Assembly (NCBI GenBank): GCA_024694675.1
Contig: JAILJO010000055.1
Coordinates: 1-37,662, forward strand
DNA from: Bacteroidales bacterium
GTDB taxonomy: Bacteria > Bacteroidota > Bacteroidia > Bacteroidales > UBA932
Reading direction: 5' to 3'
DNA: 37,662 nt
Every line of letters starts with the position of its first letter. Within the stretch, counting starts at the first letter, position 1. The position numbers and the translations under genes are program-made. The notes beneath the pieces are model-generated. The model had not been told where the DNA came from and made no database searches. It saw only the letters and a list, made by a program, of their open reading frames with translations. This document shows positions 1 to 37,662 of the stretch, in pieces.

Positions 1-1521
1 TACCTCCTTGAACTGTCCGGAAGATACGACGGTACTTCCCGTTTCCAGAAGGGTCACCAGTGGGGCTTCTTCCCGTCCGCATCCCTGGGCTGGAGAATCT
101 CCGAGGAACCGTTCTTCCGTCCTGCCAAGAGTTTTGTGGACAACTTCAAGTTCCGCCTCTCCTACGGTAACCTTGGCAACCAGGTGGTGCGTACATCGTC
201 CGGAGCGCAGAACTACTATGCATATCTCCGCAAGATTTCCATCAATGACTTTGAAGGCTATTCCTTCGGTGAAGGAACCACCATGGGCAAGTATGCAACC
301 CTTGGCGCTCCCGTGGATGCCAACCTTACATGGGAAACGGCGGAGCAGTACAACGCCGGCGTGGATTTCGCGGCTCTGAAGAACCGCCTCACGTTCACCG
401 GTGAAATCTATCGCAGAAACACCCTGAACATGCTCACGGCCGGTCCTGACCTGCCTGCCATTTACGGTGCAAGTTCGCCTCAGACCAACGCCGCGGACCT
501 CAAGACTACCGGTTACGAACTCTCCGTCAGCTGGAGAGACCAGTTCAACCTCTTTGGCCATCCCTTCGGATACGGCATCAGGGGCACCCTCAGTGACTAC
601 AAGTCTTACATTACCCGTTTCAACAATCCCACCAAGTCCCTCGCCATGTCCTACTACAAAGGCATGCGCATAGGAGAAATCTGGGGCTTCGAGGTGGACG
701 GTCTCTTTGCCACCGACGAGGAAGCAAAAGACTACACCACCAATGTCCTGGACTGCAGCGGCTACATTTCCAGCCGTATGACCGGCGGCTTCCTGGCAGG
801 TGACCTCCGTTTCGTGGACCAGGATAACGACGGCCATTACCAGATAGACGCCGACGGCCACTATGTCCTTGACGAAAACGACAACAGGATACTTCTCCCT
901 GAAGACGAGTGGAGAGTGAACACCCTCAGCCTTGGCAGCAACACAGTGGACGATCCCGGTGACCGCAAGATCCTGGGCAACGCCCTTCCCAGCCTCCAGT
1001 ACGGCGTAACCGTCAACTTCGATTATATGGGATTCGATGTAATGGCCTTCTTCCAGGGCACCGGTAACCATTACTGGTACCCCGCAGGCATGAACTACAT
1101 GTTCTGGGGCCCTTACAGCTATCCTTATGTCTCCTTCCTGCAGCGTGACTTCATAGACCGCGTTTGGTCAGAGGAGAATCCGGACACTTATTTCCCTCGT
1201 CCCCGTGCATACTCTTCAACGGGCGGTGAGCTTTCCAAGGTGAACAGCCGCTACCTGCAGAACACGCGTTACCTTCGTTTCAAGAACCTGACCATAGGCT
1301 ATACTCTTCCCGGCAAACTCACCGGAAAAGTCGGCCTTGAAAAGGTCCGCGTCTACTTCTCCGGAGAGAATCTGGAATACTGGTCACCTCTCAAGAAGTA
1401 CACCAAGTACCTTGATCCTGAATCTGCCTACACCCGTGACACCGGCAGCTCCGCTGCGCAGGATCACATGAGCTATCCCTGGCAGAAGACCTACATGTTT
1501 GGCGTAGACATCACTTTCTAA
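1..1521 (+). CDS. SusC/RagA-family TonB-dependent receptor, C-terminal part (5' truncated by window)
   Basis: Outer-membrane TonB-dependent transporter that works with the following SusD lipoprotein to import a glycan or other polymer fragment. Frame 1 is open from the first base, so the ORF-track start at 136 (a GTG) is not the real start; the gene begins upstream of the window. The visible 506 residues carry the late SusC barrel: 'SGRYDGTSRF' and 'GWRISEE' near the left edge, repeated amphipathic strands, an acidic calcium-loop-like stretch (DQDNDGHYQIDADG), and a terminal aromatic strand ending in ITF, as expected for BamA-inserted barrels. Plug and TonB box lie outside the window. The next gene starts 18 bases later, so SusC and SusD share a transcript. 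Family assignment is secure; substrate is unknown. Confidence 0.95.
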   Translation, partial: YLLELSGRYDGTSRFQKGHQWGFFPSASLGWRISEEPFFRPAKSFVDNFKFRLSYGNLGNQVVRTSSGAQNYYAYLRKISINDFEGYSFGEGTTMGKYATLGAPVDANLTWETAEQYNAGVDFAALKNRLTFTGEIYRRNTLNMLTAGPDLPAIYGASSPQTNAADLKTTGYELSVSWRDQFNLFGHPFGYGIRGTLSDYKSYITRFNNPTKSLAMSYYKGMRIGEIWGFEVDGLFATDEEAKDYTTNVLDCSGYISSRMTGGFLAGDLRFVDQDNDGHYQIDADGHYVLDENDNRILLPEDEWRVNTLSLGSNTVDDPGDRKILGNALPSLQYGVTVNFDYMGFDVMAFFQGTGNHYWYPAGMNYMFWGPYSYPYVSFLQRDFIDRVWSEENPDTYFPRPRAYSSTGGELSKVNSRYLQNTRYLRFKNLTIGYTLPGKLTGKVGLEKVRVYFSGENLEYWSPLKKYTKYLDPESAYTRDTGSSAAQDHMSYPWQKTYMFGVDITF

Positions 1522-1539
1522 CGGATGGAGGACAAGAAC

Positions 1540-3369
1540 ATGAAAAAAATAGTATTATTCGCAATAGCAGCTCTCTGCCTCATTTCATGCGACAAATTCC
1601 TTGACAGGACGCCAAAGGCTACCCTGGCTACGGAGAACTACTTCCGTGACGAAACGGACCTCCAGCTGTTCTCCAACACCTTCTACAACAACCTGCTCCC
1701 CAAGGAACCTTATGAGGAGCAGAGTGACCATCTTGTATGTCTTAACCTCAGCGCGGTCATGCGTGGCGGAAACAACCGCACAGTGCCCAACTCCGGCGGC
1801 GGCTGGGGAAGCGGCAGCGGTGCGTGGGGAGACCTCCGCAAGATGAATACACTCCTTGAATACATAGACAAGTGCGAAGACAAGGACGCAGTGGTGAAAT
1901 ACACCGCTGTCACAAGATTCTTCCGCGCTTACTTCTATTTCAATATGATCAAGCGCTTCGGCGACGTTCCGTGGATTGACGAGCAGCTGGAAACAGACTC
2001 TGAGAACCTCTATCGTCCCCGCGACAGCCGCGAGGTCATCATGGACCACATGCTGGAAGACATTGACTACGCTATTGATAACCTTCCCGCCACGGTGAGC
2101 ACATACCGCGTGAACCGCTGGACGGCACTGGCGCTCAAGGCCCGCTTCTGCCTGTTTGAAGGTACTTTCCGCAAGTACCACAACCCGGCGCAGTATCCTG
2201 AGATGTATATCGAACAGCTTCCTGACGACAGCCGCACTTCGGCCGACTATCTGAAGCTCGCCGCAGACGCCGCTGAGGAGATTATTAACGACGGCCCCTA
2301 CAAGCTGGCACAGCTTGCAGATTACCGCCTTCTCTTCGCAAACGTAGACGCAAACAAGGATGAGTTCATCCTGGCCATCAAGAACGACCAGAGCCTCCAG
2401 ATCTGCAACAACTCCACCGCTTTCGCAGTGATGTCAACCCAGGGCACACCGGGCTTCACCCGCAAGTTCATCGCCGGAGTCCTCATGGCGGACGGCACCC
2501 GCTTCACGGACCAGGCAGGCTGGGAGACCATGCAGTTCGCCCAGGAAATGCAGAACCGTGATCCCCGCCTTTCCGCCATCACGGTGGGAACAAACTGCGT
2601 GTGGCTTGGGGACGAGGCCGTATCGGCCCCCGACCTTGGTTGCAGCGTCACCGGTTACCAGGTGCAGAAATACGTCATGGACAAGACCCTCCCGGAATGG
2701 GGACGTGTGGACAAGGCGTATAACGACATCCCTGTCTTCCGCTATGCAGAGGTCCTTCTCAACTATGCGGAAGCCAAGGCTGAACTTGGTACTATTGACC
2801 AGCCTGATATTGACAATACAATCAATAAACTCCGCGACCGCGTTGGCATGACGGCCGGTCATCTTGACCTCACTGCTGCCAATACAACTCCTGACCCGTA
2901 TCTCTCGGGTGAGGAATTCGGATATCAGCATGTCTCCGGCACCAATGCCGGCGTCATCCTGGAAATCCGCCGTGAGCGCGCCATAGAGCTTGCCATGGAA
3001 GGCTTCCGCCTCTCTGACCTCATCCGCTGGAGGGAAGGAAAATGCCTGGAACAGCCCATTTACGGCATGTATTTCCCCGGCGTTGGCAAGTATGACCTCA
3101 CCGGGGACGGCAAGGCCGATATCAATATCTGGCAGGATACCGATCCCAAGAGCAAGGACGTCGTAGACTTCCAGCTTGGTGTTTCCACCGGCATAGAGCT
3201 CACGGAAACCAGCAAGGGATATGTATACCATCATAATAATATAGAACGGAGCTTTAACGAAGCCCGCGACTACTATTATCCTATCCCCACCAAGGAGCGT
3301 CAGCTGTATCATCAGAAAGGTGTGCTGCTGAAGCAGAACCCCGGCTGGGCAGACGGACTCAGCTATTAA
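1540..3369 (+). CDS. SusD/RagB-family nutrient-binding lipoprotein
   Basis: Surface lipoprotein that caps the SusC barrel and binds substrate. The track begins at 1525, but the start at 1540 is preferred: it gives MKKIVLFAIAALCLISC, a lipoprotein signal peptide with lipobox LISC (Cys17), and an upstream GGAGG-containing stretch fits as ribosome-binding site. The mature start 'DKFLDRTPKA' is typical SusD. The N-terminal half has the helical TPR-like region (RFFRAYFYFNMIKRFGDVPW). Around residues 475-495 the signature 'RRERAIELAMEGFRLSDLIRW' region is present, and the end has the 'YYYPIPTKE' motif common to the family. Length of about 609 residues is normal. It lies between SusC and the BACON lipoprotein on the same strand. 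Ligand cannot be read from sequence. Confidence 0.95.
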   Translation: MKKIVLFAIAALCLISCDKFLDRTPKATLATENYFRDETDLQLFSNTFYNNLLPKEPYEEQSDHLVCLNLSAVMRGGNNRTVPNSGGGWGSGSGAWGDLRKMNTLLEYIDKCEDKDAVVKYTAVTRFFRAYFYFNMIKRFGDVPWIDEQLETDSENLYRPRDSREVIMDHMLEDIDYAIDNLPATVSTYRVNRWTALALKARFCLFEGTFRKYHNPAQYPEMYIEQLPDDSRTSADYLKLAADAAEEIINDGPYKLAQLADYRLLFANVDANKDEFILAIKNDQSLQICNNSTAFAVMSTQGTPGFTRKFIAGVLMADGTRFTDQAGWETMQFAQEMQNRDPRLSAITVGTNCVWLGDEAVSAPDLGCSVTGYQVQKYVMDKTLPEWGRVDKAYNDIPVFRYAEVLLNYAEAKAELGTIDQPDIDNTINKLRDRVGMTAGHLDLTAANTTPDPYLSGEEFGYQHVSGTNAGVILEIRRERAIELAMEGFRLSDLIRWREGKCLEQPIYGMYFPGVGKYDLTGDGKADINIWQDTDPKSKDVVDFQLGVSTGIELTETSKGYVYHHNNIERSFNEARDYYYPIPTKERQLYHQKGVLLKQNPGWADGLSY

Positions 3370-3388
3370 TTTTTAAGGGATTAGCATT

Positions 3389-6300
3389 ATGAAAATCAAC
3401 AATATACTTAAGTCAATAGCGGCAGTCGCAGCAGGTGTCCTTCTTGCGGGCTGCCAGCAGACAGAACAGGATACCGAGGCCCGTGCGGTAGCCGCCGGCG
3501 AGACATATCTTGTCTTCGAATCGCGCAATGCCGCGGAACAGGAAGTCCCTGTCTATGCGGACGGAGACTGGGCCGTTGACGTGGACAGCGAATGGATAGA
3601 AGTGTCTCCCATGACCGGAACCGGCATGGGGTCAATCACCGTGAAGGTGACGGACAACCTTGCCACCGGCGGTGTGGACAATCTTCCCCGTAAAGGTACG
3701 ATTACCATCCAGGGAGGAACGGCGCTCCGCAATGCCGTCATTACCGTCTATCAGAATGGTGACACATATTTCGGCGTCAAGGAATATACCCTTGCGGAAC
3801 TTGCAGATCTGGACGATGAAACCGTAGGCAAGCTCTCCAACATGGATGTGGTTGCCGTTACCAAGGGCGGTTTTATCCTGGAGCAAAGCGGTAAAAGGGT
3901 TTTTGTCCAGGGTGCACGCGAAGTCAAGGCCGGAGACGTGGTCTCCCTTAACGGTAAGAAGAAAACCATCTACGGCAATCCCGGATTCGAAGTGGATGAG
4001 GTTCAGGTCCTTCAGAGCAAGGAGATAGTTTATCCCACCGCTACTGACATGACCGCCCAGCTTGGTTCGTACGATGGCAGCATCCTCTTCTGCGCCCTCA
4101 AGGGTTCGCTTGTGAACGGCGTCCTTAAAGTGGGCTCTGCAAGCGTCCAGATACTTGACCCCATCGATGCCCTTGGTATGGATGCCGTAGACCTTCACAA
4201 GGTTACGGTATCCGGTTATGCTGTGGGTAAGAGCGGCTCCACAGGCTACTTCGTAGCCGTTTCCGTCGCTGACGAAGGTGCCGACGAGTCCCTTGTCCCT
4301 TATCCCCTCAAGTGGGCAATCGGCAAGGACCTCAATTATAGCAACGCCACTTTCAACAACGATAATCCCCGCATAGATCCCGTCCAGGGTATAGGTTACA
4401 TTGAATATGTTCCTTTCGATCTTGAAGGCACCAATTCCCAGGGCAACTACAAGCTGGATGTTTCGGGCAACAACCCTCGTGTCACGGGTCCTTGGGTCAA
4501 TGACTACTGGCTCTTCTACGGAAACGGCGCCATCAAGGCCGGAACGGATGTGGAGATTGCCTTCGAGATGCGTTCCTCCAAGTGGGGCCAGAAGTTCTGG
4601 CTGCTTGAATACCTGGACGGTGACCAGTGGCTGCCTGCAGGTGAACCCCAGAGCTCTACTGAGCCCGGAGAAGAGGTTTTCTATACCTGCGCAACCAACA
4701 TCGACGGTGCTACCAACCAGCCGGTGATGGAGACCATCCACTTCCGCAAGAATAACGACCATCTCCAGATTCGCCTCCGTTGCGTTGTCAACTGGAGAGG
4801 TGGCGGAGATCCCATGTCACCCTGCCGTTCCACGGCATCGTCCCGCCTTTCCATAACCAATGTGGACGACGATACATATCGTCCTCACGTGACCATCCTC
4901 AAGGAAGGAGACGGCGTGGAGAAAGACCCTGTGTACGCAAATATAGAGGTGTCTGCAGACCTTCTTACCTTCAACGGAACGCCGGACGCTCCCAAGACCC
5001 TCAAGGTAAAATCGGACTACGATTTCACCATTTCTACCTCTTACGACTGGCTCACCTTTGACGTGGCCGAGGGCCCTGCAGGGGAGGAGACGGCCGTAGC
5101 CGTAACCTGCGCGCCCAGCGAGCTCTCAGAGCTTCGTGAAGGCACCATCCGCATAGTCTCCGAGGATTCCGAGAAAGTGATTAACGTGGTGCAGAGCGCC
5201 GCAGGTCAGATGCTTGATCCTTTCATCAGCGTTTCCACCGGCAATTATTTTGAAATCCCTGCCGTGGCAGGTACCAAGAATCTAACCATTCAGTCCAATA
5301 CAGAGTTCCAGACGGAGGTCCTTGCAGACTGGCTGACGCTTGAGGCATTGGAGACCAAGGCAATGGTTGACTGGACAGAATACAAAGTGTCGTATCTGGC
5401 AAATGATGTTGAGGCTGAACGCACGGGAACGATCCGTTTCTATAACACGGAGAAGAATCTCGAGACAGTTGTAACCTTCGTTCAGGCAGCCAAGTCACCG
5501 GAACCCGAATTCCCGGAGGGTGTTTATTTCCAGGACGATTTTGAGTGGCTGGCTCCTTTTGTCGCCGCATACAAGGCATCTAAGACCGTGGCCGAAGGCG
5601 CTATGGATCCCGTGGCCAACAATCTCGCAAGCCATGAGCAGCCCAATATCTGGTCTATTGCCGATCTCGCTTCCACTCTTGGCGCCGAATTTGAGGCAAG
5701 GGGCTACATCGACCTCAACAAGGATGCGAAAACCCTGTATATGCAGGAGAATTACTTTAAGATGGGCGCAACCAACAAGCACACGGGTTTGCAGCTTCCT
5801 TCAGTCAAATTTGGAGAGACTCCCGTTGATGCGGACTTCACCTTCGACTGGTGCGCACATATGACAGGAAAGGGCGTAATAGACGATGTCACCATTACCG
5901 TTGAAATTGTAGAAGGCCCTGGCAGTTTTGCCGATACCGGCACTCAGAAATCCGGTGAGATTGCAACTGCGCAGGAGACCGGTCACCTGGCGTGGCAGCA
6001 CGCAAAAGTAACGCTTGTGGGTGTTACAAATGCGACCAGAATTCAGATTCATCCTACCCACTACAACGATGGAGCGGGCGCTTCCCAGCAGCGCTGGCAC
6101 CTTGACAACATCAAGATTGCCGAGCCCGAGGCTCCCAAGCCTGCAGTTGGAGAAAAACTCCTTGAAGAATGGTGGAAGGGTGGCGCAAAAGATATTACAC
6201 CTTCTGAGTACAGCGCTTCCGCGAATAGAACCACCAAGGTGTTCGGCGGCGCATCCGTTACCTATACTGAGGGTGGATCCGGTACGAAGCTCAAGGATGA

Positions 6301-6688
6301 CGGTCTGGTGTATTATGACAAGATTGCAAATATCACGGACCCCAACGAGGACTATCGTTACAACCTTCTGGTTTCAAAAGGCGGCGGATACCTCGAAATG
6401 TCCGGCATACCTTGTGAAGGCGTAAAGACAGCTACGCTTATATACAGGAGTAATTACGTCGTCACAAATCACCAGGTGACCTCCGCGACGAGCGGAGTGT
6501 TGGTGGGCGAACTCTCAGCCACCACTACGCCCAAGCTGGATCTTGAGACTAAGAACACCAATACTATCTCCTGCACCGTTACAATCCCGGAAGGCACAAA
6601 GAGCCTCATTCTGAGGATTACGGATACAAATTCCAGCAGTAACATCCGCGTAGACGGCATTGAACTGGTTGTCACAGAGGTCTGGTAA
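3389..6688 (+). CDS. BACON-domain surface lipoprotein of the SusCD operon
   Basis: Probable surface glycan-binding (SusE/F-position) or cell-surface lipoprotein; no catalytic motif is seen. Signal peptide with lipobox LLAGC (Cys22). Residues about 37-122 form a BACON-type domain (WAVDVDSEWIEVSPMTG, ending VITVYQNGD). A following segment (about 127-290) resembles an OB-fold-like domain (MDVVAVTKGGFILEQSG). Two more BACON-like repeats lie at about 520-605 and 612-705, each with the 'DWLTF/DWLTL' core and ending '(V)VQSA/FVQAA'. The last about 390 residues look like two beta-sandwich (jelly-roll) modules. It follows SusD by 19 bases and is the third gene of the operon. The 3' end is odd: a second, out-of-frame C-terminal tail lies just downstream (see next entry), so the present C-terminus may be recombined. 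Confidence 0.85.
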   Translation: MKINNILKSIAAVAAGVLLAGCQQTEQDTEARAVAAGETYLVFESRNAAEQEVPVYADGDWAVDVDSEWIEVSPMTGTGMGSITVKVTDNLATGGVDNLPRKGTITIQGGTALRNAVITVYQNGDTYFGVKEYTLAELADLDDETVGKLSNMDVVAVTKGGFILEQSGKRVFVQGAREVKAGDVVSLNGKKKTIYGNPGFEVDEVQVLQSKEIVYPTATDMTAQLGSYDGSILFCALKGSLVNGVLKVGSASVQILDPIDALGMDAVDLHKVTVSGYAVGKSGSTGYFVAVSVADEGADESLVPYPLKWAIGKDLNYSNATFNNDNPRIDPVQGIGYIEYVPFDLEGTNSQGNYKLDVSGNNPRVTGPWVNDYWLFYGNGAIKAGTDVEIAFEMRSSKWGQKFWLLEYLDGDQWLPAGEPQSSTEPGEEVFYTCATNIDGATNQPVMETIHFRKNNDHLQIRLRCVVNWRGGGDPMSPCRSTASSRLSITNVDDDTYRPHVTILKEGDGVEKDPVYANIEVSADLLTFNGTPDAPKTLKVKSDYDFTISTSYDWLTFDVAEGPAGEETAVAVTCAPSELSELREGTIRIVSEDSEKVINVVQSAAGQMLDPFISVSTGNYFEIPAVAGTKNLTIQSNTEFQTEVLADWLTLEALETKAMVDWTEYKVSYLANDVEAERTGTIRFYNTEKNLETVVTFVQAAKSPEPEFPEGVYFQDDFEWLAPFVAAYKASKTVAEGAMDPVANNLASHEQPNIWSIADLASTLGAEFEARGYIDLNKDAKTLYMQENYFKMGATNKHTGLQLPSVKFGETPVDADFTFDWCAHMTGKGVIDDVTITVEIVEGPGSFADTGTQKSGEIATAQETGHLAWQHAKVTLVGVTNATRIQIHPTHYNDGAGASQQRWHLDNIKIAEPEAPKPAVGEKLLEEWWKGGAKDITPSEYSASANRTTKVFGGASVTYTEGGSGTKLKDDGLVYYDKIANITDPNEDYRYNLLVSKGGGYLEMSGIPCEGVKTATLIYRSNYVVTNHQVTSATSGVLVGELSATTTPKLDLETKNTNTISCTVTIPEGTKSLILRITDTNSSSNIRVDGIELVVTEVW

Positions 6689-6711
6689 TAACGACTTATA
6701 ACCATTAATAA

Positions 6712-6810
6712 AATGATAAAGTCACATACAATGTAACCAACACTAATACAAAGGATAATAAATACGTCCAGATGTGCGGTGTTGAAATCTGGGGCTTCCC
6801 GACAGATTAG
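6712..6810 (+). pseudogene. Relic of a second lipoprotein C-terminus (about 32 codons)
   Basis: An open stretch with no start codon, in a different frame from the upstream CDS, encodes a tail containing NVTNTNTKDN and GVEIWGFPTD and then stops (TAG). It aligns by eye with the real end of the upstream protein, which contains DTNSSSN and GIELVVTEVW before its stop. The spacing of the two motifs is nearly equal. The simplest reading is a leftover from duplication or cassette replacement of the 3' end of the BACON lipoprotein gene. It has no ribosome-binding site or start and is not expected to be translated. The similarity is visible only at this short range. Confidence 0.6.
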
Positions 6811-6856
6811 TCAACTTTCGCATTAACAGGGATTAATTCCCTCTCTAATCATTGAA

Positions 6857-6884
6857 GGGCCGCCTTGTTTGGCGGCCCTTTTTT
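6857..6884 (+). terminator. Rho-independent terminator of the SusCD operon
   Basis: Perfect 8-bp stem GGGCCGCC / GGCGGCCC with a 6-nt loop followed by six T residues. It separates the uptake operon from gyrA. Confidence 0.93.
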
Positions 6885-6885
6885 G

Positions 6886-6916
6886 TTGTTATTTCCAATT
6901 CTTTTTCGTAACTTTG
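6886..6916 (+). promoter_or_regulatory. Bacteroides-type promoter of gyrA
   Basis: TTG at 6886-6888, 20 nt spacer, then TAACTTTG at 6909-6916, an exact match to the TAnnTTTG -7 element. The start codon of gyrA follows 26 bases later. The -33 element begins right after the terminator T-run, so the two signals are packed with almost no spacer. Confidence 0.75.
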
Positions 6917-6942
6917 TATGTTTATAAGAACATACAAGAAAT

Positions 6943-9480
6943 ATGGATAACAACGAAGAGAAGAATCAGTTCGAGGAGCAGGAAAACACCGGATACATAG
7001 AGCAGGTAGAGATAGACCACGAGATGCGTACCGCGTACATCGACTACTCGATGTCCGTCATCGTTTCACGTGCCCTGCCGGACGCCCGCGACGGCCTCAA
7101 ACCCGTCCAGAGGCGCGTCCTCTTTGGTATGGACAACATGGGCCTCAGCTTCAATGGCCAGACCAAGAAGAGCGCCCGTATAGTTGGTGAGGTCATGGGT
7201 AAGTATCACCCGCACGGAGACTCCAGCGTGTACGACGCCATGGTCCGCCTGGGCCAGGAATGGAACCAGCGCTACCCCCTTGTAAAGGGCCAGGGCAACT
7301 TCGGCAGCGTGGACGGAGACTCTCCCGCCGCCATGCGATACACGGAAGCCAAGCTCATGAAAATGGCGGAGGACGTCCTTGGAGATATGGACAAGGACAC
7401 CGTGGACATGGCCCTCAACTTTGACGATACCCTGGAAGAGCCCACCGTCGTCCCCACCAAGGCCCCGCTGCTGCTCCTTAACGGCGCATCCGGCATTGCC
7501 GTTGGCATGGCCACCAACATGGCTCCCCACAACCTTGGCGAATGCTGCGACGCCATCTGCGCATATATCGACAATCCTGAAATCACCGTCGATGAACTCA
7601 TGCAGTACGTCAAGGGCCCTGATTTCCCCACCGGAGGCATCGTCATGGGCAAGTCCGGTATCCGCGAAGCCTACGAAACCGGCCGCGGCAGGGTAGTGAT
7701 CCGTTCCAAGACGGAGATCGAGGTGGACGAGCACGGCCGCGAAACCATCGTCGTCACGGAAATCCCCTACATGGTGAACAAGCGTGAGATGATTGAGAAG
7801 ATTGCCCAGCTGGCAGATGAGAAGAAGGTTGAAGGCATCTCCTACATCAACGATGAAAGCTCCCGCGGAGAAACCCGCGTGGTCATACGCCTCAAGCAGG
7901 GAACCAACTCCGGAGTGGTACTGAACATGCTGTTCAAGTACAGCCCTCTCCAGAGCAGTTTCTCCTTCAATAACGTCGCCCTTGTTAAGGGTCGTCCCCG
8001 CACTCTCAGCCTCAAGGAAATCATCAAGGAATTTGTGGAATTCAGGCACGAGGTCGTCGTCCGCCGCACCAAGTTCGAGCTGGACAAAGCCCAGAAGCGC
8101 GCCCACATCCTGGAAGGTCTCCTCAAGGCCATGGACATCATCGACGAAATTGTCCACATCATCCGCTATGAGACAAAGAGCATCGAAGAGGCAAAGGCCA
8201 TGCTCATGGAACGCTACCAGTTCTCCGAGGCCCAGGCATCGGCAATCGTGGAGATGCGTCTCCGCCAGCTGGTTGGCTTGGAGCGTGAGAAACTGCAGAA
8301 TGAGTACGATGAACTCATGCGCTTCATCGAGCACTGCAAGATAGTCCTCGGTTCCGTGGAAGAGCAGCTCAAGATAGTCAAGGAAGAGACCGCAGACCTC
8401 AAGGCCCGCTACGGGGACCCCCGCCGCACGGAAATCACCATGGCGGAGGACGAGTTCAATCCTGAAGACTTCTATGCCGATGAAGACCAGGTAATCACCA
8501 TTTCCCACCTTGGCTACATCAAGCGCACCGCCCTCACTGAATTCCGCACCCAGAACCGCGGCGGCGTTGGCATGAAGGGCAGTGCCACAAGGGACGAAGA
8601 CTTCATCGAACACATCTACATCGCCAACACCCACAGCACCATGCTCCTGTTCACCCAGAAGGGACGGTGCTACTGGCTCAAGGTATACGAAATCCCGGAA
8701 GGCACCCGCACCTCCAAAGGCCGCGCCATCCAGAATATCCTCATGATAGAACCTGACGACAGCGTCCGCGCTTACCTCAACGTCAAGACCCTGAAGGACG
8801 AGGAATTCATCAACAACAACTACATCATGATGGTCACCCGTAACGGCGTGGTCAAGAAGACTTCCCTGGAAGCCTACTCCCGTCCCCGCACCAACGGCGT
8901 CAACGCCATCAACATCCGTGAGGACGATGAACTCCTCGAAGCAATCCTCACCAACGGCCGCTGCAACATCATGATTGCAGCCAACGGCGGCAGGTGCGTA
9001 AGGTTCGATGAGACAGAGGCCAGGCCTCTTGGCAGAACCTCTACCGGCGTCCGTGGCATTAATCTTGATGAAGGGGATTATGTGGTTGGCGTAGTAAGCC
9101 AGGATCCGGAAGCGGAAGATGCAGCTAAGCACCAGGTGCTGGCCGTCTCCGAAAACGGTTTCGGAAAGCGTTCAGATCCTCAGGATTACCGCCAGACCGC
9201 CCGCGGTGCCAAGGGTGTGAGAACCCTCAACATCACGGAGAAGACGGGCAGGCTGGTAGCCATCAAGAACGTCACTGATGAAGACGACCTCATGATTATC
9301 TGCCGCTCGGGACTTACAATCCGGATGCCTGTCAGCACAATACGTGTTGCCGGACGTGCTACTCAGGGCGTAAAGCTCATCAACATCAAGGAAGGGGATG
9401 CCATAGCAGCCATTTCGGTTGTAGAGCACTCTGAAGAAGAGGAAAGCCAGGCTGCAGAAGGCACACCCGCAGAAGAATAA
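6943..9480 (+). CDS. gyrA: DNA gyrase subunit A
   Basis: Cytoplasmic type II topoisomerase subunit that breaks and rejoins DNA; with GyrB it introduces negative supercoils. The N-terminal breakage-reunion domain has [15 protein letters not shown], the [10 protein letters not shown] loop, and the active-site tyrosine in AAMRYTE (Tyr133). Ser94 and Asp98 correspond to E. coli Ser83 and Asp87, so the quinolone-determining region has the susceptible-type residues. The C-terminal half (about 510-830) is the beta-pinwheel; the GyrA box is [10 protein letters not shown], longer than the E. coli QRRGGKG. An acidic tail ([18 protein letters not shown]) ends the protein. Length of 845 residues is normal. 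It has its own promoter and terminates 18 bases before a TPR gene. GyrA rather than ParC is supported by the box and length. Confidence 0.97.
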
Positions 9481-9498
9481 ATTAAACTTATTATAACT

Positions 9499-10806
9499 AT
9501 GAAAAAGTTCTTACTTACCCTCGCGCTCCTCGGTACTTTTGCCGCTGCTTATGCGCAGAAGCCGGATGCAGATATGCAGAAGGCAGTAGACAAGGCCCTG
9601 GCTGCAACCCAGGATGCCAAAAAGAACATTAAGCCCGCCACCTGGATGAACCTAGGCAAGGCTTATCTCGCCGCTTACAACAACCCTACCGTAAACCTTG
9701 CACAGGGTATTGACCGTACCACCTTCTCCATGATGTTCAAGGAGCAGCCCCAGGGCACTTCCTCCGCTGTCATCGACGGCCAGGAATTCACCAAGGTAAG
9801 CTATTCCCACGTTGACGTTTTCTTCAACGCCTCAGACCTTCTGGTAATGTGGGTGGTCACCAAGCCTTCCGTTCCCGGAGACCTCCTTGGAGAGGCCGCA
9901 AAGGCTTACCACAAGGCTTTCGAGCTTGGTGGAAAGGATAAGGATATCGTCCCCAAGATGAAGGAAATCGTAGATGCATACTATAACGATGCATTCTCCG
10001 CATACTCCCTTGGCAACATGGCCCTTGCTTCTGACCTGTTCAAGGGTGCTGCAGATGTTTCCGTCCTCACCCCCAGCGCAGAGCGTAACGACGACTCCTT
10101 CTACAACACCGCCTTCACCGCCCTTCAGGTAAAGAACTATGACCGCGCTGAAGAGTACTACAACAAGTGCATCGACAACGGTCACTTCATGGAAGGTAAC
10201 GTCTACGCCTCCCTGTCAGAGATCGCCCTTGCCCAGAAGGATACCCTTAAGGCAAAGACCCTCCTGGCAACCGGCCTTACCTCCTTCCCGGACAACGCCC
10301 CCATCCTCACCAACCTCATCAACCTCTACCTTGCAACCAAGGAAGATCCCGCTAAGATCGTAGAGCTCCTTGACGAGGCCAAGAAGGCAATGCCGGACAA
10401 CGCTTCCCTCTACTATGTGGAAGGCAACATCTACACCGGAATCAAGGAATACGATAAGGCAGACGCCGCTTACAAGAAGGGTCTGGAGATCATGCCTGAC
10501 TATGACATGGCATACTACGGACTTGGCACCACCATCCTCAAGAGGGCCGAAGACCTCGTAGACCAGATGAACGCCCTCGACGTCCGTGAGTGGAAGAAGT
10601 ACGATGAGATGAAGGTCCAGCTGGACAACATGTACAAGAGCGCCATCGAGCCCTTCGAGGCCTGCTACAACTGCAGCAAGATCGCAGAGGTCAAGGCAGC
10701 AGCCGCAGACTTCCTCAAGAGACTCAACTTCCAGCTCCGTGCTGAAGGCCCCGAGTACCAGGCCGCCTACGAAAAGTGGGAAGCCATCGTGAACGAGGCT
10801 CAGTAA
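9499..10806 (+). CDS. Exported tetratricopeptide-repeat protein
   Basis: Signal peptide MKKFLLTLALLGTFAAAYAQ with cleavage expected after AYA, then about 415 residues of TPR-like helical repeats. Clear repeats include YDRAEEYYNKCIDNG, 'NASLYYVEGNIYTGIKEYDKA' and the following DAAYKKGLEIMPD. No enzymatic motif is seen. It is probably a periplasmic scaffold or assembly factor. It sits 18 bases after gyrA and is likely co-transcribed from the gyrA promoter; no separate promoter is obvious in the gap. Function beyond protein-protein interaction is unknown. Confidence 0.85.
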   Translation: MKKFLLTLALLGTFAAAYAQKPDADMQKAVDKALAATQDAKKNIKPATWMNLGKAYLAAYNNPTVNLAQGIDRTTFSMMFKEQPQGTSSAVIDGQEFTKVSYSHVDVFFNASDLLVMWVVTKPSVPGDLLGEAAKAYHKAFELGGKDKDIVPKMKEIVDAYYNDAFSAYSLGNMALASDLFKGAADVSVLTPSAERNDDSFYNTAFTALQVKNYDRAEEYYNKCIDNGHFMEGNVYASLSEIALAQKDTLKAKTLLATGLTSFPDNAPILTNLINLYLATKEDPAKIVELLDEAKKAMPDNASLYYVEGNIYTGIKEYDKADAAYKKGLEIMPDYDMAYYGLGTTILKRAEDLVDQMNALDVREWKKYDEMKVQLDNMYKSAIEPFEACYNCSKIAEVKAAAADFLKRLNFQLRAEGPEYQAAYEKWEAIVNEAQ

Positions 10807-10819
10807 TCTTCGTTACAGA

Positions 10820-10860
10820 AAACAATAAATGCCGGTCCATGGGGCCGGCATTTATTGTTT
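10820..10860. terminator. Bidirectional terminator between convergent genes
   Basis: Perfect 16-bp inverted repeat AAACAATAAATGCCGG / CCGGCATTTATTGTTT around a 9-nt loop. The outer A/T-rich arms provide a T-run in either direction. It lies between the TPR gene (plus) and the M23 peptidase gene (minus), and its right arm overlaps the peptidase stop codon. Confidence 0.9.
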
Positions 10861-11899
10861 ATCTAACTCTCAGTCGTCTTCCTATCTGAAGGATGGTGGT
10901 GGCTTTGATGCCGTTGAGGCGGCAGATTTCAGCAACGGAAGTGTTGTACTTGCGGGCGATGGCGGAGAGGGTGTCTCCGGAACGCACGGTGTGGTACTTC
11001 ATGGCTGCGGCTTCTGCGGCGGCGCGGGCTGCTGCTTCCTTCTTTGCCTGTTCTTCAGCAAGGAGGCGGTCTTCTTCATCCGTGCGGAAGATCTCATCTT
11101 CGTCGTCGATGCTCTGGACGTAACGCTGGTTGGGGTTGAAGTACCAGGAGCGGATCTTGAGAAGGCGGTGGCGGAGCGTGCCGGTCTCGAAGTCTATGAG
11201 CCAGGAGGGATCGAAGGCGGCGCCGCGGTAGCGGGTTTCGAAGTGGAGATGCGGACCGGTGGAGCGGCCGGTGGAGCCTCCAAGACCAATGATATCTCCT
11301 GCGCTGACCCAGTCTCCGGCGGCTACGTCACGCTGTGAAAGATGACCGTAGAATGTCTCAAGGCCATTTGCGTGGCGAACTACCACAAGGTTGCCATATC
11401 CTCCTACATATTCCGAAATGCGGACCTTACCGTCAAATGCTACGCGTACGGGCGTGCCTGTAGGATAAGGAAGGTCAATGCCCTGGTGACGGCGGCCGTG
11501 ACGGTAGCCAAAGAGCGAACGCGGATGCGTGACGTAAGGGCACACGTAGGAATCCAGCGTGTCCACTATCCACAGGCTGAAGCGGTCCGGAAGGGATTCC
11601 GGAACCTCGTTGTACGGATTCACGGCACGGGTGTCCCAGTGCTCAGTGAAAACGCTGTCTGCAAGCACTACGGAAGGGTCTTTGACGTAGCGGTATGTGC
11701 CGTTGTTGTAAAGTACAACCTTGACACCGGGGTTGCCGGTGTCAAGGGTATCTGCATAAGGGGTGCCTGCACGGCGCACCATGTTGGAGACATGCTGGCG
11801 GCCGAAGCTGTGGCGGAGAGAGTCCGCCTCACGGCTGTTTTCCTGGCCCCACAGCACGGTGCAGGACAGAAGGGCGATTGCTGACAGGAACTTTCTCAT
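10859..11899 (-). CDS. M23-family peptidoglycan peptidase with C-terminal LysM domain
   Basis: Exported zinc endopeptidase predicted to cut peptidoglycan cross-bridges. Signal peptide at residues 1-18 (MRKFLSAIALLSCTVLWG). The LytM/M23 domain at about 125-235 has all zinc and catalytic motifs: HxxxD as HQGID (His138, Asp142), GHLS (His186) and HLHF (His217, His219). A charged coiled-coil-like segment (about 265-298, rich in E, A and K) links to a LysM domain at 301-346 (YHTVRSGDTLSAIARKYNTS), which should hold the enzyme on peptidoglycan. All residues needed for activity are present, so it is not a degenerate NlpD/EnvC-type activator. It starts one base after the phosphohexomutase stop, so the two genes form an operon. 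Confidence 0.93.
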   Translation of the reverse strand: MRKFLSAIALLSCTVLWGQENSREADSLRHSFGRQHVSNMVRRAGTPYADTLDTGNPGVKVVLYNNGTYRYVKDPSVVLADSVFTEHWDTRAVNPYNEVPESLPDRFSLWIVDTLDSYVCPYVTHPRSLFGYRHGRRHQGIDLPYPTGTPVRVAFDGKVRISEYVGGYGNLVVVRHANGLETFYGHLSQRDVAAGDWVSAGDIIGLGGSTGRSTGPHLHFETRYRGAAFDPSWLIDFETGTLRHRLLKIRSWYFNPNQRYVQSIDDEDEIFRTDEEDRLLAEEQAKKEAAARAAAEAAAMKYHTVRSGDTLSAIARKYNTSVAEICRLNGIKATTILQIGRRLRVR

Positions 11900-11900
11900 C

Positions 11901-13268
11901 CTATCTCTTGCCGCCGAACTGCTCTACGATTATCTTGTCTGCAAGGGCAATCTTCTCCTTCAGGAGCTCCTTGGAAGTGGCTTCACAGATGAAGCGGAGG
12001 TAGGGCTCCGTGTTGGAAGGACGGATGTTGAACCACCAGCCGGGGAATTCCAGACGGTAGCCGTCGAAGTCCATGACCTTGGTGGGTTTCTCAGCCTTCT
12101 CGAAGAATGCCTTTACGGCATCCATGGCACCCTTCTTGTCTTCTACCTTGTAGTTGATTTCTCCAGAGTTCTCATAGCCGGTGAGGCGGTCCATTTCATC
12201 CGAAAGCTTGATTCCCTGCTTCTTGAGGGCGCTCACGATACGGAGGACTATTATGCTGGAGAGCATGCCGCTGTCGCTGTAGAAGAAGTCCTTGAAATAG
12301 TAGTGACCGGCAAGTTCGCCACCCCAGAGGCCGTCTATTTCACGAAGCTTGGGAGCTGCGAATGCTCGGCCCACACGCCAGGTGTGGACCTCTGCACCGT
12401 AGTTCTTTGTGAGTTCCTCTGCTACTGCAAGGCTGGAGCGGATTTCCTGCAGGACGCGGGGATTCTTTTCGCCGCGCTCGTCGCAGAAGTAGCGGGCCAT
12501 GAGGGCTACCACCAGGTCAGGGGCCACAAAGCGGGCTTTATCGTCCACGAACATGACGCGGTCTGCGTCGCCGTCGTAGATGACACCGATGTCCGCCTTG
12601 ATCTCAGAAACCAGTTTCTTGAGAGGCTCTACGTTCTTGGGAACAAGGGGATTGGGCTCATGGTTGGGGAAGCTGCCGTCCATATCGTCAAAAAGGAAGG
12701 TGGCGTCCTCTCCCTTGTAGACTTCCTTGGCGAAGAGGGTGCTCATGCCGTTGGAAAGGTCGAAGGCTATCTTGAGGTTGGAATAGTCTCCCTTGAACTT
12801 CATGAGGAACTTGAGATAGTCCGGCTTGATGTCTATCTCTGTGACCTTTCCGGGCTTCGCCGCCTTGGGTGTGGGACGGCCTTCGTCTATCCACTGCTTA
12901 ATCTGGCCAAGGCCTGTATCCAGGCCAACGGGAAGAGCATTCTCACGGCTAACCTTCATGCCGTTGTACTCACGGGGATTGTGACTTGCTGTAATCTGTA
13001 CGGAAGCCTTGTAACCATAGTTTGCGGTTCCGAAGTACACCAGAGGGGTGCTGCTGTAGCCAATATCGTCCACATCTGCGCCTGCGTCTGTTATACCTTT
13101 AATAAGATAGTCGTGAATCTCCTGTCCGGAAAGGCGGCAGTCCCTGCCCACCAGTACCTTGTCCGCTTTCAGAAGTGCGGGGAGGAAATAACCAACCTTA
13201 TAGGCTACATCCTTGTCAAAATCTACATTGTAGATACCCCTGATGTCATATGCGTGAAATGCTCCCAT
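11901..13268 (-). CDS. Phosphomannomutase/phosphoglucomutase (alpha-D-phosphohexomutase)
   Basis: Cytoplasmic enzyme interconverting hexose 6-phosphate and hexose 1-phosphate, feeding nucleotide-sugar synthesis. Four signature loops are present: N-terminal 'AYDIRGIYN', the phosphoserine loop ITASHNP (Ser95), the metal-binding DGDADR (232-237), and the phosphate-binding RPSNTEPYLR (416-425). Length of 455 residues matches the ManB/AlgC-type branch rather than GlmM, whose loops differ. Exact substrate preference cannot be read. It is upstream of, and one base from, the M23 peptidase gene. Its 5' leader abuts the left edge of the plasmid-like block. Confidence 0.93.
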   Translation of the reverse strand: MGAFHAYDIRGIYNVDFDKDVAYKVGYFLPALLKADKVLVGRDCRLSGQEIHDYLIKGITDAGADVDDIGYSSTPLVYFGTANYGYKASVQITASHNPREYNGMKVSRENALPVGLDTGLGQIKQWIDEGRPTPKAAKPGKVTEIDIKPDYLKFLMKFKGDYSNLKIAFDLSNGMSTLFAKEVYKGEDATFLFDDMDGSFPNHEPNPLVPKNVEPLKKLVSEIKADIGVIYDGDADRVMFVDDKARFVAPDLVVALMARYFCDERGEKNPRVLQEIRSSLAVAEELTKNYGAEVHTWRVGRAFAAPKLREIDGLWGGELAGHYYFKDFFYSDSGMLSSIIVLRIVSALKKQGIKLSDEMDRLTGYENSGEINYKVEDKKGAMDAVKAFFEKAEKPTKVMDFDGYRLEFPGWWFNIRPSNTEPYLRFICEATSKELLKEKIALADKIIVEQFGGKR

Positions 13269-13330
13269 ATAGATTAAATGGTTTATATTATTAATTATTA
13301 GTATTTTACATCATAGTCTCGGAGCCTGAA

Positions 13331-13349
13331 GTAACAAACGGGTAACAAA
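13331..13349 (+). repeat. Helically phased GTAACAAA direct repeat near element edge
   Basis: GTAACAAA occurs at 13331-13338 and 13342-13349, an 11-bp period. The repeat lies in the 204-base gap between the mutase and the first plasmid-like gene. It may be an operator, or an arm-type recombinase site marking the left boundary of the element. Otherwise the gap is A/T-rich and holds no gene. Confidence 0.35.
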
Positions 13350-13401
13350 TATGGTGGCAAAATTTGTCTTTAAGGCTAATATGCCGTACGTTTGTGTTTT
13401 A

Positions 13402-13409
13402 CAAAAGTA
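13402..13409 (-). promoter_or_regulatory. Possible -7 element for the phosphohexomutase operon
   Basis: Read on the minus strand this is TACTTTTG, an exact TAnnTTTG match about 134 bases upstream of the mutase start. No TTG-like -33 element is seen at the right distance, so the call is tentative. It is the only such match in the 13269-13472 gap on this strand. Confidence 0.4.
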
Positions 13410-13472
13410 CAAAAAAAAACTCATAGTGCCATTGCCATAGCCCTACTTCTTATATATATATTAAAGGTATAG

Positions 13473-13784
13473 TTATTTGACCCGATGAGATAACTGATGG
13501 TAAGCAGATTTTGTTACTGCAAGTGACTTAAGTTCTTCATTTGTTGAATGACGATTTGAAAGAAACCATCTCTCAACTTCCTCCCTGTCAAAATATATCT
13601 CTTTTCCGTTCGGGCAATAATATGGAATGCGGTTGGAATTAGTTAGCCGATATATTGTTCGTTTGGTAATACCTGCGATAAGGGCTAAATCTCCAACAGT
13701 AAGGACTCTCTTTGCACTTAGTAGGGCATTTTTCTCTATTCTGTCGAGCCTTGCCTCTATTATTTCAAATTCTTCTTTTGTCAT
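13473..13784 (-). CDS. Excisionase-like helix-turn-helix protein
   Basis: A 103-residue DNA-binding protein of the MerR-like/HTH_17 excisionase type. The helix-turn-helix is at about residues 29-50 (VGDLALIAGITKRTIYRLTN), followed by the wing-like segment ending in FDREEVERWFLS. An N-terminal short coiled-coil (EIIEARLDRIEKNAL) may dimerize it. Such proteins commonly sit in Bacteroides mobile elements next to primase or integrase genes and act in excision or regulation. Its start overlaps the primase stop (ATGA), so it is translationally coupled. Its DNA is visibly more A/T-rich than its neighbours. No integrase partner is present. Confidence 0.8.
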   Translation of the reverse strand: MTKEEFEIIEARLDRIEKNALLSAKRVLTVGDLALIAGITKRTIYRLTNSNRIPYYCPNGKEIYFDREEVERWFLSNRHSTNEELKSLAVTKSAYHQLSHRVK

Positions 13785-14680
13785 AATGATGGAGATAATG
13801 TAATGTTTGCCGTATAGCCCCGGGAGGCCTGGAGCATTTCGCTGATGTCTTTGAATTGGCCGTAGAGGTCGGACATGTCCACCACATCCTTCCCTTTCAG
13901 GAGGTCACGGACGCCCTGGTAGCAGCGCTCACCGGCGGCATCGTTGTCCAGGAAACAAGTGGCGCCGTCGTGCTGCTTGAGGTATTCGGCGGCCTTGCCA
14001 AGATTGTTGACGGAGTTCAGGATGACTACGTCGCAGCTGGGCAACTCGCTTCCCTGCATCACGCGCCAAGAAAGGAAATCGAACATCCCTTCAAAGACGG
14101 CCACTTTCTTCGTAGACGGTTTGGAGGTAATCTTTCCCTCCTTATTTATAGTGGTGATTCCCGCTTTGTCGGTTCCCTTATGACCGCTGGGCGACTTCAT
14201 TGCATAGCCTCCGGCGTTGTTGGGAATTCCGAGCAGGGTGAAATGCAGGTCCCGCTGCGGATCATACACGATAATCTCTTTCAGATAGCGCTGGGCCAGG
14301 CTCAGCGGAATCTTCCTCCCCTCCAGGTACTGCAGGAGATAGTTGCTCCGGATGGCCCGGACGGCCTTAATCTGGATGGCTGGACGCAGCTCAACGGCTT
14401 CCTTTACTGCCGAACGGAGCGGCGTGGGTACCAAGCGGGCCAGGAGACTGTAGGCCTCGGCCTGCGAGCATTTCCTCACGCGCATCACCAGGTCCACGTT
14501 AGTCCCGCCCTGCGACAGACCGAAGTCGTACCAGACGTTCTTGACCGGATCCACATGCAGGGACGCATTCTTCTCGCTTCGTAGCGGAGAGGTCCACATG
14601 TTCCGGGCCTTCCCCGGCCTTGCACCCAGGGCTTCCAGCACCTTCCCCAGCGGGATGTTGTACAGTTCGTTGTCGAACAT
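13781..14680 (-). CDS. Toprim-domain primase-like protein of mobile element
   Basis: Likely DnaG-type primase used for replication of the transferred strand. The N-terminal part (residues about 1-70 from this start) resembles a primase zinc-binding module in layout (SPLRSEKNASLHVDPVKNVWYDFG) but lacks an obvious CHC2 cysteine set. The Toprim core is clear: VFEGMFDFLSW holds the conserved Glu, and CFLDNDAAG holds the DxD pair. The track start at 14737 is a TTG that sits inside a candidate promoter/operator, so the ATG at 14680 (MFDNELYNIPLGKVLEALGA) is preferred; this gives 299 residues. It is divergent from the XRE gene and coupled to the HTH gene downstream. Confidence 0.8.
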   Translation of the reverse strand: MFDNELYNIPLGKVLEALGARPGKARNMWTSPLRSEKNASLHVDPVKNVWYDFGLSQGGTNVDLVMRVRKCSQAEAYSLLARLVPTPLRSAVKEAVELRPAIQIKAVRAIRSNYLLQYLEGRKIPLSLAQRYLKEIIVYDPQRDLHFTLLGIPNNAGGYAMKSPSGHKGTDKAGITTINKEGKITSKPSTKKVAVFEGMFDFLSWRVMQGSELPSCDVVILNSVNNLGKAAEYLKQHDGATCFLDNDAAGERCYQGVRDLLKGKDVVDMSDLYGQFKDISEMLQASRGYTANITLSPSL

Positions 14681-14725
14681 ACGAAAATAGTTTATCTTTT
14701 TCTCGGTTTTTCCGATTATTCTACT

Positions 14726-14751
14726 TACTTTTGTCAAGTCAAATTTGACAA
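14726..14751. promoter_or_regulatory. Divergent control region with operator palindrome
   Basis: TACTTTTG at 14726-14733 is an exact plus-strand -7 element pointing at the XRE gene, though no good -33 is seen. Directly downstream is the perfect 12-bp palindrome GTCAAATTTGAC (14738-14749), extended on the right as ATTTGACAA (14743-14751), with another TTGTCAA at 14731. The same 9-mer recurs in two other control regions of the element. An autorepressor site is the likely role. Confidence 0.55.
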
Positions 14752-14822
14752 CGGCGGTTGTTAACTGACATTACAAAGGAAAACAATGCGCCGTAAACGC
14801 CCAAATTTGAAAAGGAAAAATG

Positions 14823-15125
14823 ATGGCAAACGAAGTTAAGAATGCAGCAGTAGAATCTGCCGCCGAGGCCGCTCAGGCCCCGAATTCAAGGGCCAGAATG
14901 CCCTTTTCTCCCGGAACGAAAAAGGGAGCCCGCCTCCGTCCCGTATTTAACTTCCTGATGGACGAAAACGTCTCCCTCTCGGAACTCGGCCGCCGCGTGG
15001 GAATCTCCCGCCAGAGCATGAGCACCCGCTTCGCCGTGGACGACTGCAAAATGTCCGACATGGAAAAGATGGCCGACGCCCTCGGCTACGATTTCGAGTG
15101 GACCTTTAAGAAGAGGCAGCAGTAG
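14823..15125 (+). CDS. Small XRE-type helix-turn-helix regulator
   Basis: A 100-residue protein with an XRE/Cro-like HTH at about residues 45-70 (SLSELGRRVGISRQSMSTRF) after an Ala-rich, probably flexible N-terminus. Start at 14823 (MANEV) is preferred to the ATG one codon earlier. It is divergent from the primase and preceded by a palindrome, so it may repress both directions. Its 3' end overlaps the end of the convergent coupling-protein gene by 20 bases. Target sites are inferred only. Confidence 0.8.
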   Translation: MANEVKNAAVESAAEAAQAPNSRARMPFSPGTKKGARLRPVFNFLMDENVSLSELGRRVGISRQSMSTRFAVDDCKMSDMEKMADALGYDFEWTFKKRQQ

Positions 15126-17040
15126 CCCCCGGCTCCGGATCCGGCCGGTTGAGCTCCTTCTGCACGAGGTTATAGACCTCGTTGCGGATGCGCTTATAGT
15201 TGAGCCGGACCTCCTTCATGATTGTTTCTTTTGTTGTATCGACGACCTGCGGGACTTCCTCCTTGTGGGTCGTCTTTCCGTCTGAAATAATCTCCCCGCA
15301 GAACACCTTCGGGTGGATCTTCTGCCGGTATTCATCGGCCACGTAGCCGCAGAAGGAGCCCTGCGACAGCGCCTCGATGCGGCTGGCCGGGAGCACATCC
15401 CGCTGCTGGAAGGATATGGTGACGTGTTCGGAGGTGTCGCTCTCCTGATAGGAGCGTGTTTCCTGCTCGAACTTGCCGAACGACTTGGACAGTCCCTCGG
15501 CCGTCTCGCCCTTGACAGCACCGGCAAAGACGTTCCCCACTGTGTTGAAGATGACGTCCGACTCCTTCTTGTCGTAGTCTTTCACCAGCTGGGATTTGTC
15601 CTGGGCGCCTAGTACCACAGCGACCTTATTCTGCCGGGCCGTGTTGATGAGGTGGTCCAGGCCTTTCAGGTAGATGGTGGGCAGCTCGTCAATCAGCACG
15701 CCGCAGCGCATCATCCCGGGCCGGTTGATAATCTTGAAGAGCTGGCTCATCAGCATGGCCAGCGTGGTCCCGTAGACCTGCTGCCGGGTGGGATTGTTCC
15801 CCACGCAGACAATCTTCGGATGCTGCGGGTCGTTGATTTGCAGGGAGAAATCGTCCCCGGAGAGCGTCCAGTATAGGGTTTCGGAGGCAAAGCGGTTGAG
15901 CGGCACGCGGGCCGATGCAATCTGGCCCTGCAGCTGCTCGAAGGCCCGGTCCGTGATGGCATCCTGGAAGGTGTTCCGCTTCACATCCAGCTCAGGATAG
16001 CGCTGCATAATCAGCAACACGTGCTTGTAGTTCTGCCCCATCAGCTCGATGAGATGCGGGAAGGTGCAGTACTTGCCGCCCTCGTAGATTCGAAGGAACC
16101 AGATGAGCATGTCCACGTAACAGCGGGCCGACAGCGAGAAGAAATCATCCCCCTTGTTCGTCTCCTTGCTGGCGTTTTTCATGATTACCTCGGCAATCTC
16201 CGTGGCGTCAATGGGGTCCTGCAGATAGCGCGGATGGATGGGGTTGAAGCGATGCGAGTACAACGGGTCGTCGAAGTTCACCACATACATTTCCGGCTTC
16301 ACGCCCTTGTAGCAGTCGATGTTGTCCAGCAGCTCGTTCATCACGCGCTGGGTGAGGTCCGGGAACTTGTAGTCATACACGAAGAGCGAATAGCCCTTCT
16401 GGATCATCTGCCGGATGTAAGGGCCATAGACCGAGTGCGTCTTGCCGGAGCCGGGCGTGCCGATGACCATCGTCCCGCGGAAAGGGTTCACGACATTGAT
16501 GTAGCCCTTGTGCATCTTGCCTTTATCCTGATATCGCGTGGGAATATTGATGCTATAGCGGTTCTCAATGAGCCTTTCGCACTGCGGGAAGGTATCGTTT
16601 CCCCGGTCCATCGTACCGGCCTTCATCGCCCTCCAGGCACGGCCCAGGGCAATGGCTCCCATCAGATAGAGGGCGAAGCCCACCAGCGTCATCACTACGT
16701 ACAGCAGCCCGGTTCCCGCCGCACGTCCGCCGAAGAAAAGAGCCGCCCCTATGCCGATGGGAAGGGCTATCTCCTGCCACTGCGCCTCCTTGGAACTGCC
16801 GCTCCGCACCATCACGGACCAGGTGCAGAAGAACAGCGCAATCAGCCGCACATCCCACCAGTTCTGCATCACACCGGCCTTGTAGATGGCCAGCATCAGC
16901 GAGTCCGTCAGCCCGGCGGTCATGTGCAACTCCGCCCAGAACGGATAGGCCTCATAGTAAATCATTATCAGTACCAGCGCTCCCGAGAAATACAGGAACG
17001 CCGAAAACATGGGTTTAGTTCTTGAATCCATACGCCTCAA
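15106..17040 (-). CDS. mobC: TraG/VirD4-type conjugative coupling protein (MobC of Bacteroides elements)
   Basis: Inner-membrane hexameric ATPase that brings the relaxase-DNA complex to a type IV secretion channel. The N-terminal 135 residues contain several membrane helices (for example FLYFSGALVLIMIYY and LLYVVMTLVGFALYLMGAI). Walker A is GTPGSGKT at 194-201; the Walker B-like stretch is CGVLIDELP near residue 455, followed by the 'ARQNKVAVVLGAQD' sensor region typical of TraG. Length of 644 residues is normal. It follows the relaxase gene by 3 bases, giving the usual mobA-mobB-mobC order. No type IV secretion genes apart from the TraO-like one are present, so transfer would need a helper element. 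Confidence 0.92.
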   Translation of the reverse strand: MRRMDSRTKPMFSAFLYFSGALVLIMIYYEAYPFWAELHMTAGLTDSLMLAIYKAGVMQNWWDVRLIALFFCTWSVMVRSGSSKEAQWQEIALPIGIGAALFFGGRAAGTGLLYVVMTLVGFALYLMGAIALGRAWRAMKAGTMDRGNDTFPQCERLIENRYSINIPTRYQDKGKMHKGYINVVNPFRGTMVIGTPGSGKTHSVYGPYIRQMIQKGYSLFVYDYKFPDLTQRVMNELLDNIDCYKGVKPEMYVVNFDDPLYSHRFNPIHPRYLQDPIDATEIAEVIMKNASKETNKGDDFFSLSARCYVDMLIWFLRIYEGGKYCTFPHLIELMGQNYKHVLLIMQRYPELDVKRNTFQDAITDRAFEQLQGQIASARVPLNRFASETLYWTLSGDDFSLQINDPQHPKIVCVGNNPTRQQVYGTTLAMLMSQLFKIINRPGMMRCGVLIDELPTIYLKGLDHLINTARQNKVAVVLGAQDKSQLVKDYDKKESDVIFNTVGNVFAGAVKGETAEGLSKSFGKFEQETRSYQESDTSEHVTISFQQRDVLPASRIEALSQGSFCGYVADEYRQKIHPKVFCGEIISDGKTTHKEEVPQVVDTTKETIMKEVRLNYKRIRNEVYNLVQKELNRPDPEPGATAASS

Positions 17041-17043
17041 TCT

Positions 17044-18225
17044 TTATCTATGTCTTCCTCTTCTCATGATTTCCTCATCCTCGTGGCGGCGGCTACGCTC
17101 CGCAGCCATCGCAGCCACGAGGCTTTCGGCTGCTTCTTCTGCCGCCGTTTTCTGCCGAGGTTCCTCCCAGACTTTCCACTCGCGGTCCTCCGGAGGCCAC
17201 TTGGTCATCCTGGCTTCTTCGAACTGACCGGCTGTGATGCCCTTCAGCTCGCTGGACTTGAACACGCAGCGGGTCTGGTGGTCGATGAACGTAACGCCGA
17301 ATATTTTACCCTCCTTGGTACGGGAAAAGACAATCCCGATGTTCTTTTTCCGAAGAATCCGGCGGGTATGCAGCTCAGATGTGCCGTTTTTCAAAGCGAT
17401 ACGGGCCAGGTTTGCGACGCGTTGCTTCTCCTTGTCACGTTTCTCTTTCTTGCAATCATCGATGTGCTTGCTGATTTCTTCCATCGCAGGTACGTTCAGG
17501 TCTTTTTCCGGTATTGGCGCCGTGCATTTCCGGCCGGTCTTGGGGTCAACGCCATAGTAAACCAGCATCGGCTTGCGCCGTATCATCTGTTCTTCTACGA
17601 CCACGCCGAACTGTTTCATCAGCATCTTGTACTGCTCGCCGGTAGTAAAGTGATACTTCATGGCCTGCTCCACCAACTCCTCAATCTGCTTCATGGCATC
17701 GCCCCGCGTCGGGTCGAAGCGCTGATAATCCACACGCTCATCTTTCGGCCCCTTGTCCTTCTTCTCTTTCTTTTCTCCCTTGCCAATGGTGAAGCCATAC
17801 TTCGGGGCCAACTCCTTCATCAGCTCCTGGCAGCGCCGGTGTTCCTGATGGTCGGGAATCTTCCTGCCGTCCTTGTCCACTCGCACGGATACGATATGGT
17901 AGTGCTCGCGGCCGATGTCGTTGTGCCGGTAGATGATGAAGGGCTGGTTCCCATAACCGAGTCCCTCCATCATTTCCCGGGCAAAGCTGACAATCTGTTC
18001 CTGGCTCATCCCGTCCGTCACCGACGGATTGATGGACATGTGGAAGGACATCTTCTCGCACCTGCGGCTGCCGCGCTCATACCTCTCGAAAGTCTCAAGC
18101 GGCTTCTCCGGGTTGTCGAGACCCTGGGTATAGACCACGGCAGCCTTGCCATCCTCCACCTTCCTCTCATTGTACTGGAGGCTGGTGGAACAGTGCGGCG
18201 TGGGTGCGTTGATTTTCACTACCAT
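17044..18225 (-). CDS. mobB: MOBP-type relaxase (MobB)
   Basis: Relaxase expected to nick oriT and pilot the strand into a recipient. The N-terminal domain (about 1-150) has a candidate catalytic tyrosine in LQYNERKV (Tyr18), 'KMSFHMSINPS', and the histidine motif HNDIGREHYHIVSVRV that binds the metal. The C-terminal half is basic and helical with no separate enzyme domain recognised. Length of 393 residues fits Bacteroides relaxase/mobilization nuclease proteins. It lies between the SSB-like gene and the coupling protein in one minus-strand operon whose presumed oriT is upstream of mobA. Confidence 0.9.
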   Translation of the reverse strand: MVVKINAPTPHCSTSLQYNERKVEDGKAAVVYTQGLDNPEKPLETFERYERGSRRCEKMSFHMSINPSVTDGMSQEQIVSFAREMMEGLGYGNQPFIIYRHNDIGREHYHIVSVRVDKDGRKIPDHQEHRRCQELMKELAPKYGFTIGKGEKKEKKDKGPKDERVDYQRFDPTRGDAMKQIEELVEQAMKYHFTTGEQYKMLMKQFGVVVEEQMIRRKPMLVYYGVDPKTGRKCTAPIPEKDLNVPAMEEISKHIDDCKKEKRDKEKQRVANLARIALKNGTSELHTRRILRKKNIGIVFSRTKEGKIFGVTFIDHQTRCVFKSSELKGITAGQFEEARMTKWPPEDREWKVWEEPRQKTAAEEAAESLVAAMAAERSRRHEDEEIMRRGRHR

Positions 18226-18265
18226 CTCAGAAACAGTTCAGGTCAATCGAGTAAATCCGAATCAG

Positions 18266-18571
18266 TCAGCTCTCCTTCGGGAGCAGCGCCAGGTCCAGGC
18301 TACCCACCCAGACGTCAAGGTTCACATATGTCTTGCCTTCCTTCTCCACCACGTTCACCTTCAGGTTCCCGAGGATGTACACGAATCGTCCCTTCTTCAG
18401 GTACTCGACGATGCCGGTCTTCTTCATCCGGCAAGTGTAGTACGTCGGTTTTTCTTCCTTGTCCCGGCCGTCCTTCACGGCCACGTCGAAGCGGAGCATC
18501 TCGGCCCCTTCCTTCCCTTGGATTACCTCGCAATCCTTGGCGAGGTTCCCTGAAATCAAAATGTTTTGCAT
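18266..18571 (-). CDS. Single-stranded DNA-binding protein-like (OB fold)
   Basis: A 101-residue OB-fold protein resembling the core of SSB: MQNILISGNLAKDCEV at the start, central 'LRFDVAVKDG', 'YYTCRMKKTG', and GRFVYILGNLKVNV. It lacks the acidic C-terminal tail of chromosomal SSB, so it may not recruit the usual SSB partners. Its place between mobA and mobB suggests it coats the single strand during transfer. It is 22 bases downstream of mobA and 40 bases upstream of mobB. Confidence 0.85.
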   Translation of the reverse strand: MQNILISGNLAKDCEVIQGKEGAEMLRFDVAVKDGRDKEEKPTYYTCRMKKTGIVEYLKKGRFVYILGNLKVNVVEKEGKTYVNLDVWVGSLDLALLPKES

Positions 18572-18593
18572 AATGCGTTTGGGTTAAAAATGG

Positions 18594-19046
18594 TTATACA
18601 TAAGAGGAATCATCATCCTCACTTTCTTTCTCATCTCCTTCTTCACCGGCGCAGCCGGTCACCTCCTCCCGGATGACCGAAAAGGTCTTGACCATTTCGG
18701 TCATCATCTCCTTCATCTCGGTCATATCGTGCCCGATGTCCCGCGCATTGATGATGATGTTCCCGTGCCTGTCGCGCACGAGGGCAAGTCGGTTGAGCGT
18801 CTTCACGCGCTGGTTGTAGTTCACGCCGATACGCTTGAGATCCAGGCGGAGCAACTCGATCTGCTTCGCCACGTTTGCCTCATTCAGACTAAGGTTTCTG
18901 CGCTTGCGGACGCGCGTAGAAAGCAGCGCGTCACGGATGTACCTTGAACGGTTGTTATACCCGGAAAGATGCATCTGGGTATTCAGCTTCTCGAACTCTT
19001 TCTCCGAGAAACGCACGTTGACATAGTGTTTTCTAATCTCTCTCAC
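18594..19046 (-). CDS. mobA: MobA/MobC-type relaxosome accessory protein (ribbon-helix-helix)
   Basis: Small DNA-binding protein that helps the relaxase at oriT. The N-terminal core KHYVNVRFSEKEFEKLN followed by GYNNRSRYIRDALLS is a ribbon-helix-helix of the Bacteroides MobA/'plasmid mobilization relaxosome MobC' type. The tail is strongly acidic (GDEKESEDDDSS). The track start at 19304 would translate through a highly structured, Cys/Gly-rich segment that looks like oriT, so a later start is preferred: GTG at 19046 (VREIRKHYVNV), about 150 residues. That start is a judgement; the GTG at VETVF is an alternative. Confidence 0.8.
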   Translation of the reverse strand: MREIRKHYVNVRFSEKEFEKLNTQMHLSGYNNRSRYIRDALLSTRVRKRRNLSLNEANVAKQIELLRLDLKRIGVNYNQRVKTLNRLALVRDRHGNIIINARDIGHDMTEMKEMMTEMVKTFSVIREEVTGCAGEEGDEKESEDDDSSYV

Positions 19047-19146
19047 AATACCAAACTCTACATTAAACACTGTCTCCACTGCCCAGACGGGCTTCAGGCC
19101 CGAAAGCAGGCGACTTTGGAGCCTGCAACGCCCGCCGTAGGCGCAC

Positions 19147-19193
19147 GAGATGGCCCCGCAGGGGTCTGCGTTCGTGACACGAACGCCCATCTC
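19147..19193. other. Candidate origin of transfer: three-way folded inverted repeats
   Basis: An outer pair GAGATGG (19147-19153) / CCATCTC (19187-19193) encloses two hairpins: CCCC-GCA-GGGG (19154-19164) and GCGTTCGTG-A-CACGAACGC (19168-19186). A further hairpin CGGGC-TTCAG-GCCCG lies just to the left (about 19088-19102). This structure is directly upstream of mobA, the usual oriT position in Bacteroides mobilizable elements. The nic site is not identified. Confidence 0.6.
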
Positions 19194-19266
19194 GCAATCT
19201 GGACTAACGCCCAGATTCACCGCTCCTTTATAAGTCGCGCTGCAAACATAGGCATTTTGTGGCAAA

Positions 19267-19311
19267 TTGACAAATATAATTTGACAAAGTAATATAAAAC
19301 TCATACATTTG
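19267..19311. promoter_or_regulatory. Divergent promoters for mobA and gene 19511
   Basis: Plus strand: TTG at 19281-19283, 20 nt, TACATTTG at 19304-19311, an excellent Bacteroides promoter toward 19511. Minus strand: TATATTTG (19278-19271) is a -7 match toward mobA, without a clear -33. Two TTGACAAA copies (19267-19274, 19281-19288) overlap both, so a bound protein would affect both directions. Confidence 0.65.
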
Positions 19312-19325
19312 TGCCGAACTTTTCT

Positions 19326-19486
19326 GATATCAATGCATCAATGTAAGGATGTATCTTGATAGAAAGGATAGAAGATAGCTTGTCATCTTGATAGCTTGAT
19401 AGGTTGAAACAATGGCAAAAAGATGCATTGATATCAAGATGACATGATGAAATGATGACAATGTGAGAAGACACAATGATATCAAG
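19326..19486. repeat. CTTGATA/TATCAAG repeats with long inverted repeats
   Basis: Five copies of CTTGATA or its complement (19355, 19387, 19395, 19432, 19480). Two nested perfect inverted repeats are present: GATATCAATGCATC (19326-19339) with GATGCATTGATATC (19422-19435), and GTCATCTTGATA (19382-19393) with TATCAAGATGAC (19432-19443). They occupy the leader between the plus promoter and gene 19511. This could be a partition (centromere-like) site, an operator cluster or a second replication site. Confidence 0.65.
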
Positions 19487-19510
19487 TAATCAAGTAAACA
19501 TTATATCTAT

Positions 19511-19822
19511 ATGACACAATTGGACGAATTCAGGGAGCAGCTGAGACAGCGCCCAAAGTTACATCAAGATGAGAGAGACAAGCCGGTGGCCGAGGAGCCC
19601 TCGGCGCCAAAGAAGGTGAGAAAGAAAAAGGATGTCCCCCAGGAACGGGCGGCCGTCTGGATTCCCAAGGAGGTCCAGCGCAAGGTCCGCCTGCTGGGAA
19701 TCTGGCTGGATTTAGAAGGACTGGAGGATGCCCCCTCCCTCGGCGATGTCATCACTGAGGCAATTGAGCATCTTATCGACACCAAGTACCCAAAAGCGAA
19801 GAAATATGTCGAGAGAAGTTAG
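19511..19822 (+). CDS. Small basic, DUF3408/partition-type DNA-binding candidate
   Basis: A 103-residue protein with a charged, disordered N-terminus (PKKVRKKKD) and a C-terminal fold, about residues 45-100, reminiscent of ribbon-helix-helix or TraB/TraC (DUF3408) proteins of Bacteroides transfer elements: WIPKEVQRKVRLLGIWL then SLGDVITEAIEHLIDTKYPKA. The family assignment is tentative. Repeat arrays lie on both sides: CTTGATA repeats upstream and ATGTCG repeats from its last codons onward, which suggests a protein that binds its own flanks, as partition proteins do. No ParA ATPase is next to it. A good promoter lies at 19281-19311. Confidence 0.6.
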   Translation: MTQLDEFREQLRQRPKLHQDERDKPVAEEPSAPKKVRKKKDVPQERAAVWIPKEVQRKVRLLGIWLDLEGLEDAPSLGDVITEAIEHLIDTKYPKAKKYVERS

Positions 19823-19906
19823 TTTTTTTCGATAGAATGTCGATGAAATGCAGAAATATGTCGGTTGAGTGCAGAAAAATGTCGATAGTATGTCGAGTGC
19901 ATGTCG
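19806..19906 (+). repeat. ATGTCG array phased on the DNA helix
   Basis: Six exact ATGTCG copies begin at 19806, 19837, 19858, 19879, 19890 and 19901. The intervals are 31, 21, 21, 11 and 11 bases, all near multiples of 10.5, so every copy faces the same side of the helix. Longer shared context (TGCAGAAA.ATGTCG) surrounds two of the copies. The array starts in the end of gene 19511 and its last copy covers the possible pgeF start codon at 19901. Confidence 0.8.
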
Positions 19907-20608
19907 GGGAAAATGACTAAATTTGGAGTCATGTTCGACGGACTGCTGAAATATGACCTGGGAGCCGGTGTGGAAGCGTTTTCCACGCAGCGGGATGCAG
20001 TCCTTCCCTATGAAGTGACGCAAGGGCATCAAGTCCACGGCAGCCGTGTGGCCATCATCAAGCGAGCAGGTATGACGCGGGAAGAGTTGGAGGGCTACGA
20101 TGCCTTTATCACCAAACTTCCCGGCGTAGCCATCGGTGTCCGTACGGCCGATTGCGTGCCCATTCTCATCTATGACCCGGTAAAGCGAGTCATTGCCGCC
20201 GTTCACGCAGGCTGGAAAGGGACAGTGCTGCACATCGTTCAAGGAGCTATCACTGCAATGACACAGGTTTTCAAGTGCAACCCTGCCGATATGAAAGCGG
20301 TCATTGGCCCCGGCATCGGCCCGGACAGTTTTCAGGTCGGTGAAGAAGTGGCCGTTCAGTTCAAAGAGACGGGTTTCCCCATGGATGATATATGGTCCTT
20401 CCGTGGTCCAGGCGATGGAACGCCTATGTCCGGAGGCCATCACATAGACCTTTTCAAGCCCAACCGCTGGCTGCTGGAGCAGGCCGGAATCCCTGCTGAA
20501 AGCATTCAGGTCTGCGGAATCGACACCTACACCACCGAAGCCTTTTTCTCTGCGCGGCGTGAGGGTGTGGAATGCGGACGAATCATCAATTCCATCAAAC
20601 TGATATAG
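19901..20608 (+). CDS. pgeF: PgeF/YfiH-family protein (peptidoglycan-editing/laccase-domain, purine nucleoside phosphorylase-like)
   Basis: Cytoplasmic metal-binding enzyme; family members have been reported to act as purine nucleoside phosphorylase/adenosine deaminase and, in E. coli, to limit L-Ser misincorporation into peptidoglycan. The three zinc-ligand motifs are present: QVHG (His46), RTADCVPIL (Cys85) and HAGWKG (His102). 'VIGPGIGPDSFQVG' and 'GIDTYTTEAFFSARR' are also typical. About 235 residues, a normal length. The start may be 19901 or 19913 (MTKFGV); the former overlaps the last ATGTCG repeat. It is an unusual passenger in a plasmid-like block, lying after gene 19511 and probably read from the same promoter. 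Confidence 0.88.
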   Translation: MSGKMTKFGVMFDGLLKYDLGAGVEAFSTQRDAVLPYEVTQGHQVHGSRVAIIKRAGMTREELEGYDAFITKLPGVAIGVRTADCVPILIYDPVKRVIAAVHAGWKGTVLHIVQGAITAMTQVFKCNPADMKAVIGPGIGPDSFQVGEEVAVQFKETGFPMDDIWSFRGPGDGTPMSGGHHIDLFKPNRWLLEQAGIPAESIQVCGIDTYTTEAFFSARREGVECGRIINSIKLI

Positions 20609-20620
20609 AACGGACAGCCG

Positions 20621-20644
20621 GTCAGGCGGGTTTACCCGACTGAC
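20621..20644 (+). other. Stable hairpin after pgeF
   Basis: GTCAG-g-CGGG-TTTA-CCCG-a-CTGAC: two stem blocks separated by a single mismatch. It lies 12 bases after the pgeF stop. No T-run follows, so it is a possible processing or stability structure rather than a classical terminator. The following 150 bases to about 20790 contain another imperfect hairpin (GAGAC 20713 / GTCTC 20745) and no gene I can support. Confidence 0.5.
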
Positions 20645-20792
20645 GGGCGGTAAGAGGCGCGGCGGTGGAACAGTCTCTGACGGGCTTGTCCTGGCAGAGT
20701 CTGTGGAACCGTGAGACTTTCGCGGCGGCTTTGCCGACGTGAAGGTCTCAAGCGCCGTTCAGCGGAGACGAAGCGGCAGGTTCACCTGACGC

Positions 20793-20851
20793 TTGGTCGG
20801 AGCGGAGTTTTTAGTTACATTTGCAATACGACACGACGGAACGTACATTTG
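20793..20851 (+). promoter_or_regulatory. Two overlapping Bacteroides-type promoters in tandem
   Basis: Promoter A: TTG 20793-20795, 20 nt, TACATTTG 20816-20823. Promoter B: the TTG that ends promoter A's -7 element (20821-20823), 20 nt, then a second TACATTTG at 20844-20851. Both -7 boxes match TAnnTTTG exactly and the spacing is identical. They point into a structured stretch with no long gene. Confidence 0.75.
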
Positions 20852-21037
20852 CTAATGGCCAGAGCAGGCCCCTGTTCCGCCGTGATGCCTTTCGGGCATA
20901 GCCGGAGTCCTTTTTCATGCGGGGCTCCGGTTTAAGCCTTTTGGGCTTTTCCTCCTCCTCACCTCGGAAATTGAAGCAAGCTTCATTTCTCTCGGTTCGT
21001 CGTCGGTTCGTTTTGTGCCTCGGGCTGCAGCACAAGT
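20830..21037 (+). ncRNA. Candidate structured RNA downstream of tandem promoters
   Basis: Consecutive hairpins follow the promoters: ATGCC/GGCAT (20885-20899), CCGGAG/CTCCGG (20902-20930), AAGCC-TTTTG-GGCTT (20934-20948), and GAAA-TGAAG/CTTCA-TTTC (20967-20989, one bulge). Such a dense series after two good promoters suggests a regulatory RNA or attenuated leader. The 3' end is not clear; the next strong hairpin belongs to the convergent radC remnant. No known RNA family is recognised. Confidence 0.4.
20855..20935 (+). CDS. Possible 26-residue peptide inside the structured locus
   Basis: ATG at 20855 opens a frame of 26 codons (MARAGPCSAV... ending FSCGAPV) that stops at 20935. It would sit about 25 bases after a start from promoter A. 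No ribosome-binding site is evident, and the frame spans two hairpins, so it could be a leader peptide or simply chance. It is the only small ORF consistent with the promoter positions. Confidence 0.25.
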   Translation: MARAGPCSAVMPFGHSRSPFSCGAPV

Positions 21038-21066
21038 AAACCCCCGCTATGCTGTAGCGAGGGTTT
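21038..21066 (-). terminator. Hairpin at the end of the radC remnant
   Basis: AAACCC-C-CGCTA / TAGCG-A-GGGTTT with a 5-nt loop and one internal mismatch, overlapping the radC stop codon. On the minus strand it is followed by a weak TTTACTT stretch. It could act in both directions and end the candidate RNA as well. Confidence 0.55.
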
Positions 21067-21474
21067 GGAGGATGGTTTCGTTGTAATCGGCTTTACGCTC
21101 TTCCGTGAAGGAGTAGTAGGAGGAATCGGAGATGATGATGTGGTCGAAAAGGTGTAGCTCTACTGCTGCGCAGGCTTTTTCAAGAGTCTTGGTAGCCAGT
21201 ACATCTGCCTTGCTGGGCATGGGATCACCCGTAGGATGGTTGTGTGCGATGATTATCCCCTGGGCCCCAAGAAGTAATGCATGACGTAGAATCTGCTTGT
21301 TGTCGATAGTAGTAAGGGTAAAGCCGCCCTTAGAAATCTGCATACGCTTGATGATGGTGTTCTTGCGGGAGAGATAAAGGATCCAGCACTCCTCATAGTC
21401 CCTTCATGACAGGCAACAGATAGAAACTGGCAAGGTCGGCATTTTTGATTTGCACGTTCGTGTTTACCGGGATT
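21047..21474 (-). pseudogene. radC: radC (JAB/MPN-domain) remnant with frameshift
   Basis: The 98-codon track ORF covers the C-terminal RadC domain, with the JAMM motif IIAHNHPTGDPMPSKAD and 'DHIIISDSSYYSF'. Upstream of its first ATG the RadC sequence continues in frame (YEECWILYLSRKN), meets a stop, and then continues in another frame as QIKNADLASFYLLPVMK. Removing one G from a GGG run near 21400 would join the halves as VMKDYEECWIL. A further stop lies upstream, and the N-terminal helix-hairpin-helix part is absent. Either a decayed gene or a sequencing error in the G-run. RadC-like proteins are common passengers in Bacteroides elements; their function is not settled. Confidence 0.75.
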
Positions 21475-21570
21475 TATACCATGTACTCGGAAATCGCTTC
21501 TCTCAGAACACCTATTCTGTCCAGTTGCTCATTGGAGAAACCCTCTGATTGATGGAGGCAACGAAGAAAA

Positions 21571-21694
21571 AGTATTCAAAACTAAGGAACGGCTCCGAAA
21601 AGTATTCAATCCTTAGGAAGAAAGTATTCAAAACTTAGGAAACAGGTACTCAAAACTTAGGAGACCGGGGCGGAAAAGTATTCAATTCTTAGAA
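21571..21694 (+). repeat. Five plasmid-type iterons
   Basis: 18-bp repeats of consensus AGTATTCAAAACTTAGGA at 21571, 21601, 21623, 21645 and 21677 (spacings 30, 22, 22, 32). The third matches the consensus fully; the others differ at one to four positions. They lie downstream of the Rep_3 gene and are the expected binding sites of its product, so this is a probable replication origin. Confidence 0.85.
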
Positions 21695-21874
21695 AACCAG
21701 CCCTGCGACACACCATTCAAGCATCATATACACAACGAATTAACGACGCCTCAAAAGCGCCGTACAAATTGAATCAATACAAGTATAAATAAATATCTCA
21801 ACAACGTGTGTACGTACGCGGAAAAGAGATGAGAAAGAAAATGAGAAGATGCCCGGCGGGCCGGGGATGATTGG
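21695..21874. other. A/T-rich non-coding stretch next to iterons
   Basis: No gene is supported. The A/T-rich part (about 21718-21806, AAGTATAAATAAATATC) next to the iterons could be the strand-opening region of the origin. I see no convincing DnaA box. Confidence 0.4.
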
Positions 21875-22903
21875 TCAGAAGTCCGAATAGCGCAGCAGCC
21901 AGTCGGAATGCCAGGCCAGCATGGCGGCGTGAACATAGGCGTCCACATTGGAAATACCCCGGCGGATGCGAATGTCGGCCGTGAGGCTGGCCAACTTGTC
22001 CGTGAACGAATGCATATCCTCGAAATCCAACTGTTTCCAGATGTCGGCAATGGCCTGTGCATGCCCCCCTGCTGTATTCATCAGTAAACGACATGCATCC
22101 CAGGCCTCCTGAGTGGCCTTGATTCGTGTCTCTTCATCCACCTGATAGCCAATTTTAAAGCAGATGTACTGGCGGTCGGAGCGAAGCAGCAGCCGGAAAT
22201 CGAACCAGATGGGATAATGCTCCCGCAAATCGGCGGCTGACGGTTTCAAGATATGCGTTACAATATTGTCCGAACGGTCATAAGACGGCCCCAGTGTGAG
22301 CATCCGCCGAAGTTCGTCAATACTTAGGACAAAACCGCCGCGATTACGCCAGGAGCAGACCAGCCAGTAGAGCCGAACGGTGTATTTGTTGGCCATTGAA
22401 AGCGCTGCCTGACAGGAATAGGCGGTGTACCCCTCTTCCACCAGAAGCAAGCGGGCCACCATTTGCTCCTGCAGGAAGATTTCAACGTCGTGGGCGTAAG
22501 CCTGAAATCGGAACCCATCTATGAATCCGGTGAAATGATTCTTCTGCTCGCTGTCTGGAAAACGGATGGCAGTATGCTCCAGTTCCCGAAGACAAGCGCG
22601 GAGCCGGGCGCCATTCTTCTCTCCAATGTGAAAAGCCTGCATCGGGATGGTCAACACCCGGTATCCAAGGTCATTCTTCGGCGGCAGGAAAACCTCCGGC
22701 ACACCCTTCCTTTCATTGCCTCTCGTCAGGCGCAATCTTATCGCTCGTTGGAACTCCGAAATGATGGCCATCAAGATACGGAGGTGATTCAATTTTAAAT
22801 CGGCTTCTATGTATGTTATTCCGTTGACATGAAGCAGCTCATCCTTGCGCTGAGGTGCGTCAGGACGTCTTTTTTTGCTTGAAGATGTCAACTTTTTTCT
22901 CAC
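21875..22903 (-). CDS. Rep_3-superfamily plasmid replication initiator
   Basis: Initiator with two winged-helix domains that binds iterons and starts plasmid replication. The family feel comes from 'YTVRLYWLVCSWRNRGGFVLSIDELRRML' region (quoted in part: YTVRLYWLVCSW), 'LHVNGITYIEADLKLNHLRIL' near the N-terminus, and overall layout. The track start (23125) and the ATG of MKVIFVISIF lie upstream of an excellent minus-strand promoter, so they are rejected; a GTG at 22903 (VRKKLTSSSKKRRPD) just after the promoter gives about 342 residues, normal for the family. TTG at 22891 is an alternative. Five iterons lie just downstream of the gene. Confidence in family is good, in start moderate. Confidence 0.8.
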   Translation of the reverse strand: MRKKLTSSSKKRRPDAPQRKDELLHVNGITYIEADLKLNHLRILMAIISEFQRAIRLRLTRGNERKGVPEVFLPPKNDLGYRVLTIPMQAFHIGEKNGARLRACLRELEHTAIRFPDSEQKNHFTGFIDGFRFQAYAHDVEIFLQEQMVARLLLVEEGYTAYSCQAALSMANKYTVRLYWLVCSWRNRGGFVLSIDELRRMLTLGPSYDRSDNIVTHILKPSAADLREHYPIWFDFRLLLRSDRQYICFKIGYQVDEETRIKATQEAWDACRLLMNTAGGHAQAIADIWKQLDFEDMHSFTDKLASLTADIRIRRGISNVDAYVHAAMLAWHSDWLLRYSDF

Positions 22904-22924
22904 AAAGTAAGCTGGTTTTTGTCG

Positions 22925-22982
22925 CAAAAGTATCTGAAATTTTTTGAAAGAACAAAATTTTACCTTTCCTTTGTTGTCAAAT
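22925..22982 (-). promoter_or_regulatory. rep promoter with upstream shared motif
   Basis: Minus strand: TTTG (22956-22953), 20 nt, TACTTTTG (22932-22925), an exact Bacteroides promoter. The 8 bases AAAAGTAT over the -7 box match the start of an iteron, which would allow Rep autoregulation. Upstream, ATTTGACAA (22982-22974 on the minus strand) repeats the motif found at 14743 and 19279. The divergent traO-like gene starts at 23028. Confidence 0.7.
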
Positions 22983-23027
22983 ATCGTATGACAATGCAAG
23001 ATTAAATGCGTCAGGCGAAAGATTGAA

Positions 23028-23603
23028 ATGACAAAAATGACTTTCATAAGCAAAGCATACGGAACCGTCCTCGCTGGATTGTTCCTAATCCTCTCGTGTA
23101 CCTCGGCCTCGGCCCAGCGGACCATTTCTGGCCAATCTACCCTTGCAATCTCTTCGCACTACACCGGCACGTCCGTGGGGGCCGAGGCTTTCTATTCGCA
23201 ATACACCCTAGGCGGTTTCTGGGAGTCCGGCATCATGGTACCCCCCTACCGTTACGGGCTTTCCACAAACCATATTCTTGACGACTGGCACATTTCTGCC
23301 GCCGGGGCCTACCTCTGGAGACTCGCAGCCACGCGCAGCCGCAGTTTTAACTGGTATGCAGGCGCGGGCGTATTCGCGGGTATAGAATGGTTGGACCCGT
23401 TCGGGCATCTGCCTGATTACATCGATCTGGGAACAGCCAATATCCGTTTCCTGTATGGCGTCTATGTAAAGACCAGCTTGGAAATCTTCATCTCTTCCAG
23501 GTTCGCCCTGCTGGTCCAGGGCGCCCTTCCTGTCAACTTTTCCTCCTATGCCGGAAACACCCACTGGCAGGCTGGACTGGGAATCAAATTCATGCTCAAC
23601 TAA
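23028..23603 (+). CDS. TraO-like outer-membrane beta-barrel protein
   Basis: A 191-residue exported protein: signal peptide to about residue 29 (LFLILSCTSASAQ), then alternating amphipathic strands and a C-terminal strand ending GIKFMLN, as in small outer-membrane barrels. The order of strands (ISAAGAYLWRL, WYAGAGVFAGIEWLDPFG, LEIFISSRFALLVQG, WQAGLGIKFMLN) resembles TraO of Bacteroides conjugative transposons, a transfer-apparatus protein. No other tra assembly gene is nearby, so it may be a remnant or serve another purpose such as surface exclusion. It is divergent from rep and followed 12 bases later by the methyltransferase-like gene. Confidence 0.65.
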   Translation: MTKMTFISKAYGTVLAGLFLILSCTSASAQRTISGQSTLAISSHYTGTSVGAEAFYSQYTLGGFWESGIMVPPYRYGLSTNHILDDWHISAAGAYLWRLAATRSRSFNWYAGAGVFAGIEWLDPFGHLPDYIDLGTANIRFLYGVYVKTSLEIFISSRFALLVQGALPVNFSSYAGNTHWQAGLGIKFMLN

Positions 23604-23615
23604 TCCATTATTCAT

Positions 23616-24644
23616 ATGAGACCTTTTATCAATTGGGCGGGAAGCCGCGAGAAAGACCTGGGAGTGATTCTCCCCCTGATTCCGAAGGATATCGAGACGT
23701 TCGTGGATCCGTTTGTCGGTGACGGCACCTGCTTCCTGGCTGCAGAGGCTAAAAGCTATGCGTTGGCCGACAAAAATGCCGAACTGATCAATGCCTACCG
23801 CGTCGTGCAAACCGGAGGCCCCCGGCTCCGCACATTGCTTCCAGAACTGAAAAGGACCTGGGTAAACAGCGATCTGGCCTTTGAAAGCATCCGGAGCGGA
23901 TTGCTGGAACTCAAGTGCAGCGCCGATGACGGCTTGTTCGCGGAGTACCCTTCGCTGGTGAAAGCCGTCGGCCGTATCACGGACCGCACGCCGGTAGAAG
24001 ACCTCTTCTCCTCACCCTTCACGGAAGGAGACCAGTTCCTAATAGAATTGCGCCACCAGACAATTGAGGCGCTGGAGTCTATGACTATGTTCATTGACGA
24101 TGTAACCGTCACGGCAACGTTCTACACGGCTTTCAAAGCCGCCGTACATCAGTATCTGGTGGAAGTGTTCAACCTGCCGGAAACGAAAAATACGCTCCGC
24201 GCCGCGCTTCTCATCTTCCTAATGGAGTACGCCCGTGGCGACAAATATGTGGAAGACGCGCAGCAGTTCCGGCCGGAGTATGCCGGGCGCAAGGCGAACC
24301 AGCGTAGCATTGAGAGCCGAATTTCCACGGTTACGAGTCCCGTCCTTGCCAGAAAAATGGAAGTGACCCGGACGTACTCGCAGGAACTTTTCCGCACATT
24401 GGGCTATCCCTTCTCCAAGGAAGAAGGCAATTTCCTGTTTCTGGATGTCCCCGGCCCCGGGCCGAAGACACTCACCACGGCAGGACACAAGCGCCTGGCG
24501 AAGTTCCTTCGTAACGACACCAAGGCACGCTGGATGGCCATCTGCGCCCCGGACAACCCGATGGTGGACATGCTTAATGCGAAGCCCAAGAAGATATGCC
24601 ATGTTGTTCCCCTTGGGAAAGAACTCATCATCATGAACTATTGA
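23616..24644 (+). CDS. D12-class (Dam-like) DNA adenine methyltransferase relative with altered catalytic motif
   Basis: Layout is that of D12 N6-adenine methyltransferases: N-terminal PFINWAGSREKDL (cf. PFLRWAGGK), the SAM-binding motif FVDPFVGDGTCFL (residues about 29-41), 'ADKNAELINAYRVV', a long helical target-recognition insertion, and a C-terminal block where the family has a DPPY motif. Here that place reads FLFLDVPGPG (Asp277-Val-Pro-Gly280), lacking the second Pro and the aromatic residue that contacts the flipped adenine. The following 'TTAGHKRLAKFL' still fits the family. So the fold seems kept but catalysis may be lost or changed. 342 residues. No cognate restriction enzyme is adjacent. 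It follows the TraO-like gene closely. Confidence 0.75.
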   Translation: MRPFINWAGSREKDLGVILPLIPKDIETFVDPFVGDGTCFLAAEAKSYALADKNAELINAYRVVQTGGPRLRTLLPELKRTWVNSDLAFESIRSGLLELKCSADDGLFAEYPSLVKAVGRITDRTPVEDLFSSPFTEGDQFLIELRHQTIEALESMTMFIDDVTVTATFYTAFKAAVHQYLVEVFNLPETKNTLRAALLIFLMEYARGDKYVEDAQQFRPEYAGRKANQRSIESRISTVTSPVLARKMEVTRTYSQELFRTLGYPFSKEEGNFLFLDVPGPGPKTLTTAGHKRLAKFLRNDTKARWMAICAPDNPMVDMLNAKPKKICHVVPLGKELIIMNY

Positions 24645-24656
24645 CCCTTGGATGAA

Positions 24657-24768
24657 ACTCTCCGGCGAGTCAAGTGAGCCGGATTAGTGAGATAGAGACT
24701 CTCCGGAGAGCAGATTCCATTTGCAATCATTTTTCCAACCGGGAAGGACGTTGGGAAATGTCCTTCCC
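24657..24768 (+). promoter_or_regulatory. Palindromic sites and hairpin before the fimbrial operon
   Basis: ACTCTCCGGCGAGT (24657-24670, near-palindrome) and CTCTCCGGAGAG (24699-24710, perfect 12-bp palindrome) share the CTCTCCGG half-site and are 42 bases apart. A 9-bp perfect hairpin GGGAAGGAC / GTCCTTCCC (24741-24768) follows, ending in TTTG. The two sites could bind a regulator; the hairpin may be a terminator for the element or a leader attenuator. No TAnnTTTG promoter is seen here. Confidence 0.5.
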
Positions 24769-24798
24769 TTTGCAAGAAACCATTAAAATCTACTGAAT

Positions 24799-25383
24799 AT
24801 GAAGAAGATATTCATTCTTTTCTCATCGTTATTCTTGTTCTCGGCAGCCGCTTCGGCCCAAGTCTGGGCCGTGGCGGTGAACGCCGCCGATGCTATTGAG
24901 CTGGGAACCATCGGAGTCGAGTGTTCCGCAGCCGTCGGCCAGCATTGGAGTATCCACGCCGGTGCCAAGGTCAATCCGTGGACCTTCGCAAAGAAGGATA
25001 CCTTCAACGGCCTGTTCTCCGAGCCAAACCCCGACCAGAAGCAGGACCGCAAACAGGTGTATGCCGCAGGCGTACGTTGGTGGCCTTGGAACGTGTATTC
25101 CGGATGGTGGCTCGCCGGCAAGGGACAATACCAGGAGTATAACCGGGGCGGAGTCCTGAAGGAGACATCACAGGAGGGAGACGCCTTCGGGGCGGGTTTC
25201 TCCGGCGGTTATTCCCTGATGCTCAAGGAGCACTGGAATCTGGACTTCGGCCTAGGCCTCTGGGGAGGCTGGACCCAATACACCACCTACGCCTGCCCAA
25301 GCTGCGGAAAAGTGGTGGACGAAGGTCAGAAATGGTTCATCCTGCCAAATGAAGTGATACTGTCGCTGGTTTATATCTTCTAA
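24799..25383 (+). CDS. DUF3575-type outer-membrane protein of fimbrial locus
   Basis: A 194-residue barrel-like protein with signal peptide MKKIFILFSSLFLFSAAASAQ (cleavage after ASA). Conserved DUF3575 features: HWSIHAGAKVNPWTF, VRWWPWNVYSGWWLAGKGQYQEYN, and 'WNLDFGLGLWGGWTQYTTYACPSCG', with a CPxC pair that could bind metal or form a disulfide. The C-terminus ends in LVYIF as outer-membrane barrels do. Such genes regularly open Bacteroidales fimbrial or OmpA-associated loci, but their role is not established. First gene of the operon. Confidence 0.8.
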   Translation: MKKIFILFSSLFLFSAAASAQVWAVAVNAADAIELGTIGVECSAAVGQHWSIHAGAKVNPWTFAKKDTFNGLFSEPNPDQKQDRKQVYAAGVRWWPWNVYSGWWLAGKGQYQEYNRGGVLKETSQEGDAFGAGFSGGYSLMLKEHWNLDFGLGLWGGWTQYTTYACPSCGKVVDEGQKWFILPNEVILSLVYIF

Positions 25384-25396
25384 AACGTAAAAACAT

Positions 25397-26614
25397 ATGA
25401 GACAACTATTTATGGCTGCGGTAAGTACCGCGGCAGCGCTGGCACTGAACTCCTGCGACCCTCCTGTACTGGATGTAAAGGATAACAGCGCCCTGGAAAA
25501 GGTTACGCTGGAAGCCAGTAACGACACGCCGAAATGGGAGTTCGGAGAGGAACGTACCATTACCATTTCTCCCTACCCGGCAACGGCGGTTTGCGAGCGT
25601 TTTGAGCTTAGGACATCCAATGCGGAAATCGTAATTATACGTAGCGGTGAACTCCCTAACCAGTTCAAGGTAACGGCAAATGGTGAGGGTAAGGTTATCC
25701 TGACCGGTACGGCCCTTGGACATGATGGGAACGGTCCTTTGGAGAAGTCAGACTTCCTCGAATTCACACTTCAGGATAACCGCGTAAAGCCTGTCCGTCC
25801 CGTGGTGTCCATACAAATGGCTCCCACCACGGATATCGAAGCAAAGAAAGTGATTGCCGAGGACAGTCCGGCAGTGATTGCTGACAGTCAGGATATGCTT
25901 CTCACTGTATCCAGTGATTCTGAACGAGCCACCTACTCCCTTCAAAGCGGTGACAAAAAGGTACTAGCCTTGGAAAGGACCGGAGCGCAGAGCTGGATGC
26001 TGAAAACAGTGGCTCCTGGCAGCGCTTTCCTGAACCTTACGGTAACGGACGGCTTGGGCAACTCTTTCGGGTACGCTTACTATGTCTATTCCTTTGGCCA
26101 TGTTACGATGACTACCGAGTATGACCCCCTGATGGCGGAAGCCGGTATATCCATAAGCGAGCACAACTATCCCAACCTGACCGGACAGGTATATATGGCC
26201 GGAAAGATAGTAGGCTGGCCCTGGAACGACGAAAGTAACATTGCCACCCGGGACATCCCCGTTTTCAACGGTGTGCTGGATTTCAGCGAAGAGTTTGAAT
26301 ACAAGGCGCTTTCCGAGACGTATGACCTCCAGAACGAGATTCATGCCATTACCGTCGGCGAGGGCATCAACAAGGCATGGTTCACTATCCACGAGGCCAG
26401 GCTGAACTATATAATCACCCTGAGCAATCCATATATCATCATCGACCATCTCTACGATGACAATGACCGCGAGGAACCCCTGTTCTGGAACTTCTGGATT
26501 GAGGGCGCCCTCCGGCAGGAAGGTGTGGCTCCTGTAGAAATGCCCCAGCCCATCGGCTTCAATCCCGGAGTGGATGGCTGGAATGAGGGAAACGAAATCT
26601 CCATACCCTTATGA
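25397..26614 (+). CDS. Lipoprotein of fimbrial locus, unknown fold
   Basis: 405 residues with lipobox ALNSC (Cys20). The mature part is beta-rich with Ig-like spacing (KVTLEASNDTPKWEFGEERTITISPYP, 'GKVILTGTALG') in the first half and an unrecognised second half. No catalytic motif. It probably sits in the outer membrane, either as a fimbrial accessory protein or as a surface adhesin. It starts 13 bases after the DUF3575 gene and its stop overlaps the next start (ATGA). Confidence 0.7.
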   Translation: MRQLFMAAVSTAAALALNSCDPPVLDVKDNSALEKVTLEASNDTPKWEFGEERTITISPYPATAVCERFELRTSNAEIVIIRSGELPNQFKVTANGEGKVILTGTALGHDGNGPLEKSDFLEFTLQDNRVKPVRPVVSIQMAPTTDIEAKKVIAEDSPAVIADSQDMLLTVSSDSERATYSLQSGDKKVLALERTGAQSWMLKTVAPGSAFLNLTVTDGLGNSFGYAYYVYSFGHVTMTTEYDPLMAEAGISISEHNYPNLTGQVYMAGKIVGWPWNDESNIATRDIPVFNGVLDFSEEFEYKALSETYDLQNEIHAITVGEGINKAWFTIHEARLNYIITLSNPYIIIDHLYDDNDREEPLFWNFWIEGALRQEGVAPVEMPQPIGFNPGVDGWNEGNEISIPL

Positions 26615-27060
26615 GCAGCATAAGTGACATCATGCACGACTCCGAAGTGAGAAAAGTGCAGCTTCTTTGCGAGAATCCGGATCGTTATGCCGTGCGCTAT
26701 GAAGACGGCTCTTCGATGTTCGTGGACGGTGATGGTAAAATGATTAAAAGCCCTCTGGGACAGTTTGATGTCATCTCCAGGGTAGAGTTCATCGGCAGGA
26801 TGCACGGCGTTCCGCACTTCGCCTTTGAAGGCAGGGACTACTCCAACCGTTATATGTCCGAGACCGGAATGTTCGATGTTGACGGACACCGGAAGATCTT
26901 CCGCGACCCCCGCTCGGCCGGGATAGAAGGCGTAGAGTACATCAAATGGGAGTTCGAGAGGCTCGAAAGAATGGCCAATGACCCTATGAATCCACGCAGG
27001 AACGACCCTGTACTGTTTGACCTCGATGAAAAACAATCCCTTGGAATGAAAATGCGATGA
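26611..27060 (+). CDS. Conserved-looking small protein, no signal peptide, unknown
   Basis: 149 residues without signal peptide or membrane helix; hydrophilic, with many Asp, Arg and Glu residues. Visible segments are 'NPDRYAVRYEDGSSMFVDGDGKM', partly repeated in character as GMFDVDGHRKIF, and a charged C-terminus. The gene overlaps both neighbours by 4 bases (ATGA on each side), so it is tightly coupled to the lipoprotein and OmpA-like genes. A cytoplasmic protein in an envelope operon is unexpected; a role in regulation or assembly is guesswork. Confidence 0.7.
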   Translation: MSSISDIMHDSEVRKVQLLCENPDRYAVRYEDGSSMFVDGDGKMIKSPLGQFDVISRVEFIGRMHGVPHFAFEGRDYSNRYMSETGMFDVDGHRKIFRDPRSAGIEGVEYIKWEFERLERMANDPMNPRRNDPVLFDLDEKQSLGMKMR

Positions 27061-29153
27061 AAAAACTATTCAAGACAATTGCCGGTTGGTTCAAGGAAAT
27101 GCGGAACCGGCCGGATGACTGGGAAAGCATGGACTATTACGAAAGGAAGCTCTATACCGCATCTGTGGGGCTTGCCGGCATAGTGGTCTTGTTTCCGGTA
27201 GTTGTAATAATGCTGATTGTAACGCTTTGCAGCCAGAGCTGTTCCACCCCCGGCAAGCTCCAGCGGATTCAGAAAGGCGCCCTCCAGGTAAGCATAGGCC
27301 TTGTGGATGAGCCGCTGCTTCCTCCTACGGAAATCTACGACCTGGAACGTCCTGATACACTCGTGGTCAGGGACGATGACGGAAGGGAGTATATCATCAT
27401 GAAGGCCGTCAAGGATGAAGACGGAGAGATGGTGGCAACGGATGTCATTCCGGCGGCAGTGGTTGAAGCCCGCTTCCGCCACGTTGCAGAAAGACAGGGC
27501 AAGGTGGATATAGAATTCCAGATCCGTGTTCCCCGGGAAATGCAGGATGAGAGATGGCAACTGCGTTTCTATCCGCAGATGTACATCCTTGCAGATACCC
27601 TTGACCTTGAGAAAGTCATCGTTACCGGCGCCAAGTACAGGAAGGCACAATTGAGAGGATACCAGCAGTACGAGAGATTCCTTGCCAGCATCGTTACCGA
27701 CAGTACCCGCTTTATCAACATACGCCTGCTGGAGCTTTTCATCCAGCGGAACATCCCCGACCTGTACGCTTTCAAGACCGACAGCACAATAGTTTCAGAC
27801 GCACAGTTCCAAAGCGTTTACGGCGTAACCGAACAGGATGCCATCGAGCACTATACCAATACGATATCCAAACGCCTCAATGCCCGTCGGTTGGCACGAA
27901 GAGACGAGATGTACAGGAAATACATCCGCGTGCCAATCGTCCGCGAGGGCTTGAGGCTGGATACCGTAATCGTAGCTTCAAATGGTGATTTCGTCTATGA
28001 CTACCTCCAGACAATTGCTGCACAGCCAGGACTGAGGAAGGTTGACGTAGTCCTTTCAGGGGACATCTGGGAGCAGGATAAACGACTGTATGAGATTCCC
28101 GGGACGGAACCGCTGACCTATTACATCAGCAGCCTGTCGGCGTTCGTGGATGCTACTCCACACTACAAGAAGCAGATTATCAGCCGCCGTGTGGAAGCCA
28201 ATACCGCCTGCTACATAGACTTCGGACAGGGCTCCGACGTTATTCAGGAAAACCTCAGCAACAACCGATCCGAGATGGGACGCATCAAAGATAACCTGGC
28301 CAGCCTCATCGAGAACAAGGAATTCGACCTTGACAGCATAGTCGTGACCGCCAGCTGCTCTCCGGAGGGCTCCGTGGCCTTCAATACAAAGCTCTCCCAA
28401 AGGCGTAGCGAATCCGTAAGCCGCTATTTCGAGAACTATATGCAGGATTACCGCGAGCAGCTACAGCGTGAGGCAGAGACGGCTTACTACTTCGGCGGAA
28501 CTGCCTACGAAATCCCTGCAGAGTCCTGGAATGACGTAAAGTTCATCTCCAGGAGCAATCCCGAGAACTGGCGCATGCTGGATTTCCTCATTGAGGACAG
28601 CGATTCCCTGAAGGCCCCCCAGAAGCGTGAATACTTCCGGGTCCGAAAGATTGAAGACCCCGACGCGAGGGAGAAAGAACTCTCGAAAAAGCCCTTCTAC
28701 CGGTATCTCCGTGAGATATTCTACCCAAGGCTCCGAACCGTAAAGTTCGACTTCCACCTGCACCGCAAGGGTATGGTTCAGGATACAGTCCAGACCACTG
28801 TACTTGATGTGGATTATATGGCCGGAGTGGAGGCCTTGAATGAAAGGGACTATGAGACTGCCCTCCGGTTGCTGCGTCCATATCAGGATTACAATACAGC
28901 CCTGGCTTATTGCGCTCTGGACTATAACGCATCGGCGCTGGCCATCCTGGAAGAGTTGCCGGAGAGTGCTCCTGTAAACTACCTGCTGGCCGTTATCTAC
29001 AGCCGTCAGGGCAAGGATAATGAAGCCGTGGGGCGCTTTATCCGTGCCTGCAGGCAGAATCCCGCCTATATCCACAGGGGCAGTCTGGACCCGGAAATAT
29101 CAAGTCTTATTAACAGGTATAACCTTATAAACAATTATTTACAAACCCATTAA
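27057..29153 (+). CDS. Membrane-anchored OmpA-like/TPR protein of fimbrial locus
   Basis: 698 residues. One membrane helix at about 36-58 (VGLAGIVVLFPVVVIMLIV) followed by CSQSCSTP; this is not a canonical lipobox, so an inner-membrane anchor is more likely than a lipoprotein. The periplasmic part has a beta-rich domain, then an OmpA-C-like region at about 385-465 (ACYIDFGQGSD, then SPEGSVAFNTKLSQRRSESV), which usually binds peptidoglycan. The last about 100 residues are TPR-like (MAGVEALNERDYETALRLL). This resembles the OmpA/DUF3868-type partners that accompany DUF3575 genes beside fimbrillins, and could anchor or regulate pilus assembly. Starts by ATGA overlap. Confidence 0.75.
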   Translation: MKKLFKTIAGWFKEMRNRPDDWESMDYYERKLYTASVGLAGIVVLFPVVVIMLIVTLCSQSCSTPGKLQRIQKGALQVSIGLVDEPLLPPTEIYDLERPDTLVVRDDDGREYIIMKAVKDEDGEMVATDVIPAAVVEARFRHVAERQGKVDIEFQIRVPREMQDERWQLRFYPQMYILADTLDLEKVIVTGAKYRKAQLRGYQQYERFLASIVTDSTRFINIRLLELFIQRNIPDLYAFKTDSTIVSDAQFQSVYGVTEQDAIEHYTNTISKRLNARRLARRDEMYRKYIRVPIVREGLRLDTVIVASNGDFVYDYLQTIAAQPGLRKVDVVLSGDIWEQDKRLYEIPGTEPLTYYISSLSAFVDATPHYKKQIISRRVEANTACYIDFGQGSDVIQENLSNNRSEMGRIKDNLASLIENKEFDLDSIVVTASCSPEGSVAFNTKLSQRRSESVSRYFENYMQDYREQLQREAETAYYFGGTAYEIPAESWNDVKFISRSNPENWRMLDFLIEDSDSLKAPQKREYFRVRKIEDPDAREKELSKKPFYRYLREIFYPRLRTVKFDFHLHRKGMVQDTVQTTVLDVDYMAGVEALNERDYETALRLLRPYQDYNTALAYCALDYNASALAILEELPESAPVNYLLAVIYSRQGKDNEAVGRFIRACRQNPAYIHRGSLDPEISSLINRYNLINNYLQTH

Positions 29154-29165
29154 TCCATTTTAATC

Positions 29166-30170
29166 ATGCGAAAAATTGCTTTTTTTGCGGCTGTGGCCAC
29201 AGCCCTCTGCACCATTGCGTGCAACAAAGAACTCTCCACTTCAAAGGAGGAAACACCTGTCCTTTCCGATGATGAAAGGGTGGAAGTCACCCTGACTATC
29301 ACAGGTGGGGCCATGACCAAATCGGCCGACCAGGACATCGATGACAATCTGAGTGTCGTTCACAACATCCAGTTCTTCGCCTTCAACGAAGACGAATCCA
29401 TCGATACCTACGTCAAGGTGACGGACGGCATGAGCGGCAGTATGCGTGTCAAGGCCGGTCAGAAGAAGTTCTGGGCCATCGTCAATGCCGATGACATCAC
29501 TAATGTCCAGACTTTGGAGCAGCTTTTAGCCGTAAAGACACAGCTCTCAGACAACGCCGACGGATTCGTGATGGTAGGCAATTATAACTCCAACGTCGGG
29601 ACTGATCCGATTCCCATTGAAGTCAAGCGTCTGGCCACACGCGTGGTCCTGAAAAAGGTCACCGCCGCGTTCACCAGCCCAGCCGAGGCGGATCTGGACT
29701 GCATCCTCAAGCGCGTCTATCTTATCAATGTCGCGGGTGACTTCAACCTGGGCTATACGGATGACCCCACCGTCTGGTACTCCAAAATGGCGTATGAGAG
29801 CCCGACCGGACTCGATGATCTGCTGAATACCACACTGACCCCCGGTCACAACTTGAAGAATGCAGCCTATGAGGTGCCCAGTTATCACTACTGCTATCAG
29901 AACCACAAGCAGCCGGACACCCAGTCCACTACCTGGAGCCCCCGTTTCACAAGAATCGTAGTTGAGGTGGAACTTGGAGGAACCACCTATTACTACCCGG
30001 TGAACCTCCAGTACATCGACTACGGCAAGTCTTATGAGATTGAAAACCTGACCATCACCAGGAAGGGCTCCATCAGTCCGGACCAGCCCATTACCATCCA
30101 GTCTGGTACCTTTGAAATCAGCGTGAAGGACTGGACCGTAGTGCCCGTCACAAACGGAATCACCATCTAA
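29166..30170 (+). CDS. Major fimbrillin (FimA/Mfa1-type type V pilin)
   Basis: 334 residues. Lipobox LCTIAC (Cys19), as type V pilins need for export as lipoproteins before protease-driven polymerization. The N-terminal domain carries 'RVEVTLTITGGAMTKSA' and IQFFAFNEDESIDTYVKV, then 'KKFWAIVNADD', typical of the FimA/Mfa1 family. The C-terminus ISVKDWTVVPVTNGITI is the donor-strand-like end. It is the first pilin gene in the operon and is followed by a terminator hairpin, both consistent with the major subunit. Subunit roles are inferred from order. Confidence 0.85.
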   Translation: MRKIAFFAAVATALCTIACNKELSTSKEETPVLSDDERVEVTLTITGGAMTKSADQDIDDNLSVVHNIQFFAFNEDESIDTYVKVTDGMSGSMRVKAGQKKFWAIVNADDITNVQTLEQLLAVKTQLSDNADGFVMVGNYNSNVGTDPIPIEVKRLATRVVLKKVTAAFTSPAEADLDCILKRVYLINVAGDFNLGYTDDPTVWYSKMAYESPTGLDDLLNTTLTPGHNLKNAAYEVPSYHYCYQNHKQPDTQSTTWSPRFTRIVVEVELGGTTYYYPVNLQYIDYGKSYEIENLTITRKGSISPDQPITIQSGTFEISVKDWTVVPVTNGITI

Positions 30171-30208
30171 CGACTCGAGGTCGTGATTTGATACTTTTCA
30201 TAATGCTC

Positions 30209-30232
30209 GGGCCGGTCAAGGCCGGCCCTTTT
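30209..30232 (+). terminator. Intra-operon terminator/attenuator after major fimbrillin
   Basis: Perfect 7-bp stem GGGCCGG / CCGGCCC with 6-nt loop and TTTT. The next pilin gene starts 15 bases later with no promoter visible in between, so partial read-through is the likely mode, lowering expression of accessory subunits relative to the major pilin. Confidence 0.8.
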
Positions 30233-30246
30233 CAATGCAAGAAACT

Positions 30247-31557
30247 ATGCGAAAGATATTTACACTTATTCTGCCCCTGGCACTGCTGCTGCCTGTCTCC
30301 TGCAACAAGAACAATGAGTCGCAGGAAATCTTTTCAGGAGACGAAGAGCATACAGTTACAGTACGGATCAGGGCCTGTGGTACAAGTACCAAGGCTATGA
30401 ACACATCCAGCCTTACGCTCGCCGATGGCGTACAGACCCTTGACCTGTACATTTTCCACCAGAACGAACCTGCCGAGGACAAGCACGTTTCCGTCACCCC
30501 TGACGACAGCGGCATCACCGAATACGTCATAAGGGAGAAGAAGGGGGAACGCGTAGGCATCATCGCCATGGCCAATCTGGATGCTGATACGGCCGCCTTG
30601 CTGGAAGGGCATTCCCTTGCCGACTTTGCCGATTCTTACAACATGCCATGTCCTATAGTGTGGACGGCGAACAACTTCGATTTCGACCGCATTCCCATGG
30701 TGGGCGCAGCAGACGCCTATTTCAATGGAGACAGCACTGCTGAAATTGAGCTCCGCCGCCTCATGTGGCGCATCGACATCGGCAGCATTGTATATGACCC
30801 GGAGGACGAAAGCCTCAGGGGGAAGGATGTGTTCGTGAAGACAATCGCCCTTACCAACATAGGCAACCATTTCAATCCAACCAAGTCCAGCAACATCGGC
30901 CATTTCTACAGCTGGTACCTGTTCTTCGGAAACGACGGCATGGCAACCGGTGCTTTCGGAGGCTGTGATGACGGATTCAAGTTCTACACCAATGCCCCAA
31001 GGGGGTGGGATCCAGCCGGAAGCTGGAATCCCGGAGGTCCGGGCATCCTGAACCAGAGCTATCCAAGGACCGTGAACGACAACTACAAGAAAGCCAAGGG
31101 AGTCCTGAATATCGATGCCACGGGCAAATATCTCACGGCAACCTGTCAGAGCTACAATGTCTCAGGCGGACAGGGACGGCTGGCGACGGCCGGAAACACC
31201 GCAGCCCAGAGTATGGCCATAGGAAAGAGCCTGTACGGTTTCATGGGCCGTGGCTGTTTCAGCGACTACAGTGTTGTGTGTACATACGACAACCAGGTCT
31301 CTTATCCGAAGCTTGTGGTAGAGCTTGTGATTGACGGAGTTTCCCGCTTCTATCCGGTGTGCATCACCTATCCGCAGCCGAACACGGTATATCAGGTGAG
31401 CACGATTACCATTACCGGCGACGGCTCAGACTATTCCAACTTCGTGGAGCAGAGGTTTCCCGCCACTTACACGGTTTCGGTAACGGACTGGGACGTGGTG
31501 GACATAGACAACATTGACATCGGCTTCAGGGACTGCTCAGGTACCGAAATCTATTAG
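30247..31557 (+). CDS. Accessory/tip fimbrillin-family lipoprotein (first of two paralogues)
   Basis: 436 residues from the preferred start at 30247 (MRKIFTLILPLALLLPVSC, lipobox PVSC, Cys19); the track start at 30235 adds four residues. Pilin-like N-terminal domain: VTVRIRACGTSTKA, LDLYIFHQNEPAEDKHV and 'RVGIIAMANLD'. A central insertion of about 100 residues (from 'GFKFYTNAPRGWD' through GILNQSYPRT) resembles the next gene, which suggests a duplicated pair. C-terminus has VSVTDWDVVDIDN, like the donor-strand end of FimA. Probably a low-copy accessory or tip subunit. Confidence 0.8.
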   Translation: MRKIFTLILPLALLLPVSCNKNNESQEIFSGDEEHTVTVRIRACGTSTKAMNTSSLTLADGVQTLDLYIFHQNEPAEDKHVSVTPDDSGITEYVIREKKGERVGIIAMANLDADTAALLEGHSLADFADSYNMPCPIVWTANNFDFDRIPMVGAADAYFNGDSTAEIELRRLMWRIDIGSIVYDPEDESLRGKDVFVKTIALTNIGNHFNPTKSSNIGHFYSWYLFFGNDGMATGAFGGCDDGFKFYTNAPRGWDPAGSWNPGGPGILNQSYPRTVNDNYKKAKGVLNIDATGKYLTATCQSYNVSGGQGRLATAGNTAAQSMAIGKSLYGFMGRGCFSDYSVVCTYDNQVSYPKLVVELVIDGVSRFYPVCITYPQPNTVYQVSTITITGDGSDYSNFVEQRFPATYTVSVTDWDVVDIDNIDIGFRDCSGTEIY

Positions 31558-31561
31558 GCCT

Positions 31562-32923
31562 ATGAGAAGTACAATCAGATACTTGATTCCGGCGGTGCTG
31601 GTTGCACTGGCTGGATGCAATCCGGAAAACCTGCCGTGGACAGCCAGCGCAAACAGCGCTGGACAGGAAGTTGTTACCATTTCTTTCAACGTCGAGCCTT
31701 TCGACACTCAGGACACCAAAGGCATTGCGGCCGACATAGTTGATGACGAGGTAGACCGCATTGACATCTTCGCATTTGAGAGCAACGGTGATGTCCACGG
31801 ACACACAGTAATTGGAGAGTACGGCGGAGACCCTCTGAATCTTGACGAAATCACATTCAGGGAATACGGCATTTCAGGAACGGTCCGCTGCTACCTGATT
31901 ATGGCCAACCTGGATCCTGACAGCGCCGACTACATTGCCTCGCTGGACAAAAACGGAATCTGCACCTATCCCAAGGCCTTCATCCCGTGGAGTGCGGGGA
32001 ACTGCCGCCCCGGGCGTCCTCTTATGGGCACCACGGCAAGAATAACTTTCTCAAGTAATGAATCCGGCACAGTGGAGCTGAACCTCATGCGCTATATGTC
32101 CAAGTTCAGGATTGGGACAATCACGGCGCAGTTCTGGGGTACTCCGGACCTATACCGTAACGTCTATGTGAAGCATGTGGCTTTCATCAACGGCTGGGAC
32201 ATCGTGAGAATCTGCCAGACTCGTCCGCAGGATTTCCAAAATGCGGACTGGGACATCTTCGGCCCCAAGGGCTGGTCCAGCAACGCCTTTGGCGGTGCGG
32301 AGTACAACTACTATATGGCCAACTGCTTCCTTGCGCAGGATGAGTGGAGCACTTACAATATGACCTATGCCGACATGCACGGCACCTACAATCTGGGCGA
32401 GTATGGCGGCAAGGGCAAGTTGAACCAGAGCTACAACTACCTGTACAACGACAACCACATGCAGCCAAAGCACTCCATTAATCTTACTGCACCAACCCCG
32501 CTCATCGATGTATCCCAGCAGACCTGGGACACAAACGCATATCTGCCAACGCTGGCCGGGAAGCTCTGTGACGAGTACGACGGGGACCTTGGCCCCCTAC
32601 AGGTAAACAAGGTGTTTTACACCCTTCCCACCAAGTTCAACGCCTGGTTTACGGAGCCTACCTACGGCGACGAATCACAGAATAACGAGCTGCGCCTTTG
32701 CCTTGCCGTGAAGATAAACGGCACGCTCTATTTCTACTCCAAGATGATTACAGGGCTAAACCCGAATATGTACTATATCATCCACAACATCACCTTGGCC
32801 GGTGAACCCTCGGAGTATCCTAACACATGGGTGCGTGGCGGCCAGGTAACAAAAGCCGGAGTTTCGGAAGAACAATGGCACGTCCACGGGAACGTTGCCG
32901 AAATAGACAATCTGGTGCTATGA
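31562..32923 (+). CDS. Accessory/tip fimbrillin-family lipoprotein (second paralogue)
   Basis: 453 residues from 31562 (MRSTIRYLIPAVLVALAGC, lipobox LAGC, Cys19); the track's start at 31514 lies inside the previous gene and is rejected. Shares with the preceding protein the order of 'DEVDRIDIFAFESNGDVHGH', a Met/Tyr-rich middle, GKLNQSYNYLYNDN and a late strand 'YYIIHNITLAGEPSEYPN'. The stretch KAGVSEEQWHVHG near the end differs from its paralogue. Likely the distal or adhesive accessory subunit. It follows its paralogue by 4 bases, and its stop overlaps the FimB/Mfa2 start. Confidence 0.8.
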   Translation: MRSTIRYLIPAVLVALAGCNPENLPWTASANSAGQEVVTISFNVEPFDTQDTKGIAADIVDDEVDRIDIFAFESNGDVHGHTVIGEYGGDPLNLDEITFREYGISGTVRCYLIMANLDPDSADYIASLDKNGICTYPKAFIPWSAGNCRPGRPLMGTTARITFSSNESGTVELNLMRYMSKFRIGTITAQFWGTPDLYRNVYVKHVAFINGWDIVRICQTRPQDFQNADWDIFGPKGWSSNAFGGAEYNYYMANCFLAQDEWSTYNMTYADMHGTYNLGEYGGKGKLNQSYNYLYNDNHMQPKHSINLTAPTPLIDVSQQTWDTNAYLPTLAGKLCDEYDGDLGPLQVNKVFYTLPTKFNAWFTEPTYGDESQNNELRLCLAVKINGTLYFYSKMITGLNPNMYYIIHNITLAGEPSEYPNTWVRGGQVTKAGVSEEQWHVHGNVAEIDNLVL

Positions 32924-33648
32924 GACGGGGATTTTTACTCGGATTGCTGGGGCTGGTAGCCCTGGCGTCCTGCTCGGTCAAGGAAGACAGAAGCGACTGT
33001 CCGTGCTGGCTCACCGTGATTGCCGACGATGGAGTATCCGTAAGCGGATGGTTCGGTTCTATAACGCTGTTCAGCGCCCATATGGGCAGGATAGAGGATT
33101 ATCTGGTCCCAAGGGGAAGCATTGAACTCGTGGCCAGTTACGGCAACTTCATCACCCCCGTCGGCGAACAGATGGACATGCTGTTCGCCCAGAGGCAAAA
33201 TGTCAATACATGGGGGGAAACCGCAAAAGCCTCCGTTGAGCTATGCAAGAACTTTGCAACGGTCGAAGTGGACTTCAAGGACGAAGATGACGGCCATACC
33301 GGATATGACCTGCTTGTCAGCGGTACAGTATGCGGCGCCGATTCCCGCACACTGGAGCCAATAGAAGGAGTTTTCCGTTGTGTCCCGATCCCCAAAACCG
33401 GTTCCGGGGAAAGAGGCTATAAATTCCGCGTCCCGCGCCAGAAGGACAAGTCACTCATACTCACACTCTCTTATCTGGGGAATGTAGTCGAAACGATAGA
33501 CCTTGGCTACCTTATAGCAAAGAGCGGCTTTGACTGGAGTGCCGAGAGCCTTGGCGATGTGTCCATCATAGCAGATATTCCGGCAATGACCTTCCTCGTC
33601 ACAATCAAAGAGTGGGAAGGACCGGTATCGTTCAGCATTACTATTTGA
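32920..33648 (+). CDS. FimB/Mfa2-family fimbrial anchor lipoprotein
   Basis: 242 residues from 32920 (MRRGFLLGLLGLVALASC, lipobox LASC, Cys18); the longer track start at 32827 lies inside the preceding gene. Right after the lipid-anchored Cys comes SVKEDRSDCPCWLTV, the hallmark Cys-rich start of FimB/Mfa2 proteins, which hold the pilus base in the outer membrane and limit fibre length. 'FVTIKEWEG'-type C-terminal strand is present as LVTIKEWEGPVSFSITI. Unlike P. gingivalis loci, where the anchor directly follows the major pilin, here it closes the operon. A strong terminator follows 8 bases after the stop. Confidence 0.85.
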   Translation: MRRGFLLGLLGLVALASCSVKEDRSDCPCWLTVIADDGVSVSGWFGSITLFSAHMGRIEDYLVPRGSIELVASYGNFITPVGEQMDMLFAQRQNVNTWGETAKASVELCKNFATVEVDFKDEDDGHTGYDLLVSGTVCGADSRTLEPIEGVFRCVPIPKTGSGERGYKFRVPRQKDKSLILTLSYLGNVVETIDLGYLIAKSGFDWSAESLGDVSIIADIPAMTFLVTIKEWEGPVSFSITI

Positions 33649-33655
33649 CATTAAG

Positions 33656-33682
33656 GCGGAGACATGAGGTCTTCGCTTTTTT
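33656..33682 (+). terminator. Terminator of the fimbrial operon
   Basis: 8-bp stem GCGGAGAC / GTCTTCGC (one G-U pair) with 5-nt loop and six T residues. The 138 bases from here to the GH97-GH65 stop codon are A/T-rich and contain no gene I can support, only an 18-codon frame starting at 33750 (MKELFTSF...). Confidence 0.9.
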
Positions 33683-33820
33683 ATTTATTGGTGGCTTTGA
33701 TATAACATTTGAAAAATGTAAAAACAAAGTGCACAAAAGGTGGTTGAGTATGAAGGAGTTGTTTACTTCTTTTCGTTACATTCAGTTGCCCAAAAGTTGA
33801 ATCGCTATTCTATTCTGCCG

Positions 33821-36800
33821 TCAGTGGATTTGACTTAAGTATTTTTGTTTGGAGGCAGGTGCAGTTATGGTTAGAGATTTCCACTGGCGGGGCAAGGTTT
33901 CATTCGATTTCAAGAGGGCGTCCGGAGTGATGTCATATCCGCCGAATCCGTAAATGACGGCCTGAAGGAGGGCGCCTGCACCGGTGAGGAAGTATGGATT
34001 TCCGGAGACGGGGGTTTCGGCGAGGGCGCAGAAGGGCTGGCGGAGGTTGGGCTCAAAACTGCGGCGGAAGAACTCATATGCTTTGTCTGTATCACCAAGT
34101 CTGGCATACTGCACCGCGAAAATGCCCCAGGTCATTGCTGGGCCGTCCTTTGAGTCAATTCTTGGGGCATAGTACTCCAAGTCCCTGCGGATTCGTTCCG
34201 GATCTGTAATAAGCCCCAGCGGATACGCCAGAAGGTTTGGATCGGCCTGTTTGGTAAGCCGCCCGTCATAGCATTCGTAATCAAGGGTGATACCGTCCTT
34301 CTCAGGAATGACGAGGCTCTCGGCGATTGAACTCCAGTTGTTCGGGACGGATTCTCCAAGAATTCCGGCAGCTTTGACGGCAGCGCGGAGCGCAAGCTTT
34401 GCGGAGCCGTTGGTAAAGGCATTGTTATCAACGTGCTGGGCATATTCATCGGCCCCTACTACGTCCCGGATGGAATAGCTGCCGTCTAGGTTGGGAGTAA
34501 CACGGCTTTCGAGGAACCGGGCGACTCCATTGAGAAGCGGCCAGCATTCCCGGAGCTTCTCCTTGTCATGCGTTACCAGATACCGGTTCCAGGCGGCAAT
34601 GGCGATATCGGCGGATATATGGTGCTCAAGCGGACCGGTAAGGGCCCAGGACGGGGTTGTCTCCTTGCCGTCCCAGTCGGATTCCCAAGGAAACATAAGT
34701 CCATTGTAGCCGAATTCCCTGGCGCGGGCGGCGGCTCCGGTCATACGGTCCAGACGGTACCGGAGCATTGAATCGGCCATCCCGGGATTCATTATCAGCA
34801 TCACCGGATACATCCACATCTCCGAGTCCCAGAAGACGTGACCGTTATACCCTTTTCCGGTAAGGCCCATCGGTGAAACGCTGAGGCCCGTCCCTTCGCG
34901 GATGGACCCGTAAAGGTTGAAAAGAGCCATCCTCACCGCTTGTTGTGAAAGCGGATCTCCATCTATGACGATATCTCCCTTCCAAAGGTCTTCCCACGCC
35001 TTGCGGTGCTGCCTGATGGCTTTTTTGACTCCCGTTTTTCTCAGTTCCTCCAATTGCTTCCGGGCCTCGGCGGCAGGGTCTTCGGACTCCAATCCGGTGA
35101 CAATGGACGAGGCGATGACAAAGTGCCCGGGGCGCTTGTCTATAAGGCCTGTTGCCGTAGAAACTTTATATCTGCCGTGAGGAGTTGAACTGTCAATGAA
35201 GCTGTCTTCCAGTCCGATAAACTCCACTTTCAATCCCCGTGGCGCATCTGTGGAAACATCCATTAGAAGGCAGTTCGGGTGAGCCCTGAGGGCGATGATG
35301 CGGTATTGCACGGAGACCTTTCCGTCGGCAACGAAAGAAGTGCGATGCTCGGCATTCCGGATATCCACGGTCTGCTGCCAGCGGGTAATATTCCAGTCAC
35401 ACCGTCCATCGATTATCATTGAAATATTGAAAGGGACGGGGCCATCCGGTACGGCGTCCACACCTGCGGCATCGTCATAATCGAAAACGTGGTTAAGCAT
35501 TACACGCTCCACGGAAAAGGGTTCCTTCCCGGGCAGTATGCCAAGACGGCCGTTCGCCATTGCCATACCATAGTACTCAGAGGCGGTGTGGTCAGTTGCC
35601 GTGATGCTCCAGTCGTCGAAAGAGGCCAAGGGCTTGAAATTGACGGCCTGTCCGCCTCCGGGGGCAAGGACAATGTCCAAGGTATCTTCTGAAGTTACGA
35701 CGCGAGTGCTGATGGTGTAAGCGTAAGGATTTGATTTCCAGTTGGCATCCGGAGCGTCGGCATAGATGGTTGCCGTATATATGACTCCCGGCGTCAGAAA
35801 GGAGAGAGGCTGGTTCAATGTGCGGCCCTCTTCGTTTGTGACTGCACCGTAGAAGAACTCGTCCTCGGCACGGCGCACTATGGCCACATACTGGCCGATT
35901 TCTCCCTGAAGGGCCCTGGACCAGTCACAGTCCGGTTTGAAGTCCCGGAAGAACTGGAAAGCCGGATGGCCCTCGTAGTTCTGGATGAGGTCCGCCGCCA
36001 TCTGCATGGGAGAATACAGAACAACCCACAGGGCAATCTGCTTTGCCAGGGTGGTGTTCACGCGGCACTGGGAAGAGTGCACGTTGTTCCAGACCTTGAC
36101 GTCAGGACTTCCGGCGATGGACTTGTACTGGATGTCAAAGATTCCCGGCGTGTAGTCCATGGGCCCGCTCAGGAGGCGGGTGAACGGAAGTATCTCGTGG
36201 TGAGAGGGTTTGTTGCCGCTGCTCCAGGCGTTCCATTCCATGCCGCGGGCTCCTTCACGGGTCATGAAGTTGGGATAGGTCCTCCGGAGGCCGGTTTCCT
36301 TGATGGGCTCGTGAGCATCTACCATAATATGCCTTTTGGCGGCCTCTGCGGCCACTTTTGCATAGTGCCTCACGCCGTACTGGCTGTGATGGTAATGGCC
36401 GTCAAGGAGCCAGCCGGCATAGCCGGTCTTGAGTGAATGAATGCCCCTTTCCGCCGCAAAGTCAAGGTCGCGTTCAAGCTGCTTTTCATACCAGGCAACC
36501 TCTCCGGCGGTCTCGTGATGGATGATGTAATCCACGCCCTTTTCACGCGCATAGGCCAACACTTTGTCCAGGTCGAAGTCCGGTGCCGGACAGGTGAAAT
36601 CGAAGTCGTGATGCGCCCAGCCAAGGGTCCAGCCATCGTTCCAGCCTTCTAACAGCACGGCATCCACGTTGTTATCGGCAGCAAAGTCTATGTACTTTAT
36701 TGCATTCTCCGTGGTGGCCCCGTGCCTGTGGCCCTTGCCCCAGGAATTGAGGCCCAGGTGCATTCCCCACCATACGCCCACGTACTTGGCCGGCTTGATC

Positions 36801-37633
36801 CAGGACACATCCTCCAGGGCGCAGGGCTCGTTGAGGTTCAGGATAAGGCCGGAATTGATAAGGTCCACCGCTTTCCTTCCAATCTGCACCGTCCTCCATG
36901 GAGTTTTGAAAGTTCCAGGGACGATTGCTTTCTGCTCCAGGTTCTCCGGTCCGTCCGGCGCCAGGGCGGCCACGAAGCCGTTCCCGGCCTTCTTGAGCGT
37001 CATCTCCGGAAAGTCCATCAGGGCGGCCTCATGGATACTGCCGTAAAGGCCGCCGTCGGTGTGGAAAGTCATGGGAGTATTGGCATCCTGGAGCTCGGAA
37101 AGCTTCATCCGACGGTACTCCTGCTCATAGGAATCGAAGTTTGCCGGAATGGACCAGCTGTCACCGTCAGAGGCAACATTGAACTGTGTGAGTTCATCAG
37201 TTATAACCAGACTATCCCTAATCTTATACTCATAGCGGAATCCGGCCCCGTCATCGAACACCCTGAAACGGAGAGTGAGACAGGCGTCGTCATTGGCAAG
37301 CCGTACTTTCAGTTCGCGGTGATTATCAGTTATCTCTTTGTTCTCTCCCCAGGGCTGCCGCCAGGAATCTTTATGAGAGGAGACCTTTGTGCCCAGCAGG
37401 TGGAAGCCATCTTTCAGGTTAACCAGATTGGCATTGTGCCCAAGGGCCGATTCGGCGATAAATGGCTTACCGTCAACAGATATGGAGTACAGAGGCTCTC
37501 CGCTTCCTGAGAGGGAAAACAGCAGTTTAATGCTGCCGTCAGGGGATGTGACGGAGGTTTTTGGGGTACAGGAAAAAAGCAGAAATACAGCCACTAGATT
37601 GACAAGCCGTGTTATGGTCAAGATACTATTCAT
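33821..37633 (-). CDS. GH97-GH65 fusion lipoprotein (two glycoside hydrolase modules)
   Basis: 1270 residues, lipobox LLFSC (Cys22). Residues about 27-665 are GH97: N-terminal beta domain with 'GGLYGSIHEAAL', catalytic barrel with KYVGVWWGMHLG, KTGYAGWLLDGH, VDAHEPIKETGLRRTYPN and GPMDYTPGIFD. Gly in KTGYAG, where retaining GH97 enzymes have the nucleophile Asp, and the VDAHE glutamate (Glu442) point to the inverting SusB-like alpha-glucosidase branch. Residues about 670-1265 are a complete GH65: beta-sandwich, then NGHVFWDSEMWMYP and VVGADEYAQHVDNNAFTN, whose Glu1063 is the general acid. AETPVSGNPYFLTGAG places Glu1206 where hydrolase-type GH65 enzymes have the general base, so a hydrolase (for example kojibiose-type), not a phosphorylase, is inferred. 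Both modules look intact. No SusCD is adjacent within the window. Confidence 0.9.
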   Translation of the reverse strand: MNSILTITRLVNLVAVFLLFSCTPKTSVTSPDGSIKLLFSLSGSGEPLYSISVDGKPFIAESALGHNANLVNLKDGFHLLGTKVSSHKDSWRQPWGENKEITDNHRELKVRLANDDACLTLRFRVFDDGAGFRYEYKIRDSLVITDELTQFNVASDGDSWSIPANFDSYEQEYRRMKLSELQDANTPMTFHTDGGLYGSIHEAALMDFPEMTLKKAGNGFVAALAPDGPENLEQKAIVPGTFKTPWRTVQIGRKAVDLINSGLILNLNEPCALEDVSWIKPAKYVGVWWGMHLGLNSWGKGHRHGATTENAIKYIDFAADNNVDAVLLEGWNDGWTLGWAHHDFDFTCPAPDFDLDKVLAYAREKGVDYIIHHETAGEVAWYEKQLERDLDFAAERGIHSLKTGYAGWLLDGHYHHSQYGVRHYAKVAAEAAKRHIMVDAHEPIKETGLRRTYPNFMTREGARGMEWNAWSSGNKPSHHEILPFTRLLSGPMDYTPGIFDIQYKSIAGSPDVKVWNNVHSSQCRVNTTLAKQIALWVVLYSPMQMAADLIQNYEGHPAFQFFRDFKPDCDWSRALQGEIGQYVAIVRRAEDEFFYGAVTNEEGRTLNQPLSFLTPGVIYTATIYADAPDANWKSNPYAYTISTRVVTSEDTLDIVLAPGGGQAVNFKPLASFDDWSITATDHTASEYYGMAMANGRLGILPGKEPFSVERVMLNHVFDYDDAAGVDAVPDGPVPFNISMIIDGRCDWNITRWQQTVDIRNAEHRTSFVADGKVSVQYRIIALRAHPNCLLMDVSTDAPRGLKVEFIGLEDSFIDSSTPHGRYKVSTATGLIDKRPGHFVIASSIVTGLESEDPAAEARKQLEELRKTGVKKAIRQHRKAWEDLWKGDIVIDGDPLSQQAVRMALFNLYGSIREGTGLSVSPMGLTGKGYNGHVFWDSEMWMYPVMLIMNPGMADSMLRYRLDRMTGAAARAREFGYNGLMFPWESDWDGKETTPSWALTGPLEHHISADIAIAAWNRYLVTHDKEKLRECWPLLNGVARFLESRVTPNLDGSYSIRDVVGADEYAQHVDNNAFTNGSAKLALRAAVKAAGILGESVPNNWSSIAESLVIPEKDGITLDYECYDGRLTKQADPNLLAYPLGLITDPERIRRDLEYYAPRIDSKDGPAMTWGIFAVQYARLGDTDKAYEFFRRSFEPNLRQPFCALAETPVSGNPYFLTGAGALLQAVIYGFGGYDITPDALLKSNETLPRQWKSLTITAPASKQKYLSQIH

Positions 37634-37662
37634 CGAGCAATTGAACCAATTCCTTTTTGCGT

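Follow-up and report, generated by a model that had tools for sequence, protein, structure and literature searches.

Why should two consensus promoters stand ahead of a run of hairpins with no long gene? The question is raised by positions 20793-21037 of the window, a 37,662-nucleotide stretch of Bacteroidales DNA, contig 114 in an assembly of 157 contigs and 2.1 Mb. The original prediction was that tandem promoters drive a single hairpin-rich locus of about 200 bases, giving either a regulatory RNA, for example one controlling replication or transfer, or a leader peptide and attenuator. We find that the interval cuts across three unrelated modules, here termed A, B and C, and that the strongest structure lies mostly on its 5′ side (20609-20815). 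The best explanation from the sequence comparisons is that an integrated mobilizable element carries a cassette-like array of cargo genes, and that the stretch would be the distal end of this array, where the last position has a promoter but no gene. The features are as follows.

13473..19304, minus strand: mobilization backbone with HTH, toprim, T4CP-like, relaxase, SSB-like and MobC-like genes (Pfam), in the same order in relatives
14820-15125, plus strand: small ORF within the mobilization backbone
19511..19822, plus strand: small gene that lies ahead of the cargo array in relatives; no Pfam hit; labelled DUF3408 without Pfam support
19901..20608, plus strand: cargo gene, pgeF/laccase-like (Cu-oxidase_4, Pfam), ending in a stop codon 3 nt ahead of module A
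20612..20807, plus strand (model match 20609-20815): module A, structured inter-cargo module with helices P1-P5 (covariation, folding)
20793..20823, plus strand: promoter 1 (predicted), TTG at 20793 and TACATTTG at 20816-20823; compared with loci L063 and L062
20821..20851, plus strand: promoter-like site 2, TTG at 20821 and TACATTTG at 20844-20851
20828..20932, plus strand: module B, three hairpins of which the last is terminator-like (covariation, folding)
20855..20935, plus strand: 26-codon ORF, not conserved
20933..21007, plus strand: repeat C, a REP/MITE-like dispersed palindrome behind B (absent at the L062 site, dispersed copies)
21047..21343, minus strand: RadC-like gene, 98 aa (Pfam)
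21569-21695: five 21-nt iteron-like repeats beside the Rep3-type gene
21875..23125, minus strand: Rep3-type initiator gene (Pfam)

The two exact boxes, each with a TTG 20 nt to its 5′ side, are present as predicted, and the second TTG falls within the first −7 box, which thus doubles as the −33 element of the second site. The motif TTG-N20-TAnnTTTG occurs seven times in the window where 0.11 would be expected from shuffles, and this is more than chance. Both sites fit the consensus of the Bacteroidales primary sigma factor, with TAnnTTTG at −7 and a TTTG or TTG element near −33 (PMC7366714), and are predicted promoters by sequence. Of the two, promoter 1 alone has a positional counterpart in relatives, where the same place is taken by the promoter of a cargo gene such as the nitroreductase of L063. 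The −7 box of site 2 is not conserved, other copies of B having TTCTTTTG or similar there, and a start from it would delete the 5′ arm of helix 1 of module B. Tandem promoters for one locus are therefore not borne out by the relatives. Nor is a leader peptide: the ORF is there, yet its homologue in L062 has just nine codons, and a search for a shared peptide among 13 copies of B found none, the longest ATG ORFs in the others ranging from 6 to 29 codons.

What is the structured material on either side of promoter 1? Module A is an element of 195-270 nt lying mostly 5′ of the interval. Folded as RNA, 20609-20815 gives z = −6.1, with none of 200 shuffles as good. The original prediction had proposed looking for compensatory base changes among relatives, and these are found. 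In an alignment of 22 copies comprising 68 pairs, 91.4% of the cells are paired and 33 of the 68 pairs have two-sided changes. The covariation score is 0.313, compared with 0.129 for shuffled alignments and at most 0.065 when the structure is slid; the structure was derived from the copy in the window, which biases it in its own favour against the slid versions, whereas the shuffles avoid this but take no account of how closely the copies are related. The sense strand folds better than its complement (mean −129 versus −100 kcal/mol), G-U pairs outnumber A-C (30 versus 9), and CUUG loops are frequent; tetraloops of RNA type have served elsewhere as an argument for RNA (PMC2864571). Together these properties favour RNA over DNA. 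Some copies are missing P2-P4, and a T-run like that of an intrinsic terminator is absent from the module. Searching the window against Rfam at the gathering threshold, 20580-21100 down to E 5 and six other loci down to E 0.5 returned a tRNA and chance-level matches only, with no family matching A or B. As judged from alignment, folding and Rfam, module A is an uncatalogued folded RNA-like module of ∼200 nt.

Downstream of promoter 1 the folding signal is real but moderate. For the 214 nt of 20824-21037 the folding energy is −75.2 kcal/mol, matched or bettered by 3 of 200 shuffles (z = −2.3), so the hairpin richness that was predicted does exist; part of it, at 20933-21007, is the inserted repeat C, unrelated to the rest. 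Covariation in module B is modest, four pairs having two-sided changes among 13 copies, a number reached by 30 of 500 shuffles; its paired cells and score exceed those of all 500. B was found in 14 of 32 genomes, all 14 being among the 22 chosen for A, with none in the 10 that lack A. It usually stands at the distal end of an array, but not always, since a further A follows it in L064 and L122. The prediction of structured RNA is thus upheld by compensatory changes that are strong in A and modest in B, and nothing was found that ties this DNA to the control of replication or transfer.

Repeat C is absent from the same site in L062, the closest relative, and splits a gene in L002 whose counterpart in L014 is uninterrupted. 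It is found in 15 of 18 genomes, partly chosen for C, at 0-13 copies each. In its hairpin 12 of 14 pairs have two-sided changes with almost no G-U, variation that is as expected of a DNA palindrome. A Y1 transposase was considered as its source; in the one genome tested, that of the window, there is a single Y1_Tnp match and no copy of C in its 3.3-kb locus, and the candidate was rejected.

The position of module A is best seen by comparing arrays. BLAST shows that the stretch just 5′ of the interval recurs, often in more than one copy per contig, and profile searches and locus layouts place the copies of A between cargo genes that differ from one to the next and are unrelated. In 11 of the 30 copies listed, the 5′ edge of A is at most 6 nt from a stop codon on the same strand, and most copies lie 45-76 nt ahead of the next start codon; the gene calls come from a longest-ORF script, so that not every neighbour is a real gene and some distances between stop codon and A are assigned to the wrong gene. 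The 3′ edge lies just 5′ of the promoter of the next gene, and the promoter motif follows A ahead of unrelated genes. A scan of about 1 Mb, both strands counted, finds the pattern CGCnnAAA[AT]T...TAnnTTTG 12 times, 10 of these after the 3′ end of A and one of the other two after a fragment of A; the pattern was composed after viewing the spacers, in loci chosen for A, and is descriptive rather than an independent test. More generally, module boundaries, motif and compared loci were among the choices made while viewing the data. Where the neighbouring gene is divergent, its promoter motif is often about 10 nt from the 5′ edge of A; since the upstream gene points away at such sites, A cannot be a 3′ UTR there. 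A small lysine- and arginine-rich protein of 71-102 aa without a Pfam hit, which we call MKPK, is encoded in many of the arrays, often directly after A (L062 10527-10835 and relatives).

The arrangement in the window can be read against two relatives. Over the 322 nt from A through B it is 93% identical to L062; the gene ahead of A differs. In L063 pgeF is followed by A as in the window, and then by the nitroreductase. In the window A runs directly into B; we call the slot empty because no gene follows promoter 1. Deletion of a nitroreductase was considered, but loss is not established, as L062 has the same A-B junction. If confirmed, this reading would explain a promoter without a gene as a vacant array position, and as a trap for annotation from sequence only.

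The surroundings are those of the element. The RadC-like gene is apparently shortened, at 98 aa compared with 198 aa in L075. The iteron-like repeats are unusual, given that the neighbours of the element are of chromosomal type. The recombinase beside the toprim gene is of serine type in L062 (1834-3426) and of tyrosine type in L075 (2825-4051), and in the window no recombinase was seen there. Further along, a 1270-aa ORF (33821-37633, minus strand) combines GH97 domains and a central GH65 domain in one chain.

How widespread is module A? Our model R1 matches 32 of 400 genomes of the genus and 5 of 300 of the family (E ≤ 1e-6), and among 295 of the order (E ≤ 1e-3) the genome of the window and one weak match. 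The latter (genome G722, locus L092, E 8e-9) was set aside as uncertain, its neighbourhood being known as an ORF list alone. Among 19 genomes preselected for A-like sequence 17 match, mostly with 1-4 copies that are mainly on the array contig; some copies in these counts trained R1, and first-look filters drop weak ones. The closest copies are in records of Bacteroidales MAGs, several from rumen, omasum or reticulum, and the comparisons rest nearly all on MAGs. Most strong matches are tied to the same mobilizable-element family, and A also occurs on contigs without mobilization genes. In L140, L136 and L125 a cluster of pgeF, c135 and MKPK lies in a fetched stretch without mobilization genes, and some of the A copies there are short and lack P2-P4. 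Plasmid and phage collections gave no match to the region of the stretch, an exact-pattern scan of viral contigs found none, and we found no account of such an arrangement in the open-access literature.

Comparison of L064 with L065 shows that cargo moves between distantly related backbones. Their cargo genes (AlaX-like, nitroreductase, c135 and MKPK) are 88-96% identical and differ in order; for relaxase, MobC and Rep3 the identity is 42-47%. DUF3575 is 88% identical, so the backbone genes have not all diverged to the same degree. Between L122 and L064 there is an indel of a [c73 + A] segment, with a crossover in the final ∼31 nt of A, a position that homologous recombination could equally produce. 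L071, L074 and L086 have exactly 238 nt of A in common at ∼94%, with different flanks. The notion that A always travels with its upstream gene was dropped, because A of the window is closer to that of L062, with which it shares the downstream side, than to that of L063, with which it shares the upstream gene. Rather, A seems to have been exchanged at its two edges, and not carried along with one gene.

We give about an even chance to an account in which A and B are transcribed along with the cargo mRNAs and form a structured 3′ end. They would also insulate the promoter of the next cargo gene, and the repeated copies of A would be sites of cargo exchange, probably by homologous recombination. 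In the window, at the distal end of the array, a transcript from promoter 1 would pass through B and stop near the last B hairpin. This account is favoured by the location of A between different cargo genes, its covariation, its G-U excess, lower energy and CUUG loops on the sense strand, its abutment on stop codons and its spacing to the next start, by the match to L062 and the pgeF-A-nitroreductase order of L063, by cargo that is far more alike than relaxase, MobC and Rep3, and by the [c73 + A] indel. It is weakened by the divergent upstream genes, the lack of a T-run, the copies of B that are not terminal and those of A without P2-P4. That A is a regulatory RNA of the element in its own right, controlling transfer or copy number for example and lying between cargo genes by chance, is unlikely: this would accord with the conserved sense-strand fold and the tie of most strong matches to one element family, but less well with several copies per array, with the want of a conserved promoter directly 5′ where A abuts a stop codon, and with copies on contigs that have no mobilization genes. 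Least probable by a wide measure is the original prediction, in which tandem promoters express a regulatory RNA, or else an attenuator that includes a leader peptide of 26 residues; the boxes are of consensus quality and hairpins follow, but the second box and the ORF are not conserved and promoter 2 would start inside the first helix of B.

The remaining alternatives treat A as DNA that moves or is recombined. We doubt that A is an integron-like cassette recombination site, folded as single-stranded DNA and recognized by a putative recombinase. The form of the array, with a single A to each cargo unit, tight junctions between gene and A and shuffled cargo, would suit such a site, as would the L122/L064 crossover near the 3′ edge. 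We took the features of attC sites (PMC2727003) as the comparison. R boxes (RYYYAAC / GTTRRRY) are present near the ends of A in none of 22 copies, in which complementarity between the ends is at the shuffled level and there are no terminal inverted repeats. The bottom-strand folding expected of attC is not seen, A favouring the sense strand, and no integron integrase (TIGR02249) scored above the cut-off in 16 genomes, the best reaching 83 against 265 bits in what are incomplete MAGs. By these tests A does not have the features of attC, and its apparent replacement at both edges speaks against a unit that moves with one gene. It is rather improbable that A is a MITE-like small mobile DNA with intergenic preference and an outward promoter: the common 238 nt in different flanks and the promoter motif ahead of unrelated genes would fit, but copies are few and largely clustered in arrays, terminal inverted repeats are lacking, and no empty site was found. 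A further idea, to which we give similarly little weight, is that A may be the capture or exchange site of a non-integron cassette system, where the joining of cargo would be directed by a large folded nucleic acid, perhaps the RNA itself.

Comparison with known systems sets the 3′-end and exchange account in context. REP and MITE repeats are, like C, short dispersed palindromes with compensatory changes and insertions polymorphic between relatives; unlike REP, C has no GTAG/CGTC tag at the foot of the stem that we could recognize by eye (families in PMC3733652), and no copy lies beside the sole Y1 transposase locus of the genome. In integron arrays, as in those of A, unrelated genes each stand beside a conserved folded element of variable length and sequence, and cargo order varies among relatives; the cargo genes of A arrays differ in having their own promoters. 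If confirmed, this would be cassette-like gene exchange without a recognizable integron integrase, and A would represent a structured RNA family not yet catalogued, associated with the part of a Bacteroidales mobile element in which the cargo varies. A resembles STAXI (RF01728) and other candidate RNAs of mobile elements, which are likewise repeated structured motifs near DNA-handling genes; STAXI is a repeated pseudoknot, whereas module A is built of five helices and matches no Rfam family.
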